This document shows positions 1 through 64,000 of a DNA stretch of 64,000 bases, one piece after another. The stretch's first letter is position 1. Each line of letters opens with the position of its first letter. The stretch covers positions 74,073-138,072 of the forward strand of contig VXQO01000025.1 of the NCBI GenBank assembly GCA_009838975.1, written 5' to 3'. The notes below the pieces were generated by a model. It saw nothing but the letters and a program-made list of their open reading frames with translations, was not told the origin of the DNA and searched no databases. The translations under genes were made by a program, and so were the position numbers. This DNA comes from Gemmatimonadota bacterium. GTDB lineage: Bacteria > Gemmatimonadota > Gemmatimonadetes > Longimicrobiales > Gaopeijiaceae.

Positions 1-2333
1 ATCGCCGTGCGCGTAGCCTCGGTGACGCCGTCTCGCCCGAGCAGGGCGATGTAGGCCCAGGAGATGAGCAGAATGCTGGCGCTGCCCCAAGGTGCCGCGG
101 AGACCGCCCCGATCGACGCTTCGTCGCCGGTGGGTATGACGGGGTGGCCGGGCAGGTAGGGAGCCAGCTCCGCGGTCGCGCAGATCGGACCCATTCCGGG
201 GCCGCCGCCGCCATGCGGAATCGCGAAGGTCTTGTGCAGGTTGATGTGAATCACGTCCGCGCCGTAGTCGCCGGGGCGGCACAGCCCCACCTGCGCATTG
301 AGGTTGGCGCCGTCCAGATACACGTAGCCGCCGTGCTTGTGAATGATTTCACAAATGTTCCGGATCTCCTCCTCGAAGACGCCGTGAGTGGACGGGTAGG
401 TCACCATCACCGCGGCGAGGCGGTCGGAGTGCTGCGCCGCCTTGACCGCCAGATCCTCGACGTCGACGTTGCCCCGCTCGTCGCAGCGGACCACTACGAC
501 CTTCATTCCGGCCAGAACCGCGCTGGCCGGGTTGGTGCCGTGTGCCGACGACGGGATCAGGCAGACATCGCGATGCTGCTGTCCCAGGGCGTGATGGCGG
601 GCGCGGATCACGAGCAGGCCCGTGTACTCTCCCTGCGCTCCCGAATTGGGCTGCAGCGATACCGCGGGGAGACCGCTGATTTCCGCCAGCCAGTCGCTCA
701 GATCGGCCACGATGCGGGCGTATCCCCGGGCCTGTTCAGGCGGCGCAAAGGGATGCAGTTGACCGAACTCGGGCCACGTGACCGGGGTCATCTGCGTCGT
801 CGCATTCAGCTTCATGGTGCACGAGCCGAGAGGGATCATGCTGGTGGTCAGAGAGAGGTCCCGCGACTCGAGGCGGCGAATGTAGCGCAGCATCTCCGTC
901 TCGGAACGGTAGGAGTTGAAGACCGGGTGCCGCAGGTAGTCGCTGGCCCGGTTGAATGGCTGCGGATAGTCGCCCGGTTCGAAGGACGCGGCGAGTACGA
1001 CCGCGCTTGCATCGGCTCCGAATACGGCCAGGAGATCATCCAGGTCGGCGGGCGTCACCGTCTCGTCCAATGCGACACACACCGTGCCGTCCCCAAGGTC
1101 ACGGAGATTGATCCGCTTGTTCCGCGCCGCCGCCAGGACATCTTCGGCCGGGGCCGCTGGCCTCACGCGCAAGGTATCGAAGTAAACCGAGTGGATGATC
1201 TGGTTGCCGGCCTGCTCCAGTCCGCGCGCGAGAGTGGCCGTCTGTTTCCGGATGCGCCCGGCGATCCTCCTGATGCCCTCCGGCCCGTGATAGACCGCAT
1301 ACATGCCGGCCATGACGGCCAGAAGCACCTGCGCCGTGCAGATGTTCGACGTGGCCTTCTCGCGCCGGATGTGCTGCTCCCGGGTCTGCAGGGCCATCCT
1401 GAGGGCGGGGTTGCCGTGACGGTCCACCGACACGCCGATGATTCGTCCGGGCAGCTTCCGCTTGAAACGTTCGCCGCAGGCGATGTACGCCGCGTGAGGG
1501 CCGCCGTATCCCATCGGCACTCCGAAGCGCTGGGTATTCCCCACCACGACATCGGCCCCGAATTCACCCGGCGGCGCAAGGAGGGCGAGCGCCATGAGAT
1601 CGGCGGCCACCACGACGTGGCTGCCGGCCGCATGCGCCGCGTCACAGAGAGAACGGTAGTCGCCCACGAGACCGTCGGTCGCCGGATACTGCACGATGGC
1701 GCCAAAGACTTCATTGTCGAAGACAAAGCGCTCCGCCGGTCCCACCCGGACGTCGATGCCGAGAGGTTCGGCACGTGTCCTGACGACCCCGATCGTCTGC
1801 GGATGACAGTCCTCCGCCACCAGAAAGACATGTCCGCGACGGCGCCTGCCCTGCCCGTACAGCATCGTCATGGCCTCGGCGGCGGCGGTCCCTTCGTCGA
1901 GCAGCGACGCGTTGGCGATCTCGAGCCCTGTCAGATCGATTACGGCGGTCTGGAAATTGAGCAGCGCTTCCAGACGGCCCTGCGCGATTTCGGCCTGGTA
2001 TGGTGTGTATTGTGTGTACCATCCGGGATTCTCGAGGATGTTGCGCTGGATCACACCCGGCGTGATGGTACCGGAGTAGCCCATCCCGAGATAGCTTCGC
2101 CACACCTCGTTCCCGGACGCGATTGACCGCAGCCGCTCCAGCAACTCCGCCTCCGGAACGCTTTCGGGGATTTGCAGGGGGCCCTGGAAGCGAATTCCGG
2201 CGGGCACCGTCTCCGCCATGAGGTCGTCCAGGGTGTCGCATCCGACGAGTTCCAGCATCTCGCGGATATCATCCGCACGCGGCCCCAGGTGGCGAGCCGC
2301 AAAATCGGGAGGATGGCTTATCGGGGTACGCAT
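1..2333 (-). CDS. gcvP: Glycine dehydrogenase (decarboxylating), P-protein; 3' end beyond the window
   Basis: This is the PLP enzyme of the glycine cleavage system: it decarboxylates glycine and passes the aminomethyl group to lipoyl-GcvH. The leftward reading frame is open from the ATG at 2333 to the window edge (777 complete codons). It begins with the family-typical RHLGP-type segment near residue 14. The PLP-binding lysine lies in [18 protein letters not shown] at about K701, close to its position in single-chain GcvP proteins, so this is the fused one-polypeptide form rather than the split GcvPA/GcvPB form. The ATG directly abuts the gcvH stop codon (TAGATG), so translation is probably coupled. 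Roughly the last fifth of the protein is missing. gcvT is not adjacent upstream. Confidence 0.95.
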
Positions 2334-2723
2334 CTACTCCCCGATGTGGGCCATGTAGCTGGCGCTGTCCATGAGTGCCTCCACGTCGGCCGGGTCATCC
2401 ACGCGCAGCGTCACCATCCATCCTTCGCCGTAGGGATCGGTATTCACGAGCGCGGGATCGTCGTCCAGCGCCTCGTTGATGTCCACGACCTCCCCGGCAA
2501 CGGGGCAGTACAGGTCGCTTACCGCCTTCACCGCCTCGATCGTGCCGAAGGTGTCCATCGGGCCGAAGGTGTCACCGGGTTCGGGCAGCTCGACGTACAC
2601 CACGTCGCCGAGTTCTCCCTGGGCATAGTCCGTAATCCCGACGAAGAAGATGTCGGGTTCGTCTGCTTCGCGAAGGTATTCGTGCTCTTCCGTGTACCTC
2701 AGTCCGTCCGGGATGTGAGACAT
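2334..2723 (-). CDS. gcvH: Glycine cleavage system H protein
   Basis: A 129-residue lipoyl carrier that shuttles the aminomethyl group from P-protein to T-protein. The lipoyl-lysine motif TIEAVKAV places the modified lysine at K66, and the length matches the family. I chose the ATG at 2723 because a GGAG ribosome-binding site (AGCGGAGACGGCC) precedes it and the protein then begins MSHIPDGLRYTEEHEY, typical of GcvH. The open frame extends 28 codons further upstream without homology. It is the first gene of a gcvH-gcvP transcript. Confidence 0.96.
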   Translation of the reverse strand: MSHIPDGLRYTEEHEYLREADEPDIFFVGITDYAQGELGDVVYVELPEPGDTFGPMDTFGTIEAVKAVSDLYCPVAGEVVDINEALDDDPALVNTDPYGEGWMVTLRVDDPADVEALMDSASYMAHIGE

Positions 2724-2777
2724 GGCCGTCTCCGCTGGAATTGTCTGATGCGCTCGTGGCTGGAGCGGGAGCGACAG

Positions 2778-2807
2778 AAAAAAAGCCGCCGCAAGCGAGG
2801 GCGTCAA
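2778..2807 (-). promoter_or_regulatory. Possible promoter or attenuator upstream of gcvH
   Basis: Read on the minus strand, TTGACG (2807-2802) is followed after 17 bases by a run of seven T. The spacer can fold into an imperfect hairpin (2785-2802: 7 pairs, one mismatch) just before the T-run. The same bases therefore resemble either a -35 element with a poor -10, or an intrinsic terminator/attenuator about 55 bases before the gcvH start. I saw no glycine riboswitch core in the 257-base gap between gcvH and the divergent acyl-CoA dehydrogenase gene. Confidence 0.3.
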
Positions 2808-2980
2808 GCCGGAACGCCGCGCGGAGGGGTCCCCTGCAACGTACTCCCTTCGCGTTCCAATGCCCCGCGGGTTAGATTACATCTTTTCGGCGGACCTGGA
2901 GCACGGTCGACGCGTGCCCGACGGCATCTTCGGCAAGATCAGTACTTCTGGCGCCTCCTGGAGCACACGATGGAGCGGGA

Positions 2981-4144
2981 ATGACTACGCTGGCCCATCC
3001 TCAGGCACTGACGAAACTCGGTGAAGAAGAGGGGATGTTCCGCGATGCGGTTCGCGAGTTCGCTCAGTCCGAGGTTGCACCCAGGGTTCCCCGGATGGAG
3101 GCTTCGGGGGAGATCGACTCCGAACTGATTTCCCTCTTCTTCGAACTCGGCTTCATGGGGGTCGAGATCCCCGAGCACTATGGTGGAATCGGGACCAGCT
3201 TCTTCACCACAACCCTCGTTGTAGAGGAGCTTTCCCGCGTGGATCCCTCGGTCGCCGTCCTGGTCGATGTCCAGAACACGCTGGTCAACAACGCCCTTCT
3301 GCGTTGGGGCACCCAGGAGCAGTTGGGAAAGTTCCTTCCCCGGCTGGCCTCGGGCACAGTGGGCGCATACGCGCTCTCGGAGGCCGGAAGCGGCTCCGAC
3401 GCCTTCGCCCTCTCGCTTCGAGCCGATCCCGACGGAGATGACTGGGTGCTGAACGGGCGCAAGCTCTGGATCACCAACGGAGCCGAGGCCGGACTCTACA
3501 TCGTCTTCGGCAATGCCAGCCCGGAACTGGGCTACAAGGGGATCACGGCCTTCCTGGTTGAACGGGACATGCCTGGTTTCGCAGTGGGGAAGAAGGAGGA
3601 CAAGCTGGGTATCCGTGCTTCTTCCACCACCGAGCTGATCCTGGACGATGTCCGGGTTCCTTCCGAGAACGTCCTGGGCGAGGTGGGCAGGGGCTACAAG
3701 GTCGCGATCGAGACGCTGAACGAGGGCCGCATCGGGATCGGCGCACAGATGCTGGGCCTGGCTCAGGGGGCTTTCGACCACACGCTCAGGTACGTCCAGG
3801 AGCGAGAGCAGTTCGGCCGCCCTGTCGCGGAGTTTCAGGGGGTACAGTTCCAGCTGGCCCAGATGGCCACCGAGATTGAGGCCGCGCGCCTCATGGTGTA
3901 CAATGCCGCGCGGCTCAAGGATGAGGGTGCCCGCTTCCTGCGCGAGGCCGCGATGGCGAAGCTCTACGCGTCGCAGGTCGCGCAACGGGTGTCTTCCCTG
4001 TGTATCGACCTCCATGGCGGGTACGGCTTCACTCGGGAGTATCCCGTCGAGAAGCTCTACCGCGATGCCAAGATCGGAACGATCTACGAGGGAACCAGCA
4101 ACATGCAGCTGCAGACCATCGCGAAGGACCTCCTTCGTGGTTGA
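2981..4144 (+). CDS. Acyl-CoA dehydrogenase
   Basis: A 387-residue FAD flavoenzyme that catalyses alpha,beta-dehydrogenation of acyl-CoA and passes electrons to ETF. The full-length three-domain layout is visible: helical N-domain, middle domain with YALSEAGSGSDAF and WITNGAEA near residues 130-165, and C-domain with GRPVAEFQGVQFQLA. The C-terminal IYEGTSNMQLQTIAKDLLRG contains the catalytic glutamate, about E370, where short-chain and butyryl-type enzymes carry it. The ATG at 2981 follows GGAGCGGGA. Chain-length preference cannot be read from the sequence. It is the first gene of a rightward run with tatA, an MFS exporter and an RNA methyltransferase. Confidence 0.95.
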   Translation: MTTLAHPQALTKLGEEEGMFRDAVREFAQSEVAPRVPRMEASGEIDSELISLFFELGFMGVEIPEHYGGIGTSFFTTTLVVEELSRVDPSVAVLVDVQNTLVNNALLRWGTQEQLGKFLPRLASGTVGAYALSEAGSGSDAFALSLRADPDGDDWVLNGRKLWITNGAEAGLYIVFGNASPELGYKGITAFLVERDMPGFAVGKKEDKLGIRASSTTELILDDVRVPSENVLGEVGRGYKVAIETLNEGRIGIGAQMLGLAQGAFDHTLRYVQEREQFGRPVAEFQGVQFQLAQMATEIEAARLMVYNAARLKDEGARFLREAAMAKLYASQVAQRVSSLCIDLHGGYGFTREYPVEKLYRDAKIGTIYEGTSNMQLQTIAKDLLRG

Positions 4145-4154
4145 ACTTGCAACC

Positions 4155-4177
4155 CGCGCGCCGGTCGCCGGCGCGCG
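4155..4177 (+). other. Perfect GC hairpin between acyl-CoA dehydrogenase and tatA
   Basis: Ten perfectly paired bases, all G/C (4155-4164 with 4168-4177), close a 3-base loop. The hairpin starts 11 bases after the acyl-CoA dehydrogenase stop codon and ends 3 bases before the tatA ribosome-binding site. There is no T-tract, so it is not a classical intrinsic terminator. It could protect the upstream mRNA 3' end or reduce read-through into tatA. Confidence 0.5.
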
Positions 4178-4189
4178 CCAGGAGGCGTG

Positions 4190-4372
4190 ATGGGCGCGAT
4201 AGGCATCCGGGAGATTCTCTTTGTACTCGTCGTGCTGGCGCTGATATTCGGAGCGAAGCGCCTCCCCGATCTGGCGCGAGGGCTGGGTTCGGGTATCCGG
4301 AACTTCAAGGGGTCGTTGCGCGCGGGTGCCGAGAGCGATTCCGGAGACGGTGTCGACAGGGAGATCCAGTAG
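4190..4372 (+). CDS. tatA: Sec-independent translocase subunit TatA/TatE
   Basis: A 60-residue membrane protein with the TatA layout: a short periplasmic N-terminus, one transmembrane helix (about residues 8-20, ILFVLVVLALIFGAKRLP), the conserved FG-x-KRLP hinge and an amphipathic helix (DLARGLGSGIRNFKGSL). It forms the pore-like component that exports folded proteins with twin-arginine signals, of which this window holds several (ActB, the D-aminoacylase at 20.4 kb, the hydrolase at 45.5 kb). I chose the ATG at 4190 over the GTG one codon upstream, because AGGAGG at 4180-4185 is already very close. tatC is not in the window. Confidence 0.9.
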   Translation: MGAIGIREILFVLVVLALIFGAKRLPDLARGLGSGIRNFKGSLRAGAESDSGDGVDREIQ

Positions 4373-4397
4373 CCCTGTTGCATCGGGGCCGGGCGGG

Positions 4398-5579
4398 ATG
4401 AGGGGCGGCGACCACCGTCTCGTCGTTCTCTTTTTCACCGTACTTGTCGACCTGGTGGGCTTCGGCATCGTCCTGCCCCTTCTTCCGCTTTATGCGCGGG
4501 ACTTCGGGGCGGACGGCCTCCTGACCGGGTTGCTGGTGAGCATCTACTCCCTCGTGCAACTCGTGATGGCTCCCGTCTGGGGGCGGATCTCGGACCGGAT
4601 CGGGAGGCGTCCCGTGCTGCTTCTCGGCCTGTTCGGCAGTGGGGTGGCGTACCTGGTCTTCGCCCGAGCGGACTCGCTGGCCATCCTCTTCCTCTCCCGC
4701 GTCGTCGGCGGGATCGGCGGCTCCACGATCCCGGTTGCCCAAGCCTACATCGCCGACGTGACACCGCCTGAAAAGAGAGCGGGCAACATGGGCCTCATCG
4801 GCGCCGCCTTCGGTCTCGGCTTCGTCGTCGGTCCCTTCCTGGGAGGGATGCTCTCGGGCCTGTCACCGGGGGCACCCACCGCTCCGGGCTACACCGCTGC
4901 CACCCTGTGCGCCGCCAACGCACTCGCTGCCATCCTCTTTCTGCCCGAGTCGCGCGAGCGCGGTGCCGCCGGGCGCACGTCGCGGTTCAACCTTCCCGCC
5001 TCCCTTGCCCTGGCCGCGTCCTCGCGGCAGATCCTGGTCACCCTCTCGGTCTATCTGCTGATCACGATGGCCTTTTCCACACTGCAACCCACGCTGTCGC
5101 TGCTAGCGTCCGAGCGCTTCACGATGGGCACTCGCGAAGCAGGCTACCTCTTCGCCCTCCTGGGAGTGGTGTCGGCAGTGGTTCAGGGAGGGCTTGTGCG
5201 CCGGGTGGTTCCACGGACCGGCGAGCGCAAGCTGCTGCTCATGAGCGCCTTCCCGTTCGCGTCGGGCCTGTTGGTGATGGGGGTGTCGGAGACCATCCCC
5301 ATGTTCCTCGCGGGACTCGTCCTCGTTGGTGTCGGATACGGCGGGACGATTCCGAGCATATTGGGACTCCTCTCCCGGGCGGTTCAGCCGGAGAGACAGG
5401 GCGCCACTCTCGGTCTCGGTCAGAGCGTCGGTTCCCTGGCCCGCGTCGTGGGCCCGGCGATGGCGGGCGCTCTGTTCGACGTGCGGCTGGCATTCCCCTA
5501 TCTGGCCGGGGTCCTGCTCATCGTCGCCGGGACGCTGTTGGCAGGCAGGCTGGTGCAACCGGGCCGGCAAACAGCGTGA
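4398..5579 (+). CDS. MFS drug-efflux-type transporter (TetA-like, DHA1 family)
   Basis: A 393-residue inner-membrane proton antiporter with twelve predicted helices. The first helix carries VDLVGFGIVLPLLPLYA, and the loop between helices 2 and 3 carries motif A, GRISDRIGRRPVLLLGLFG, closely matching the tetracycline-efflux branch. Helix 5 shows the GFVVGPFLGG antiporter-type motif. The frame is open to 4326, inside tatA. The ATG at 4398, preceded by GGGCGGG, gives the normal short cytoplasmic N-terminus (MRGGDHRLVV). The substrate is unknown; similarity to TetA does not establish tetracycline export. Its stop overlaps the next start. Confidence 0.88.
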   Translation: MRGGDHRLVVLFFTVLVDLVGFGIVLPLLPLYARDFGADGLLTGLLVSIYSLVQLVMAPVWGRISDRIGRRPVLLLGLFGSGVAYLVFARADSLAILFLSRVVGGIGGSTIPVAQAYIADVTPPEKRAGNMGLIGAAFGLGFVVGPFLGGMLSGLSPGAPTAPGYTAATLCAANALAAILFLPESRERGAAGRTSRFNLPASLALAASSRQILVTLSVYLLITMAFSTLQPTLSLLASERFTMGTREAGYLFALLGVVSAVVQGGLVRRVVPRTGERKLLLMSAFPFASGLLVMGVSETIPMFLAGLVLVGVGYGGTIPSILGLLSRAVQPERQGATLGLGQSVGSLARVVGPAMAGALFDVRLAFPYLAGVLLIVAGTLLAGRLVQPGRQTA

Positions 5580-6343
5580 GCCTCGCAATCGTCCTCCACG
5601 AGCCCCGGATGCTCGTGAACATCGCAGGTGTGGTGCGGGCCATGGCCAACATGGGCCTGTCGCATCTGACGATCGTGGACCCGGCCGAGTTCGACCCCTG
5701 GAGGATCACCGGGATCGCGCACCGCACCGACCACATTGTGGACCGAATCACCCAGGCTGCGTCGCTCGACGAGGCCCTCGCCGGAGCGACGTACGTGGTC
5801 GGCACCTCGGCACGGCCCCGCACCGCACAGCGGAACTACCGGCGCCCTCGTGAACTTGCCACCCGGATCCTTGAGCGGGCCCGGAACGGGAATGTCGCCA
5901 TCGTCTTCGGCCGCGAGGACCGCGGCCTGTCCAACGAAGCCCTCGACCGCTGTCACGAGGTCCTCGTCATCCCGACCCAGCCCGGCCATTCGTCTCTGAA
6001 CCTCGCCCAGGCGGTGCTTCTGGTGAGCTACGAACTCCTGCTCGCAGGGTCGACGGCACCCGATTCGCTTCCCAGCGGGAAGCGGTCGCTCGGACCCGCC
6101 ACCGCCGCCGAGCTGGAGGAGATGTACGCCGCATTGGAAGAGGGCCTCGCGCGGATCGAGTTCTTCAAGGCGCGCAAGCCCGAAAGCGTGATGCGAGTCC
6201 TTCGCACCGTCCTCGGCCGGACGGGCCTCGATGCGCACGAAGCGCGACTTCTGCGCTCAGTGGGATACGAGGTGCGGAACTGGACCGACCGCCACCGGAA
6301 TCAGCGCGGGGTGCCCGGCGAATCAGAGCCGGGCGACGACTAG
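5576..6343 (+). CDS. SPOUT-family RNA 2'-O-methyltransferase (TrmJ/TrmH-like)
   Basis: A 255-residue SAM-dependent methyltransferase of the trefoil-knot SPOUT class, probably acting on tRNA. Motif 1 is NIAGVVRAMANMGLSHLTIVDP, and the knot motifs are AIVFGREDRGLSNEAL and SSLNLAQAVLLVSYELL. The C-terminal alpha-helical extension (EEMYAALEEGLARIEFFKARKPESVM) resembles TrmJ, which modifies position 32 of tRNAs, rather than the shorter TrmL. The start is a GTG in a GTGA overlap with the MFS stop. The frame is open far upstream, but that stretch shadows the transporter. Its stop codon overlaps the stop of convergent actF. Confidence 0.85.
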   Translation: MSLAIVLHEPRMLVNIAGVVRAMANMGLSHLTIVDPAEFDPWRITGIAHRTDHIVDRITQAASLDEALAGATYVVGTSARPRTAQRNYRRPRELATRILERARNGNVAIVFGREDRGLSNEALDRCHEVLVIPTQPGHSSLNLAQAVLLVSYELLLAGSTAPDSLPSGKRSLGPATAAELEEMYAALEEGLARIEFFKARKPESVMRVLRTVLGRTGLDAHEARLLRSVGYEVRNWTDRHRNQRGVPGESEPGDD

Positions 6344-7638
6344 CCCTCGGCCTCCAGCGGCTCGGGGTCCTGCTGGGGCTGCCAGATCTGAATCGCCGGG
6401 AAGGTTCCCAGGAACCACCTCACCGAGGCGAGGAACAGACCGAGGAAACCGAGTCCGATCAGGGGGGTAGCCACCGAGAACACCGGGTCACCCTCATGGT
6501 GCAGCGAAGGGAAGATGAGCATGTAGTGCCACAGCCACAGCCCCACTAGCACCACGCCCGCGAAGGCCTGCAGAATCCGCGGCGTCTTCTTGGGACGTAC
6601 GCCGAGGAGCCCGCCGAACGGCACCACGAAGCACAGCACGATCACGGCGGCCGAAAGTCCGCCCCACGGATCGCTCACACGGATATTCACCCACGCCTGC
6701 TCCCAGGGCAGCTTGCCGTACCAGATGACGATGTACTGAGACCAGAACAGGTAGGTCCAGAAGACGGTAAAGGCGAAGGTGAGCTTGCCGAGATCCCAGA
6801 GCACGGACGGTCGCACATGCTCCTTGAAGCCGGCATCACGCCGCGAGAGCGCCACCGCCGCGACCGCCGTGGCCGCGAATCCGCCCCAGAAGGCCCCCAT
6901 GAAGAACCAGCCCCCGAAGAGCGACGAGAACCAGTGGGGCTCCAGGGACATTGCCCAGTCGAAGGCGAGCATGGTCATGACCGCCGCATACACCAGCACC
7001 ATGAGTGGGGCCAAACGGGTCATCCGATGGTAGCTCCGGTCCTCCTCGGCTTCCTGTCCCACCCAGCTTCGGGTGAACCGCTCGTGCCACCAGCGCCGGC
7101 TCCTTGCGGCCCGGTCGGCGGCCGTTCGCGGTCGTCCCACCAGTCCCAGGTCCGGACGCACGGCCAGGTACACGAAACCGAGCCCCAGCCCGAAGAGCGC
7201 CAGCACCCCGACCAGATTGCGGCTTACGAGGAACGGTACATTCAGCCAGGCTTCCTTCTTCTGGACGATCGGGTCGTAGGCCATCATCTCGATCCACGGG
7301 AAGTAGTCCTCCCGCAGGTTGAGCAGCATCGGCAGGAACAGCACGAACGCGATCGGCAGATAGGCCGCGAAGGACTGGTGAATCCGCCTCACGGGCCAGT
7401 TCCATCCGGCCTTCACGATCCAGGTCACCGCCGCCACCATCACTCCGCCCATGGCGATCGAGGTGAAGTAGTTCCAATTGACGACGTACGACTTCCACGC
7501 CAGAGCGGAGTCCCTCGAAAGAGTGACGAAGAACGAGACCACGCCAACGAAGATCATGACCCGCAGGATCAGCGCAGTGGTGCCGCCGCGTCCGAGGTAC
7601 CGGACCGGGATATCGCCGGGAATCGAATGGCCTGCCAT
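6340..7638 (-). CDS. actF: Alternative complex III subunit ActF (quinol-binding membrane subunit)
   Basis: A 432-residue polytopic membrane protein of the NrfD-related ActC/ActF family, with about ten hydrophobic segments. As the last gene of actABCDEF it matches ActF in position and size. Alternative complex III oxidises menaquinol or quinol and reduces a periplasmic electron carrier, replacing cytochrome bc1. It begins at the ATG at 7638, 3 bases beyond the actE stop. No oxidase genes follow; instead the stop overlaps the stop of the convergent methyltransferase. Confidence 0.88.
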   Translation of the reverse strand: MAGHSIPGDIPVRYLGRGGTTALILRVMIFVGVVSFFVTLSRDSALAWKSYVVNWNYFTSIAMGGVMVAAVTWIVKAGWNWPVRRIHQSFAAYLPIAFVLFLPMLLNLREDYFPWIEMMAYDPIVQKKEAWLNVPFLVSRNLVGVLALFGLGLGFVYLAVRPDLGLVGRPRTAADRAARSRRWWHERFTRSWVGQEAEEDRSYHRMTRLAPLMVLVYAAVMTMLAFDWAMSLEPHWFSSLFGGWFFMGAFWGGFAATAVAAVALSRRDAGFKEHVRPSVLWDLGKLTFAFTVFWTYLFWSQYIVIWYGKLPWEQAWVNIRVSDPWGGLSAAVIVLCFVVPFGGLLGVRPKKTPRILQAFAGVVLVGLWLWHYMLIFPSLHHEGDPVFSVATPLIGLGFLGLFLASVRWFLGTFPAIQIWQPQQDPEPLEAEG

Positions 7639-7641
7639 CGG

Positions 7642-8268
7642 TCAGTTCCCGGCCTCTTCCGCGCCCGCTCCCATACCCTGGAGCTGGCGCACGTAGTTCA
7701 CGACGTGCCACCGGTCATAGTGGCTGATCTGGTGCCCATAGGCCGGCATCAGAACCCGGCCGATCCTGATCATCCCGTAGATGTAGCCGTCACTCCGCCC
7801 CATCGCCGATTCTCCGGTAAGCGGATAGGTGGCCAATATCGGGAACAGCTCGGTGATGTATCCGGTGGTGCCGGCCCCGTCCGGCCCGTGGCAGACGATG
7901 CACACACGCTCGTACAACTGCTCGCCCCTCGCGAGGGACTCCGGCGTCGGGGGAACCGGGTTGGTGAGGGAGTCCACCACCACCGGACGGTTTGCCATGT
8001 CGTCCTCGGTGAACGGAGGCGGCACGTCGGTGCTGCCTTCGGGCTGACCCACGTTCAGGTCGAAATGCCCGGCGGGGTAGTTGCCCGCTGACAGCGGTAC
8101 CGTGCCCTCCGGCGGAAGCAGGGTCATCTCGTACGGGTCGAAGGAGGGCTGGTCCCGCATGCTCCTCCCGAAGATGGCCGCCATGGCGTCGTCCAGCGGC
8201 GTGCAGGCGCCGGACGCCAGTGCCAGGAGCGCCACGGTGCAGATCAGGCGGCCAGGCGCGCTAGACAT
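7642..8268 (-). CDS. actE: Alternative complex III subunit ActE (mono-haem cytochrome c lipoprotein)
   Basis: A 208-residue exported cytochrome. The N-terminus is a lipoprotein signal with lipobox LASGAC (Cys22). A single haem-attachment motif CIVCH lies at residues 123-127, and a C-terminal RVLMPAYGHQ segment supplies a likely Met axial ligand. In alternative complex III, ActE receives electrons from the ActA/ActB chain and hands them to the oxidase. Its ATG at 8268 overlaps the end of actD by 8 bases, typical of this operon. Confidence 0.92.
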   Translation of the reverse strand: MSSAPGRLICTVALLALASGACTPLDDAMAAIFGRSMRDQPSFDPYEMTLLPPEGTVPLSAGNYPAGHFDLNVGQPEGSTDVPPPFTEDDMANRPVVVDSLTNPVPPTPESLARGEQLYERVCIVCHGPDGAGTTGYITELFPILATYPLTGESAMGRSDGYIYGMIRIGRVLMPAYGHQISHYDRWHVVNYVRQLQGMGAGAEEAGN

Positions 8269-8806
8269 CGAAGCCCTCCGGGTCTTCCCGCAGTTCGGCG
8301 GGATCGAATCCGCTCAGGATCCTCTTCACGGCTTCGGCCTGGGCGGGGGGCGCGGTGATGTACACGCCGAACGATCCGTTCGAGCATTCGGGATGATACG
8401 CCACCATCCGCCTGAGGTTGGGCAAGCCCGCGTTGATGAAGAGCCCGATCACCGTCGACAGCGCCCCGAACAGGATGGCCAGCTCGAAGGCGATGACCAC
8501 GTAGGCGGGGATCGAGAAAACCGGCTTGCCTCCCGTCACCAGCGGCCAGTCCATCGACGTCCACGTCGTAAACGCGAATCCCGTGGCTGCGCCGGTCATC
8601 GCGCCGGCCAGGGTGAACACCCGAACCGGGCTGTGCTTGAGCGCCAGGCCCTCTTCCAGGAGGTGATGTTCCGGCAAGGGAGCGTATGCCCTGAACCCCT
8701 TGTGCCCCGCGGCCCGCAACGCCTTGCAGGCTTCGATCGTCGAATCGAGGTGCTCGAAGAGAGCGAAAAAGCCCCTGTGGCCCTGGCGACGCCGTGGCAT
8801 GATCAT
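8261..8806 (-). CDS. actD: Alternative complex III subunit ActD
   Basis: A 181-residue membrane subunit with two hydrophobic segments (about residues 65-85 and 100-125) and the domain typical of ActD (DUF3341), beginning GFFALFEHLDSTIEACKALRAAGHKG. I chose the ATG at 8806 because AAGGAGG lies 6 bases upstream and the codon overlaps the actC stop (ATGA). The open frame to 9154 shadows actC. ActD is a structural subunit without redox cofactors. Confidence 0.9.
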   Translation of the reverse strand: MIMPRRRQGHRGFFALFEHLDSTIEACKALRAAGHKGFRAYAPLPEHHLLEEGLALKHSPVRVFTLAGAMTGAATGFAFTTWTSMDWPLVTGGKPVFSIPAYVVIAFELAILFGALSTVIGLFINAGLPNLRRMVAYHPECSNGSFGVYITAPPAQAEAVKRILSGFDPAELREDPEGFDV

Positions 8807-10173
8807 GTCGCAGCCTCCTTCCGGCTGCTCATGGGCGGCGGCACGACCTCCTTCATTTCCGCGATCGCCACCGGCGGCAACAGTCGGGTGAAGAGCAGGA
8901 ACCAGAACCCGAACCACGCGAAGCTGCCCAGGAGGATGCCCATCTCGACATAGGAGGGACGGTAGAGCCCCCACGCCCATGGTTCGTACTCGTGGGAAAG
9001 CGAGGTCACGATGATGACGTAGCGCTCGAACCACATCCCGATGTTGATGAAGATCGAGATCACGAACAGGGCCGAAATAGACCTTCGCACCCGCTTGAAC
9101 CAGAGCATGAGCGGAATCAGACCGTTGCAGGTCAACATGATCCAGTTCGCCCACCAGTAGTGACCGAAGACCCGGTTCCAGAACGACCCTCGCTCGGGTG
9201 GCTCACCCGAATACCAGGCCAGGAAGTATTCGGTCATATAGGCGTAGAGCACGATGCTGCTGGTGAGCAGGCACAGCTTCGCCATCGCCTCGAAGTGCTT
9301 GACGGTAAGGTAGTCCTCGAGCCCGAAGTACTTCCTCATGGGCACGGCCAGCGTGATCACCAGCGCTACACCCGAGAAGATCGCCCCGGCAACGAAGTAG
9401 GGAGCGAAGATCGTGGTGTGCCACCCCGGAACGATCGCCATGGCGAAGTCCCATGACACGACGGAGTGCACCGAGAGTACGAGCGGCGTCGCCAGCGCGG
9501 CGAGATAGATATACGCCTTCGAGAAGTGGTGCCATTCGCGGTCCGTTCCTCGCCACCCCAGCGAGATGATCTGGTAGAACTTCTTGCGCAGCCCCCGGGC
9601 CTGGTCACGCGCCGCTGCGAGGTCGGGGATCGTTCCCAGGTAGAAGAAGACCGCCGACACGGTGAAGTAGGTCGTGATCGCAAACACGTCCCAGACGAGC
9701 GGCGACCGGAAGTTCGGCCAGAGGAATCGCGAGTTGGGGTATGGGATCAGCCAGTAGGCGTGCCACACCCGTCCCACGTGGATGAGCGGGAACAGGCCGG
9801 CCGTCATTACGGCAAAGACCGTCATCGCCTCCGATGCGCGGTAGATCGCCTGTCGCCAGGGCGCACGGAACAGGAAGAGGATGGCTGAAATCAGCGTGCC
9901 CGAGTGGGCGATGCCGACCCAGAACACGAATGTGGTGATATACACGCCCCATCCGACGGGAGCATTCAGCCCGGAGACGCCGATGCCCTGGTAGATCTGG
10001 TAGAACCACGATCCAAGGAAGACCGCGACACCCGCGGCGGCCATGGCGAAGAGCACCCACCACCCCCTGCCGGGGCGGGACAGAACCTTGAGCACATCGC
10101 GATTGACGGCCTCGTAGGTCGCTACATCGGGGTTGGGGAGCCCCCCGCGCTGTCTGGCGTCTGCCGTTGCCAT
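8803..10173 (-). CDS. actC: Alternative complex III subunit ActC (NrfD-like quinol-binding subunit)
   Basis: A 456-residue polytopic membrane protein of the NrfD/PsrC family with about ten helices. It has the conserved segments WGVYITTFVFWVGIAHSGTLISA (near residue 75), FPLIHVGRVWHAYWLIPYPN (near 130) and a histidine-rich PGWHTTIFAPYFVAGAIFSG. It carries the quinol site that feeds the iron-sulfur clusters of ActB. The ATG at 10173 lies 3 bases beyond the actB stop. Confidence 0.93.
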   Translation of the reverse strand: MATADARQRGGLPNPDVATYEAVNRDVLKVLSRPGRGWWVLFAMAAAGVAVFLGSWFYQIYQGIGVSGLNAPVGWGVYITTFVFWVGIAHSGTLISAILFLFRAPWRQAIYRASEAMTVFAVMTAGLFPLIHVGRVWHAYWLIPYPNSRFLWPNFRSPLVWDVFAITTYFTVSAVFFYLGTIPDLAAARDQARGLRKKFYQIISLGWRGTDREWHHFSKAYIYLAALATPLVLSVHSVVSWDFAMAIVPGWHTTIFAPYFVAGAIFSGVALVITLAVPMRKYFGLEDYLTVKHFEAMAKLCLLTSSIVLYAYMTEYFLAWYSGEPPERGSFWNRVFGHYWWANWIMLTCNGLIPLMLWFKRVRRSISALFVISIFINIGMWFERYVIIVTSLSHEYEPWAWGLYRPSYVEMGILLGSFAWFGFWFLLFTRLLPPVAIAEMKEVVPPPMSSRKEAAT

Positions 10174-10176
10174 GCG

Positions 10177-13100
10177 CTAGTGCCCGGCCTCTTCCACGTC
10201 GTGCAGGGTGACCTTCTGGAGGTAGTGGACGGCCGGCTGTGTGTTGATCAGTGCGTCGAGGACACGGTATGTGCGCTCGTTCTCGGCCAGGGCGGCCACC
10301 CGCGAATCGTGATCCTTGATGTTCCCGAAGGTGATGACGTCGCTCGGACAGACGCTCTGGCACGCCGTGTAGACCTCTCCGTCGCGCACTTCGCGCCCTT
10401 CCACCGCCGCCCGGTTCCCCACCTCTCTGATTCGCTGGACACAGAAGGTGCACTTTTCCATGACGCCGTTGTCCCGGACAGTGACGTCGGGATTGAACTG
10501 CCAGTTCATCGGCTCGGGAATCTGCTGTGTGTATCGGTACCAGTTGAAGACGCGGACCTTGTAGGGACAGTTGTTCGCACAGTAGCGCGTTCCGACGCAG
10601 CGGTTGTACGCCTGCGCGTTCAGCCCGTCCGGCGTATGGTAGGCCGCGAACACGGGGCAGACAGGTTCGCATGGCGCGTTGTTGCAATGCTGGCAGAGCA
10701 TCGGCAGGAAGCGGATGTCCACCGGCCCCGAGTGCGAAGCGTCCACGGTCTCGTAGTACCGTTCGATGCGCAGCCAGTGCATCTCCCGCCCCATCGTGGC
10801 CTGTACCTCGCCGACCCAGGGGATGTTGTTCTCGGCCTGACAGGCCGTGACGCAGGCACCGCACCCCGTACACTTGTCGAGGTCCATCGCCATCGCCCAC
10901 CTCGGATGGTCCTCGCCGTAGTATCCGAAGTCGGAACCCGGAAGCGGGAAGTCCTGGGCGCGGCCCTCGGTCTCCACCGTGCGGAACCCGCCTCCTTCCT
11001 GGAGCTCCCGGAGTTGGCCGTGACCCCCTTCTGCAGCGTGATCCGTTTCGTCGGAGGCGTGTCCGAGCGCCGAAAGCGCCACCGCCGGGGTGACGTTGCG
11101 GTCGTCCTGGTCGCTGGAACCCTCGGGCGATGTCAGCCAGCGCCACGCCCCGGTGGGGGTGACCGTTGCCCGCGTCGACACGAGCGCCTGTGCCCCGGAA
11201 CCCGCGTCGGTCGCAGCGCCCAGAAGCGTCATCGGATTGACGCCGTTTCCATCGGCGAACTGACCGTAGTTGGTGTGGCCACCACCCATCGCGACGGCTA
11301 CCGCGTCCTCACGTATGCCAGGGTAGGGCCAGACCGGCACCTCAACGGCTCCCTCGGCGGTGGCCACGCTCACGACATCGCCCTCGCGGAGCCCCAGCCG
11401 CTCCAGGGTTGCAGGATTCACCTCCACCCAGGAATGCCACATCACCTTCGATACCGGATCCGGCAACTCCAGCAGCCACGGGCGGTTGGCGTGGCTCCCG
11501 TCGCCGAAGCGAGGCGAGGGGTAAACCAGCAGCGTCAACTCGCCGTCGCCGTCAATCCCGGGCGCGTCGAAGCGAACCGCGGTCTCGGGGGCCTGCAGTC
11601 CGGTTACCTGAGGCGTCTGATCGCCATAGGACACCGAACCCGTGCGAAGCGCCGCTCGCCACAGCGCATTCGGATCACCGGTGAGGCCTGCTGCTTCGCC
11701 GTTTTCGCCCAGCCAGCCGTCAAACGCGGCTCGCAGGTATTCGTGGAAGGTTGCCGCGCCGGCGTCGTGGCCAAGCCGGCGCCCCACGTCCAGGAGCACG
11801 TCGGCCATAGGCCGGGAATCGAACATGGGAAGGGGACGCATCGCCGGTTGCCGAACGGCATAGGTTCCCGGTCCCGGCATGGCGTCTCCCCACGACTCCA
11901 GGGGGTGCGTGTCGGGGAGAACGAGGTCGGCGAGGGCCGCGGTCTCGTCCAGCGTGGTCGCAAACGCGACCTTGAACGGAACCCGCGAAAACCCGTCCTC
12001 AAAACCGGATGCGGGCGGCAGTGTGTAGGCGGGATTGGTCCCGGACACGACAGCCACGCCGTAGGTGCCCGCGCCCATGTTTGCGATCGTGCCGGCCAGG
12101 GAAGCGTCGCCAGGTGCGCCGGATTCGGCAGCGGCGTCGATGTGGAGCGCTTGGCCGAGGCTGCCCGCCGCCACATTCAGGATCAGCACCGCAAGGTTCG
12201 CCGCGGTAGCCCCCTCGTGATGACCCGCCAGACCCGGTCCGAGCGCAAGCGCGGCACCCTCGGCGAACTGATCCGCCAGTGCGTTCAGGGCGTCGACTTC
12301 GACACCTGCGACCCGGGCGGCCTGCTCCAGCGTGTACCCGGAGACCATGTCCGTGTAGGGTCCGGCGTCGCTCCCGCGCCGGACCAGCTCTCCGGCGAGT
12401 GCCAGGGCGATCTGGGCTTCGGCGCCGGACCGTGCCGGGATCCATTCGTCCGCGTTCTGCCCGGTCAGCGAAAGCCGGGGACCGACGAACACGAACTTGC
12501 CCTTGTCGCCGTCGTCCACGCCGTGCATCCGGGCGAAGTCGGCAGCGAACTTCACCGGTGACAGCCACGTCTCCAGGAAGTCGGCGCCGAAGGAGACCAG
12601 CAGGCGCGCGGCCGCAATGTCATATCGGGGCAGCGTATTCACGCCGAAAGCGATGTTGACCGCAGCACGGAGCGGAGCATCGTCGAGCGGGTCGTGGACT
12701 ACACGTTCCCCGTTCAGGGCGGCCAGGAAGCCATCCAGCAGCGCTCCCTCGGTCGGCCCCTTCCGTCCGGTCAGGAAGAGCGGCCGGCCACCGGCGCCCA
12801 GCCGCTCGGTCAGCAACCCGATCGCCTCGTCCCAACTGATCGCTTCGAAGCCGTTGGCCCCGGCCCGCATCGGGCTGGCGAGGCGATCCGGGTTGTAGAG
12901 CCCCTGCAGCGCCGACACGCCACGCGAACACAGACCGCCGCCTGAAACCGGATGATCCGGGTTGCCCTCGATCATGACCGCGCGACCTTCGCGGGTCCGA
13001 ACGCGGATTCCACACCCGCTGGGGCACTCGCCACAGGTGGACGAATACCAGGTGGCGACCCCGGGCGTGATCTCCTCGGGAGGGACCACATAGGGGATCA

Positions 13101-13200
13101 GGCGCTCGATTTCGCCGGTGGAGCATCCGGCAACGGTCGCCCCCGCACTGCCCGCGCCGAGGACCTTCAGGAACTCCCTCCGCCTGAGACCGTCGCTCAT
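10177..13200 (-). CDS. actB: Alternative complex III subunit ActB (fused molybdopterin-oxidoreductase-like and iron-sulfur protein)
   Basis: A 1007-residue peripheral subunit. The N-terminus is a twin-arginine signal (RRREFLKVLGAGSAG) with a possible lipobox VAGC. The large first domain resembles the catalytic subunit of molybdopterin oxidoreductases; its cysteine motif C-x2-C-x3-C with a distal LCSRG is intact, although characterised ActB proteins hold no molybdenum. The last roughly 250 residues form a four-cluster ferredoxin-like domain with CTGCGACVTAC, CQHCNNAPCEPVC, CVGTRYCANNCPYKV and CTFC motifs. This is the single-chain ActB form. It lies between actA and actC with short gaps. Confidence 0.95.
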   Translation of the reverse strand: MSDGLRRREFLKVLGAGSAGATVAGCSTGEIERLIPYVVPPEEITPGVATWYSSTCGECPSGCGIRVRTREGRAVMIEGNPDHPVSGGGLCSRGVSALQGLYNPDRLASPMRAGANGFEAISWDEAIGLLTERLGAGGRPLFLTGRKGPTEGALLDGFLAALNGERVVHDPLDDAPLRAAVNIAFGVNTLPRYDIAAARLLVSFGADFLETWLSPVKFAADFARMHGVDDGDKGKFVFVGPRLSLTGQNADEWIPARSGAEAQIALALAGELVRRGSDAGPYTDMVSGYTLEQAARVAGVEVDALNALADQFAEGAALALGPGLAGHHEGATAANLAVLILNVAAGSLGQALHIDAAAESGAPGDASLAGTIANMGAGTYGVAVVSGTNPAYTLPPASGFEDGFSRVPFKVAFATTLDETAALADLVLPDTHPLESWGDAMPGPGTYAVRQPAMRPLPMFDSRPMADVLLDVGRRLGHDAGAATFHEYLRAAFDGWLGENGEAAGLTGDPNALWRAALRTGSVSYGDQTPQVTGLQAPETAVRFDAPGIDGDGELTLLVYPSPRFGDGSHANRPWLLELPDPVSKVMWHSWVEVNPATLERLGLREGDVVSVATAEGAVEVPVWPYPGIREDAVAVAMGGGHTNYGQFADGNGVNPMTLLGAATDAGSGAQALVSTRATVTPTGAWRWLTSPEGSSDQDDRNVTPAVALSALGHASDETDHAAEGGHGQLRELQEGGGFRTVETEGRAQDFPLPGSDFGYYGEDHPRWAMAMDLDKCTGCGACVTACQAENNIPWVGEVQATMGREMHWLRIERYYETVDASHSGPVDIRFLPMLCQHCNNAPCEPVCPVFAAYHTPDGLNAQAYNRCVGTRYCANNCPYKVRVFNWYRYTQQIPEPMNWQFNPDVTVRDNGVMEKCTFCVQRIREVGNRAAVEGREVRDGEVYTACQSVCPSDVITFGNIKDHDSRVAALAENERTYRVLDALINTQPAVHYLQKVTLHDVEEAGH

Positions 13201-13219
13201 GAGCGCACCGACCGAAGTC

Positions 13220-13777
13220 CTAGTAGTGACATACCGTGCAATCGCGGGACGCCCCGCGCTCGAGATGGCAGGAAACGCACCAACCCATCTTGAGATTCCC
13301 TGCGGCGGGATCCATCTCGGTCAGCACCCCCATCTCCTGCACCTCGCCGTGGCAGGTCTGACACTCGACCCCGGCGGCAACATGGCGGAAGTGCGGGAAG
13401 TTGACGTGGTCGGAGACCTTGTAGATCCGGCGCCAGGGAATCGGCGTCCCGGAGTCGTGGTACTCGCGCACCTTGAGCACTTCTGCGGGGTTGTTCCTGC
13501 CGCTGATGGCTCCCTCGCGATGACACCCGATGCAGGTCGCCACGGGCGGAATCCCGGCATCGACGGACCGCTCCGCGGAAAAGTGGCAGTACTGGCAATC
13601 GATAAGCCACTGTCCGGCGTGCGTGTCGTGGGGAAACTGGATGGGCTGCGACAATTCCCCCTGTTCGGCCATCCCGGTATCGCCTTCGTCTTCGGGAGCC
13701 TGTCGGCTACCGATCAACGCGACTGCCAACAGGATCGGGGCCAGGCAAGCCCCGGCCACCAGCCACAACCGTTTCAT
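13220..13777 (-). CDS. actA: Alternative complex III subunit ActA (pentahaem cytochrome c)
   Basis: A 185-residue membrane-anchored periplasmic cytochrome. One N-terminal helix (about residues 5-24) is followed by five CxxCH haem sites: CQYCH 61-65, CIGCH 82-86, CQTCH 139-143, CVSCH 167-171 and CTVCH 180-184. Five haems on an N-terminal anchor, followed by actB, is the diagnostic ActA arrangement. It is the first gene of the six-gene operon, about 77 bases downstream of a well-formed promoter. Confidence 0.95.
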   Translation of the reverse strand: MKRLWLVAGACLAPILLAVALIGSRQAPEDEGDTGMAEQGELSQPIQFPHDTHAGQWLIDCQYCHFSAERSVDAGIPPVATCIGCHREGAISGRNNPAEVLKVREYHDSGTPIPWRRIYKVSDHVNFPHFRHVAAGVECQTCHGEVQEMGVLTEMDPAAGNLKMGWCVSCHLERGASRDCTVCHY

Positions 13778-13860
13778 ATGGGGGTAGGCATCGAGGTCCG
13801 TTGCCGGACCTGGTTACTGGGTTGGTAAGGGTCGACCGAACGGCGGCAAAACGCCGACGC

Positions 13861-13889
13861 AAGGTAGGTGAGGCACCCGGCGATGTCAA
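13861..13889 (-). promoter_or_regulatory. Predicted sigma-70 promoter of the actABCDEF operon
   Basis: On the minus strand a perfect TTGACA (13889-13884) is followed after exactly 17 bases by TACCTT (13866-13861). Transcription would start near 13854, giving a leader of about 77 bases before actA. The -10 is a weak match to TATAAT, but similar TANCT hexamers occur upstream of other genes here. Confidence 0.6.
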
Positions 13890-13986
13890 CGAGCCCGAGT
13901 GCGTCCACATGAGGTCACGGACGGCCGGTCCATGACCCGGTCCGCCGGGGTGCGCCGGCCATGCCGGTTCGCTAGACTAGAACGCC

Positions 13987-14310
13987 ATGGAGTCGAAGCG
14001 TACCCCCCCTGCCAGCTCCGCCGGCGCGAGTTCGCCCGACCACGGCGGCGGCGACGCCCCGGGCGTGCACCTGACGACCTTCACTCACGAAGGCAGGTTC
14101 TGGGACGTGTTCCTGAAGGTTGTCGAAGACCCGGCAGACCCGGATTCCTGCAGGGCCCGACTCCGTTTTCTGCCGGCCGACCGAGGCGACCACGAGGAAC
14201 CTGTTGAAACGGCGGTCGTCATTATCGAGGCCAGCTACGCGGAAGCGCTGGAAGTCGCCCGCGGGTACGACCGCTATCATTTGTCGGCGATGCTCCGTTC
14301 CGTCACTTGA
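13987..14310 (+). CDS. Hypothetical protein, overlapping the glutamine amidotransferase gene
   Basis: A 107-residue acidic, soluble protein that I do not recognise. The first 30 residues are low-complexity (Pro/Ser/Ala/Gly). The rest (from about VHLTTFTHEGRFWDVFLKVVED) looks like a small alpha/beta domain. It overlaps the next gene by TTGA, supporting a real, cotranslated gene. A TAGACT hexamer at 13973-13978 lies only 8 bases before the ATG and there is no ribosome-binding site, so the mRNA may be leaderless. The ATG at 13987 is the natural start. Confidence 0.65.
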   Translation: MESKRTPPASSAGASSPDHGGGDAPGVHLTTFTHEGRFWDVFLKVVEDPADPDSCRARLRFLPADRGDHEEPVETAVVIIEASYAEALEVARGYDRYHLSAMLRSVT

Positions 14311-15068
14311 ATCCGCAATCGGACTCCCCGACCTCTCGCGACACCGAGGCTCTTCACTGTCTCCTTCTGCAGGTTCGCGACGCCGACGACCCCATGGGGC
14401 CCCACGAGCTGGTTTCCTTCCAGCGAATCCTGTCACCGTTCGCAGTCCGGATCTCCATCTTCGATCTTCTCGAGCGGTCGCTTCTGCCCCGGGATCTTGA
14501 AGGCGTCGACCTGGTGCTGATGGGGGGCAGCGGCAAGTACTCGGCCACGAGCACCGATCCCTGGTTGGAAACTGCACTCGATTCGCTGCGCCTCGTACAT
14601 GCGTCGCAGGTGCCCGCGTTTGCGTCTTGCTGGGGCTTTCAGGGGATGGCGGCCGCCATGGGTGGGGAGGTCGTACATGACCGTGGGCGGGCCGAGGTGG
14701 GCACGCACGAACTTGTGTTGACGAGCGCGGGGCGCGCCGATCCCGTCTTCGAGTACCTCGGAAGTCCCTTCCGCGCCCAGTTCGGTCATGAGGACCTGGT
14801 GGAGACGCTGCCGCCACGCACCACCCTGCTCGCCTCTTCGGCGAAGGTGGTCAATCAGGCGTATCGCTTCGAGGACGCTCCCATCTACTGTACCCAGTTC
14901 CACCCTGAACTCGACGCCGACGGCCTTCGCTCCCGCTTCCTGACCTACCCCAGGTACGCTGCGTACATCGCTGGCACCACGCTGGAGGAACTGCTGGAGA
15001 ACCTCGAGAACACCCCGGACGCCGAACGGCTCGTCCGTCGTTTCGTTGAACTGCACGTCATGCGATAG
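14307..15068 (+). CDS. Class I glutamine amidotransferase-like protein
   Basis: A 253-residue protein with the full GATase-1 triad: nucleophile Cys108 in ASCWGFQGMA, and His199 and Glu201 in CTQFHPELD. The VLMGGSGKYSA segment near residue 70 is the usual oxyanion-strand region. Stand-alone GATase-1 proteins can be gamma-glutamyl hydrolases or amidotransferase partners; no synthetase partner lies beside it, so the substrate is unknown. The start is TTG within a TTGA overlap with the upstream small gene. Confidence 0.85.
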   Translation: MNPQSDSPTSRDTEALHCLLLQVRDADDPMGPHELVSFQRILSPFAVRISIFDLLERSLLPRDLEGVDLVLMGGSGKYSATSTDPWLETALDSLRLVHASQVPAFASCWGFQGMAAAMGGEVVHDRGRAEVGTHELVLTSAGRADPVFEYLGSPFRAQFGHEDLVETLPPRTTLLASSAKVVNQAYRFEDAPIYCTQFHPELDADGLRSRFLTYPRYAAYIAGTTLEELLENLENTPDAERLVRRFVELHVMR

Positions 15069-15107
15069 CGGAGCGAACGCAAAGGCCGCCGCACCGCGCA
15101 ACCGCTC

Positions 15108-16367
15108 TCAGGCCGTCCTTACCCAGCGCACCAGCTCGCGGAGTGTGGGCCGCTTCCCCTGCATCAGAATGCCCACGCGGTAGATGCGGCCCGCCACCCA
15201 GGCCGTGCCCACCAGCGCCAGGGCCATGAAAACGAGCGACAACGCCACCATCCACCAGGGCACGGCCCCCGCAACCGCCCGCGGGAACATCATTACCGGG
15301 CTGAAGTAGGGGAACAGCGCGACCCAGTCCATCCAGGCGAAGCCGCCACCCTCGATCGTGGTCATCTGCATGATGAAGGGAACGACCAGGAGCATCACCA
15401 AGGGGAACTGGGCCTGCTGCGCGTCTTCCTCGGTGCTGCACATGGCGCCCACGGCCGCGAACAGCGCGGCGAACAGGAAGTAGCCCAGGAGGAAATAGAC
15501 GGCAAGCAGGGCAATGTCTCCCGCACCGGGAAGGTACTGGAGGAAACCGCCCAGCTCCGTCGATGGGAACTGTGCCGCGATGAAGGGGATGCCGAAGAGG
15601 GCCAGTACCGCGCCGGAGCCTGCCCAGATTCCCACCTGCGTCAGCCCCATCGAACCAACACCGAGAACCTTGCCCAGCATCAGCCGCCACGGAGTGACCG
15701 ATGAGATCACCACCTCGACGACACGATTGCGCTTCTCGTCCAGGACGGAGCGCAGCACGTATTGCCCGTACAGAATCATCGTCAGGTAGAGGAGGAATGC
15801 GCCGGCGAAGCCCGTCGCGATGCCCCTGATCCGTGCCACCTCGGCGCCCTCGCCGCCCGTGCTCTCCACCACCGACTCGTAGTCGAGCTGCCCCCCTTCT
15901 ATCAGCGCACGCACCGTCCCCGCGCTTTCCATCGTGGACAGATGGAGTTCCAGCGCCGTTTCCACCACCGCGCTTTCGAACAGGGCCCGGCGAAGGGCGC
16001 TCGGCGAGTCCTTGCCCCGGTACGCGAATACCCCTTCGGAAAGCGTCAGGTCGTCGAGGACCAGATACCCCTCGAGTTCGTCCTCCAGGACCCGCCGATC
16101 GAGCTCGTCCAGCGCCACGACCCTGTCGACGAGTTCCATCTCGTAGCCGTAGGACTGGACCCGGCGGGCCACTTCGTCTCCGATCCGCCCGGTGTAGTCG
16201 ACGAGTGCGAGCTCGCGCTGCGAGCGTTCGGCCTGGATGCCGAGAAACGCACTGAGCCCGATCATGCCGAGCATCAAGACCGGAATCGCGATGGTCGAAA
16301 GAATGAACCCCTTCGTCTTCACACGCTCCAGGTACTCGCGCCGCAGAACGATCCAGACCTGTCTCAT
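15108..16367 (-). CDS. ABC-2 type transporter permease (NatB-like)
   Basis: A 419-residue membrane subunit with the ABC-2/NatB layout: one N-terminal helix (about residues 22-44, in GFILSTIAIPVLMLGMIGLSAF), a periplasmic domain of about 140 residues, then five or six helices from about residue 185. The conserved VLDEKRNRVVEVVISSVTPWRLMLGK segment near 205-230 is the coupling region of this family. Its ATG overlaps the stop of the ATPase gene (ATGA). Related systems export sodium ions, drugs or peptides; the substrate is not evident. Confidence 0.9.
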   Translation of the reverse strand: MRQVWIVLRREYLERVKTKGFILSTIAIPVLMLGMIGLSAFLGIQAERSQRELALVDYTGRIGDEVARRVQSYGYEMELVDRVVALDELDRRVLEDELEGYLVLDDLTLSEGVFAYRGKDSPSALRRALFESAVVETALELHLSTMESAGTVRALIEGGQLDYESVVESTGGEGAEVARIRGIATGFAGAFLLYLTMILYGQYVLRSVLDEKRNRVVEVVISSVTPWRLMLGKVLGVGSMGLTQVGIWAGSGAVLALFGIPFIAAQFPSTELGGFLQYLPGAGDIALLAVYFLLGYFLFAALFAAVGAMCSTEEDAQQAQFPLVMLLVVPFIMQMTTIEGGGFAWMDWVALFPYFSPVMMFPRAVAGAVPWWMVALSLVFMALALVGTAWVAGRIYRVGILMQGKRPTLRELVRWVRTA

Positions 16368-17314
16368 CGCGCACCTCCCATCGCCGCCATCGGGGGTTCC
16401 TCGGCCTGTTCGCCCGCGTGCCGGACGAAGATCTCTCGCAGGCTCGGTTCCAGCACCTCGAATCGCCGCAGCGCGACCCCGGCTTCCATGGCCGCAGCCA
16501 GTATTGCGTCGTATTGGGCCTGGTCGACTGCCGAAAGGTGGTGAGCGTCGTCCACCCTCTCGATGTCACGGATGCCCAGCCGCATGAGCCACCGGTCGTC
16601 GCCCTCGAACTCCACGGCCACGGCACCGGAGCGCTCCCGCCGCTTGAGCTTCTTCAGGTCGCCGTCCAGCACCTTGCGGGACCTGGAGATCAGGCAGACC
16701 CGTTCGCAGAGACGTTCCGCCTGCTCCATCAGGTGCGTCGAAAAGAGAATCGTCTTGCCCCGCTCCCGCTCCTCGCGGACGATCGCCTCGAGTACGTCCT
16801 GATTGATGGGATCGAGCCCGCTGAAGGGCTCGTCCAGGATCAGCATGTCGGGATCGTGCAACACGGTGCCGATGAACTGGACCTTCTGCTGCATGCCCTT
16901 GGACAGTTCCTGGACCTTCTTCCCGGACCACTCCGCGAGCCCCAGCCGTTCCAGCCAGTGGCCCGCCCTGGACCGGGCCATCTGCCGGGTCAGACCCCTC
17001 AACTCACCCAGGAACACCAGCTGCTCCAGCACCTTCATCTTCTCGTAGACACCGCGTTCCTCCGGCAGATACCCCACGCGGCTCCTGCGGGCGAAATCGG
17101 GGAATCCCCCAAACAACTCGACCGTTCCGCGATCGGGGAGCAGGATGGCCATGATCATGCGGATCATCGTCGTCTTGCCGGAGCCGTTCGGGCCCAGCAA
17201 CCCCACTATCGCGCCGCGGGGGATGTCAAGGTCGAAGTCGGAGACCGCCGTGTGCGAACCGAAAGACTTGGTCACACCCGACAGCCTTACCGCGAGTTCT
17301 GTCACTGTCCACAC
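16364..17314 (-). CDS. ABC transporter ATP-binding protein (NatA-like)
   Basis: A nucleotide-binding subunit of about 316 residues. Walker A is GPNGSGKTT (near 40-48), the signature is LSKGMQQKVQ and Walker B is LILDEPFSGLD, followed by the His-loop STHLMEQAERLC. The C-terminal region of about 80 residues (VAVEFEGDDRWL...) is the DUF4162-type tail found on NatA-like ATPases. The annotated start is GTG at 17314. A second in-frame GTG at 17305 has better GGAG spacing (8 bases) and may be the true start. It drives the permease encoded directly downstream. Confidence 0.92.
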   Translation of the reverse strand: MWTVTELAVRLSGVTKSFGSHTAVSDFDLDIPRGAIVGLLGPNGSGKTTMIRMIMAILLPDRGTVELFGGFPDFARRSRVGYLPEERGVYEKMKVLEQLVFLGELRGLTRQMARSRAGHWLERLGLAEWSGKKVQELSKGMQQKVQFIGTVLHDPDMLILDEPFSGLDPINQDVLEAIVREERERGKTILFSTHLMEQAERLCERVCLISRSRKVLDGDLKKLKRRERSGAVAVEFEGDDRWLMRLGIRDIERVDDAHHLSAVDQAQYDAILAAAMEAGVALRRFEVLEPSLREIFVRHAGEQAEEPPMAAMGGAR

Positions 17315-17489
17315 TCCGTTTGTCAGTGGCTCCTGGGCTGCCTCGCAGGCGATTGCGGGGAAGGTACGCCCTTCGCGCGGCGAGTGCCCGGATGGGTACG
17401 GAAGCCAACCTGGAATGATTCAACGGCTTGGGGCAACGCCGTTTACCCGATCCGCACGCGACATTGCAGCCAGTTCGGGGGAAATTGAT

Positions 17490-17536
17490 TATATTTTTCG
17501 AGTATCGGGATCCTGTTGCGGGTCGACGGCGCCGTC
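17490..17536 (+). promoter_or_regulatory. AT-rich promoter-like patch and palindrome upstream of the AbrB-fold gene
   Basis: This is the only notable content of the 319-base gap 17315-17633. TATATT (17490-17495, 5/6 match to a -10) sits in an unusually AT-rich patch for this genome; no convincing -35 is at the right distance (TTGCAG at 17464 is 20 bases away). A perfect 12-base palindrome, GACGGCGCCGTC, follows at 17525-17536, inside the predicted leader, and could be an operator. The ribosome-binding site AAGGAG of the next gene is at 17623-17628. Confidence 0.35.
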
Positions 17537-17633
17537 ACTTCAGACCGGTCCAATGAGGTCGCCAGCGGAGAGGATCAGGGAAGATGGATCCCGGCGGACC
17601 TGTCGGGACTTGTTGAGTATCGAAGGAGTTTGA

Positions 17634-17825
17634 GTGGCAATCTACCGAACGCTCTACTATGGGGATGTGACGGTCGGAACAGGGGGGCGGCTGACCATCC
17701 CCCTGGGTATTCGAGCGGATTGCGGCATTCGGAAGGGCGACACGTTGACAGTTCGTGTGGAGGAAACGCCCAGGGGGACCCGTCAGCTGGTCATGTGGCG
17801 GAACGAACCCGATTCCGAGGACTGA
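17634..17825 (+). CDS. AbrB/MazE/SpoVT-fold DNA-binding protein
   Basis: A 63-residue protein with the swapped-hairpin AbrB fold: VTVGTGGRLTIPLGIRADCGIRKGDTLTVRVEE corresponds to the R-x-TIP...LGI..GD core of the family. Such proteins are antitoxins or small transcription regulators. No toxin gene follows: the next gene is convergent and unrelated, so this is an orphan. The start is GTG at 17634, supported by AAGGAG five bases upstream. Confidence 0.8.
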   Translation: MAIYRTLYYGDVTVGTGGRLTIPLGIRADCGIRKGDTLTVRVEETPRGTRQLVMWRNEPDSED

Positions 17826-17858
17826 TCTGTCACGCGAAAGCCCCGGCGGCCACCGCGG

Positions 17859-19268
17859 TCATCGGAGTTCGCTCCACCGGACGAGCTCGCCCAGCGGCCG
17901 GCTGCCGTCGTGCATCCAGTCCGCCTCCGGATAGGGCACCTCAGGAAGCGGGACCACCCTGGTGACGCCGAGTCCGCACAGCTCGCGGGCAAAGTCGACG
18001 CGGTTCACGCCGATCCCGGCGAGCCCCACGGTTTGAAGAACCGGAGCCAGCCGGGCCAGCGCCCGGAGGCAGGCGTTCAGGTCGGGTACGGCAGCCACCC
18101 AGACCGTGCGGCCTCCCGAAGGCTCGAAGGCGTCCGGGGACGCGAGCACAACGGTCCAGCGCGATCGTTCACCGTGCCATAGATCGATTTCGCCAGACCT
18201 GGTCCCGGCAGACGCGGCGCCCTTCATCCTGAGCCGCCCCCTGAGCTGGTGCAGCGCCGACAGATCCGCAGGTTCGACCGGCCCGGGAGGCAGCACCACT
18301 TCCAGCGCCACGAGTTCGTTGGCCAGCGACGCGCACCACCGTCGAACCGCCCGACGGGCCCCCAACACGAACACGAGCTGGGTACTGACGCATCCCCGCT
18401 GGTCGAAGAGAACCGCCGCGCGAGCCGCTTCCGCCGCCGCTCCAGGCGCCCGACCGGGGTCCACCACGGCCACCCCGATGCGGTGGGGATGCTCGACGAG
18501 GCGCGTGGACGCCGGTGCACGGGCGCGGACGGACTCGATGGTCGCGTCGCTCCCGTAGACGACGACCTGATCAGCCGCCCGCAACACCTCCCGTTCCCAC
18601 GAGTCCCAGTCTTCCGCCCCGCCAGGCCAGTATTGCACCGCGACGGCCGCGCCGACACGCGCGTCAATGCGCTGGAGTTCCCGCGCGAAGCGGACCGTGA
18701 GGGCCACGTCCCCAGCCCCCGGCTTCGCCAGCACGGCCGACTTGACGAGAAGCGCCCGGATCATGGATGTGACGGTCACGCCAGGTACCGTCCCCGCGCC
18801 GAGGTGCAGCGTGAGACCCGGACCCGCCGCCCGGATCGCACGGGCACCTTCGGGCACGAAACCATCCAGCACCCGCGGGTCGGAAAACTCTGCCGCGACG
18901 AGGTGCCCGAGACTCTCGCCATTCCACGACGGCGCGATTCCCTCCAGGATCTGTGCCGCCATGGCCGTGGAAATCCCGGCGTTGGCAGCCACATGACCGA
19001 CGGCATCGCCGTCCAGCCCACTCACCAGGGCATCTGTCGCCCCGCCCAGGAGCTCAACCATTTCCGCCACGGGGATCGACGACAGATCGGGCGCCGCGGC
19101 ACGCAGTGAGGTCACGAGCGCACGGTGCGCCTGGCTGTCCGCCCGCGGGTGCCGAACGACGAGTGCACCGGTCCGGGTTTCGGCCAATCGCTCCGGCGGC
19201 TTCAACCGCGCCGGCCAGGCCCAGCCATCGACCCGCCCGGGGTCGGGTGCCCTCGCCGGGATGCTCAA
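17859..19268 (-). CDS. LuxC-like acyl-CoA reductase
   Basis: A 469-residue NADPH-dependent fatty-acyl reductase of the aldehyde dehydrogenase superfamily. The acyl-accepting cysteine is Cys293 in FDQRGCVSTQ, close to the active-site position of bacterial LuxC. An upstream HLGAGTVPGVTVTSM segment matches the nucleotide-binding region. The start is TTG in a TTGA overlap with the LuxE-like gene, so the two are translationally coupled as in lux operons. No luciferase genes (luxAB) or luxD lie nearby. The pair may make aldehydes or aldehyde-derived products for another purpose. Confidence 0.85.
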   Translation of the reverse strand: MSIPARAPDPGRVDGWAWPARLKPPERLAETRTGALVVRHPRADSQAHRALVTSLRAAAPDLSSIPVAEMVELLGGATDALVSGLDGDAVGHVAANAGISTAMAAQILEGIAPSWNGESLGHLVAAEFSDPRVLDGFVPEGARAIRAAGPGLTLHLGAGTVPGVTVTSMIRALLVKSAVLAKPGAGDVALTVRFARELQRIDARVGAAVAVQYWPGGAEDWDSWEREVLRAADQVVVYGSDATIESVRARAPASTRLVEHPHRIGVAVVDPGRAPGAAAEAARAAVLFDQRGCVSTQLVFVLGARRAVRRWCASLANELVALEVVLPPGPVEPADLSALHQLRGRLRMKGAASAGTRSGEIDLWHGERSRWTVVLASPDAFEPSGGRTVWVAAVPDLNACLRALARLAPVLQTVGLAGIGVNRVDFARELCGLGVTRVVPLPEVPYPEADWMHDGSRPLGELVRWSELR

Positions 19269-20398
19269 CGTGGACCGTCCACGGAAAGAGCGCTCACCCG
19301 TGTCAACCGAAGAAAGGACTCCGCGGTCAGCGAGCAGCCGCGCAAGCTCGCGCCGGGTGCCCGTCCGAGCAGGCGCACACGACCACTCCTGGTCGTGCTC
19401 CCGAGATCCTCGGTCAGGATGTGGCAGACCGACCGGGCGTTCGCCAGATCGCAGTGGGCCAGCAGCCCGGGCTCACCGGGCGGCAGGGGTGACAGGTCCG
19501 CCGGATGGAGCGCGCGAGTGCGCACCCAGGGAGGGAAACGATGTTCGCGTTCAACCGCCGCCCCGGCGCGGCCCGCGACCCCGTCGTAGGCCTGCGACAG
19601 CATCTCTGTCATGCCGTACTCGTTGATGACATGGGACTGCGGGACCCCGAGGCGCTCACCGACCCGCCTGTAGAGCGTCGCACGGTCCACCTCCGCCACC
19701 CGGCCCTTGAATCCGCCCGTCTCCATGATCCGTGAGCCGGCGGGAAGGGAGAGCCGCACCTCGCCGAGTCCGTCCAGAAGCTGAACCAGCGCGAACGCGG
19801 TCGTCAGCAGCAGCACCGGCGCCGTGTTGGCACCAGCCGCCCGAACGACCGAATGGATGTCGACGCCGCGCTCCGGGTGGAATGCCCAGGTCGTCTTCTT
19901 GACCTCGGGTTCCCGGGCAATGAAGCCCGCCATCGCCGACAGGGAGGAATCGGGCGCATCGTCCGGCCGGGGGATGAGCGAGACCAGCGCGAGATGCGGG
20001 GCGCCGCATCCCGGCCCGCGGTCTGCAAAGAGGTGCTGCCGGTAGTTGTCTCGGGCCGCCACGCGGTAGAGGTCCACACTGGCGATGTAGTGCTCGCCGC
20101 GCCGCGAGGCCCCCGCCGTCGTCCCGCTGGTTCGAAAAACGACCTCGGCAACGCCGGATACGATGGGCACGTCCCTGAACGCGGACACAGGCACGGGGGG
20201 TATCTCGCACCAGGACGAAGGTTCGGCACTCGCAACCCCATCCCAGTAGCGGCGCAGCGTCGGGTTGGCAGCGCGTTGAGCCGCATGGACCCGAAGCGCC
20301 ATGCGATCGAACTCGTCATCATCGCGTAGAGCCTCGCCGCCCGCGCGAAAGAGGGCCGCCAGTTCCTCGGTCAGGTGCGCACAGTCAGGCCCCGCCAC
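19265..20398 (-). CDS. LuxE-like acyl-protein synthetase
   Basis: A 377-residue acyl-activating enzyme resembling LuxE, which adenylates a fatty acid and transfers the acyl group to LuxC. The adenylate-forming motif FRTSGTTAGASRRG lies near residues 88-101, and INEYGMTEMLSQAYD near 258-272 is the typical later core motif. The GTG start at 20398 comes 12 bases after the D-aminoacylase stop, and its own stop overlaps luxC-like. Members of this family also occur in non-luminous bacteria, sometimes in polysaccharide or lipid clusters. Confidence 0.85.
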   Translation of the reverse strand: MAGPDCAHLTEELAALFRAGGEALRDDDEFDRMALRVHAAQRAANPTLRRYWDGVASAEPSSWCEIPPVPVSAFRDVPIVSGVAEVVFRTSGTTAGASRRGEHYIASVDLYRVAARDNYRQHLFADRGPGCGAPHLALVSLIPRPDDAPDSSLSAMAGFIAREPEVKKTTWAFHPERGVDIHSVVRAAGANTAPVLLLTTAFALVQLLDGLGEVRLSLPAGSRIMETGGFKGRVAEVDRATLYRRVGERLGVPQSHVINEYGMTEMLSQAYDGVAGRAGAAVEREHRFPPWVRTRALHPADLSPLPPGEPGLLAHCDLANARSVCHILTEDLGSTTRSGRVRLLGRAPGASLRGCSLTAESFLRLTRVSALSVDGPR

Positions 20399-20410
20399 GC
20401 CGCACTCCGG

Positions 20411-22099
20411 CTAGCCTGCCGGCCCGGTGCCCCGCACGGCGCGCCCCCCCAGTTGCCCGGTCTGTTCGCCGTCGCGGATCGTGTGGACCCCCGAAACGAC
20501 GACGTGCCCGATGCCTTCGGGGTATTGGTGCGGATCGTCGAAGGTCGCGCGGTCGCGTACGGTGTCGGGATCGAGGACGACGATGTCCGCCACGGCGCCC
20601 GCCCTCAGCACTCCACGGTCGCGGAGGCCAAGCTTCCGCGCAGGGAGGCCCGACATCTTGTGCACGGCGCTCTCCAGGCTCATGGCCCCGCGCTCACGCA
20701 CGTAGTGACCCAGCACCCTGGGGAAACTGCCGTAGCCGCGAGGGTGCGGCGACGAGCGCGAGAGCGGTCCGTACGGCGCGTAGGCGCCGCCGTCGGAGCA
20801 GACCATTCCGAGCGGGTGGGCGAGCATGCGTTCCGTGTTGTCCTCGGACATGCCGAAGCCGATCATGCCCACGCTGCCGCCAGCGTCCCGCAGCAGCCGC
20901 ACGGTGAGGTCGTAGGGATCCTCGCCCAGTTCGGCCGCCAGCTCCCCGAGCCGCCGCCCCCGCGCGGCCGCGTTGGGGCCGCCGATCCGGGTGATCTGGA
21001 CCGCGTCCCACGACCCCAGCAGCGCGATCTTGTCGCGGCACGCCCGCTCAAGCGCCGGGCCCGTCTCCGGATCGGCGAGCCGTTCGAGGAACCGGGCCGT
21101 GCCGCCGGCCCGCGCCGACGCGGGGAAGAGGTTCGACAGCCCAGTCGCGTAGGCCACGTAGGGGTAGCGGTCGAAGTGCACGTCGACGCCTGCCGCGCGC
21201 GCGGCCTCGATCGCCGCGAAGGCCGCGTCGGCCTTCCAGTGATTGCGTTCTCCCTGCGCCTTGAGGTGCGACACCTGCACCGCCATCCCGGCCACGCGCC
21301 CTACGTGAAGCGCCTCTTCGAGCGCGGCCAGGAGGCGGTCGTCCTCGTTGCGCATGTGCGACGCGTAGGGGTAGATCGTGCCGCGCAGTTCGCCCGCGAG
21401 CGCCACGAGTTCGTCGGGGCCGGCGAAGCTGCCGGGCGTGTATTCCAGCCCCGTGGACAAGCCCACGGCGCCGCTGGCCAACGCTTCCCGCACCAGCGCG
21501 CGCATGCGCTCGATCTCGGAAGCCGTCGCCGGACGGTCGGCGCCGCCCACGACGAGGCCGCGGATCGCGCCGTGCCCGACCATCGACGCCACACTCACCG
21601 CCGGGCGCTCCCGGTCGATCCGGTCGAGGAAGCCGCCGACATCGCGGAAGTCGATCTCCACATCGAAGTCGCGGCGGTAGCGGTCGCGTGTCAGTTCGAA
21701 TGTGCCGTCGCTCCAGGGGCCGATCGACGAGCCGTCCTGGCCCACGACCTCCACGGTGACGCCTTGCCGCACCCGGCTTTCGGCGCGCGGATTGACCAGG
21801 AGGGAGAGGTCGGCGTGGGAGTGGATGTCGATGAAGCCGGGGGCGACTGCCATTCCCCGCGCGTCGATCTCGACGGCGCCCGTCGCGGCGACCTCGCCGA
21901 CGGCGGTGATGCGGTCGCCGTCGACGGCGATGTCCCCGGTGCGCGGGGGGCCTCCCGTGCCGTCGTAGACGGTGCCGTGGCGGACAACCAGTGTCTGGCG
22001 CCCGCGGTTGGCCGCGACCCAGGGCGCGGCAGGCCGTCCAAGGCCTGCCAGCCCCGCAAGCCCGGCCGTGCCGCGCGCAAGAAAGTCGCGTCGCTTCAC
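20411..22099 (-). CDS. N-acyl-D-amino-acid deacylase family amidohydrolase, Tat-exported
   Basis: A 562-residue metal-dependent amidohydrolase. The N-terminus KRRDFLARGTAGLAGLAG is a twin-arginine signal. The metal-site motif is GFIDIHSHAD near residue 90, a later His-rich segment is QVSHLKAQGERN, and the catalytic Asp is in MVCSDGGAYAP. The Cys that bridges metals in classical D-aminoacylase is not evident: the corresponding EVVGQDGSS lacks it. Related enzymes remove N-acyl groups from D-amino acids. The GTG start overlaps the stop of the upstream small gene (GTGA), and the LuxE-like gene follows after 11 bases. Confidence 0.88.
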   Translation of the reverse strand: MKRRDFLARGTAGLAGLAGLGRPAAPWVAANRGRQTLVVRHGTVYDGTGGPPRTGDIAVDGDRITAVGEVAATGAVEIDARGMAVAPGFIDIHSHADLSLLVNPRAESRVRQGVTVEVVGQDGSSIGPWSDGTFELTRDRYRRDFDVEIDFRDVGGFLDRIDRERPAVSVASMVGHGAIRGLVVGGADRPATASEIERMRALVREALASGAVGLSTGLEYTPGSFAGPDELVALAGELRGTIYPYASHMRNEDDRLLAALEEALHVGRVAGMAVQVSHLKAQGERNHWKADAAFAAIEAARAAGVDVHFDRYPYVAYATGLSNLFPASARAGGTARFLERLADPETGPALERACRDKIALLGSWDAVQITRIGGPNAAARGRRLGELAAELGEDPYDLTVRLLRDAGGSVGMIGFGMSEDNTERMLAHPLGMVCSDGGAYAPYGPLSRSSPHPRGYGSFPRVLGHYVRERGAMSLESAVHKMSGLPARKLGLRDRGVLRAGAVADIVVLDPDTVRDRATFDDPHQYPEGIGHVVVSGVHTIRDGEQTGQLGGRAVRGTGPAG

Positions 22100-22380
22100 T
22101 TCCCGTCGCTCCTTATGGTGGCGCTTCCTCCAACCCCCAGACTTCCCGGCGCGATCCCGCCTGAACGCAGGATCTTCAGCTGCTGCCGCGTCTGCTCGTT
22201 TTTCACGAGGTCGAGTGCAGAGACCACGTGGTTGTCCATTTCGGCGTAGTCGTCGCCCGGAAATCCGTCGGCCTCCGTCTGTTCGAGGGCCTCGCGCAGC
22301 CCGCGGATCTCCCGGCGAGCCTTCTCGAGGGCCCGGTGGAGTCTGGCGAGTGCGCGGCGGGTGTCTGCGTCGGTATTCAT
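22096..22380 (-). CDS. Small helical, probably coiled-coil protein
   Basis: A 94-residue protein without a recognised family. Residues 6-40 (RRALARLHRALEKARREIRGLREALEQTE) are strongly heptad-like and charged, followed by an acidic loop and a second helix (MDNHVVSALDLVKNEQTRQQLKIL). The start chosen is the ATG at 22380; the frame is open to 22470 but that extension is basic and unstructured. No clear ribosome-binding site is visible at either. It is the first gene of the operon with the D-aminoacylase and LuxE/LuxC-like genes. Confidence 0.6.
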   Translation of the reverse strand: MNTDADTRRALARLHRALEKARREIRGLREALEQTEADGFPGDDYAEMDNHVVSALDLVKNEQTRQQLKILRSGGIAPGSLGVGGSATIRSDGK

Positions 22381-22501
22381 GACATGTAAGGATGCACCCT
22401 TTGTCAGCGGCGGATCAACGGTCCGGTCGGATCGCGGGGTCCGGGTCCGCGGCAGGATCTCTGTCGTCAACGGGAAACCGGGTCATTTCCGCTTCCCGCG
22501 G

Positions 22502-22530
22502 TTGCGGCGGTATTGGCCCGCAAGTACCTC
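22502..22530 (+). promoter_or_regulatory. Predicted promoter of the rightward amidohydrolase operon
   Basis: TTGCGG (22502-22507), a 17-base spacer, then TACCTC (22525-22530). The spacing is ideal and the -10 matches the TANCT pattern seen elsewhere in the window; each hexamer alone is weak. It lies in the 233-base divergent gap between the leftward small coiled-coil gene and the rightward amidohydrolase gene. Confidence 0.4.
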
Positions 22531-22613
22531 TTTAACAGCCTTTTGGTGCACCCGTGCGCCCCCCACCGCGGGTTGCCGGCACCGCAGTCACCTGACCACG
22601 GAGGGATGACCCA

Positions 22614-24116
22614 TTGAACCAGTTCAGACCATGCACCCTGGCCGTACTGGCGGCCGGCGTCACCGCCCTCGCCGTCGCCACCCCCGCCGCCGCACAGGAC
22701 CGCTACGACATCGTGCTCGCGGGCGGGCGAGTGATGGACCCCGAAACGGGCCTGGACGCGGTGCGGAACGTGGGCATAAACGGCTCGGTGATCGTCGCCG
22801 TCTCGGAGGAACCGCTCGACGGTGATGTGGTGGTCGACGCCTCCGGGCTCGTGGTCGCGCCGGGCTTCATCGACCTGCATGCACACGGCCAGACCAACCG
22901 CGCGAACGAATTCCAGGCGCGTGATGGGGTGACCACCGCGCTGGAGATGGAGAGCGGGGTCGGGGATCTCACGGCCTACCTGACCGAGCGCGGCAGTGGC
23001 GCGATCCTGAACTACGGCGCCACCGTGTCGCACATGATAAACCGGGCATGGGCGATGTTCGACCGGGGCGACCTCCTGCGGCGCGCCGAATCCATGCTTG
23101 AGAGCGACCCCGAGGCCGGTCTTCGCGAGCTGGACCGCATCGCCGGCGGCGCGCGCTACGAGCCGGTTCACGCGGACGAATTCGGAGCCCTGTGGGCGGC
23201 ACTCGCCCAGGGGCTTTCGGAGGGAGCGCTCGGGATCGGGATGGCGCACCAGTATTACCCGGGCGCGTCGCTCGAGGAGATCCTCGACGTGTTCAGGTTC
23301 GCGGCCTACGAGAACACCACCATCTACACGCACGTGCGCGACATGAAGATCAGCGCCATGCAGGAAGTGATCGCCAACGCGGTCGCAACCGGCGCGTCAC
23401 TCCACATCGTGCACGCGAACAGCTCCAGCCTGTGGAACATCGAGCCGATCCTGGAACTGATCGGCGGTGCCCAGAGCCGCGGGTTCGACATTACCACCGA
23501 GGTCTATCCCTACACGGGCGCCTCGACGGGGCTCCAGTCGGCGATTTTCGATCCGGGCTGGCAGGAGACGCTGCAAATCAGCTACGGCGACCTGCAGTGG
23601 CAGGACACCGGGGAGAGATTGACGGAAGAGACGTTCAACAGCTACCGGGCCACCGGCGGCACCGTCATCATCCACATGATGCGGGAGGAGTGGATCCGGC
23701 ACGCGCTCGCCACCGACTTCGTGATGGTCGCTTCGGACGGCATGCCCTACGCGCCGGGGGCCCACCCCCGCAGCGCCGGCACCTTCTCGCGCTTCCTGGG
23801 CCGCTACGTGCGGGATGAAGGGTTGATGTCGCTCATGGACGGTCTCGCGAAGATCACCATCATGCCGGCGAAGCGGCTGGAAGGCATGACCGACCAGGCC
23901 AGGCGCAAGGGGCGGATCCAGGCCGGCGCCGACGCCGACATCACCGTTTTCGACGCCGAGCGCATCATCGACACCGCGACCTTCGAGGACGACCTGTCCT
24001 ACTCCGAAGGCGTGGTCCACGTCCTGGTCAACGGCGAGTTCGTGGTCCGGGACGAGGAGAACGTCGCCGGCGCCATGCCCGGACGGGCAATCATAGGAAG
24101 GTTGAGCGCAAAATGA
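22614..24116 (+). CDS. Secreted amidohydrolase of the D-aminoacylase family
   Basis: A 500-residue exported amidohydrolase. A Sec signal peptide ends around ATPAAAQDR (residues 1-28). The HxH motif is GFIDLHAHGQ. A glutamate in TTALEMESG sits where classical D-aminoacylases have a metal-bridging Cys. Further ligands are in TIYTHVRDM and SLHIVHANSS, and the catalytic Asp is in MVASDGMPYAPGAH. The start is TTG at 22614: GGAGGG lies about 12 bases upstream, and the nearer ATG runs into a stop after two codons. Its stop overlaps the next ATG, so the two paralogues are coupled. Confidence 0.88.
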   Translation: MNQFRPCTLAVLAAGVTALAVATPAAAQDRYDIVLAGGRVMDPETGLDAVRNVGINGSVIVAVSEEPLDGDVVVDASGLVVAPGFIDLHAHGQTNRANEFQARDGVTTALEMESGVGDLTAYLTERGSGAILNYGATVSHMINRAWAMFDRGDLLRRAESMLESDPEAGLRELDRIAGGARYEPVHADEFGALWAALAQGLSEGALGIGMAHQYYPGASLEEILDVFRFAAYENTTIYTHVRDMKISAMQEVIANAVATGASLHIVHANSSSLWNIEPILELIGGAQSRGFDITTEVYPYTGASTGLQSAIFDPGWQETLQISYGDLQWQDTGERLTEETFNSYRATGGTVIIHMMREEWIRHALATDFVMVASDGMPYAPGAHPRSAGTFSRFLGRYVRDEGLMSLMDGLAKITIMPAKRLEGMTDQARRKGRIQAGADADITVFDAERIIDTATFEDDLSYSEGVVHVLVNGEFVVRDEENVAGAMPGRAIIGRLSAK

Positions 24117-25846
24117 CTACTGCAAGGATTCTGTTCACCGGCTTTGCGCTGGCCCTCGCCGCGCAGACCGCCGCCGCTCAGGACTACGACATCATCATCC
24201 GCAACGGGCGCGTGCTCGATGGGACCGGCAACGACTGGTTCAACGCCGACATCGCGATCAACGGCGACGAGATCGTGCGTATCGGACGCATGCCGGACGC
24301 CACCGCCGGCCGCGTGATCGACGCCACCGGCCTTTACGTCTCGCCCGGGTTCATCGACCTGCATTCGCACTCCGACGGCGCAATGACCTCGGAGCATCTC
24401 GAGGCGCGCCGGGCCAAGAGCCTCAACAGCCAGGGGCTCACGACCGTGATCGGCGGGGCGGACGGGCGCAACGCCAGGTGGCCGATAAGCTCCGAGGTCG
24501 CGGCGCTGCAGTCACAGGGCCACGCCATGAACTTCGTGCCGATGGTGGGTCACAGTACCGTTCGCAGTGCGGTCATGGGGGACGACTACGAACGCCCCGC
24601 GACGGCCGGTGAGGTCGCGCGCATGCGGGAAATGGTGCGGCAGGGGATGGAGGCCGGCGCCTGGGGGCTCGGTGCGGGGATCGAGTACAGGCCCGCCCGC
24701 TTCAGCGACCCCGAAGAGGTGATCGCGCTGGCCTCCGAGGTGGCGCCCTACGACGGATTCTACGTCGCGCACCAGCGCAGCGAGGCCACGATGCCGCTCT
24801 GGCAGCTGCCCAGCAACGTGGACGACTGGCCGGTCGACGGGCTGCAGGGGCTCCAGGAGACGATCAACATCGCGCGGGAGACGGGGATTCGCGTCGTGGC
24901 GAGCCATCACAAGGCGCGCGGGCGCTCCAGCTTCGGCCGCTCGGGGCACGACACGCTGGTCGTGAACGCGGCCCGGGCCGAAGGGCTCGAGGTCTACCTC
25001 GACGTCTACCCGTACGAGACCTTCGGCGGCGGCGCCCGCCCGATGATCCCGCGCTGGAGCCTGGTGGCCGACGGCGTGGACGTCAGCGGCGGCCGCGACA
25101 GCCCCACCTACTACGCGGCGGGGATCTTCAGCGACGCGCAGGCCCATCTTGCGCGGCGGTGGAGCGATCCCGAGACCCGGGAGCGGATCGCGCGGGACAT
25201 CGCCTGGATCGTCGATCACAACGGCGGCGAGGACCGGGTGGTGGTTGTGGACTATCCCGATCCCGGGTTCGTCGGGAAGACGCTAACCGAGCTGGCCGGG
25301 GAAATGGGCGTGACCTTCCAGGAGGTCGTCGTTCACATGGCGCTCAACGGGTACCCGGATGTGATCGGCGGGGCCTGGACCCGGGGCTACGGCATTCACG
25401 ATGTCGACGTCATCAACTACTACAAGCAGGAATACACGGCCACAGCCTCGGACGCCGGGGTCAGCGGAGTCGAGGGCGTGCCGCAGTTCGGGTCGCGGCC
25501 CGGCGCGCATCCGCGGCATTTCGGGGCATTCACGCGCAAGATTGCACACTACGTGAAGGACCTGCAGGCGATTTCGCTGCCCTTTGCTGTCCGCTCGATG
25601 ACCGGCTTGCCGGCGCGAATCATCGGGCTGCCCGACCGCGGGCTGTTGCGCGAGGGATACAAGGCGGACGTCGTGATCTTCGACTACGAGCGGCTGCGGG
25701 ACCGCGCGACCGTGCTGGAACCCGACCTGTACAGCGAGGGGGTGGACTACGTGATGGTCAACGGCGTGCTGACGATCGACAACGGCGAGTTCACGGACGC
25801 GCTGCCGGGGGAGGTGGTGCTCCGGGGCGGTCGGCCAGTCAGCTGA
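24113..25846 (+). CDS. Secreted amidohydrolase of the D-aminoacylase family (second copy)
   Basis: A 577-residue exported amidohydrolase with signal peptide ALALAAQTAAAQ. Motifs: GFIDLHSHSDGA (HxH), FVPMVGHSTVR, VVASHHKARGR (His ligand) and, near the C-terminus, GLPARIIGLPDRGLLREGYKADVVIFD, the usual composite beta-domain. It belongs to the same family as its upstream neighbour but is diverged, and about 77 residues longer. It starts with ATG in an ATGA overlap. The substrate is probably an N-acyl-D-amino acid or a related peptide fragment, but this is inferred from family only. Confidence 0.88.
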   Translation: MTTARILFTGFALALAAQTAAAQDYDIIIRNGRVLDGTGNDWFNADIAINGDEIVRIGRMPDATAGRVIDATGLYVSPGFIDLHSHSDGAMTSEHLEARRAKSLNSQGLTTVIGGADGRNARWPISSEVAALQSQGHAMNFVPMVGHSTVRSAVMGDDYERPATAGEVARMREMVRQGMEAGAWGLGAGIEYRPARFSDPEEVIALASEVAPYDGFYVAHQRSEATMPLWQLPSNVDDWPVDGLQGLQETINIARETGIRVVASHHKARGRSSFGRSGHDTLVVNAARAEGLEVYLDVYPYETFGGGARPMIPRWSLVADGVDVSGGRDSPTYYAAGIFSDAQAHLARRWSDPETRERIARDIAWIVDHNGGEDRVVVVDYPDPGFVGKTLTELAGEMGVTFQEVVVHMALNGYPDVIGGAWTRGYGIHDVDVINYYKQEYTATASDAGVSGVEGVPQFGSRPGAHPRHFGAFTRKIAHYVKDLQAISLPFAVRSMTGLPARIIGLPDRGLLREGYKADVVIFDYERLRDRATVLEPDLYSEGVDYVMVNGVLTIDNGEFTDALPGEVVLRGGRPVS

Positions 25847-25847
25847 A

Positions 25848-26942
25848 GTGACCGCGGAGGTCGATCCGCTGGACCTTGTCATCGTCGGGGCCGGGCCTTG
25901 CGGCCTGGCCGCGGCGGTGGCCGCGAAGGAGAGCGGGCTGAGCCACGTTGTCGTCGACCGCGGGTGCATTACCGAGTCGCTGACGCACTACCCGTACTAC
26001 ATGACGTTCTTCTCCACGGCCGAGCGGCTGGAGATCGGCGATGTGCCCTTCACGATCCCGGAGCCCAAACCGACGCGGCGGGAGGCGTTGGCGTACTATC
26101 GGCATGTCGTCGCGCACCACGGGCTGAGGGTGCGCCAGTATGAGGAGGTGACGGGAATTGTCCGCCGGAATGGGGGTGAATCGGCAGGCGGATCCGGCTT
26201 CGTCGTGCATACCTGCACACGGGAGGGGCGCGAGCGCCGGAGCCGTGCGCGGGCCGTGGTCATCGCCACCGGCGGCTTCGGCGAGCCCAATCGGCTGGAG
26301 TTGGAGGGTGGCGATCCGGACGGGCGCGTCATCCACTACTACAAGGATCCCTACCCCTTCTTCGACCAGGACGTGATGGTGGTCGGGGGAGGCAATTCGG
26401 CGGCGGAAGTTGCCCTGGAGCTGTACCGCAACGGCGTGCGCGTGCGCATGGTGCACTTCCTGGACGTGTTCGACCGTGGCGTGAAACCCTGGGTACGGCC
26501 CGACATCGACAACAGGATCGCGAGCGGCGAGATCCCGATGCACTGGGGGTCTCGGGTGACGCGGCCGGGGCCGGGCACCGCCACGATCGTGCACGAGGAG
26601 ACCGGCGAGGCCACCGAGGTCGCGAACGACTGGATCCTGGCCATGACCGGATGGCGTCCCGATCGAACGCTGCTGCACGGCCTGGGGGTGGAGACCGATC
26701 CCGTGACGGGGATTCCCGCGCACGACCCGGCAACCATGGAAACAAACGTCGCGGGCGTGTACATCGCAGGTGTGATCGCGGCGGGTTACAACGCGAACAA
26801 GATCTTCATCGAGAACGGGCGGGAACACGGAGGGCTGATCGCCAGGCATCTGGCTGCGCGGACGCCTGGTCCTGCCGCTGCCTTGCGCGGGCCCGAAGGA
26901 TTCTCGACCAACCCTGACCGCATGGACGGCTTCGGTCGGTGA
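25848..26942 (+). CDS. ypdA: YpdA-type FAD/NAD(P) disulfide reductase
   Basis: A 364-residue flavoprotein resembling YpdA/Bdr, the NADPH-dependent bacillithiol disulfide reductase of Firmicutes. The FAD-binding GAGPCGLAAA is at residues 14-23. The family-specific YYMTFFSTAERLEIGDVPF follows, and a second Rossmann motif, MVVGGGNSAAEVALEL, lies near 178. The C-terminus YNANKIFIENGREHGGLIA is also typical. The conserved Cys of YpdA (Cys in GAGPCG, residue 18) is present. It starts at GTG 25848, one base after the preceding stop. Confidence 0.88.
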   Translation: MTAEVDPLDLVIVGAGPCGLAAAVAAKESGLSHVVVDRGCITESLTHYPYYMTFFSTAERLEIGDVPFTIPEPKPTRREALAYYRHVVAHHGLRVRQYEEVTGIVRRNGGESAGGSGFVVHTCTREGRERRSRARAVVIATGGFGEPNRLELEGGDPDGRVIHYYKDPYPFFDQDVMVVGGGNSAAEVALELYRNGVRVRMVHFLDVFDRGVKPWVRPDIDNRIASGEIPMHWGSRVTRPGPGTATIVHEETGEATEVANDWILAMTGWRPDRTLLHGLGVETDPVTGIPAHDPATMETNVAGVYIAGVIAAGYNANKIFIENGREHGGLIARHLAARTPGPAAALRGPEGFSTNPDRMDGFGR

Positions 26943-27568
26943 CGCGGCGGTGGACTGTCCAGGTCATGGCATGGCTGGTCCTGAGTTGCGCCGACCCTCC
27001 GACGGTCCAGCTGCCCCTGGCCAGCCAGTTTCCCGTTGACGACGTGCACCTCGGCATGACCTTCGGCGAACTCCGGCAGGCGCGCCCCGACGTAATGCTC
27101 ATTCCCGACACCGCGACGGTCGTGGAGGAACTCGGCGACGGACGCTTCCACTACGCCTTCACGTCGCTCGAGCGAAACCAGGCGCCCGGCCGCCGCTCGA
27201 GGCTGGTGTACATCGACCGGGCGGAAGATGAGGTTCGCGGCGACTACGCGCGACGACGGTGGGATTCGCTCGTGGTCGCACTCGCCGGCGAGTGGGACGT
27301 GGAGCCCACCTGTTCGTCGATCGAGTACGGCCGGCTGAGGTGGCGGCGGGCGACGTTCCTGGAAGATGGACAGCCTGTGGCGGCCACGGTCGATGTCGTC
27401 GGCATCACGATCGGCGATGCCGGTCCGGGCGAAGGACAAGTCGTCACGCGGGTGTGGCTGACGGACCACATCTCGCCGGTTTCATCGTTGCTGGCGGCGC
27501 CGGACGCGGTCGGAAACCGGTTTCCGGCCGGCTCCTCCGGCGCCGAGACGAGCTGTCCCGACAGGTAG
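26939..27568 (+). CDS. Hypothetical lipoprotein
   Basis: A 209-residue protein with a short lipoprotein-like signal (MAWLVLSCADPP, lipid Cys at about residue 17). A segment FPVDDVHLGMTFGELRQARPDV looks like the start of a compact beta-rich domain, as found in small periplasmic proteins; no family is recognised. It starts at GTG in a GTGA overlap with ypdA, so it probably belongs to the same transcript. Confidence 0.65.
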   Translation: MTRRWTVQVMAWLVLSCADPPTVQLPLASQFPVDDVHLGMTFGELRQARPDVMLIPDTATVVEELGDGRFHYAFTSLERNQAPGRRSRLVYIDRAEDEVRGDYARRRWDSLVVALAGEWDVEPTCSSIEYGRLRWRRATFLEDGQPVAATVDVVGITIGDAGPGEGQVVTRVWLTDHISPVSSLLAAPDAVGNRFPAGSSGAETSCPDR

Positions 27569-27630
27569 CCATTCGGGCCGGGCATCTTTTCGGCTATCTT
27601 ACGCGCCTTTACTCGATGGGTGGAGTCGGT

Positions 27631-29628
27631 ATGTCGAAGGTTCGTTCCGAAGCCAGCGAAGTCACGCTGACGCTCCCGGATGGTGCCGGGCTGACGGTCG
27701 AGACCGGTACGCCCGCCGGAGTCGTCGTGCGTTCGATCAGCGAGAGGCTGCTGCGCAGGGCAGTCGCGGTCGAGTTGGATGGAGAGGTCCTGGATCTCGT
27801 CACGCCCTTGCGGCGCGGGGGTTCGTTTCGAGTGCTGACCCCAGGGGACGAGCAGGCGCTGGCGGTGCTCCGACATTCCGCGGCTCACGTCCTGGCGACC
27901 GCGGTCCGGCGGCTGCGGCCCGACGCCGCGATCGGATTCGGTCCGGCCATCGACGACGGGTTCTTCTACGACTTCGAGGTCGATGAGCCCTTCACGCCGG
28001 CCGACCTGGAGGCATTCGAGGAGGAGATGCGACGTGTTTGCGAGGAAGCGAGCGCGTTCGTGCGTGAGGAGGTCAGCCTGCCGGAGGCCCGCAGCCGGAT
28101 GGCCGACGACGCCCTCAAGCTGGAAAGGATGGCCGACTTCGACGCGAACGACGTCATCTCCACCTACACAAACGGTGAGTTCACCGACCTCTGCCGCGGC
28201 CCGCATGTGCCCGATACCTCGCATGTGCGGCACTTCCGGCTTTTGAGCACGGCCGGTGCGTACTGGAGGGGCGACAGCAGCCGGCAGATGCTGCAGCGGA
28301 TCTACGGAACGGCCTGGTTTCGCGAGAAGGACCTCAAGGCGCATCTGAATCGGCTGGAAGAGGCGAAGCGGCGCGATCACCGGGTCCTCGGCAAGCGCCT
28401 CGATCTGTTCGAGTTTCACCCGTCCGCGCCCGGTGCCGCCTTCTGGACGCCTCGCGGCACGGTGCTCTACAACACGCTGCTCAAGTTCGAGCGCGAGTTG
28501 CAGGAGCGGGAGTTTCTCGAGGTCAAGACGCCCCTCATGTACGACAAGTCGCTCTGGGAGACCTCGGGACACTGGGGCAAGTACCGCGACGACATGTTCA
28601 TGATCCTGAACAGCGGCTCGGGGGAGCACGACGCATCGCTGAAGCCGATGAACTGTCCGTCACACTATCTCCTCTATCGGACAAGGCTGCGCTCCTACCG
28701 TGATCTGCCGCTCCGGTACGTGACATTCGACGTGCTCCACCGCAACGAGGTGACCGGTGCGCTCTCCGGACTGACCCGCGTGCGGCAGTTCCAGCAGGAC
28801 GATTGCCACTGTTTTGTCACGGAGGGGCAGATCCCGTCCGAAGTGGCGTTTCTTGTCGACTTCATCGTGAGCTTCTACAGCGCGTTCGGGCTTGAGGCGC
28901 GCATCCGGTTCGCGACTCGGCCAGAGGTGAGGATCGGGACGGACGCGCTGTGGGATCGTGCCGAAGGGGGACTTCGCACCGCTCTGGAGAAAACCGGGCT
29001 TCCGTATGAGGTCGAGGAGGGCGACGGTGCCTTCTACGGGCCGAAGATCGACTTTGCGATCACGGACGCGATCGGCCGTGAGTGGCAATGCGGTACGATT
29101 CAGCTGGACTACGTCGCGCCGGAGCGGTTCGAGCTCGAGTATGCGGGGCCGGACAACAGAATGCACCGGCCGGTGGTGATCCATCGTGCGGTGGCGGGGT
29201 CGCTGGAGCGCTTCATCGGGATCCTCATCGAGCACTTTGCCGGGGACTTCCCGTTGTGGTTGGCACCTGAACAGGTGCGGGTGGTCCTGATCGGGGCAGA
29301 TGCGGGCGAAGCGGCGGGGGCGGTCGCGGCGCGGATGACCGAGGCGGGGCTGCGGGTCTGGTTGCATCCACGTGCCGCCGAGGTCGACTTCCGCGAGGAG
29401 ATCAAGGATGCGTCGCACCTGAAGGTGCCGTACATGGCCATCGTGGGCCGGCGTGAGGCGCAGGATGGCACGGTGTCGCTGCGCGCGCGCGGCGCGAAGA
29501 AGAGACAGGTGACGCTGCCGGTCGAGGAAGCGGTGGCGCGTCTGAGGCGGGAATCGGAGGGGCGGATGCTGTGGGGAGCAGCGGGTACGATGGCGGCGGC
29601 GGGAACACGGGGGGCCGATCGCGGGTAG
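27631..29628 (+). CDS. thrS: Threonyl-tRNA synthetase
   Basis: A 665-residue class II aminoacyl-tRNA synthetase of standard domain order. An N-terminal TGS domain is followed by the editing domain with His82/His86 (HSAAH) and Cys188/His192 (CRGPH). The catalytic domain has the zinc Cys342 in MNCPSHY and motif 2 in HRNEVTGALSGLTRVRQFQQDD; the C-terminal anticodon-binding domain follows from about residue 550. I chose the ATG at 27631 because GGAG lies 5 bases upstream; another ATG at 27616 is in frame. TATCTT at 27595-27600 could be a -10, but no -35 accompanies it. Confidence 0.96.
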   Translation: MSKVRSEASEVTLTLPDGAGLTVETGTPAGVVVRSISERLLRRAVAVELDGEVLDLVTPLRRGGSFRVLTPGDEQALAVLRHSAAHVLATAVRRLRPDAAIGFGPAIDDGFFYDFEVDEPFTPADLEAFEEEMRRVCEEASAFVREEVSLPEARSRMADDALKLERMADFDANDVISTYTNGEFTDLCRGPHVPDTSHVRHFRLLSTAGAYWRGDSSRQMLQRIYGTAWFREKDLKAHLNRLEEAKRRDHRVLGKRLDLFEFHPSAPGAAFWTPRGTVLYNTLLKFERELQEREFLEVKTPLMYDKSLWETSGHWGKYRDDMFMILNSGSGEHDASLKPMNCPSHYLLYRTRLRSYRDLPLRYVTFDVLHRNEVTGALSGLTRVRQFQQDDCHCFVTEGQIPSEVAFLVDFIVSFYSAFGLEARIRFATRPEVRIGTDALWDRAEGGLRTALEKTGLPYEVEEGDGAFYGPKIDFAITDAIGREWQCGTIQLDYVAPERFELEYAGPDNRMHRPVVIHRAVAGSLERFIGILIEHFAGDFPLWLAPEQVRVVLIGADAGEAAGAVAARMTEAGLRVWLHPRAAEVDFREEIKDASHLKVPYMAIVGRREAQDGTVSLRARGAKKRQVTLPVEEAVARLRRESEGRMLWGAAGTMAAAGTRGADRG

Positions 29629-29637
29629 TCTTTTGCC

Positions 29638-30858
29638 ATGGTGAGAATCCCGCGCGTCGCCACGGCCTTGTGCTTTCCTGCAATCCTCGCGGCGTGTGAA
29701 GCCGCACCCGTCGGCAACGTCACGGGCGCCCTGATCGAGTTGAGCGAATCGGCCATCCAGGTGCTGGGGAGCTCCGACTCACTTGCCGTTGTACGCGACC
29801 TGGACATAGCCGGCGACGGGTCCGTCTGGGTGCTGAATTCGGCCGAGCCCCTGTTCGTCGGATTCGCTCCGGACGGCCAGCCCCTCGGCGCCTACGGACA
29901 GGGCGGCAGAGGACCCCGCGAATTCCCGATGCCTGCGGGCTTCCTTTCGGGCGGTTGGCAGGGTGAGGTGTGGGTCCTGGACCTGGTGCGCCACGCGATG
30001 ATCCGGGTTTCGCAGCCGGATGGCGACTGGGCCGAGATCCCGTTGCGGTCGGCTTCCCTCCCTCCGGGCACGGTGCGCGGCGGCATGAGCATGCTGAACT
30101 CCAATGTGCGAAGCGCGAGACTGGGTGGTGAGTTCATTGTCCCGCGCACGGGCGAAACCATGGAAGCCGGGCTGCTGAACTACCGTTTCTCGCTCTTGCG
30201 ACCGGACCTGATCGCCGTCGCACCGGAAGCTCGCGAGGCCCGCTCGCTCGTGGCATTGGCCGAGGTGCTCGACGACCCCGCCGGAGACTTCATTCCGAGC
30301 GACGGTGGCTTTCCGATGTGGTATCGGCTGTGGGCTCCGTGCGGAGAGAACATCGTCCGCGTCTACGATCGGGTGAGGAATCAGCTTCGCGGGTTCGACG
30401 GGTCGGGTGCCGAGGTCCTTCCCATCGAACTGCCACCCGTTCCCTTCACGGAGGTCACTGCTCGCCAGTTCGCCAAGGCGGTCTTCCCGATAAGGCAGGC
30501 CGAACTGACGGGGGATGTCTGGAGCAGGCTCAGCGAGCAGGACAGCATTCGCGTGCTGAACCGGATGGCGCAGTCGGTCCAGGGGCGGCCGCACGAACTC
30601 GCGAGCTACCTGCCGCGGTATGTGGACTTGCGGTGCAGCCCGGATGGAACGATGTGGCTGAACTCGGTTGATCTGGACGCCGGTGGCCTCGAGGGAGCCA
30701 GACTATGGCTGCGAATCACGCCTGACGGGACCATCCGGGAGGTGCGCCTGCCCGAGCGGTTTGATGCCCTCCGCTTCCTGGATTCGCGGGTCTGGGGCGT
30801 GTACAGGGACGAATTCGACGTGCCGTCGGTGGCGTCGATCGCGCTGCCGATCAGCTGA
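29638..30858 (+). CDS. Six-bladed beta-propeller-type lipoprotein
   Basis: A 406-residue lipoprotein (lipobox ILAACE, Cys at about residue 20) with NHL-like repeat signatures such as DLDIAGDGSVWVLN, GFAPDGQPLGAYGQGGRGPREF and LRCSPDGTMWLNSVD. The GxGPGEF-like string is typical of 6-bladed propeller lipoproteins that are abundant in Gemmatimonadota and Bacteroidota. Function is unknown; ligand or surface binding is likely. It begins 9 bases after thrS without a clear ribosome-binding site, and its stop overlaps that of the convergent Asp-box gene. Confidence 0.75.
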   Translation: MVRIPRVATALCFPAILAACEAAPVGNVTGALIELSESAIQVLGSSDSLAVVRDLDIAGDGSVWVLNSAEPLFVGFAPDGQPLGAYGQGGRGPREFPMPAGFLSGGWQGEVWVLDLVRHAMIRVSQPDGDWAEIPLRSASLPPGTVRGGMSMLNSNVRSARLGGEFIVPRTGETMEAGLLNYRFSLLRPDLIAVAPEAREARSLVALAEVLDDPAGDFIPSDGGFPMWYRLWAPCGENIVRVYDRVRNQLRGFDGSGAEVLPIELPPVPFTEVTARQFAKAVFPIRQAELTGDVWSRLSEQDSIRVLNRMAQSVQGRPHELASYLPRYVDLRCSPDGTMWLNSVDLDAGGLEGARLWLRITPDGTIREVRLPERFDALRFLDSRVWGVYRDEFDVPSVASIALPIS

Positions 30859-33800
30859 TCGTACGCCGCCAGTCCGTAATGATCTTCGGGGCATCCTCCA
30901 GGAGTTCGTTGAGTTCGGCGATCACACCGTTCACAATGCCGGAGAGTTCCCCCGCCCGCTGAGCGGCCCCGGCCTCGATCTCCGTGAGCACCTCCATCTG
31001 CCCGACCGTCGGCCGCGCCTGCGGGGCCGAGACGGCCCGGGAGATGTTCCGAAGCTGCTCGATCAGACGCGGCCAATCGCGAAAGCTCAGTGATCCCGGT
31101 GGACGGCGAACTTCGGCCGCCACGGCCGTGAGCTGACCCTGCGCGTCGCCGGCGACGGTCCGAACCTGTTCCTCATTGGCCAGATCCTTGCCTTCGATGG
31201 ACTCCAGCAGCCCGTCGATCTGGCCGTCCAGGTCGAGGATCGTCGCCATCATCCGGTTGAGTTGCGTCTCGAGGTCGCGCGCACGCATGGCCGCGGCGAA
31301 GCGCTCCTGGTACACGGCCTGAGACGCCGCCACGTTGGGATCGCCGCGGAGTTGGAAATCCTTCGACAACTCCTGCTCGCCCAGGTCGACCGTCGCCGTG
31401 TAGGTGCCCGGTACGGCGGGCGGGCCGGTGGGACCGAAAAAGAAGAACCCGCCACCCGGAGGACCCTCTCCCGGAATCGGTTCCGCGCCGGTCCAGCGGA
31501 GGTCCCAGATCGCGCGGTTCACGCCCGACCTGACGCCGCTGTGTTCGAATTCGCGCACGAGCACGCCGCCGCTGTCGGTGATACGCACGTCGACGGAGTT
31601 GCCCGTGGCCTCGGCGGCCTCCTCCGAAAGGTGGAAGTGGATCCACGCGCCGGGGTCGGGGTTCTCGCCGGCGAAGCGGCTCTGGCCGAAGTTGCTCGTG
31701 CGGCCCCACATCTCCCACTCGGTCGCCATGCGGATGTCGAAGAGATGTGCGTCCTGGCCGATCGCCTCGGTCAGCTCGACCATGGGCTGGATGTCGTCGA
31801 GGATCCACGCGCCGCGTCCGTGCGTCCCGATGACGAGGTCGTTGTACTCGCGCTGGATCCTGACCCCCCGCACCGACACGCGCGGAAGGTTGCCGCGGAT
31901 GTCCACCCATGTGTCGCCACGGTCCCACGAGGCGAAGATGCCCCGCTCCATGCCGACGAAGAGCAGGTCGGGGTTGGCGGGGTGCTGCCGGACGACCTTC
32001 ACGTAGTCGTCCTGGGGGAGTCCGGCGGAGATGTCGCGCCACGACTGCCCGTAGTCGCGCGTCTCGTAGAGGTGCGGGGTGAAGTCGTCGAGCCGGTGGT
32101 TGTCGACGGCCATGTACGCGGTCCCGGCATCGGTGGGCGACGCCTCGATGTTCCCGATCCACGTCTCGGCGGGCAGTCCGGGCACGCGGTCGCGCACGTT
32201 CGTCCACGTCGCGCCGTTGTCCCGTGTGATCTGCACGTTGCCATCGTCGGTGCCGACCCAGATCACGCCTGGCTCGAATTCGTCCTCGGCGATGGTGAGG
32301 ATCGTCGTGTGGAACTCCGCCGCGGTGTTGTCGTTGTAGACCTCGCCGCCGGAATCGAGCTGTTTTTCCGGGTCGTCCGTGGTGAGGTCGGGGCTGATCA
32401 CGTCCCACGAGTGGCCGTAGTCCCCGCTGCGGAAGACCACGTTGCCGCCCCAGTACACGGTGCCTGGATCGTGCGGCGAAATGACGATCGGCGCGTCCCA
32501 GTTGAAGCGGTACCTCGCCCGGTACATGCCCTGCCCCTGCGAGCCGATCATGAGCGGCCACGGCTCGATCGACCGCATCTGTCCCGAGTTGGTGTCCGTG
32601 ATGCGGAAATAGCCGCCCTGCGCGTTGGAGTAGATCAGGTTCGGTTGACCCGGCACCGGAACGGTGTAGAAGCCGTCGCCGCCGGATACCGTGTAGAAGT
32701 AGCCGGGAAGGATGCCCCGGTTGTCGTTCATACGGCTCGGACCGCACCAGTTGCCGTTGTCCTGAAGCCCGCCGCACACATAGTACGGATCGCGGTCGTC
32801 GACAAAAACGTGGTAGTACTGCGCAAGGCTGAAGTTGCGGAAGATGTGGAAGGTGGCGCCGCCGTCATACGTCACCTGCATGCCGCCGTCCGAGCCCGAG
32901 AGCACACGCTCACCGTCGAACGGGTCGATCCACAACCCCTGATGGTCTACATGCACGTCGTTGGCAATGCGCTCGAAGGTTCGGCCTCCGTCCGTCGACT
33001 TCGACAACCCGCCCGAGAGCGTGAACAGCGTCTCGTGGTCGGATGGATCCACGAAGACATCGGAGTAGTAGAAGGGCCGGAAGTTGAGCTGGTTCCTGTT
33101 GTCGTTCACCATCGTCCACGTCTCACCGTAGTCGTCGGACATGAAGAGCGTGCCCGCAGTCGGGTACTCGGTGATCAGGTAGACGATGTTCGGACGCGAC
33201 TGGGCCACGCTGATGCCGATGCGCGCCATGGGCTCGTCCGGCGTGGTCGTGATCTTCCGCCACGAGATCCCTCCGTCGCGCGAAACGTAGAGTGCGGTCT
33301 CCCTGCCCCCGTCGTCGAAGCGCCACGGCCGGCGGCGGAAGGTCCACATGCCGGCGTACACGTTCCTGGGGTTCGTCAGGTCGATGTCGATGTCCGAGCA
33401 GCCCGTGTCCTCGTCGATGAAGAGCACGTGCTCCCACGACTGCCCGCCATCGGTGGTGCGGAAGACGCCGCGCTCCTGGTGGGGGCCCCACGCGCGGCCC
33501 ATGGCGCAGACCAGGGCGACATCGGGGTCGCGCGGATCGACGACGATGCGCTTGATGCGCTCGCTGTCATCGAGGCCGAGGTGGGTCCAGGTGGCACCGC
33601 CGTCGGTCGAACGGTACACCCCGTCGCCGTATGAGACGGAGTTGCGCGGGTCGCCCTCACCGGCACCGAGCCAGAGGACGTTGTGGTCCGAGGGGGCAAG
33701 CGCCAGGGCGCCGACCGAGTAGGTGTTCTCGTCGTCCCACTGGTGCTCGAACGTCACGCCGCCGTTGGTGGTCTTCCAGACGCCCCCGTTGGCAGCCCCG

Positions 33801-34021
33801 ACCCAGAAGGTCCGCGGGTCGCCCGGCACTCCGATGATCGCGGTGACGCGTCCGCCCATGTTCACCGGACCGATGTGACGCCACTCGATGTCGCCGAGGG
33901 CGGCCGAGATGGCTTCGGCGTCCTGGGCGTGGGCCGGTGTGGCCGCGAGCGGGGCAAGGGCGAGTGGGGTGATGAGCGCGAGAGCGAGCGGGAGTGCGCT
34001 ACGGGACGACTTCATTTTCAT
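30851..34021 (-). CDS. Secreted VPS10/BNR (Asp-box) repeat protein
   Basis: A 1056-residue exported protein with a Sec signal ending at ATPAHAQ. At least nine Asp-box motifs of the S-x-D-x-G-x-T-W type occur (for example RSTDGGATW, RTTDGGQSW, SRDGGISW, SDDYGETW, TRDNGATW, TRDYGQSW), building two sialidase-like propellers over about residues 60-750. The C-terminal 300 residues contain an immunoglobulin-like segment and a helical tail. Relatives are annotated as glycosyl hydrolase or sortilin-like, but catalytic activity is unproven. I chose the ATG at 34021 (GGAG 8 bases upstream); the 35 codons before it lack a signal sequence. Confidence 0.88.
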   Translation of the reverse strand: MKMKSSRSALPLALALITPLALAPLAATPAHAQDAEAISAALGDIEWRHIGPVNMGGRVTAIIGVPGDPRTFWVGAANGGVWKTTNGGVTFEHQWDDENTYSVGALALAPSDHNVLWLGAGEGDPRNSVSYGDGVYRSTDGGATWTHLGLDDSERIKRIVVDPRDPDVALVCAMGRAWGPHQERGVFRTTDGGQSWEHVLFIDEDTGCSDIDIDLTNPRNVYAGMWTFRRRPWRFDDGGRETALYVSRDGGISWRKITTTPDEPMARIGISVAQSRPNIVYLITEYPTAGTLFMSDDYGETWTMVNDNRNQLNFRPFYYSDVFVDPSDHETLFTLSGGLSKSTDGGRTFERIANDVHVDHQGLWIDPFDGERVLSGSDGGMQVTYDGGATFHIFRNFSLAQYYHVFVDDRDPYYVCGGLQDNGNWCGPSRMNDNRGILPGYFYTVSGGDGFYTVPVPGQPNLIYSNAQGGYFRITDTNSGQMRSIEPWPLMIGSQGQGMYRARYRFNWDAPIVISPHDPGTVYWGGNVVFRSGDYGHSWDVISPDLTTDDPEKQLDSGGEVYNDNTAAEFHTTILTIAEDEFEPGVIWVGTDDGNVQITRDNGATWTNVRDRVPGLPAETWIGNIEASPTDAGTAYMAVDNHRLDDFTPHLYETRDYGQSWRDISAGLPQDDYVKVVRQHPANPDLLFVGMERGIFASWDRGDTWVDIRGNLPRVSVRGVRIQREYNDLVIGTHGRGAWILDDIQPMVELTEAIGQDAHLFDIRMATEWEMWGRTSNFGQSRFAGENPDPGAWIHFHLSEEAAEATGNSVDVRITDSGGVLVREFEHSGVRSGVNRAIWDLRWTGAEPIPGEGPPGGGFFFFGPTGPPAVPGTYTATVDLGEQELSKDFQLRGDPNVAASQAVYQERFAAAMRARDLETQLNRMMATILDLDGQIDGLLESIEGKDLANEEQVRTVAGDAQGQLTAVAAEVRRPPGSLSFRDWPRLIEQLRNISRAVSAPQARPTVGQMEVLTEIEAGAAQRAGELSGIVNGVIAELNELLEDAPKIITDWRRTIS

Positions 34022-34080
34022 ATCGGGTTCTCCGGGGATGGCTGCCTGTGACCGTGGGTAGGCAGATGGGTGGCCAACCA

Positions 34081-34107
34081 CTAATACAAGGCATCTCGTT
34101 CTGGCAA
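34081..34107 (-). promoter_or_regulatory. Weak promoter candidate for the Asp-box gene
   Basis: On the minus strand TTGCCA (34107-34102, 5/6) is followed after 15 bases by TATTAG (34086-34081, 4/6), in the 116-base gap between the propeller-amidohydrolase gene and the Asp-box gene. The short spacer makes it uncertain. Confidence 0.25.
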
Positions 34108-34137
34108 AACCTCGCGGGGTTGGCAAACGGACTCCTC

Positions 34138-37100
34138 CTAGCGCTCACCCCCGGGCTCGTCCTCCACGAACCCCCGGTACCCCAGCACCCGCTGTCGCGG
34201 CCAGACCTCGTCGAGCGTCTCCGCCTCGAACAGCCGCCCATTCATCATCACCTGCTCGACCAACACGGTATTGCGGAGGTCATCGAGGGGATTGCGCGAC
34301 AGGATCGCCAGGTCGGCAAGCTTGCCGGGCTCGATCGAGCCGAGCTCCGTCTCGAGACCGATGCCGTTCGCGCCGAAGATGGTGGCGGACTTGAGCGCGT
34401 CGTGGTTCGACATGCCGCCCGAGGCGACCATCCACAGCTCCCAGTGGAAACCGAGGCCCTGCAGCTGGCCGTGGCTGCCGACTCCAGCGAAGCCGCCGTC
34501 GGCGACCACATCGGCCAGGAAGCGGGCGTGGTCCTCGAAGACGTACTCCTCGTCGATCGCCCATGCGACCGAACCCGCCGCGCCGGCGCGCCGCCGGGTG
34601 CGGGCGTCGAGGGTCTCGCGGGGTGTGAAGCGCACCAGGCGCTCGTTGCCGAGGACGTCCTCGGTCGTGAACCAGTAGATCTCGCCCATGGGGCCGCCGA
34701 AGGAGACGATGAGGGTCGGCGTGTTCAGGACTTTCGTCTCCGAGAAGAGGCGGACGACATCGTGATAGAGCGGGTAGACGGGCAGGTTGTGTTCGATGCC
34801 GGGGTAGCCGTCCATGGCGTGCGTCAGGTCGGCCTGGTAGTCGAGGCCGGCTTCGGTGGTTGGCATGAGTTCGAGTTCGCGCGCCGCCATGACGAGCCAC
34901 TGCCGCTGCTGGCGGTTCCCCGAGAGGTACATCTTGAAGGTCTTGGTGTCGTAGTAGTCCGAGTAGCGCCGGAGCACGTCGCGGGCGTGGTCGAGGTCGC
35001 GGATGCCCTCCAGGGCCTGGTAGTTGGCGAAGACCCCCGGGCCGGTGGAGTAGATGCGCGGGCCCAGGATGTCGCCTGACCGCACCCGGTCGGCGTAGGT
35101 GAGGACATCGGAGACACCGGTCTGGGGGTCGCGAGTGGTCGTGACGCCGAAGGCCAGGTTCGCGAGGTAGCTCCACGGTTGCGTGGTGTGGACGCTGGCC
35201 GGCGGGCGGAGGTGGGCGTGGGTGTCGACGAAGCCGGGCGTGATGGTCATGCCGGAGACGTCGCGGACCTCGGCGCCACTCGGGACGTCGAGCGTGGCGG
35301 ATGGGCCGACGGCGGCGATGCGGTTGCCGTCGATGAGGATGTCGCCGGATTCGATGACTTCGTCGCCGCGCATGGTGATGACGCGGGCGCCGGTTAGCAG
35401 GAGTGTCCCGGTGGGGAGGTCGCGGGGGACATCGAGGGCGACGCGGACTTCGGTGGGCTGGTAGCGGGGGTCGGAGTCGGCGGCTGGATTGTCGGTGGCG
35501 GTGGGATCGGCGTCCTCGGCAGGGGTGTCGGCTTCGTCAGACTCCGCAGCCTCGGCAGCCTCGACGCTGTCCGCAAAGGCCTCCGCGTCCGCCAGGTTGT
35601 AGCGGAAGTACGCGTTTCCGAGCGCCCAGACCGCCTCCTCGCCATCGCTGCTCCATGACTGGAACTCGCCGCCGGACTCGGTGATCCGGGTGACCGGGAC
35701 CGCTGCGCTGGAGGGACTCCGGACCGAGACGGTCGGGGCCTCGGCGCCCACCTGCGGGACGGTCACGAGGTAGAGGTCGTTGCCGACCTTGGCCAGCGCC
35801 CGCCCCCCGGCGGGCGACACCCGAATCGAGGACGCGTTGGCTGGGGGGCCGCCGCGGTTGGCCGAAAAGCCGGTGACCTTGAGGTGTTCCTTCTCGTCGG
35901 TGCCGTCCCAGCGGATCGACACCAGGCCGCGCGCGCCCGCGTTCAGGTAGATGCGGTCGGGCTGGTCGGTGCGGAAGTGCGGCTGGGAGCGTCCCAGCGC
36001 CTCCGCCACGACCGTCGCCGCGCCGGGGGCGCCTTCGTCCGCCCCGTACCAGACGATGTCGGCTTGGCCACCGCCGCCGGCGCCTTGCAGACGTGCGCGC
36101 ACCGGCCTCTGCAGCGCCACGATGCGGTCGCCGTCTGGAGACCAGGCGGGGGATTGCAGGTAGCGCGCCGCATCCGACACGCGCCGGGCGTCGTCGCCAT
36201 TTGCCGGGATCTCCCAGAGATGGCCACCGTCCGGCTCACGCCAGCTCACCGCCGCCAGCGTCTCGCCGTCGGGCGACCATGCGGGATGGAACAGGGCACC
36301 GTCGACCTCCGCGCCGATCCGGCGCGGGACACCCCCACCTGCTTCCATCACATACAGCAGGCCAAGCGCGGTGAACGCGATCTCGCTGCCGTCCGGCGAC
36401 AGGGCGACGCCGCGGATCTGGCGCGCGCGGAAGGTCGGCGTGTCCTCGACCGGGTAGTCGAAGTCGAGGCGGGGGCCCGCGTGGATGACCACGTCGGCCG
36501 TGAAGGGGATCTCGGTGGGCTCGTTCGCATCCGTCTCGCCGGCGGCCAGCGGCACGCGCCAGAGGCGACCGCCGTAGGAAGCGATCAGTGCGGTGCCGTC
36601 GGGCGTGAAGGCGTAGCCGGGGAGGAGGTCGAGGGTCGCGCGGCTCTCCATGTCGTCGCGCTGCACGGGGTAGACCAGCCAGCGTTCGTCGCCGGTGGCG
36701 AGGTCGCGGGCGCGGAGGCCGGTGGCATCCTCGTGGCGGGAACCGTAGACGAGCGTGGCGCCGTCGGGGGACACGACCGGACGGAACCCCGACCCGTAGC
36801 GGCCGGTGACCGTCGGGCTGCGACCCGTCTCGCGGTCGTAGCGGACGAGCTGGTACTTCGGGAAAGCCGCGTCGTAGGTCCAGTCGCGTGTGCCCTGGGC
36901 GAGGTAGATGTAGCGGCCGGTGGGATCGAAGGCGGCTCCGATAGCCTTGAGCTGCTCGGGCTCGCTGATCAGGGCGATGCCGTTGCCGCCGTCGCGGTGG
37001 AAGAGCCAGGGCTTCGCGGCGCCGCCGAGCGGGCTGAAGGTGCGGGACGCGACCAGATACTGTCCGTCCGGCGACCAGTCGGGCGAGGTGTAGAGGTTGC

Positions 37101-37512
37101 CGTTGCCGCGGGTGAGTTGGGTGGTGTCGGAGCCGTCGGTGCTCAGCACCCAGAGGTTCTGGCCGCCGCTCCGGTCCGAGACGAAGACGATCTCGGAGCC
37201 GTCGGGGCTGTAGCGCGGCTGGCTCTCGAAGGCCGGGCCGGTCAGCAGCGGGGTCGCGGTACCGCCCTCGACCGGGAGCGTGTAGAGGTCGCCGAGGAGG
37301 TCGAAGACGAGGGTCGCGCCGTCCGGGCTGATGTCGACGGAAATCCAGGAGCCTTCGCTGGTGGTGAAGCGGATCTCGCGGGTGGGTTCGAGGGGGAGGG
37401 AGGCAGTGGCGAGGGAGTCGGCCTGCGTGGAGTTGGCGGGCGATTCCTGGGCGAGGGCGGGCGCCGCCGGGAGGGATGCGATGGTGACTAGGGTGAGGGC
37501 GCGGCTCTTCAT
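34138..37512 (-). CDS. TolB-like propeller fused to a C-terminal amidohydrolase domain
   Basis: A 1124-residue exported protein. A signal peptide (SLPAAPALAQES) leads into two sets of PD40/TolB-like blades with repeated SPDG signatures (for example DISPDGATLVF, RYSPDGSEIVFVSDRSGGQNLW, AWSPDGDRIVAL) over about residues 50-720. A low-complexity Glu/Asp/Ala linker follows near 730. The C-terminal 400 residues are a metal-dependent amidohydrolase with GFVDTHAHLRPP and GVGSHGQLQGLGFHWELW, and a terminal GSIEPGKLADLAIL composite domain. Related fusions are peptidase- or prolidase-like. I chose the ATG at 37512 (GGGGAG upstream); it lies 5 bases after the vapC stop. Confidence 0.88.
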   Translation of the reverse strand: MKSRALTLVTIASLPAAPALAQESPANSTQADSLATASLPLEPTREIRFTTSEGSWISVDISPDGATLVFDLLGDLYTLPVEGGTATPLLTGPAFESQPRYSPDGSEIVFVSDRSGGQNLWVLSTDGSDTTQLTRGNGNLYTSPDWSPDGQYLVASRTFSPLGGAAKPWLFHRDGGNGIALISEPEQLKAIGAAFDPTGRYIYLAQGTRDWTYDAAFPKYQLVRYDRETGRSPTVTGRYGSGFRPVVSPDGATLVYGSRHEDATGLRARDLATGDERWLVYPVQRDDMESRATLDLLPGYAFTPDGTALIASYGGRLWRVPLAAGETDANEPTEIPFTADVVIHAGPRLDFDYPVEDTPTFRARQIRGVALSPDGSEIAFTALGLLYVMEAGGGVPRRIGAEVDGALFHPAWSPDGETLAAVSWREPDGGHLWEIPANGDDARRVSDAARYLQSPAWSPDGDRIVALQRPVRARLQGAGGGGQADIVWYGADEGAPGAATVVAEALGRSQPHFRTDQPDRIYLNAGARGLVSIRWDGTDEKEHLKVTGFSANRGGPPANASSIRVSPAGGRALAKVGNDLYLVTVPQVGAEAPTVSVRSPSSAAVPVTRITESGGEFQSWSSDGEEAVWALGNAYFRYNLADAEAFADSVEAAEAAESDEADTPAEDADPTATDNPAADSDPRYQPTEVRVALDVPRDLPTGTLLLTGARVITMRGDEVIESGDILIDGNRIAAVGPSATLDVPSGAEVRDVSGMTITPGFVDTHAHLRPPASVHTTQPWSYLANLAFGVTTTRDPQTGVSDVLTYADRVRSGDILGPRIYSTGPGVFANYQALEGIRDLDHARDVLRRYSDYYDTKTFKMYLSGNRQQRQWLVMAARELELMPTTEAGLDYQADLTHAMDGYPGIEHNLPVYPLYHDVVRLFSETKVLNTPTLIVSFGGPMGEIYWFTTEDVLGNERLVRFTPRETLDARTRRRAGAAGSVAWAIDEEYVFEDHARFLADVVADGGFAGVGSHGQLQGLGFHWELWMVASGGMSNHDALKSATIFGANGIGLETELGSIEPGKLADLAILSRNPLDDLRNTVLVEQVMMNGRLFEAETLDEVWPRQRVLGYRGFVEDEPGGER

Positions 37513-37517
37513 TTCGG

Positions 37518-38012
37518 TTACTCCCCGAGGCTGTAGCGCCGGCGACGGTCCGGCACACGAGGCACCGTCTCGAACCCGGCCTGAGAAAAATGGCGATCGG
37601 TCGTCAGGGCCCTGGCCAGGCCCAGTTCCTGCATCACGACGAAGCTTGTGCAGTGGGTGAAAGAGAGGTCGCTGTCGGTCCACTCGACTCTGTCGGCCCG
37701 CTCGAAGAAGCGCGTCCGGGCCTTTTCCGCCCGTGAGGCATCGATGCGTTCCCAGCGGATCCGGGAGCTGGCGTCGATCTGGGCCCACCATTCGGCGGCC
37801 GCGCCCAACCCCAGCCGAACCCGAATGAGCGTCAGCGTCTCGTCGATCACATAGTCTGTCGAGACCAGGATTCCCCCGCCCTCCAGGCATGAATCGCGTT
37901 CCCGACGGCTGGACTCATGCGCCGGATCAGCGGCGTCGGCCATGGCCATCCAGCCGGCCGTGTCGACGAAGAGCGCCCGGCGGCTTGGGGGGCTACTCAC
38001 CGCCCTGGCCAT
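37518..38012 (-). CDS. vapC: PIN-domain toxin, VapC family
   Basis: A 164-residue predicted Mg-dependent ribonuclease of the PIN fold. Acidic residues are visible at Asp17 (FVDTAGW) and Glu58 (YVIDETLT), and an Asp in the final strand ALTTDRHFSQAGF. In the third acidic position, where relatives commonly read LTDC-SF, this protein has FTHCTSF, with His120 (codon CAC) instead of Asp. It overlaps the antitoxin gene by 20 bases. The propeller-amidohydrolase gene starts 5 bases downstream, so it may be cotranscribed. Confidence 0.88.
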   Translation of the reverse strand: MARAVSSPPSRRALFVDTAGWMAMADAADPAHESSRRERDSCLEGGGILVSTDYVIDETLTLIRVRLGLGAAAEWWAQIDASSRIRWERIDASRAEKARTRFFERADRVEWTDSDLSFTHCTSFVVMQELGLARALTTDRHFSQAGFETVPRVPDRRRRYSLGE

Positions 38013-38247
38013 ACAGAATGCGGTCGTGATCCACGGCGGTCAGCCCGTCGGTAGACTGGCCCACCGCTTCCGCCCCATAAAGCGAATCGTCCTCAAGGGG
38101 GCCAAGACCTACTCCGCCATGCAGCGGCACGATTCGAAATGCCGGCCGGCTCCGGTAGAGGACGGTGAAGTGCTCTCCGCGCTTCACCCGCTCGATGACA
38201 CGCCCCATCTCGTGTCGCAGCGTCTTGACGTTGATTGTGTTGGACAT
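37993..38247 (-). CDS. vapB: VapB-type antitoxin (Phd/YefM-like N-terminus)
   Basis: An 84-residue protein with an N-terminal DNA-binding segment (NVKTLRHEMGRVIERVKRGEHFTVLYRSRPAFRIVPL) of the Phd/YefM-type antitoxin fold, and a C-terminal acidic tail expected to wrap the toxin. It precedes and overlaps vapC, as usual. It probably autoregulates through the repeats just upstream. Confidence 0.85.
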   Translation of the reverse strand: MSNTINVKTLRHEMGRVIERVKRGEHFTVLYRSRPAFRIVPLHGGVGLGPLEDDSLYGAEAVGQSTDGLTAVDHDRILYGQGGE

Positions 38248-38276
38248 CGGCGGAAACCCTTCGGAAGCCGCGTGGT

Positions 38277-38306
38277 GATGATCTCAAGGTAAACTTAAGA
38301 TGATCT
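38277..38306 (-). promoter_or_regulatory. Candidate vapBC operator: two direct repeats flanking a -10-like hexamer
   Basis: GATGATCT occurs at 38277-38284 and again at 38299-38306, start points 22 bases apart (two helical turns). Between them, on the minus strand, lies TACCTT (38291-38286), resembling the -10 of the act operon. The block is AT-rich and lies 30-60 bases before the vapB start. No -35 match is visible. The rest of the 190-base gap to the DUF1801 gene shows nothing recognisable. Confidence 0.45.
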
Positions 38307-38437
38307 TCGGGCTCGATTCACCGGCGTGGACCAATCCCCCTCGTACCGCCGTCGTGCTGTTGGTTCAGTTTCCGTCGTATCCTGTACTATGAGCCGCACA
38401 CCCGATGCACAGTACCGTTCGCTCGGCGGCGAGGCCA

Positions 38438-38848
38438 TCAAAACAACTCCTCCCCCGGCAACCCCGACGCCTGTTCCAGCCAGCTGACCAGCAGGCCCTC
38501 GTCGGGCTCGTCCCCCTCGTGGATGTGGAAGTACCGCACATGCTCGTACTTGGAGGTCACCGGCGGCACGGGGCGCAACGAGCCGCCGTTGAGGAAGGTC
38601 ACCTTGATGTACTTCGTGAAGCAGTGGAACGAGAGGAACCATCCCTGGCCCTCGATCCCATAGAATGGCGAGTTCCACCGGACCGCCTTGCGGACCCCGG
38701 GCACGCTCCGCTCGACCAGCGAGTCCAGATATCGGCCGACCTCGCGCTTCCAGCCCGGCATGGCCGCAATGTAAGCCTGCACAGGCCCGTCCCCGTCACC
38801 CTTCGGGATCTGGGGATTCCCGCCCGAGAGCAGTTTCGGCTTACCCAC
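38438..38848 (-). CDS. DUF1801 family protein (YdhG-like)
   Basis: A 136-residue soluble protein of the DUF1801 family. The core includes RYLDSLVERSVPGVRKAVRWNSPFYGIEGQGWFLSFHCFTKYIKVTFLNG, where the family's conserved W-x-x-P-F/W-Y and F-x-x-x-K-x-Y/H patterns are clear. Molecular function is unknown. It starts at GTG 38848, 24 bases after the S9 peptidase stop on the same strand, so the two may be cotranscribed. Confidence 0.8.
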   Translation of the reverse strand: MGKPKLLSGGNPQIPKGDGDGPVQAYIAAMPGWKREVGRYLDSLVERSVPGVRKAVRWNSPFYGIEGQGWFLSFHCFTKYIKVTFLNGGSLRPVPPVTSKYEHVRYFHIHEGDEPDEGLLVSWLEQASGLPGEELF

Positions 38849-38872
38849 CGGAAGTCGGCCCGCCCCCGGCCT

Positions 38873-40909
38873 TCAGCTCGCCGCCGGCATCACCCGGTAC
38901 TTCTCGAACCACGCCACGATGTTCGCGATCTTGGCCATCAGCTGACTCGGGCGTCGGCTCATGTCGTGCGACGCGCCCGGCAGCCGGATCACCGCGGTGT
39001 CGATCCCGCGCATCTTGAGCGCGTGGAACATCTGATACGACTCCGACAGCGGCGTCCGCAGGTCCTCCTCGCCGGTGATGATCATCGTCGGCGTGGTCAC
39101 GTTCCCGACCAGCGACAGCGGCGAGAACCGCCAGTAGGGCTCCGGATCCTCCCACGGCAGTCCCTCGTAGCGGCTGTGGTAGTAGCCGTACCAGTTGTCC
39201 GCGGTCAGCGTCTTGCTGATCCAGTTGACGACGGGCTTCTGCGAAACCGCCGCCCGGAACCGATCCGTCTTCCCGACGATCCACGCGGTCATGATCCCGC
39301 CCGCGCTGCCACCGGTCACGAACAGGTTGTTCTCATCGACGTACCCCTGCTCGATCACCGCATCCACGCCCGAAATCAGGTCGTCGTAGTCCTGGCCGGG
39401 ATAGTTGTGGTAGAGCAGGTCGCCGAACTCTTCGCCGTAACTTGTGCTCCCCCTCGGGTTGGCATAGAGCACGACGTAGCCTGCGGAAGCCAGAAGCTGC
39501 ATCTCGGCCGAGAACCTGTCGCCGTAGTTCGACACCGGCCCGCCGTGGATCTCCAGAATGAAGGGATAGCGGCGATTGGGGTCGAAGTCGGGGGGCTTGA
39601 CGATCCAGCCGTGGACCGGGCGACCGTCGTAGGACGACTCCCACCAGATCTCCTCGACCTCGCCGAGGGTCCGGTTCGCGAGCAGATCGCTGTTGAGGTC
39701 GGTGATGGTGCGGGCGGCCGCGCCGCCGTGGGTGCCGACCGCCAGTTCGCCGGGCATGTCCGGGCGCGTCTGGTTGAGGGCGAAGGTGCCGTCGTTCGCG
39801 ACCGAGAACGAGCCGCCGCCGTAGGGGCGCCCGTACGAGGTGCCGCCCAGGTCGCCGGCCAGGACCTCGGTGGCGCCGTCGAGCGTGGCGAACCCGACCT
39901 TCGAGTTCCCCTCGTCGTCGTACTGGAAGTAGATACCGCTGCCGTCGGCGGCCCAGACGGGACTGGAGACGCTGCGGTCGAGGCCGGCGGTGAGGGTGCG
40001 GTGGCCGCTGCCGTCCAGGTTCATGACCTGGAGCCGGCTGACCTGGTAGGTGCGGGTGCGGTCCTCGTAGCCGACGAACGCGACCTGGCGGCCGTCCGGG
40101 GAGACGGCGGGACTGCCGTCGGGGCCCGGGCGGTCGGTGAGCGCACGGATGTCGCCGGTCTCCACCGACGCGATGTACAGCTCCGAGTTGCGGTAGTCGA
40201 GGACATCCGGGTTGCGGTTCGCGGAGAAGACGAGGTGGGTGCCGTCGGGGTGCCAGGCGGCCGCGCTCGAGTGCTGGAAGTCGCCTGACGTGACCTGCGT
40301 GGGCGTCCCGCCGTCGACCGGGATGACGAAGATGTGGCTGTAGCCGAAGTCGAGGTAGCCGACGCCGTCCTGACGGCTCTTGAAGCGGTCCTCCATGATC
40401 GGCGGTGCGGCCCACTCGGCGCCTTCCGGAGGCCTCGGCGGCGCGGCCAGGCTCGGCGGCGGGTAGGGCACAAGCATGTTGAACGCGATGTGGCGGCCGC
40501 CCGGCGACCAGCGCAGCCCGCCCGGCGACTCGGTGAGCTGGGTGAGCGTCGCGGTCTCGCCGGTGTCCATCCAGCGCAGGCGGATCTGGCCGCCGGCGGT
40601 ATAGGCGATGCGCGTGCCGTCAGGAGACCAGCGCGGCGAGCCGCCTTCACCCAAGCGCCGGTGGTCCGAGCCGTCGGCGCCGATGATCCAGAGTTCGGAA
40701 CGCTTGCGGTCGCGCATGATGTCCATCGAGGTACGGATGTACACGACCTGGCTGCCGTCGGGCGAGACCTGCGGGTCGGCCGCGTACTCGAGCTGGAAGA
40801 CGTCCATGGGCTCGAAGCGGGACTGGGCGTGGGTGGGTGCGGGTGTGGCGGTCACGAAGGTGGCCGCAACGACGAGGGCTGCGAGAGTGTCTCGGTTGAT
40901 TCTGGGCAT
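38873..40909 (-). CDS. Secreted S9-family serine peptidase (dipeptidyl/acylaminoacyl peptidase-like)
   Basis: A 678-residue exported prolyl-oligopeptidase-class peptidase. The signal peptide ends at TPAPTHAQ. An N-terminal propeller has repeated SPDG blades (about residues 40-420), and the C-terminal alpha/beta-hydrolase domain carries the nucleophile Ser535 in VTGGSAGG. A catalytic Asp follows in TGEEDLRTPL, and His648 in GASHDMS completes the triad. I chose the ATG at 40909 because it begins directly before the signal peptide; the 22 codons upstream are not signal-like. It likely cleaves short peptides in the periplasm or outside the cell. Confidence 0.93.
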   Translation of the reverse strand: MPRINRDTLAALVVAATFVTATPAPTHAQSRFEPMDVFQLEYAADPQVSPDGSQVVYIRTSMDIMRDRKRSELWIIGADGSDHRRLGEGGSPRWSPDGTRIAYTAGGQIRLRWMDTGETATLTQLTESPGGLRWSPGGRHIAFNMLVPYPPPSLAAPPRPPEGAEWAAPPIMEDRFKSRQDGVGYLDFGYSHIFVIPVDGGTPTQVTSGDFQHSSAAAWHPDGTHLVFSANRNPDVLDYRNSELYIASVETGDIRALTDRPGPDGSPAVSPDGRQVAFVGYEDRTRTYQVSRLQVMNLDGSGHRTLTAGLDRSVSSPVWAADGSGIYFQYDDEGNSKVGFATLDGATEVLAGDLGGTSYGRPYGGGSFSVANDGTFALNQTRPDMPGELAVGTHGGAAARTITDLNSDLLANRTLGEVEEIWWESSYDGRPVHGWIVKPPDFDPNRRYPFILEIHGGPVSNYGDRFSAEMQLLASAGYVVLYANPRGSTSYGEEFGDLLYHNYPGQDYDDLISGVDAVIEQGYVDENNLFVTGGSAGGIMTAWIVGKTDRFRAAVSQKPVVNWISKTLTADNWYGYYHSRYEGLPWEDPEPYWRFSPLSLVGNVTTPTMIITGEEDLRTPLSESYQMFHALKMRGIDTAVIRLPGASHDMSRRPSQLMAKIANIVAWFEKYRVMPAAS

Positions 40910-41070
40910 GGTTGCGCTCGGGAAGTCGGATGGGAGGGAATGCCCAAAGTTTCGCGGGGTGGGCGTCCGGGGCAACCGAAAGCGGCTTCCGGGTCGGCCT
41001 GTGGGACAACTGTGGTTACCTTACCCTCCCCATCCAACCCAGCCGCTTCTTGTGACCAGGAGTCGATGGC

Positions 41071-41439
41071 TTGAGCACGGGACGTATCGTCTCGACAAAG
41101 ATCTCCCGCGCAGATCTTGCAACGTGGGCGGAAGACCAGTTCGGGGACTGGATCAAAGGCGTTGTCGACGTGTCGCGCGGGATCCTGGCTGTTGGTGGAG
41201 ACCTGCACGCGGACGACGAGGCGCTACTTTTGGCGGACGGTTCCCGTCAGCAGGATCTCTGGGGCATCAACCTCTATCCTGAAGACGAGGGTGCGGACTG
41301 GATCGAGTTCGACTCCATGATCAACATCCGCCCAAGAGATGGGAATCGGTCCCGTGGCGTTGACGACGAGGATACCCGTGCCCGGATCCGCGATGTAGTC
41401 GACGCACTGGTCCTGGCGAAAGTAGACGGTTCGATATGA
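41071..41439 (+). CDS. DUF5674 family protein
   Basis: A 122-residue soluble protein. The segment GDLHADDEALLLADGSRQQDLWGINLYP followed by WIEFDSMINIRPRDGNRSRGVDD and a C-terminal helix matches my recollection of the DUF5674 family. The start is TTG at 41071, with AGGAG at 41058-41062; a nearer ATG meets a stop after two codons. The stop overlaps the start of the next small gene (ATGA). Function is unknown; the compact two-gene arrangement resembles toxin-antitoxin modules. Confidence 0.8.
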   Translation: MSTGRIVSTKISRADLATWAEDQFGDWIKGVVDVSRGILAVGGDLHADDEALLLADGSRQQDLWGINLYPEDEGADWIEFDSMINIRPRDGNRSRGVDDEDTRARIRDVVDALVLAKVDGSI

Positions 41440-41795
41440 GTCGCACCATCCACAAACAGGCCGCGGCGGGCAGATGGAGCCGCTTGGAGCTGGTCGAGCA
41501 ACTGGGGAATGTGGGCAGCGAGGTGGATCGCGCTATCCGGGCGTGGGACGCGGGAAAGACCAGAAGGTTCGACAGTGCTTTCGATAGGGCGCTCGAACTA
41601 TTCGACTTGACCGCGACCGACGCGCGCTGGCACGGCCACCGCTGCCAGGAAGTGCTGCGCGCCCGCGAGGAGTTCTGCCGACTTTTCTTCGATCCCGATG
41701 TTCCGCGCGAATCAGCGGAAGGGTTGCGCAGGTACTTCTTCGGTTTCGGGTATGCGGCGCGGATGTTGCACTATCGGCGGCAATCGAACGACTAG
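41436..41795 (+). CDS. Small conserved helical protein partnered with DUF5674
   Basis: A 119-residue, largely alpha-helical protein beginning MSRTIHKQAAAGRWSRLELV and containing QLGNVGSEVDRAIRAWD, FDRALELFDLTATD and EEFCRLFF. I recall similar proteins next to DUF5674 genes in other bacteria and archaea, but no function. It starts at ATG in an ATGA overlap with the DUF5674 gene, so the two products are probably made in fixed ratio and interact. Confidence 0.75.
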   Translation: MSRTIHKQAAAGRWSRLELVEQLGNVGSEVDRAIRAWDAGKTRRFDSAFDRALELFDLTATDARWHGHRCQEVLRAREEFCRLFFDPDVPRESAEGLRRYFFGFGYAARMLHYRRQSND

Positions 41796-41873
41796 CCGTC
41801 CCTCGTCATCAGCAGGATCGAGGAGTTACCATCCTGCCCAAAGCCTTGGAACACCTCAATTCTGGAGCCACCA

Positions 41874-44495
41874 ATGACGACAGCAACGAAGTGGCCCATC
41901 CCCACCCTATTGGGCTCGACCATCGCCGTCTTGACAGCACTATCCGCCAGCGCCTCCACCGCCCAGCAGAACGAATACCCCGACCCCTTCCCGGGCGGCT
42001 ACCCGAACCTCTCGGGCTCCAGCGGCGCGGGGCGGATGTACATGGAGAGCTACTTCCCGCCGCCGGTCACGGCGTCGCCCACGTACCCGGCCTGGTCGCC
42101 CGACGGCGAGTCGATCGCGTTTGCGTACCAGGGGCGCATCTGGGCGGTCCCCGTCGAGGGCGGCACCGCGCGCCAGGTCACGAGCGGGCCGGGGTACCAC
42201 TCGCAGCCGAGCTGGTCGCCCGACGGCACCCACATCGCGTACGCGGCCGACATCGACCGCAACTTCGACATCTTCGTTGTCGAGGTGGGGGCGAGTGGCA
42301 GCCGGGCAGCCGCCGAGCCACGCCGCCTCACCACGCACCCCTTCCTCGACCTGCGCCCGCGCTGGTCGCCCGACGGCGGCCGCATCCTGTTCACCACGGA
42401 GCGCGACGGCACCTTCGACCTGTGGGCCTACGACATGGAGCGCGGCGAGGCCGAGGCCGTGATCGCCGACCCGCAGGCCAACGACATGGCCGGGGACTGG
42501 GTCGGCGGCACCGGGGATATCGTGTTCGTGTCCAGGCGGGGCCAGGCCGCGCTGGGCTCCGGTTCCCTCTGGAGATGGCGTTCCAGCACCGGCGAGGCGG
42601 AACTCCTCCTTCGTATCGAGACCAACTACCAGGCGGCGCCGGTCGTCGCCCCGCATGGGGGCATCGTCTCTTACATCACAGACTCCTCCGGCAACAACGA
42701 CCTCTACGCAGTCCCCAGCGAGAGATCGCCCCGCGGCATTCAGCCCGTGCGGCTGACGCACACGCGCACGGACGAGTACTTCCCGTCGTGGTCACCCGAT
42801 GGCGGCCACATCGTGTACGCGCGCAACGGCGGGACCGACGACCAGCCGCGCACCATCGACAACGGGATGGGGTTCGCGCTGTACGTCGTCACGCGGGGCG
42901 GCGGCGCGCCCTGGCGTGTGCGGATCGACGACTACGCGTGGTCCGAGCCGACCGGCCAGGTGCGGGTGCGCGTCACGGATTCCGCGGGCGAACTGCTGCC
43001 GTCGCGCATCTACCTGACCGGCGCCGACGGGCGCGCCTACTTCCCCCGCAGCAGCTACCCGCGCGTCGTCAGCGTCACCGAGGACTACTACTTCCACTCC
43101 GATGGAAGCTTCACGGCGACCCTGCCGGTGGGCGAGGCCAGCCTGGAAGCCTGGCGGGGCTTCGAATACGAGCCCGTCTTGCGCACGGTCGACGTGCGGG
43201 CCGGTGAGCACACGGTCGTCGAGATCCAGCTCAACCGCTGGATCGACATGGCCGCGGACGGCTGGTACTCGGGCGACAACCACATCCATCCCAACTACGG
43301 CGGCCACTACTTCGTGACCCCCGAGGACCTCCGCAACAAGGCCCAGGCCGAGGACCTGAACGTGGCCAACGGCATGATCGCCAACTACTGGGGCAACAGC
43401 CGGGTCGAGGACCTGGAGCACTTCCTCGGGCACCCGCATCCGCACGGCGATCCGCGGACGATCGTCTACTACAACGAGGAGTACCGGCCGAGCTTCTTCG
43501 CGCACCTCTCGCTCCTGAACCTGGTCGAGCTGATCACGCCGTTCTACATCGGTTCGGTGGGGACCGCGCACCATGCCCTCTACCCTGACAACGCGAATGT
43601 GTTGAGGAGGGTGCATGAGCAGGGCGGCATTGGCGGTTACGTCCACCCCTTCGGGCTCCAGCATCGCGATCTGGACGCGGCGGGGGTGGGATATGCGCGC
43701 GAGCTGCCCGTCGACGCGATTCTCGGCCTGGCCGACTTTGTGGATGTGGCATGTGTCTGGAGCGACGAGCTCGGGACGGCCGAGGTGTGGTACCGCCTCC
43801 TCAACACGGGTTCGCGCATTGCGGGGACGGCCGGCACGGACGTGATGTCGGACATCTGGCGGCACCCCGCAGTCGGCGCGACGCGGACATATGTCTACAC
43901 CGGCGAGGACCACCTGCACTACGACGCGTGGGCCGACGCGATGGCGGCGGGGCGGGCGTTCGTGACGAGCGGGCCGATCATGACGCTGGAGGTGTCGGGA
44001 GAGGGCGGCGGGCCCGGCGGCGGCGCGGGCATGGGCGAGGAGCTGGCCGTGTCGCGCGGCGACGTGGTTACGGTCCGGGCGACGGCGCGATCGCTGTTTG
44101 TCATGCACGGGCTGGAGATCGTGCAGAACGGCCGGATCGTGCACAGGGTGGAGGCCGCGGGCGACGGGCGGTCGATTGACGCAGAGCTGGAGATCCCGGT
44201 CGAGGGCAGCGGGTGGATCGCGGCGCGGACGCTGGGACCGGCGCAGCGCGGCGCCATGGACAGCTATCTGTTCGCGCACACCAACCCGGTGTTCGTCATC
44301 GCCGACGGCGAGCCGATCCGGTCGCGGGACGACGCGGCGTTTTTCGTGCGGTGGATCGACCACGTGCTGCTTGAACTGGAGGTGATGGACCGCTGGGACG
44401 ACCCGGCGCACAAGGCGGAAGTGCTGGCCACGTTCGAGGAGGGGCGGCGGCTGTATCAGGCGCAGGTGGATGCGCTGGGGGGGAGCGGGAGATAG
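41874..44495 (+). CDS. TolB-like propeller fused to a CehA/McbA-type metallohydrolase
   Basis: An 873-residue exported protein. The signal peptide runs to about TALSASASTAQ. An N-terminal PD40 propeller (SWSPDGTHIAYAAD, RWSPDGGRILFTTE, SWSPDGGHIVYARN) spans about residues 60-340. A beta-sandwich linker follows, then a PHP-like CehA/McbA hydrolase domain from about residue 455, starting SGDNHIHPNYGGHYF with its metal-binding histidines and continuing with GGYVHPFG and AGTDVMSD. CehA and McbA themselves hydrolyse carbaryl; natural substrates of this branch are unknown. The ATG at 41874 follows TCTGGAG. Confidence 0.85.
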   Translation: MTTATKWPIPTLLGSTIAVLTALSASASTAQQNEYPDPFPGGYPNLSGSSGAGRMYMESYFPPPVTASPTYPAWSPDGESIAFAYQGRIWAVPVEGGTARQVTSGPGYHSQPSWSPDGTHIAYAADIDRNFDIFVVEVGASGSRAAAEPRRLTTHPFLDLRPRWSPDGGRILFTTERDGTFDLWAYDMERGEAEAVIADPQANDMAGDWVGGTGDIVFVSRRGQAALGSGSLWRWRSSTGEAELLLRIETNYQAAPVVAPHGGIVSYITDSSGNNDLYAVPSERSPRGIQPVRLTHTRTDEYFPSWSPDGGHIVYARNGGTDDQPRTIDNGMGFALYVVTRGGGAPWRVRIDDYAWSEPTGQVRVRVTDSAGELLPSRIYLTGADGRAYFPRSSYPRVVSVTEDYYFHSDGSFTATLPVGEASLEAWRGFEYEPVLRTVDVRAGEHTVVEIQLNRWIDMAADGWYSGDNHIHPNYGGHYFVTPEDLRNKAQAEDLNVANGMIANYWGNSRVEDLEHFLGHPHPHGDPRTIVYYNEEYRPSFFAHLSLLNLVELITPFYIGSVGTAHHALYPDNANVLRRVHEQGGIGGYVHPFGLQHRDLDAAGVGYARELPVDAILGLADFVDVACVWSDELGTAEVWYRLLNTGSRIAGTAGTDVMSDIWRHPAVGATRTYVYTGEDHLHYDAWADAMAAGRAFVTSGPIMTLEVSGEGGGPGGGAGMGEELAVSRGDVVTVRATARSLFVMHGLEIVQNGRIVHRVEAAGDGRSIDAELEIPVEGSGWIAARTLGPAQRGAMDSYLFAHTNPVFVIADGEPIRSRDDAAFFVRWIDHVLLELEVMDRWDDPAHKAEVLATFEEGRRLYQAQVDALGGSGR

Positions 44496-44498
44496 GGC

Positions 44499-45455
44499 GT
44501 GCGGTCCCGGCAGCTGGTCCTGACCGCGGTTCCGGCGGCTCTCGCCATTCTGGCGGCGGCCTGTGAGCCGGATGCACCCGACATACCCGCGAGCCCGGTT
44601 CAGCTCGAGTCTCGCGGCAGCACGGTCGCGGCCGAAGACGGCTTCGATCTCTGGTTCGACGCGTGGGGCGAGGGACCGGCCATCATCTTTTTGGCGCGCC
44701 ACCCCGACGAGAACCGGACGCTGGCCGACGCGCTTTCGGACGGCTACCGGGTGGTGATCCACGAACCCCGGGTGATCACGCTGGGCCAGAAGGGTCTCCT
44801 GGCCGAGGCGGCGGATGATGCTGAACGGGCGCCGTGGGAAGCGCACCTGGCTGGCCGGCAGACCGACTGGGACCCGTCGGAATACGATGACTATCCTGTC
44901 GAGCTCGCGATCTCGGACCTGCATCGTGTCGCGGATGCCGCCGGTGTCGACGAGTTCGTGCTCGGCGGGTATTCCGGCACGGCGAGGCTGGCCGCGTTCA
45001 TGGCACCCTACAGCGAACGGGCCGTGGGGCTTCTCGTGGGCGGATACCACATCATCGGCAACAAGGACTATTGGCTTGGCTACGTTGCCGCCGGCTACGC
45101 CGCGCAGATGAACGACCCGAACCTTTCGGAGTTCACAAGGTTGGCGAGCCTACTGTCGCGTCAGCAGGCCCTGATCGAACAGCAGCGGGACGACCGCGCA
45201 GCGTACGGGGAGATGCCCGGCCCCAGGATCGTGTGGGTCGGCGGCGAGGACGGCAGCCCGAAGGACTCGTTGATGGCGGAGGTTTTCCCAGGTGCCAGGA
45301 TCGCCGAGAGAGTGCGTAACGCCCGGTCCGACTATGAGTTACTGGGGTTCGACTTCTTCCAGTTGGACGGGTTGGGGCACGTGGCCGCGTACGAAGCGGT
45401 TGATCAGGCGGCGCCGCTGGTGCGGGAGGCGCTGATCAGGGCTGGGTGGCGGTAG
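44499..45455 (+). CDS. Alpha/beta-hydrolase lipoprotein
   Basis: A 318-residue lipoprotein (lipobox LAAACE) with an alpha/beta-hydrolase fold. The nucleophile elbow is GGYSGTA (Ser near residue 156). An acid lies in VGGEDGS, and the probable catalytic His is in LDGLGHVAAYEAV. It starts at GTG 44499, four bases after the CehA-like stop, with GGGAG upstream, and is probably in the same transcript. Confidence 0.82.
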   Translation: MRSRQLVLTAVPAALAILAAACEPDAPDIPASPVQLESRGSTVAAEDGFDLWFDAWGEGPAIIFLARHPDENRTLADALSDGYRVVIHEPRVITLGQKGLLAEAADDAERAPWEAHLAGRQTDWDPSEYDDYPVELAISDLHRVADAAGVDEFVLGGYSGTARLAAFMAPYSERAVGLLVGGYHIIGNKDYWLGYVAAGYAAQMNDPNLSEFTRLASLLSRQQALIEQQRDDRAAYGEMPGPRIVWVGGEDGSPKDSLMAEVFPGARIAERVRNARSDYELLGFDFFQLDGLGHVAAYEAVDQAAPLVREALIRAGWR

Positions 45456-45477
45456 AGCAGCCACCTTCGAGGCGCGG

Positions 45478-46308
45478 CTATCCTTCGACTCCCGCCAGGA
45501 ACGCCCGCATTTCCGGCACCATCACCGCCGGATCGAGAATCGCCGCGGTCTCTGCACCCGGGATTTCACGCACCGTCCAGCCCATCGCCTCCAGCGTTGG
45601 CCGGGCCTCGCGCAACCGCTCCACCAGGCGCAACGGGATGCCGGCTACAGAGCTCTCTGCTTCCGAGCCGATCAGTGCGATTCGGGGACACGTGATCGCC
45701 GCCGCTACATCTGCTTCGGGCCAATCCTGCATGCCGCTGTAGAAGGTGCGCCACTGCGCGTACTGCTCGGGGTTGCGAAGGATCACCATGGCATGGGGCG
45801 GGGGCTCGGCAAGCTGCATTTCGCCGCCGCGCAGCATGTCGGCGTAGGGCGCGCCGAGCGGTGGCCAGGTGCCGCAGATCAGTGCCGAAACACGATCCGA
45901 GCGCGACGCCAGCATGAGGCCGTTGATCGCGCCCCAGAGGTGGCCGCAATAGGAGAAGCGGTCGAACCCGGCCGCGTCCGCGACGGACAGGAGGTCGGAA
46001 TACACTCGGTCGGGTGTCATCTCGGCGGGCGCCGGAACCATGGTCCTGCCGACATTGGGGTAGTCGACGAGCAGGACGCGATAGCGATCGGCAAGGCGGC
46101 TCAGGAAGCCATCCTTCACCGCGGCCCGCTCCTGGCCGAAGATCTCGGCGTAGGACGCCATGAGGGGGAAGCCGAGGAAAAGGGGAACGCCGCCTTCGGG
46201 TCCGTGCACCTCGAAATGGATGGGGTGCTGCTCTGCACTCAGGCAGGAGGACAGGACGGTGCCGGCGGCGACCGTGGCGGAGGTCTGGACGAAGTGGCGT
46301 CGGTTCAT
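45478..46308 (-). CDS. Alpha/beta-hydrolase-fold lipoprotein lacking the catalytic serine
   Basis: A 276-residue protein with an RR-x-F type twin-arginine motif (NRRHFVQTSATVAAG) and lipobox LSSC. The fold is that of alpha/beta hydrolases: a strand-turn in LVDYPNVGRT and an elbow at CGHLWGAING. In that elbow (residues 122-126, GHLWG), Leu124 (codon CTC) replaces the nucleophilic Ser of the usual GHSWG. The C-terminal region REIPGAETAAILDP has Glu253-Thr254 and no His in the catalytic position. It may be a non-catalytic binding protein. I chose the ATG at 46308, which begins the signal; it lies downstream of the cupin gene. Confidence 0.8.
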   Translation of the reverse strand: MNRRHFVQTSATVAAGTVLSSCLSAEQHPIHFEVHGPEGGVPLFLGFPLMASYAEIFGQERAAVKDGFLSRLADRYRVLLVDYPNVGRTMVPAPAEMTPDRVYSDLLSVADAAGFDRFSYCGHLWGAINGLMLASRSDRVSALICGTWPPLGAPYADMLRGGEMQLAEPPPHAMVILRNPEQYAQWRTFYSGMQDWPEADVAAAITCPRIALIGSEAESSVAGIPLRLVERLREARPTLEAMGWTVREIPGAETAAILDPAVMVPEMRAFLAGVEG

Positions 46309-46360
46309 GATGGGCGGGCAAGATACCGTGCGGCTGCCCGTTTGCAAGACGATCGGGGCG

Positions 46361-46792
46361 TCAGTCGCCACCGGTCCCCTGCTCCATCCCCACCCCCTTC
46401 AGCTGCACTACAATGACCTCGATGGGGTCGGGCCCCTCGTTTACGTCGCCGTGGAGTTCGCCCGGCGGGTCTGCTTCGAGCCAGTAGGCGCTCCCCGTCT
46501 CCCAGGTCATGTCGTGTCGCTCGCCCGAGTCGTTCACCACCGTCAGCGTGCCGCCCTTCAGCGCGATGATCGCGCGGGGGTTGTCGTGCCGATGCATTTC
46601 GAGGGGCTGATTCGGGACGATCACGGTCTTCCATACGGTCACGTGCTCGTTTTCGAACTGCGGGATGCGCCGGGTGGCGGCCTCGGGTTCGGCAGGCGCG
46701 TCAGCGGGCTGTTCGGCGGCTTGATCGGCGGGCTGACCGCAGGCGGAGACCAGCACCATCAGGAGTGGCACGACCGGTAGGATGACCTTCAT
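46361..46792 (-). CDS. Cupin-domain lipoprotein
   Basis: A 143-residue lipoprotein (lipobox LVSAC) with an acidic low-complexity linker (residues 20-45) and a single cupin barrel. Metal-binding histidines are in LEMHRHDNPRAIIAL and in the second motif GELHGDV. The ATG at 46792 has AAGGAG 8 bases upstream. It precedes the serine-less hydrolase by 52 bases on the same strand. The role is unknown; it could be an oxygenase-like or ligand-binding cupin. Confidence 0.82.
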   Translation of the reverse strand: MKVILPVVPLLMVLVSACGQPADQAAEQPADAPAEPEAATRRIPQFENEHVTVWKTVIVPNQPLEMHRHDNPRAIIALKGGTLTVVNDSGERHDMTWETGSAYWLEADPPGELHGDVNEGPDPIEVIVVQLKGVGMEQGTGGD

Positions 46793-46918
46793 CTTCTGAC
46801 TCCTTGGCAACAGGGATTTGTCGGGCTGTCGAAGGATCCGGGCAAGATCGCGCGGATCGGTGGCCGTCCGCTACCTTTCGGGCTCTTACGACCCGTCGTA
46901 CCCTGCCAGGCTCATGCC

Positions 46919-49402
46919 ATGCGAATCTCCCGATCGCTGTCCACCTCCGCCATCGTGCTTGCCCTGTTTCCGGCCGGCCCGATGAGCGCCGCCGCCCAGA
47001 CCGCTCCAGCAGGCGGGGGTGTGACCGTCCCCGGCCTCACCGCCCCGGTCGAGATCATTCGTGACCGATGGGGGATCAACCACATCTACGCCGAGACTGA
47101 GTACGACCTCTTCTTCGCCCAGGGATACGCCGCCGCACGGGACCGCCTCTTCCAGTTCGAGATCTGGAGGGCGCAGGCAACCGGCACCGTCGCCGAGTTG
47201 CTGGGTCCGAGCGAGCTGGAACGCGACATCGGCTTCCGCCTCTTTCGTTTCCGCGGCGACATGACACAGGAGATGAATCACTACCACGACCGGGGCTCGC
47301 TCATCATTCCGGCGTACGTGGACGGAGTGAACGCCTACATCGCCGAGACCCAGGCCGACCCCTCGCTGCTCCCGATCGAATTCGACCTCCTCGGCATCCG
47401 CCCGAAGCGGTGGACGTCGGAGGTCGTGATTTCCCGCCACCAGGGGCTGCTCGGCAACATCGGGGCGGAGTTGAACTACGGGCGCGCGGTGGCCGCAGTG
47501 GGCGCCGACGCGGTGAAGCGGGTCGCGAATTTCCACCCGGGCGATCCCGACATCGCGCTCGATCCGGTCATCGACAGGGCGCTCCTGAGCCAGGACATCC
47601 TGGGGCTGTACAACGCGTTTCGCGGTCCGGTGCGGTTCCGCCCCGAGCACCTGGTGCCAGAGCACCGCGGGGACGAGGAAGCGTTCGCACGGCTGGAGGA
47701 GGCGTCGGCACAGGTGCGTGGCGCCACGGCCGGCTGGCAGGACGCCCCCAGCTGGCAGGACCCCCTCGCCTGGCCGGACTACGAGAGTCTCGGCTCGAAC
47801 AACTGGGTCGTGAGCGGTCGCCTGAGCGAGAGCGGCTATCCGCTAATGGCCAACGACCCCCACCGCGCCCAGTCGGCGCCCTCGCTCCGATACTGGGTGC
47901 ACCTGGTGGGCCCGGGGTGGAACGTGATCGGCGGCGGCGAACCCGAGATTCCGGGGGTCAGCATCGGCCACAACGAGTACGGGGCCTGGGGACTCACCGT
48001 TTTCCGCACCGACGGCGAGGACCTGTACGTCTACGAGACGGACCCGGAGAATCCGAACCGCTACCGGTACCGCGATGGATGGGAGGAGATGACGGTCATT
48101 GCGGAGGAGATTCCCGTGAAGGGAGAGGATCCGCATCTCGCCGAATTCAAGTACACACGCCACGGTCCGGTGGTCTTCGAGAACCACGAGGAGAGGGTCG
48201 CGTACGCCGTCCGGGCCGCGTGGCTCGAACCTGGCGGCGCCCCCTATCTGGCGAGCCTGCGCATGGACCAGGCCCGCAGCTGGGAAGAGTTCGTCGAGGC
48301 CTGCAACTACTCCAACATCCCGGGCGAGAACATGATCTGGGCGGACCGCGAGGGGAACATCGGCTGGCAGGCGGTCGGTATCGCACCGATCCGCCGCAAC
48401 TGGTCCGGGCTGGTCCCGGTTCCCGGCGACGGGCGCTACGAGTGGGACGGCTACCTGCCCATCACGGCCAAACCCAGCGTGTACAACCCGCCGGAAGGCT
48501 ACTTCGCCACCGCGAACAACCACCTCACGCCGCCCGCCTACCCGCACATGGACGCCATCGGTTTCGAGTGGTCTGACCCGTATCGGTGGACGCGCGCGGC
48601 CGAGGTCCTCGGCTCGGGACGCCTCCACTCGATGGCCGACATGATGGCGCTGCAGACCGACTACCTCTCGATCCCGGCGCGCACCCTGGTGCCGATGCTG
48701 CGGCACGTGGCGACAGGCGGCACCGACGTCGAACGGGCACGCGAACTGCTCCTGGCCTGGGACTTCGTGCTGGATCCGACCTCGGTCGCGGCGGGGATCT
48801 ACAACGCCTTTGAAGCCCGGGTCCGCGCCAACGTCCGCAACGTCTTCGTCCCGCCGAACCAGCGGAGCGTCCTGGGCGGCATGGCGCTCGTCAAGGTGAT
48901 CGGCCACCTCACCACGCCCGGCGGCGAGTTCGGCGACGACCCCATCGCGGGGCGGGACGCGGTGCTGCTGCGCAGCCTCGAGGAAGCGGTGGCGTCCCTG
49001 CGCGACAGGTTTGGCGGCGACATGGACCGCTGGCAGTACGGGCAGCCCGACTACAAGCACGCCACCATCTTCCACCCCCTCTCCCGCGCTGCGTCGCCCG
49101 AAGTGGCCGCCCGCCTCACCGTCGGACCGCTAACGCGCGGTGGCAACAGCTACACCCTCAACAACACCGGCGGCGGCGACAACCAGACCTCGGGCGCGTC
49201 GTTCCGGATCATCGTCGACACCGGCGACTGGGACCGGGCGGTCGGCTCGAACACCCCCGGTCAGTCCGGCGACCCCGACTCGCCCTTCTACGACGACCTC
49301 TTCGAGCTCTGGGCCGACGACCGCTTCTTCCCCGTGTTCTATTCGCGCGAACGGATCGAATCAGTGGCCGCGGAGCGCACGATGCTGGTGCCCGGTGGGT
49401 GA
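46919..49402 (+). CDS. Penicillin acylase family N-terminal-serine hydrolase, secreted
   Basis: An 827-residue Ntn-hydrolase precursor. A signal peptide ends at about PMSAAAQTAP. The alpha chain starts near VEIIRDRWGINHIYAETEYDLFFAQGYAAARDRLFQ, typical of the family. Autocleavage is predicted before Ser293 in ESLGSNNWVVSG, leaving that Ser as the N-terminal nucleophile of the beta chain. Family enzymes hydrolyse amide bonds of beta-lactams, acyl-homoserine lactones or acylated amines; the substrate is not deducible. TACCTT at 46872-46877 is a possible -10. The next gene overlaps its end by 8 bases. Confidence 0.93.
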   Translation: MRISRSLSTSAIVLALFPAGPMSAAAQTAPAGGGVTVPGLTAPVEIIRDRWGINHIYAETEYDLFFAQGYAAARDRLFQFEIWRAQATGTVAELLGPSELERDIGFRLFRFRGDMTQEMNHYHDRGSLIIPAYVDGVNAYIAETQADPSLLPIEFDLLGIRPKRWTSEVVISRHQGLLGNIGAELNYGRAVAAVGADAVKRVANFHPGDPDIALDPVIDRALLSQDILGLYNAFRGPVRFRPEHLVPEHRGDEEAFARLEEASAQVRGATAGWQDAPSWQDPLAWPDYESLGSNNWVVSGRLSESGYPLMANDPHRAQSAPSLRYWVHLVGPGWNVIGGGEPEIPGVSIGHNEYGAWGLTVFRTDGEDLYVYETDPENPNRYRYRDGWEEMTVIAEEIPVKGEDPHLAEFKYTRHGPVVFENHEERVAYAVRAAWLEPGGAPYLASLRMDQARSWEEFVEACNYSNIPGENMIWADREGNIGWQAVGIAPIRRNWSGLVPVPGDGRYEWDGYLPITAKPSVYNPPEGYFATANNHLTPPAYPHMDAIGFEWSDPYRWTRAAEVLGSGRLHSMADMMALQTDYLSIPARTLVPMLRHVATGGTDVERARELLLAWDFVLDPTSVAAGIYNAFEARVRANVRNVFVPPNQRSVLGGMALVKVIGHLTTPGGEFGDDPIAGRDAVLLRSLEEAVASLRDRFGGDMDRWQYGQPDYKHATIFHPLSRAASPEVAARLTVGPLTRGGNSYTLNNTGGGDNQTSGASFRIIVDTGDWDRAVGSNTPGQSGDPDSPFYDDLFELWADDRFFPVFYSRERIESVAAERTMLVPGG

Positions 49403-50012
49403 CGCCCGGGGGCGCGGCACCCCCACCTCCCCGCGCTTCTTTCGCACCCAGGCCGACCTGCGCGCCTGGTTCGAGAAGAACCACGACCGGGGCGGCGAAC
49501 TCTGGGTGGGCTACTACAAGAAGGGCACGGGCCTGCCCAGCGTCACCTGGCCCGAATCGGTGGACGCCGCGCTCTGCTTCGGCTGGATCGACGGGTTGAA
49601 GAAGTCGGTCGACCGGAAGAGCTATACCCTGCGTTTCACGCCGCGCCGCAAGCGCAGCCATTGGAGCGCCAGGAACCTCGGCCGCATGAAGGAGCTGATC
49701 GCGGAGGGGCTGGTTGCCGAGCCGGGGCTGGCAGCGTACGAGCGGCGGGACCGCCGCAGGGAGAAACAGGCGTCATACGAACAGTCGGGAGAGGTGTCGC
49801 TGCCTGCCGAGTACGAAGGCAGGCTGAGGGCGAACCCCGCCGCGTGGGAGTATTTCCGAAACGCGCGGCCGTCCTACCGGAAGCAGGTGACCTGGTGGGT
49901 AGTCAGCGCGAAGCGCGAGGACACTCGGCAGAGGCGCCTGGGTATCCTGATCGAATCGTGTGCCGAGGGCGACGTCATTCCGCCGTTGCGCTGGGCGAAG
50001 AAGGAAGGCTGA
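49395..50012 (+). CDS. YdeI/OmpD-associated-type protein
   Basis: A 205-residue soluble protein of the YdeI family. Conserved elements: RFFRTQADLRAWFEKNHDRGGELWVGYYKKGTG, the WPESVDAALCFGWIDG motif and FTPRRKRSHWSARNLGRMKELIAEG, ending in the family's C-terminal YRKQVTWWVVSAKREDTRQRRL. Function is unknown; some members affect resistance to antimicrobial peptides. It starts at GTG 49395, overlapping the acylase stop by 8 bases; upstream sequence in frame shadows the acylase. It overlaps the convergent UvrC-like gene by 38 bases. Confidence 0.82.
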   Translation: MGDARGRGTPTSPRFFRTQADLRAWFEKNHDRGGELWVGYYKKGTGLPSVTWPESVDAALCFGWIDGLKKSVDRKSYTLRFTPRRKRSHWSARNLGRMKELIAEGLVAEPGLAAYERRDRRREKQASYEQSGEVSLPAEYEGRLRANPAAWEYFRNARPSYRKQVTWWVVSAKREDTRQRRLGILIESCAEGDVIPPLRWAKKEG

Positions 50013-51111
50013 GCCCAGGAGCTACCGGGGCCTGGGCCACCGACTCCCGGTTCGCTGCGAGCCACTTCTCGGGCGTCACTGCGCGGCACCGTTCATCGGG
50101 CCGCTTGTTGAACCACGACAGGGTAAGGAGGACCTCGGCGGCCGCGTCGGCCTCCAGGGTCGCGTCGCGGTCCGCGAGGGCGGGACGGAATGCGCCCTCC
50201 ACGACCTCGCTGGCGCGGCGGCGGGCCCCGTCGCTCTTCGGCCAGGGCATCTCGCCCCACATGGTGCCGCGGCGGATGAGGTACACGCGGTCGTCGCCGC
50301 CGAATCCCGGCACCGGGTAGACCAGGTTGAGATGCTCGATCTGCCCGCGGAACCCCGAAAGGTGGTCCCTCAGCCTTTCCAGCGTCTCCATGCGGTCGTG
50401 GAGACGCGCGGCGTACTCGAAGTCGAGGCGCTTCGTCGCTCTCTTCAACAAATCGGAAAGCTCTTCGAGCGGACTGCGGCTGCGGGTCTCAAGAAAGGCG
50501 CGGGCGACCCGCAACCGGCTGTTGTACTCGGCGGCGGTGCATCGGCCGGCGCAGGGCGCGGGACAGGTCCCGGTCTCCGCGCGGATGCAACGCGGGGTGC
50601 GACCGCCCGGGAACATCTCGAACTGATCGCCGAAGTGAATGGGGGTGTCGGAGGAACAGTCCCGCAGGCCGGTCGCCAGCGAAAGCTCGTGGACCGCCCG
50701 GGCCAGCCACTGCATCTGTCCGAAGGGGCCATAGTAGCGGGCGCCGTCGTTGTGGACGCGCGTGACCGGAACGAGGCGCGGTGCGGGTTCGCGCGTGATC
50801 TTGATGAACCCGTAACGGCGGTCGCGCCTGTGCTGAACATTGTACTCCGGCTGCCACGCCCGGATCAGGTGCATCTCGCGGAAAAGCGCGGCGAATTCGT
50901 TGGGCGCATGGTCCCACCGGACCGACGACGCCTCTGCGACCAGCCGGGCTGCCTTGCCTGTTTCTTCGCGGAAGTAGGAAAGGAGGCGCGACCGAAGCCG
51001 CACGGACTTGCCCACGTAGAGGATTCGCCCGTCGGCGCCCAGCCAGCGGTAGACGCCGGGGCGCTCCTCGGCGGTGGCGCAGACCTCTTCTCGCAGAGAT
51101 TCGGCGTTCAT
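49975..51111 (-). CDS. GIY-YIG nuclease, UvrC-like but lacking the C-terminal nuclease half
   Basis: A 378-residue protein corresponding to the N-terminal half of UvrC. The GIY-YIG domain is at about residues 15-95 (PGVYRWLGADGRILYVGKSVRLRSRLLSYF). Four cysteines C175, C183, C187 and C191 match the iron-sulfur-type cluster reported for UvrC/Cho. A UVR motif (LKRATKRLDFEYAARLHDRMETLERLRD) follows. The RNase H-like 5' nuclease domain and the helix-hairpin-helix domain of UvrC are absent; the last 100 residues show no family. It may act like Cho, making only the 3' incision. The start ATG at 51111 lacks a clear ribosome-binding site. Confidence 0.82.
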   Translation of the reverse strand: MNAESLREEVCATAEERPGVYRWLGADGRILYVGKSVRLRSRLLSYFREETGKAARLVAEASSVRWDHAPNEFAALFREMHLIRAWQPEYNVQHRRDRRYGFIKITREPAPRLVPVTRVHNDGARYYGPFGQMQWLARAVHELSLATGLRDCSSDTPIHFGDQFEMFPGGRTPRCIRAETGTCPAPCAGRCTAAEYNSRLRVARAFLETRSRSPLEELSDLLKRATKRLDFEYAARLHDRMETLERLRDHLSGFRGQIEHLNLVYPVPGFGGDDRVYLIRRGTMWGEMPWPKSDGARRRASEVVEGAFRPALADRDATLEADAAAEVLLTLSWFNKRPDERCRAVTPEKWLAANRESVAQAPVAPGLSLPSSPSATAE

Positions 51112-51217
51112 GGCGACGCAACTTCGCAATTTGTTCGGTATAGGTCAATGTGTTTCGCCCAAATATGTCCCAAACAGCTATTGCGGGGGCCCGGGGCAGC
51201 GGCTATTGTGGCACTCC

Positions 51218-52594
51218 ATGCACAGGCATGGACGCTCCATCGTCATTCGTGATCCGGTCTGGAACACGATTCGCCTCGACGCCGTCGCAGCGTCGATCGT
51301 CGACACCGCTCCCTTCCAGCGGCTGCGGTACATTCGGCAACTCGGTCTCGCCCACCTGGTGTACCCGGGAGCGACGCATACGCGCTTCGATCACGCGGTG
51401 GGCGTGTATCACCTTGCCGTCCGCGCGATCAGGATCCTGAAGTCCGGCCCCGCGCTTCCGCCGGAAGCGTGGGAAGGCGCCCGGCTGATCCCCTACGCGG
51501 CCCTGTTGCATGACATCGGTCACTACGCCTTCTCGCATGCTCTCGAGGAGCTCGAGCCGGAGCGGATTGCAGGGGACCACGAGGAGATGAGCGCGCTCTT
51601 CTTCGAATCGCCGGAACTGAGGGCCGCGCTGGCGTCGCTGGGGACGAACGCGCCCGGGGAGATCTTCCGGATCATCAGGGGAGAGGGGGACACGGCTCTG
51701 CGCGGACTGGTCAGCGGGAGCCTCGATCTCGACAAGATGGAATACCTGCGCCGCGACGCCCGCTTTTGCGGCGTGCCGTACGGCGAGGTGGACGCGGAGC
51801 GGCTCCTGCAGGGCCTGGCGGTGTTGCAGGATCCCGTTACGGGGCACTGGGAGGTGGGCGTGCGGGCCAAGTCGCTGAGCGCGCTGGAATCCCTGCTGTT
51901 CGCCAAGTACCAGATGTTCCGAAACGTCTACTGGCACCACGCTGTGCGTGCGGCCACCGGGCTCTACAAGCGGATCGTGGAGATGGCTGTGGAGGCGCGA
52001 ATCCTCTCGCCCCTGGATCTGATCGGCCCCACCGACGAGGAACTACTGTTCGAACTCCGCCAGCGGGCCCGGTCGGGGTCCGGCGATGTGGCGGAGCGGC
52101 TGAGCCGGCGCTGGCTGCCCGCGCTGAAGGACCGCAAGCTGCCGAAGCGGGCGGCCGAAATACCGGCGTGGCAGCTGGAGGAACGGACTCTCCCCGAATG
52201 GGTAAGTGGAGACACGGCCGAGAAGCGGCACTGGGAAGACGGCGTAGCGGCGGAACTGGGGCTGGCACCCGGGGAGGTGATCCTCGATTTTCCGGTTACG
52301 AAGGCCATGTTCCAGCTCGACGTCCTCGTCGACCGGAATGGTCGGACGGTTCGGCTGGGGAGGAAGGGGATTCCGGGGCTGATCGACCTGCCGAAGCTTG
52401 CGGAGGAGTTGCACCGTACTGCAAGGGTGCTGCGACTGTTCACCTTCGAGCGCAGGGAGGTGGACCCGGAGTGGCTGCTGGATCGGCTGGCGGAGCGTCG
52501 GCCGGCTGGCAAGTCCCTCACGGGCACGACCCCGCGTTCGGAGACAACCTTGAGCGGAACCGGGAACGTCTGTAGTGGCGGGGGTAGGAAATGA
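51218..52594 (+). CDS. HD-superfamily phosphohydrolase (dNTPase-like)
   Basis: A 458-residue protein with the HD metal-binding signature: HTRFDHAVGVYHLAVRAI near residue 48, then ALLHDIGHYAFSHALEELE near 98, and a distal Asp in VSGSLDLDKMEYLRRDA. This is the arrangement of the YdhJ/SAMHD1-related family, which hydrolyses nucleotides. The ATG at 51218 is the best start: the open frame upstream overlaps the divergent nuclease gene and lacks similarity. The substrate is unknown. Confidence 0.85.
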   Translation: MHRHGRSIVIRDPVWNTIRLDAVAASIVDTAPFQRLRYIRQLGLAHLVYPGATHTRFDHAVGVYHLAVRAIRILKSGPALPPEAWEGARLIPYAALLHDIGHYAFSHALEELEPERIAGDHEEMSALFFESPELRAALASLGTNAPGEIFRIIRGEGDTALRGLVSGSLDLDKMEYLRRDARFCGVPYGEVDAERLLQGLAVLQDPVTGHWEVGVRAKSLSALESLLFAKYQMFRNVYWHHAVRAATGLYKRIVEMAVEARILSPLDLIGPTDEELLFELRQRARSGSGDVAERLSRRWLPALKDRKLPKRAAEIPAWQLEERTLPEWVSGDTAEKRHWEDGVAAELGLAPGEVILDFPVTKAMFQLDVLVDRNGRTVRLGRKGIPGLIDLPKLAEELHRTARVLRLFTFERREVDPEWLLDRLAERRPAGKSLTGTTPRSETTLSGTGNVCSGGGRK

Positions 52595-52647
52595 CCGGGA
52601 ATACCGCTGTTCGAAGTGCCCGGGCTGCCGATACCCGAAGAAAATCA

Positions 52648-52676
52648 TTGACACGGCGCAATCACAACCGTACTGT
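52648..52676 (+). promoter_or_regulatory. Predicted promoter of the sigma factor gene
   Basis: A perfect TTGACA (52648-52653), a 17-base spacer, then TACTGT (52671-52676). Transcription would start near 52683, leaving a 66-base leader. The block is AT-rich compared with its surroundings. Confidence 0.6.
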
Positions 52677-52748
52677 TAACGGCTGTACATACCACGCGCT
52701 TCCGCCGGACGGGCTGTCCGGTCCGTAACGGAGAATCGAGAAAGAAAG

Positions 52749-53642
52749 ATGGCCAGGAAAAGTCGGCGTGGGAAGAGAAGGGTGAATCTGCTCACGGGGT
52801 TCGACGCGAGTCTGGATGAACAGACCGCGCTGGACCAGTATCTGCGCGATGTGAGCCGCCACGAACTGATCACGCCTGATATGGAGAAGGTCCTGGGCGC
52901 GCGCGCCCAGAAGGGCGACGAAGAGGCGATCCAGGCGCTCGCCAAGGCGAACCTGCGCTTTGTGATCAGCGTCGCGAAAAAGTACCAGAACCGGGGTGTC
53001 TCCCTGACGGATCTGATCCAGGAGGGCAACGTCGGACTGGTCACGGCTGCTCGCAAGTTTGATCCGGAGCAGGGCGTCAAGTTCATTTCGTACGCCGTTT
53101 GGTGGATCCGTCAGGCCATTCTGGCCTCGCTCGCCAACCACGGCCGTCCGGTCCGCGTCCCGCTGAACCGGGCGTCGGATCTGGCACGGATCTTCCGCGA
53201 GAAGGAGCGGCTGAAGCAGGAGCTGGGGCGGGATCCGACCAGCGAGGAACTGGGCGAGGCCACCTTCCTGACGCCACAGCTCGTCGAGTCGCTGCAGACG
53301 CTGAACGCCGCGGAAATCCGCCTCGATGCGCCGATCGGCGACAGCGAGGACTCGCAGCTGGTCGAGCGCTTCATCACGGAGGAGGCTGCCGAGCCGGAGC
53401 TGGAAGTCGAGAACCGGCTTCTCACCGAGGCCGTCACCAACGCGCTGGGGACGCTCGATCCGCGCGACGCGCGCGTGCTCAGGCTCTACTTCGGGCTCGA
53501 AGGTGAGAGGGAGCACACCCTCGAGGAGATCGGAAACCTCCTCGGCGTGACGCGGGAGCGCATCCGTCAGCTCAGGGACCGGGCGCTCAAGCGCCTTCGG
53601 GAAGGCGAAAAGGGCAAGGCCCTCAAGTCCTTCGCCGCCTAG
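52749..53642 (+). CDS. RNA polymerase sigma factor, sigma-70 family (RpoD/SigA-like)
   Basis: A 297-residue sigma factor lacking region 1.1. Region 1.2 is DQYLRDVSRHELITPDMEKVLG (about residues 29-50). Region 2 has ANLRFVISVAKKYQNRGVSLTDLIQEGNVGLVTAARKFDPEQG and the -10-melting FISYAVWWIRQAI. Region 3 starts near FREKERLKQELGRDPT. Region 4 with the -35-binding helix-turn-helix is LEEIGNLLGVTRERIRQLRDRALKRLR. It could be the primary sigma of a region-1.1-less type or a group 2 sigma; one window cannot decide. The ATG at 52749 follows a purine-rich GAGAAAGAAAG. Confidence 0.93.
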   Translation: MARKSRRGKRRVNLLTGFDASLDEQTALDQYLRDVSRHELITPDMEKVLGARAQKGDEEAIQALAKANLRFVISVAKKYQNRGVSLTDLIQEGNVGLVTAARKFDPEQGVKFISYAVWWIRQAILASLANHGRPVRVPLNRASDLARIFREKERLKQELGRDPTSEELGEATFLTPQLVESLQTLNAAEIRLDAPIGDSEDSQLVERFITEEAAEPELEVENRLLTEAVTNALGTLDPRDARVLRLYFGLEGEREHTLEEIGNLLGVTRERIRQLRDRALKRLREGEKGKALKSFAA

Positions 53643-53711
53643 CGGCAGGCTGCCGGCACGTGAGGAATCCGTCAGCGGGCCGCTAGGCACCGCTGGCCAG
53701 TCCCGCCCGTT

Positions 53712-54614
53712 GTGAGCGACCGCCTGGTTCGGGGTCAGATCGTCGAAACGGTGGGCGGCGTTTACCGGGTCCAGACCGATGCCGGGACGGTTGAAGCCTC
53801 GTTGAGGGGGCGCATCAAGCACGTCGGCAAGCGCGACCGGATTGTGATCGGCGACTACGTCGAAGTTGGAAACGCATCCGGAGAGGCTCCGGTGATCGAA
53901 GCGGCGCTGCCTCGGCGCACCAGGCTGTCGAGACGATCATCCACAAGCCGTTTCGCCAAGGTGCTGGCAGCCAACCTGGACCGGTTGCTGATGGTGGCAT
54001 CGGTCGCCGATCCGCCGCCCTCGCGCAGCGTGATCGACCGGATGCTCGTGATGGGGGAAGCCGGGGGGATGGAGTGCGGGATCGTGCTCAACAAAGTCGA
54101 ACTGCCGGGTGGGCGCGCCCTGGCCGATGCACTGGGGGCAGCCTACAGGAAGGCGGGCTACCAGGTGGTCGGTACATCGGTCGTGACGGGCGAAGGGATC
54201 GACGCCTTCCGTGTTCTCATTCACTCGGGTTCCTCGGTGCTGGCAGGCCCGTCAGGCGTGGGGAAGTCCTCGTTGCTCAATGCTGTCGAGCCGGGGCTGG
54301 CCCTCCGCACGCAGGCGGTCGGAAGGCGGTCCAGGGCCGGCAGGCACACCACGGTGTCGAGCCGCCTCATCACACTCGCCGGGGGCGGCCGGGTAGCCGA
54401 CACGCCCGGCTTTTCGGACGCAGGGCCAGGGGACGTCTCGGCACGGGACCTGGGCCGATGCTTCGCGGATTTCCGTCCCCATCTGGGCCAGTGCTACTTC
54501 AACGACTGCGTGCACGTCCGTGAACCCGGCTGTGCCGTGCTGGCGGCGGTAGAGGAAGGACACATCGGGCGCGAACGTCACAAGAGCTATCAGACGATTC
54601 TTGCGGAGCTTTAG
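53712..54614 (+). CDS. rsgA: Ribosome small-subunit-dependent GTPase RsgA
   Basis: A 300-residue circularly permuted GTPase for late 30S assembly. An OB-fold N-terminus (GQIVETVGGVYRVQTDAGTVEASLRGRIK) is followed by the G-motifs in permuted order: G4 NKVE, G1 GPSGVGKSSLLN and G3 DTPGF. The C-terminal zinc site is CYFNDCVHVREPGC. G4 reads NKVE where NKxD is usual. The start is GTG at 53712, 69 bases after the sigma factor gene. It heads a tightly packed five-gene run to 58584. Confidence 0.94.
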   Translation: MSDRLVRGQIVETVGGVYRVQTDAGTVEASLRGRIKHVGKRDRIVIGDYVEVGNASGEAPVIEAALPRRTRLSRRSSTSRFAKVLAANLDRLLMVASVADPPPSRSVIDRMLVMGEAGGMECGIVLNKVELPGGRALADALGAAYRKAGYQVVGTSVVTGEGIDAFRVLIHSGSSVLAGPSGVGKSSLLNAVEPGLALRTQAVGRRSRAGRHTTVSSRLITLAGGGRVADTPGFSDAGPGDVSARDLGRCFADFRPHLGQCYFNDCVHVREPGCAVLAAVEEGHIGRERHKSYQTILAEL

Positions 54615-54633
54615 CGGAGCGATAGAATCCTGC

Positions 54634-55125
54634 ATGAACCGCGACACCAGGCTCGAACCCGCGCGCTTTCGCCGGATAATGAGGAACTATCCCACCGGCG
54701 TCACGGTCGTCACGGCGTTGCACCGCGATGGAACGCCCTTCGGACTCACCGCGAACTCGGTCGCCTCGGTATCCCTCGACCCCCCGCTCGTGCTCGTATG
54801 CGTCTCGGAGAGGTCTTCTTCGCTGGGAGCGATCCTGTCGAGCGGCGCATTTGCCGTCAACGTCCTCGGGGCGGGGGCCGCGTCGACTGCGAAGCGCTTC
54901 GCAGAGATCGACACCGACCGGCGTTTCGAGAACATCCGGTACACCGTGGAGGACGGGGGCAGCCCGATCCTGGAGGACGTCGTCGCGTGGATGGCCTGCA
55001 GCCTCTACCGGACCTTCGAGGCCGGTGATCACATGATTCTGGTCGGACGCGTGCACGAGGCCGACGCATCCGGAGGCGATCCACTCCTCTTCTTCCGGGG
55101 CCGCTACGAATCGCTCGACTCATGA
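54634..55125 (+). CDS. Flavin reductase-like protein (FMN-binding split barrel)
   Basis: A 163-residue protein of the flavin reductase domain family: RRIMRNYPTGVTVVTALHRDGTPFGLTANSVASVSLDPPLVLVCV is the conserved first half, and ILEDVVAWMACSLYRTFEAGDHMILVGRV the second. Such enzymes reduce FMN/FAD for a two-component monooxygenase; no oxygenase is adjacent. I chose the ATG at 54634, which fits the family length, although the open frame begins at 54601. Its stop overlaps the next start (ATGA). Confidence 0.9.
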   Translation: MNRDTRLEPARFRRIMRNYPTGVTVVTALHRDGTPFGLTANSVASVSLDPPLVLVCVSERSSSLGAILSSGAFAVNVLGAGAASTAKRFAEIDTDRRFENIRYTVEDGGSPILEDVVAWMACSLYRTFEAGDHMILVGRVHEADASGGDPLLFFRGRYESLDS

Positions 55126-56363
55126 CCCGGGCCCGCCGCCTCGTCTGGATTCCGTCGTTCCTGGCCGGTACGGCGCTGGCGGCCGCGCTGGCGACCGGCG
55201 CGGGGATCCTCCTCTACAACTCCCGTGGCCTGACGCGCGCGGGCGGGGTGCTCCTCACGGTGAGCGCCGTGTCCCTGGTAGCCGGAATCCTGATGGGCAG
55301 CGCCGCGAGCAGCGCGGCCTCCGACAGAACCGTTACCTCGGCCGCGCGGGGGTGGATGGGATTCCTGGTGGCGCTGGTCCTGGGAGCCGGTTTCGTCGGG
55401 CTGTGGGAAACCATGAACGGCTTCGGGGCCACTCCCGTCGCGCAGGGCGTGGGGCTGGCGCTGACCTCGGCCTTGCCGGCCTACTTCGCGGGTGGCGTAT
55501 GGGGCCGGATGAACGATTTCGCGGTTTCGCTCGGAACCGGCGAGCAACTCCAGGTGTTCGCGGGCGGCGCCATGGGCCTGGCCGCCGGCGGCACAATGAT
55601 GCTGGCCCTTCTCGGGGAGCCGGTACTCGCCGTGACGGTGTTTCTCGGCGCCGCCGTACTGGCATCGGCGGGCGCTCGTTGCCAGGGATGGATCTTCGAC
55701 AGAGTCCCGCGGCGAAGTCTGACGCTCGACACGCCTGAACGCCCGGAGTTGCGGTTCGAGAGCTGGCTGACCGCAATCCCCGAGCGTTCGGTGCGCGTTC
55801 TATGGGACGGCGGCACCGACCGTGCCATCGAGCCGGCGCCGACCGGCGATTGGCGAGTCGGGGTGGCGGGCACTCTGGACGGCGCCAGCGGAGTCCTGTT
55901 CATCGGCGCCGGCAGCTGGTTCCCTGTCGATGGCGACCGACCCTGGAAGCTCTTCGAAGCCGACGGCGACGTACGCGGACTCGCCGCCCGGGGGTTCGGC
56001 TGGGAAGAGGCGAAGCTGGCCCGATCCCCGGTTCCCGAGCTCTCAGGGTGGACCGTGGTCGCCGAGCGCGAGGCGTTGTCAGCCGTGAGAATCAAGTCGC
56101 TCCACGAGGCGGGAGTTGAAAGAATCTGGGTGGGCGGTCGCCGGGGCAGAGTCCCGGGACACCTGCTCGAGGACGCCCGGGAGGTCACTTTCGCGTTTCG
56201 CCGCTATCTCGGATCGGGACCGGGCATCGACGGGCCGCCGCGGCTCGCGGCCAGATGCGACGAGTTGTGGTGCTTCGATCGTTCCCAGGCGCCTCCCGAA
56301 GCGGTCGACGGGATGACAGCGGTTTCGCCGGAGGTGCCCTCGGGGCGCGACGAGGGTCGATGA
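55122..56363 (+). CDS. Uncharacterised six-helix membrane protein with cytoplasmic C-terminal domain
   Basis: A 413-residue protein that I do not recognise. About six hydrophobic helices lie at residues 8-31, 40-63, 78-98, 106-126, 143-163 and 166-185. A soluble domain of about 220 residues follows. Its SGVLFIGAGSWFPVDGDRPWKLFEADGDVRGLAARGFG segment loosely resembles a Rossmann strand-loop as in membrane-attached spermidine-synthase-like proteins, but with atypical glycines, so this is only a suggestion. It starts at ATG overlapping the flavin reductase stop, and its own end overlaps the Mre11-like gene by ATGA. Confidence 0.75.
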   Translation: MTRARRLVWIPSFLAGTALAAALATGAGILLYNSRGLTRAGGVLLTVSAVSLVAGILMGSAASSAASDRTVTSAARGWMGFLVALVLGAGFVGLWETMNGFGATPVAQGVGLALTSALPAYFAGGVWGRMNDFAVSLGTGEQLQVFAGGAMGLAAGGTMMLALLGEPVLAVTVFLGAAVLASAGARCQGWIFDRVPRRSLTLDTPERPELRFESWLTAIPERSVRVLWDGGTDRAIEPAPTGDWRVGVAGTLDGASGVLFIGAGSWFPVDGDRPWKLFEADGDVRGLAARGFGWEEAKLARSPVPELSGWTVVAEREALSAVRIKSLHEAGVERIWVGGRRGRVPGHLLEDAREVTFAFRRYLGSGPGIDGPPRLAARCDELWCFDRSQAPPEAVDGMTAVSPEVPSGRDEGR

Positions 56364-57307
56364 GGGTCGCCCACCTCTCCGATCTTCACCTCGGGTACGG
56401 TGGGGCCGGACGTGGACAGGGGCGGGCCAACGACATGTTGCGGGTGTTCCAGGCTGCGCTTCGCCGGATCGCCGAGCTGGAACCGGGGCTGGTGGTGATG
56501 GCGGGCGATGTCTTCGATCACCCCGATGTGACCGCGTCGCCGATCGCCGTCTTCTCCCGGGAAGTGCGGAAGCTGCGCGAGGATCTGCCCGGCGTGGTGG
56601 TGGCAATCGTGGCCGGTGCCCGGGATACGCCCCTGGATCCGGAACGGCACGGACCTCTCTCGGTGGTGGGTGCACTGGAGGCCGTGGAGGTGGCCGCCGC
56701 GTCGGTTCGGCGCCTGAAGGTCGCAAAGGGGAAGGTCGCGGTCACGCTGGTCCCGCACGGAGCGGTGGCCGCACCCCGCCCGCCGAGTCTGCGGCCCGAC
56801 CCGCGCGCCAGGTGGAACGTCCTGGTGATCCATGCGGCGCTGGCCAGCGGGACCGCCCCTGCCCTTCCGGTCAGACTCCGTGACTGGGACTATGTCGCGC
56901 TCGGTTCCAACCATGTCCGCACCCAGGTCTCCGAAAAAGCGCACTATTCGGGTTCGCTGGAAAGGATCGGGCCGGATCCCTGGGGTGAGGCCGCGGTGGA
57001 CAAGGGTTTTCTGACCGTCGAACTGGGATCCGGCCGGGTGGAATTCTCGCCGGTCGAGGCCCGCGCCGCCGTCAGCCTGGCTCCGGTCGACGCCGCGGGG
57101 GGCGGGGTCGCCACTGTGGCGCGTCGACTGGGCGAGGCGTTGGCGGGAGTTCCGGGCGGGATCGACGGGAAGCTCGTGCGTATTCCCGTCAGCGGTCTCT
57201 CGGCTCGAGAACTGGCAGCACTGGACAGGGACGTTCTGGTGCGGATCCGGCGACGCGTCGCACAACTGCGAATCGATGCGCTGCCCGACGGAGTCTCCCG
57301 AACGTGA
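56360..57307 (+). CDS. Mre11/SbcD-like metallophosphoesterase with degenerate metal site
   Basis: A 315-residue calcineurin-like phosphoesterase aligned with SbcD/Mre11. Conserved metal ligands are Asp8 and His10 (HLSDLHLG), Asp50 (MAGDVFDH), His158 (VLVIHAAL) and His185. The GNHD motif has become G86-A87-R88-D89, losing the metal-binding Asn and catalytic His. The GHxH motif is G182-S183-N184-H185, losing one His. Nuclease activity is therefore doubtful. The start is the ATG at 56360; the frame upstream belongs to the membrane protein. It overlaps the Rad50-like gene by GTGA. Confidence 0.85.
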   Translation: MRVAHLSDLHLGYGGAGRGQGRANDMLRVFQAALRRIAELEPGLVVMAGDVFDHPDVTASPIAVFSREVRKLREDLPGVVVAIVAGARDTPLDPERHGPLSVVGALEAVEVAAASVRRLKVAKGKVAVTLVPHGAVAAPRPPSLRPDPRARWNVLVIHAALASGTAPALPVRLRDWDYVALGSNHVRTQVSEKAHYSGSLERIGPDPWGEAAVDKGFLTVELGSGRVEFSPVEARAAVSLAPVDAAGGGVATVARRLGEALAGVPGGIDGKLVRIPVSGLSARELAALDRDVLVRIRRRVAQLRIDALPDGVSRT

Positions 57308-58584
57308 GGCTCCAGACCCTGATGGGGAACACGCGGAGGTCCGGCATCGACCTTCGCGACGAGCGGGGGCTGATCGCCCTTGTCGCCGCGGACGAATCCG
57401 ACTGGCGTGAATACATGGATGCCCTCCAAGACGCCTTCGGCCGCGCAGGCGACTTTCCCGGGCCCGGCCCCGCCGTGTCCGGCCCGAAAGGCCCCGTGAG
57501 AATCGGTACCCCGGGCTTCGAGGCGCTGCTGGCCCCCTTGCTCGCTGCAAACGGCATTCGGCGGGAGGAGTACGCCGCGCTGTGGTTCGGCGCCGGCGCC
57601 GTCAGGGTGTGGTTGTCGGCCGCGGGATCGCTCGAGCAACAGCGGCGGCGAACCCGCAGCCAAAGCGGCACGGGAGGGGAACTCGGGCGCGTGGCGGCAG
57701 CCGACAGGAGCCGGGCCGAGGAGGACCTCCGCGAACTCGAGAAGAGAGCCGCCGAGGCCGAGGCTGCGGCCGAAGCCGGTATCCTCGCGTGGGTCCGGGA
57801 AAAGCAGGACGCCGAGACGAGGCTATCGCTCTATCGGGATCGCGAGAAGGAGCTGCGGCAACGTGTTCGCCAGATCGAGAAGGATGGCGAGGACGCTGCC
57901 TGTTCGGGTTGTGGTCGACCGCTTGGTGATCACGCCGGCGCGGTCTGCACCGTGCGAAGGGAGGAATGGGAGGTTGTCGTGCAGGACGGACGGTGGTGGC
58001 GCCGCCGGCGCGACCAGCTGCAGTCCAGGCCGCGCCGGGTCAGACAGCTGGAGCAACGGGCCGCGGCGTTGCGGGCCGAGGTTGCGGCCATGTCGGCCAC
58101 GGTCGTGCCGGAAGACGCCGGGGCGGGAACCGAGGTGGCGGCTGCGGCGCGGCGCAGCGCGGGGCGCGCGATTCACCGCAAGGCCGTGGCCCTGACGGGA
58201 GGGCGCATCGCGGGAGCGTTCCCGGGCCTGTTCAGGGACTGGATGGAAGGGGCGCGCGGGGGTGCGGGCGGAGAAGAGATCGCGGTCCTCGAGCTGGCGA
58301 CCCGGATTGCCATGGTGGAACTGGCGCTCGAGTGCGGCACCGCGCCGGGATCGGCGGTTTTTTCAACCGGCCTCGAACAGCTCAACAGCGAGGACATCCC
58401 ACGGGTGCTGGTGGAGCTGGCCGATCTGGCCAGGCGGGTTCCTCTGCTCGTGGTGAAGGTCACCCCGCAGGTTGCCGCCGGCGCCCCCGAGTGCTTCGAT
58501 CTGCTCCTGCGGCTCGAGCGTTCGCCTATGGGACGGCGGATCCGGCGGCAGAAGTCGGGGCTGGGACTGATCCGGCTGGGCTAG
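57304..58584 (+). CDS. Rad50/SbcC-like protein with zinc hook but degenerate ATPase motifs
   Basis: A 426-residue protein with a miniature Rad50 architecture. Head half 1: residues 22-47 (GLIALVAADESDWREYMDALQDAFGR) align with the strand-loop-helix of Walker A, but W34 sits at the Lys position of GKST. Coiled coil about 110-195, then a zinc-hook motif C200-S-G-C203-GRPL, then a return coil to about 275. Head half 2: AGGEE (321-325) recalls the LSGGE signature, and AVFSTGLEQLN (351-361) replaces the DEG-x-LD of Walker B/D-loop. It probably cannot bind ATP normally. It starts at GTG 57304. Confidence 0.8.
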   Translation: MRLQTLMGNTRRSGIDLRDERGLIALVAADESDWREYMDALQDAFGRAGDFPGPGPAVSGPKGPVRIGTPGFEALLAPLLAANGIRREEYAALWFGAGAVRVWLSAAGSLEQQRRRTRSQSGTGGELGRVAAADRSRAEEDLRELEKRAAEAEAAAEAGILAWVREKQDAETRLSLYRDREKELRQRVRQIEKDGEDAACSGCGRPLGDHAGAVCTVRREEWEVVVQDGRWWRRRRDQLQSRPRRVRQLEQRAAALRAEVAAMSATVVPEDAGAGTEVAAAARRSAGRAIHRKAVALTGGRIAGAFPGLFRDWMEGARGGAGGEEIAVLELATRIAMVELALECGTAPGSAVFSTGLEQLNSEDIPRVLVELADLARRVPLLVVKVTPQVAAGAPECFDLLLRLERSPMGRRIRRQKSGLGLIRLG

Positions 58585-58596
58585 CGGCTGGCGCTT

Positions 58597-60942
58597 CTAA
58601 CCGTCCCCGGACGGTTCCGCGTCGCTCTGGTCGGGAGTGGAGGACCCAAGCCTGGTCCAGGCATTCCAGCGGGCGCCGAACGTGGTCTGGTCCGCCGCGT
58701 CACCCCGGCTCTCGGCGTCGGTGAACAGGGCATAGTAGACCCAGGCGTAGTAGTTCGGGATCCCGATGGTGGAAAAGTCCGGCCAGTGCTCCCATTCGTC
58801 CGGGATCCCCGTGTTGTGCACGAACACTTCGTTGGTGAGGAGCGTGGTTCGCTCTATGTCCACCCACGGTCCCACCACACCCGTCAGGGGGGACACGTCG
58901 GTGTTGCGCCTGACGCCCTGGTTCAGGAGCTCCGCCGGATCACCGGGGTGCAGGCGAAAGGCGAGGCCCTGGCGAATCACGTGCGGCCTGAGCCCGAAGG
59001 CGGAGGCGGCGGACCCGCTGGAAGCGAAGTACACGGGACGGTCGCCCAGCGAGTTCTGGATGGCGGCCAGCGAAAACTGGTGCCATGGGAACATGTTCTG
59101 TCCGCCCCTCCAGACGGCCCGGATCGGACCCAGCGAGAATTCGGTGGTTTCCTCGACCGGAACCAGGCTCCTCACCACCTGGTCGATGGTGGCGTCGTCG
59201 AGATCTTCCCGGAACATGGACCGGGTGGGCGGGCGGATCTCGTAGTCCAGGACGATCGGAACCTTGCCGGTCGCTTCGGCCTCGGCGGGGTCCCCTGTGT
59301 ACATGGCGTCCGTGTTTTCCGCCGTGTAGGGACGCTGGCAGATGATGCGCGTGGGGTCGGCGTCCGGATCCTGGCCGGGTGCGCATGGGCGGGTCAGCTG
59401 CCGCAGCTGCCTGACGTACCAGTCGGTGTTCAGGTAGGAGGTAACGGCAACGGTGACGTCGCGGCGGATGCCCTCGACCTCCTGGAGATACCAGAGCGGG
59501 AATGTGTCGTTGTCACCGTTCGTGAAAAGCAGCCCGTAGGGCTCGACGCTCATGAGCAGGTTGTAGGCCCAGTCCCTGGCCGAGTAGTCCCGCGCACGGC
59601 TGGCCCAGGAGAAGTTGAGGACCAGGGGAATGAACGCCAGACCCAGAACCGGAGCGCAGTACAGGAGCGGCAGACCCGATCTTCGGGACACCTTCCGCCA
59701 CAGGCTCGCTATTCCGAGGCCCGCCATGAGTCCCCATACCGAGAATCCGACGATGAAGAAGTAGTCCCGCTCGCGGACCTCGCGATCCGCGGCGTCGAAC
59801 GAGAACCCGTACCTGAAGTTCAGGTAGTAGACGAGGCCGGCGGACAGGACCACGAAGAGCGAGACCATGTAGGCCCAGCTGTACCTGTCACGCCGATAGT
59901 GTTCGATGAATCCGAGCACGCCCAGCCCGATGAAGAGCAGGGTCAGCGGGATCCTGGACCTCCCGAAAAGCACGTCCGTGGGCGACAGGCCCCGCGCCCA
60001 CTGCCAGTCGAAGTATTGGAGCCAGTTGCGTGACTGTTCCACCAGGGGCGCCTGGCGCGGGAGGAGGGGAGGCTTGTCGTACTGGTCGCGTCGGAGCGCC
60101 GCGGAGAGCTTCTCGCAACCGGCGTTTCCGTAGGTGACGATGCTTCCCAGGGCGGCCCCGAAGCTCTCACAGGTGGGGTGCGCCTCGTTGATGATCGGAT
60201 CCAGGCCGGAGCGGACCGGCAGCACGAGATGGATGCTCAGGCCCAGCACGACCGCGGGGACACCGAAGAGGTAGAGCCTCGGGTTGAGGAGCGTCCGTGG
60301 ATGAACCAGCAGGACGAAGATGAAGAGCGCCGGCGCCGCCAGAAACGCCATGAGGTGGTTTCCGACCGAGAGCGCCAGGATGAACACGATGAGGAGCAGG
60401 ATGTTGTCGTCCTTGCCGCGCCCGAGCCGCTCCCGCCAGCGGAAGGCCAACCACGACAGCAGCGCGATGGTGAAGAGCGAGACGGTGTAGACCTTCTCGT
60501 TCACGGTCGCCTGGTTCCAGACCGTGAAAGCGGTCGCGCTGACCAGCGTTGCGGCTGCAGCGCCGATCAGGCGGAAGCGCCCGTTGGTCGAGAAATGGCC
60601 CAGGATGTGATGGATGACGAGGAACCAGAGCCCGTGCGCCATCGCCGTCATGAACGCCGAGAAGAGGTTGATCCGGATGGCCGTGGAAAGGCCGAAGACC
60701 CCCAGGATGATCTCCCAGGTGCGCGCGAGAACCACAAATAGCGGGTTCCCCGGTGGATGGGGGATGCCCATGATGTGGGCCGTCGCGATGTACTCGCTCG
60801 TGTCCCAGAAGGCAGTGGTGGGACCGAGCGTCACAGCGTAGAGCAGGCCCACGGCGAGCGCCACGCCCCCTGCCCACAGATACGGGGGGCGGACACCGGA
60901 CTGTGCCGGGTTGTCGATCGGTCGCTTAGCTTTCAGGTCCAT
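58597..60942 (-). CDS. DUF2723 membrane protein (GT-C glycosyltransferase-like)
   Basis: A 781-residue polytopic membrane protein. The conserved N-terminal DUF2723 motif GPTTAFWDTSEYIATAHIMGIPHPPGNPLFV (about residues 43-73) contains the acidic/Pro-rich loop typical of GT-C-like protein O-mannosyltransferase relatives. About a dozen helices follow to residue 430, then a soluble domain of about 300 residues. Substrates are unproven; it could transfer sugars to secreted proteins. The ATG at 60942 overlaps the divergent trpE region. It is convergent with the Rad50-like gene, with only 12 bases between stops. Confidence 0.88.
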   Translation of the reverse strand: MDLKAKRPIDNPAQSGVRPPYLWAGGVALAVGLLYAVTLGPTTAFWDTSEYIATAHIMGIPHPPGNPLFVVLARTWEIILGVFGLSTAIRINLFSAFMTAMAHGLWFLVIHHILGHFSTNGRFRLIGAAAATLVSATAFTVWNQATVNEKVYTVSLFTIALLSWLAFRWRERLGRGKDDNILLLIVFILALSVGNHLMAFLAAPALFIFVLLVHPRTLLNPRLYLFGVPAVVLGLSIHLVLPVRSGLDPIINEAHPTCESFGAALGSIVTYGNAGCEKLSAALRRDQYDKPPLLPRQAPLVEQSRNWLQYFDWQWARGLSPTDVLFGRSRIPLTLLFIGLGVLGFIEHYRRDRYSWAYMVSLFVVLSAGLVYYLNFRYGFSFDAADREVRERDYFFIVGFSVWGLMAGLGIASLWRKVSRRSGLPLLYCAPVLGLAFIPLVLNFSWASRARDYSARDWAYNLLMSVEPYGLLFTNGDNDTFPLWYLQEVEGIRRDVTVAVTSYLNTDWYVRQLRQLTRPCAPGQDPDADPTRIICQRPYTAENTDAMYTGDPAEAEATGKVPIVLDYEIRPPTRSMFREDLDDATIDQVVRSLVPVEETTEFSLGPIRAVWRGGQNMFPWHQFSLAAIQNSLGDRPVYFASSGSAASAFGLRPHVIRQGLAFRLHPGDPAELLNQGVRRNTDVSPLTGVVGPWVDIERTTLLTNEVFVHNTGIPDEWEHWPDFSTIGIPNYYAWVYYALFTDAESRGDAADQTTFGARWNAWTRLGSSTPDQSDAEPSGDG

Positions 60943-61009
60943 GTCGCCCGTCAATATACACGCCTGCACGGGTGCGCGTCCCCCTCCGCCGAACCACGGC
61001 CGACCCGAA

Positions 61010-62569
61010 TTGGAATTCAAACCATCGCTCGATTCGTTTCTCGACGGCGCTGAACCGGGTGTTCGCGTTCCGGTCTGGTGCGAGCTGCTCTTCGACTCCG
61101 ATACCGCCGTGACCGCCTATCACAAGCTCAGAGATGGACCTTTCGGGTTCCTCCTGGAGTCGGTGGTGGGCGGCGAGCAGTGGGCGCGCTACAGCTTCCT
61201 GGGAAGCCGCCCGCGGGCGGTCTGGAAGCTCCGGGGGGGAGAGCTCTCGGTCTGGAACTCCGGCCGAGGCTGGCGGTCGGTTGAAACGACGAATCCTCTC
61301 GGGGATCTGTTGGCGCGGCTACGAAGCTCGGATCCCCGGCCCGACCCGGACCTCCCCCGCTTCTGGGGCGGCGCGGTCGGCTACCTGGGGTACGACATGG
61401 TGCGCCGCATGGAACGCCTGGGAACGGCCCCACCCGACGACCAGGGCCTCCCGACGGCGATGTTCATGTTCTCCGATGTCGTCGTGGCGGTCGACAACCT
61501 GTACGGCAGGGCGAAGGCCATCACCACGGTGGAGACCGGCGATGCCTCGTCGCGCGCCGACCTCACGGAGCTGTACCGGGACGCCGTGCGCAGACTCCGC
61601 GAGACCGTTGACCGCCTCCACTCCCGCGAGGCTCCCGAGTCGCTGGAACTCGCGCCACCGCGCACCGCGGAGATCGAATACACGAGCAATTTCGAGCGCG
61701 GCGCCTTCATTTCGGGCGTTCGCCGAATCAAGGACTACATCGCCGCGGGCGACGCCTTTCAGGTGGTGCTGAGCCAGCGACTTGCGACCCGCTACGAACT
61801 GCATCCTTTTCAGCTCTACCGCGCCATCCGCACGATCAATCCGTCGCCCTACCTCTTCAACCTGGATCTGGACGACTTCCATATCGTGGGGTCGTCGCCC
61901 GAGGTGCTGGTACGGCTCGAGGACGACGTGGTGACGGTGCGCCCGATCGCCGGGACACGACGACGGGGAAGCAGTCCGGCCGAGGACCGGGAGCTGGCCA
62001 GGGAGCTGGCCACCGATGAGAAGGAGCTGGCCGAGCATCGCATGCTGGTCGATCTCGGCAGGAATGACGTGGGCAGGGTCTCACGGTACGGTACGGTGAC
62101 GGTGCCCGAACTCATGAAGGTCGAGCTCTATTCCCACGTCATGCACCTCTGCAGCCAGGTCGAGGGCGGAGTGCGCGATGGTCTGTCCGCGCTGGACGTG
62201 CTCGAAGCATGTTTCCCGGCGGGGACCGTTTCGGGTGCCCCCAAGGTCCGTGCCATGGAGATCATCGACGAGCTGGAACCGACGGCCCGGGGACCGTATG
62301 CGGGCGCGGTGGGACACCTCGGTTGGGGCGGCGCGCAGATGGATACCGCCATCGCCATCCGCACGATGATCGTGCGGGACGGCTGCGCCCATGTGCAGGC
62401 GGGGGCGGGGATCGTGGCCGACTCGGACCCGGAGGAGGAGTACGAGGAGACACTCAACAAGGCCCGGGCGCTGCTGCGCGCTGCGGCGATGGTGACCCGG
62501 CCCTGGCAGGCCGTGGAACAAGTCCCCGCTGGCGTCAGGAGGCGGCCAGCTCGTCGTAGAGATGGATGA
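61010..62569 (+). CDS. trpE: Anthranilate synthase component I
   Basis: A roughly 519-residue enzyme that makes anthranilate from chorismate with ammonia from TrpG. The tryptophan-feedback motif LLES is at residues 48-51. The chorismate-binding core includes PSPYLFNLDL, GSSPEVLVR, the GTRRRG loop, ELAEHRMLVDLGRNDVGRV and FPAGTVSGAPKVRAMEIIDELE. I chose the TTG at 61010, which fits homologues (EFKPSLDSFL...). An ATG at 60941 is in frame but shares its bases with the divergent start, leaving no promoter room. trpG is not adjacent. The 3' end overlaps the convergent dipeptidase by 35 bases. Confidence 0.93.
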   Translation: MEFKPSLDSFLDGAEPGVRVPVWCELLFDSDTAVTAYHKLRDGPFGFLLESVVGGEQWARYSFLGSRPRAVWKLRGGELSVWNSGRGWRSVETTNPLGDLLARLRSSDPRPDPDLPRFWGGAVGYLGYDMVRRMERLGTAPPDDQGLPTAMFMFSDVVVAVDNLYGRAKAITTVETGDASSRADLTELYRDAVRRLRETVDRLHSREAPESLELAPPRTAEIEYTSNFERGAFISGVRRIKDYIAAGDAFQVVLSQRLATRYELHPFQLYRAIRTINPSPYLFNLDLDDFHIVGSSPEVLVRLEDDVVTVRPIAGTRRRGSSPAEDRELARELATDEKELAEHRMLVDLGRNDVGRVSRYGTVTVPELMKVELYSHVMHLCSQVEGGVRDGLSALDVLEACFPAGTVSGAPKVRAMEIIDELEPTARGPYAGAVGHLGWGGAQMDTAIAIRTMIVRDGCAHVQAGAGIVADSDPEEEYEETLNKARALLRAAAMVTRPWQAVEQVPAGVRRRPARRRDG

Positions 62570-63902
62570 GCGTGTCGATCCCCCGCTCGAAGCAGTCGGT
62601 GGCAAACCACTCGTTCGGCGCGTGCATGTTCGCTCCGGGGAGCGCGAAGCCGATGAGAAGGGTGTTCGCACCCAGCATCTCTTCGAGTTCGACCACGATC
62701 GGGATGCTGCCGCCTTCACCGGTGAGCACCGGACGTGTCCCGAACGACCGTTCGAGCGCCCGGGAAGCGGCCTCGAAGACGGGGCCGTCCAGGCTGGCGC
62801 GCCACGGCCGGCCGCCGTGCAGTTCGATCAGCGTGAACTCCACACCGGCGGGCGCCACCCGGGCCAGGTGCCGTTCGAGCAGTTCCCTGACTCGCTCCGG
62901 CGTCTGTCCCGGCACGAGGCGGAAGCTGACCTTTGCCATGGCCCTTGCCGGCAGGACCGTCTTGGCGCCCTCGCCCGTGTAGCCGGAAAGCAGGCCGTTG
63001 ACGTCGCAGGTGGGGCGCGTCCACATGCGTTCGAGTGCCGAGTAGGCCCTTTCGCCTCCTGAGGGCGTGACACCCACCCCGCGCGCATACTCGTCCGCGT
63101 CGAACGGGAGTGAGCGGATTCCCTGGAGGGTTTCGCCGGACGGTTCGATGATGTCGTCGTAGAAGCCCGGGATCGCGATCCTGCCGTTGTCGTCGTGGAG
63201 GTCGCCGATCACTCTTGCCAGCGCGTTCGCGGGGTTGAGGATCGCGCCGCCGTAGGCGCCCGAATGCAGGTCGGACGAGGGGCCGGATGCGTGGATCTCG
63301 AAGTAGGCGAGCCCGCGCAGCGAGAAAAGAAGCGAGGGAAGGCCGGGGGCGAACATGGCGGAGTCGGAGATGACGACCGTGTCGGCGGCAAGTCTGTCGC
63401 GGTGCTCCCTCACGAACGGAACGAGGTTGGGCGAACCCACCTCCTCCTCGCCTTCCGCCAGGACCACGACGTTGACGGGGAGACGGCCGCGGGTCGTCAG
63501 GTGCGCCTCCAGGGCCTTGATGTGCAGGAAAAGCTGTCCCTTGTCGTCCGCCGAACCCCGGGCGTAGATGCGGCCGTCGCGGATGTCGGGCTCGAAGGGC
63601 GGCGAATCCCAGAGCTCCAGCGGCTCCGGTGGCTGCACGTCGTAGTGACCGTAGATCAGGATGGTGGGAGCGTCACGGCCGGCGCCCCGCCACTCGCCGA
63701 GCACGACGGGGTGTCCGGGGGTGTCGAAGACCTCGGCTGTCAGGCCGGCTCCCGCCAACTGGTCGCGCACCCAGTCGGCCGCCCGTCGGGTGTCCCGATT
63801 GTGCTCGGATTTGGCGGACACCGAAGGGATGTGCAGGAATTCGTCGAGCTCCCGGTAGAATCTGCCGCGCTGCCCGACCGCAAACGCCAGGGGATCGCTC
63901 AT
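62535..63902 (-). CDS. M20 family dipeptidase
   Basis: A 455-residue cytosolic zinc peptidase of the M20 family, ArgE/DapE/CNDP type. The metal ligands lie in YGHYDVQPPEP, RGSADDKGQLF, AEGEEEVGSPN and near the C-terminus FALPGANMHAPNEW. A dimerisation domain (residues about 195-330) includes LHSGAYGGAILNP. No signal peptide is visible. I chose the ATG at 63902; a TTG three codons earlier is possible. It likely acts on dipeptides such as those released by the exported peptidases in this window. Confidence 0.92.
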   Translation of the reverse strand: MSDPLAFAVGQRGRFYRELDEFLHIPSVSAKSEHNRDTRRAADWVRDQLAGAGLTAEVFDTPGHPVVLGEWRGAGRDAPTILIYGHYDVQPPEPLELWDSPPFEPDIRDGRIYARGSADDKGQLFLHIKALEAHLTTRGRLPVNVVVLAEGEEEVGSPNLVPFVREHRDRLAADTVVISDSAMFAPGLPSLLFSLRGLAYFEIHASGPSSDLHSGAYGGAILNPANALARVIGDLHDDNGRIAIPGFYDDIIEPSGETLQGIRSLPFDADEYARGVGVTPSGGERAYSALERMWTRPTCDVNGLLSGYTGEGAKTVLPARAMAKVSFRLVPGQTPERVRELLERHLARVAPAGVEFTLIELHGGRPWRASLDGPVFEAASRALERSFGTRPVLTGEGGSIPIVVELEEMLGANTLLIGFALPGANMHAPNEWFATDCFERGIDTLIHLYDELAAS

Positions 63903-63930
63903 ATCCGGCAACCGGAGTGTGCTCGATGGC

Positions 63931-64000
63931 TCAAGTGAGGCCCTTGATCCCCCATCGGTAGACCCACGTGAGCAACACCGCGAGGGCGAACGCCCCCGCC
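63931..64000 (-). CDS. C-terminal end of a membrane protein, cut by the window edge
   Basis: Read leftward, the frame AGAFALAVLLTWVYRWGIKGLT followed by a TGA (63933-63931) looks like the last helix and short tail of an integral membrane protein. It ends 28 bases before the M20 dipeptidase start, on the same strand. Only 22 complete codons are available, so no identity can be given. Confidence 0.5.
   Translation of the reverse strand, partial: AGAFALAVLLTWVYRWGIKGLT

Follow-up and report, generated by a model that had tools for sequence, protein, structure and literature searches.

A family-wide Mre11-Rad50-like gene pair in Gemmatimonadota without nucleotide-binding motifs and with a conserved zinc-hook motif

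Results

Two overlapping genes of SbcD/SbcC type

The stretch of DNA analyzed here (64,000 nt, referred to as the window) lies on contig G000:C105 of a 4.5 Mb genome assembly in 162 contigs. On its forward strand (+), to which all features described below belong, a gene for a 315-aa Mre11/SbcD-like protein of calcineurin fold, a putative pseudo-nuclease (56360..57307, start codon ATG; supported by TIGR00619, PF00149 and phmmer), is followed by a gene for a 426-aa Rad50/SbcC-like protein without ATPase motifs (57304..58584, start codon GTG; supported by hhalign, a profile match among PDB sequences and an AF2 model). The two genes share a 4-bp overlap (GTGA, 57304-57307), and another 4-bp overlap connects the Mre11-like gene with an upstream membrane protein gene (55122..56363). 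Walker A, GNHD and GHxH motifs were all not found in the other forward frames of the region; therefore, no frameshift hides any of them, and we ruled out a frameshift or missed motif.

A remodeled active site in the Mre11-like protein

SbcD was the best curated match of the Mre11-like protein (TIGR00619 sbcd, E 6e-9), at 36 bits and thus without reaching the model's cut-off of 77.65 bits. The PF00149 match exceeded its cut-off, and M. jannaschii Mre11 was matched in phmmer with an E value of 4e-6. A calcineurin-like fold with capping domain is supported by PF00149 and by the predicted structure of a fused homolog (L130, see below), the first 314 residues of which match M. jannaschii Mre11 (Z 27.3, 3.0 Å, 279 residues).

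Metal site 2 and the catalytic His have been lost, and metal site 1 has been retained together with a new invariant Arg. Based on the P. furiosus Mre11 structure, we take D8, H10, D49 and H208 to constitute metal site 1, and N84 and H206 metal site 2; His85 is the proton donor of Mre11 (PMC4996933). In the window protein, metal site 1 is intact (Asp8, His10, Asp50, His185): the DLH motif (D8, H10; 56381..56389) is kept, as is the bridging Asp D50 within GDVFD (56504..56518), where the canonical His (H52 in P. furiosus) has become Asp. GARD (residues 86-89, 56615..56626) replaces GNHD, and GSNH (residues 182-185, 56903..56914) replaces GHxH, with H206 lost and H208 kept. Counted in P. furiosus numbering over 65 degenerate Mre11-like proteins, the metal-site-1 ligands Asp8, His10, Asp49 and His208 persist in 61-64, Asn84 is lost and His85 replaced by Arg in all 65, His206 is kept in only 6 and lost in about 58 of 64, and His52 has become Asp in nearly all. 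The Pro of an RxxxDPW motif is a further new invariant residue. These new invariants (Arg at H85, Asp at H52 and the Pro) indicate that the site was remodeled and not abandoned. The C-terminal Rad50-binding helices of Mre11 are missing from the window protein; its tail after PGGI comprises 51 aa, as in its near relatives, compared with about 101 aa in canonical relatives.

A Rad50-like head without nucleotide-binding motifs

In the Rad50-like protein, every nucleotide-binding motif has been lost, whereas the predicted Mre11 and Rad50 folds of the pair have been retained. The protein had no Pfam or NCBIfam matches at all (including PF13476, PF13558 and TIGR00618), and our genome searches for SbcC/Rad50 did not list its locus. 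Its homology emerged at the profile level: a profile of 59 Rad50-like relatives aligned in hhalign with canonical SbcC of neighboring families with a probability of 100 (E 6.8e-44), and the same profile matched P. furiosus Rad50 among PDB sequences with an E value of 3.8e-9. In the hhalign alignment, the Walker B Asp-Glu falls on S354-T355 and the D-loop LD on L360-N361, both within the segment SAVFSTGLEQLN (58351..58386; DE to ST, LD to LN), and the ABC signature SGGEE falls on AGGEE (58264..58278), so that the signature serine is lost as well. The P-loop strand and helix persist only as the remnant GLIALVAADESDWREYM (57367..57417), in which Walker A is lost and W34 occupies the position of the Lys, reading without gaps from the strand that precedes the P-loop. 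The N-lobe lies outside the local hhalign alignment; hence, the correspondence of GLIALVAADESDWREYM with GLTGIIGPNGAGKSTIL rests on the family alignment and on predicted strand and helix. The AF2 model (pLDDT 88.9) meets the Rad50 ABC head fold, with Z 16.0 and 4.3 Å over 239 residues against P. furiosus Rad50 (4ncj). The arms are predicted to span only ~60-70 residues each, compared with about 200 in canonical SbcC.

A preliminary description of this locus, made from the sequence alone, had proposed a coupled gene pair of SbcD/SbcC architecture, an unrecognizable Walker A with W34 at the Lys position, S354-T355 at Walker B, LN at the D-loop, a persisting C200/C203 zinc hook and the changes of GNHD to GARD and GHxH to GSNH. 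All of these claims held, as did the coordinates and frames, and the alignment with canonical relatives did not restore the canonical motifs. The claimed loss of part of the nuclease site held in refined form: with metal site 1 intact and the Arg invariant in 65 relatives, it is not simple erosion. The proposed GGEE signature remnant did not hold: AGGEE does align with SGGEE, but relatives do not conserve GGEE, and it does not qualify as a retained signature.

Inverted conservation centered on the zinc hook

The hook and its flanking arms are under extreme conservation, the reverse of the situation in canonical relatives. The CSGC motif (C200, C203; 57901..57912) meets, in sequence and model, the expectation of a CxxC hook at the coiled-coil apex, from which zinc binding is inferred, and CxxC is present in 68 of 68 loci of the clade. 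According to the conservation profile, the hook arms (residues 157-245, 57772..58038) are the best-conserved part of the protein: mean pairwise identity in the degenerate set is 62% in the hook arms, 27% in the N-lobe and 36% in the C-lobe, whereas the canonical set shows 49% in the hook arms, 81% in the P-loop region and 71% in the C-lobe. From the 21 invariant columns of the degenerate Rad50-like proteins, 18 fall in the hook arms. Canonical SbcC of the order is the source of the two flanks, W(L/V)RERQDAET.L..YRDR..EL and EEWESVVQDG.WW.RR..QLE.KP; the VVQDGRWW motif of the descending arm (57976..57999) is shared with canonical SbcC of Longimicrobiales.

Origin, distribution and selection

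Homology and synteny show that the pair arose from a canonical SbcD-SbcC complex that occupied the same place in the chromosome. Scanning a collection of 84,980 genomes yielded 72 loci, all from Gemmatimonadota where the title names a phylum. Walker A is present in none and CxxC in all of the 68 degenerate loci (L105-L172), whereas L173-L176 and the sister families f2 and f3 are of the canonical type (GPNGAGKS, SGGEED, LDEVFGSLD, GNHD, GHYH). Both types share one gene order (sigma factor, rsgA, flavin reductase, membrane protein, mre11, rad50, then TMEM260-like and/or trpE); therefore, the change occurred in place. The same synteny with the canonical SbcCD of sister families rules out an ordinary paralog of the canonical pair found elsewhere in this genome. 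In a maximum-likelihood tree of the Mre11 half, a branch with 100/100 support separates canonical from degenerate rows.

Within the window's family (f1), whose members are mostly uncultured, 101 of 121 genomes matched the Rad50-like profile; after exclusion of canonical SbcC or SMC-like proteins that matched only weakly, about 97 are true members, and the frames are open in essentially all of these. The pair is under purifying selection, with dN/dS of 0.12-0.23 among near relatives (0.11 in the hook); for the Rad50-like gene, two other comparisons gave looser values of 0.34-0.46. In about half of the degenerate loci, Mre11 and Rad50 are encoded in a single continuous frame, and the well-supported branches of the tree require at least 4 changes between the fused and separate states. 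Because fusion is repeated, the halves likely work together. The fused L130 protein was predicted with a pLDDT of 86 and a pTM of 0.83, and its residues 370-813 match the P. furiosus Rad50 head (Z 16.9).

The pair is dispensable, as it has been cleanly lost from some lineages. In G008, which belongs to the window's genus, the frames for the membrane protein and TMEM260 are 134 bp apart, a clean deletion, and the pair is likewise cleanly absent from G010, genus g12 and g35 of the same family. Strongly eroded copies are few (L160/G023, L165). The cultured Gaopeijia maritima DH-78T (PMC11651109) very likely carries the pair as well (G026, about 2.901-2.903 Mb).

Other SbcCD-type genes in the same cells

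Canonical SbcCD occurs in the window's genome as well, with its parts on two different contig ends (GNHD, GHIH, GDTGAGKS, hook CPIC). In addition, there is a second SbcD-type gene, about 60 kb away, whose active site is intact. Outside the window's genus, we did not find a canonical hook-bearing SbcC in the carriers G025-G028 and G031, nor any other SbcD in G027. A canonical hook partner is therefore not a general requirement of the pair.

The preliminary description had interpreted the pair as repurposed and not decaying, which family-wide conservation, open frames and purifying selection support. It had further called the complex probably non-catalytic; this is well supported for ATP binding and undecided for the Mre11-like half, where one metal site is still complete. 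Canonical residues recovered by a better alignment, a frameshift in the assembly or lack of conservation in relatives would have refuted it, and all three came out the opposite way: the degenerate pair is conserved across the whole family. Its question of a canonical SbcCD elsewhere in the genome was answered by the canonical pair and the second intact SbcD-type nuclease.

Discussion

A putative ATP-independent scaffold

The pair is real, family-wide and under selection, and there is a reasonable chance, though no more than a possibility at present, that it embodies a new way of working. We favor, with a probability of roughly 0.6, a repurposed, ATP-independent and hook-centered complex that acts as a constitutive tether or scaffold; its function, dimerization and DNA binding are inferred. 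Two Rad50-like chains would homodimerize via Zn2+ at the CxxC hook, and their shortened arms would hold two Mre11-like modules at a fixed spacing without an ATP cycle, covalently in the fused forms. These modules would bind rather than cut, most likely DNA ends or branched DNA, and the whole would be a constitutive scaffold with two binding modules, probably on DNA. The zinc-dimerized, ATP-independent scaffold is inferred from published properties of the hook: the zinc-mediated dimerization of hook peptides of ≤45 residues is very tight (PMC5093744), and the hook is a constitutive dimerization module for which an SMC hinge can substitute (PMC6969161). DNA is the likeliest ligand because of ancestry. 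Loss of His85 need not abolish DNA binding, since a crystal structure of P. furiosus Mre11-H85S with branched DNA and manganese exists (3DSD). The Rad50-binding helices are missing from the window's Mre11-like protein; therefore, contact between the separate chains in the window's genus is argued solely from the fusion in relatives. It is also possible that metal site 1 still supports chemistry, which would speak against the scaffold reading. The clean losses of the pair and the Rad50-like dN/dS values of 0.34-0.46 weigh against it as well.

In a bolder reading, against which the balance still tips, the pair would be a new functional class in the Mre11-Rad50/SMC world: ATP-independent, with the zinc hook and arm base as selected core, a one-metal, arginine-containing phosphoesterase-like site, and often a single fused chain.

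Alternative explanations

The main rival, which remains possible, is that the Mre11-like half has remained enzymatic, acting on a different substrate as a phosphoesterase or phosphodiesterase through metal site 1, with the new Arg standing in for the catalytic His, and that the Rad50-like half only dimerizes it. In its favor, D8, H10, D49 and H208 are kept almost throughout (61-64/65), the new invariant Arg, Asp and Pro point to a new constraint on the site, and Mre11 structures with one manganese exist (4fbk). Against it, the known Mre11 nucleases work with a pair of metals and with His85 (PMC4996933 for His85), N84 is lost in 65/65 and H206 in about 58/64 proteins, and the kept ligands could serve only structure or DNA binding.

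Less plausibly, the pair could regulate another SMC or Mre11-Rad50 complex of the cell, through mixed hook dimers with canonical SbcC or by competing for its DNA. The canonical hook-bearing SbcCD (CPIC) and the second intact SbcD-type gene about 60 kb off in the window's genome are compatible with this role. However, arm lengths would mismatch, G025-G028 and G031 carry the pair without a canonical hook-bearing SbcC having been found, and in G027 no other SbcD was found.

We regard it as very unlikely that the pair works as a hook-based zinc or redox sensor or store in which the heads merely form a passive platform: the hook is the sole strictly conserved site of the Rad50-like half, and zinc responsiveness is known from another hook protein, RloC (PMC2610378), but conservation runs 30-40 residues along both arms and includes the Mre11-like fold, beyond the needs of a metal store. 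A slowly decaying relic without present function, to which the clean absences (G008, G010, genus g12, g35) and the few eroded copies (L160/G023, L165) might point, is similarly improbable and already contradicted: the frames are open in virtually all of the roughly 97 genomes, dN/dS lies well below 1, some residues have become newly invariant and fusion has occurred repeatedly. Anti-phage defense was ruled out, as PADLOC gave only weak, coiled-coil-level matches to LmuB and similar proteins (E 4e-4 to 0.05) and synteny with defense genes was not found at the pair's loci.

Relation to known systems

The canonical SbcD-SbcC of Longimicrobiales and other Gemmatimonadota (e.g., G036/L059, L175, L176) shares locus, gene order and hook motif with the pair and represents its direct ancestor type by tree and profile. 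It possesses what the pair lost, namely GPNGAGKS, SGGEED, LDEVFGSLD, GNHD, GHYH, an 815-aa SbcC with ~200-residue arms and a Rad50-binding SbcD tail. The regulatory B-subunits of eukaryotic replicative DNA polymerases also have a calcineurin-like phosphodiesterase fold, which became a scaffold with the inactivation of its nuclease site (PMC4996933), but they lack hook and ABC head, belong to an unrelated lineage and are not known to carry a new invariant Arg. In the tRNase RloC, a zinc hook at the coiled-coil apex is likewise joined to a different activity (PMC2610378); it differs in having kept the ABC ATPase, added an RNase and lacking an Mre11 part. Bacillus-type YhaO/YhaN-like pairs are, like this one, a second bacterial pair of SbcCD type. 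The window's genome contains a similar, intact gene pair about 60 kb away, which differs in that its nuclease motifs are intact and no hook was found in it.

To our knowledge, all known Mre11-Rad50 complexes have retained the ATP motor. In the present case, the motor was removed and the hook kept, in dozens of species and probably in one cultured bacterium. Our search of open-access literature, which covers few subscription journals, returned no paper on degenerate or pseudoenzyme Mre11-Rad50 or on SbcCD paralogs of Gemmatimonadetes. The pair makes an old question testable, namely what zinc hook and arms do without ATP-driven engagement of the heads, and its short, fused versions, which lack the motor by nature, may lend themselves more readily than full complexes to purification and structure determination.

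The upstream membrane protein was considered as a specific partner and ruled out: its family also adjoins canonical SbcCD within the order, and the gene stays in place where the pair was deleted. The C-terminal domain of its relatives is weakly spermidine-synthase-like.

Genomic context of the degenerate pair

Upstream of the pair, a membrane protein gene (55122-56363, forward strand) overlaps the Mre11-like gene by 4 bp. The N-terminal half of its product is hydrophobic and the C-terminal domain is Rossmann-like; in relatives, this domain gave a weak match to spermine/spermidine synthase (PF01564, E 0.002), which is below the cut-off. Members of this membrane protein family adjoin SbcCD of both types, canonical and degenerate, and the copy in the window appears to be degenerate as well.

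A second SbcD-type gene with intact GNHD and GHVH motifs, together with its partner frame of 938 aa, was located outside the window (locus L100, G000:C105:186066-189985), with some 60 kb between it and the degenerate pair. Similar spacing was found in many relatives, e.g., in genomes G001, G005, G009, and G013.

Erosion and loss in related genomes

The most eroded copy of the pair was observed at L160 (G023:C405). In its Mre11-like half, NPR replaces the site-1 ligand motif DLH and H208 is lost, while the Rad50-like protein lacks most of the N-lobe, its hook arms nonetheless being intact. In the fused gene at L149 (UBA1142), the Mre11 portion is spread across two frames; the copy is broken or its assembly is faulty. 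At L186 (G008:C19), from the same genus as the window, the pair was cleanly lost and the TMEM260 frame now adjoins the membrane-protein frame, with 134 bp between them.

In a sister family, Mre11 at L067 / L095 (G054) carries GDRD and GHHP, i.e., a broken site, beside an SbcC with all ATPase motifs intact. This constitutes a separate case, independent of the degenerate pair in the window's family, and possibly illustrates the first step on the path which that pair has taken.
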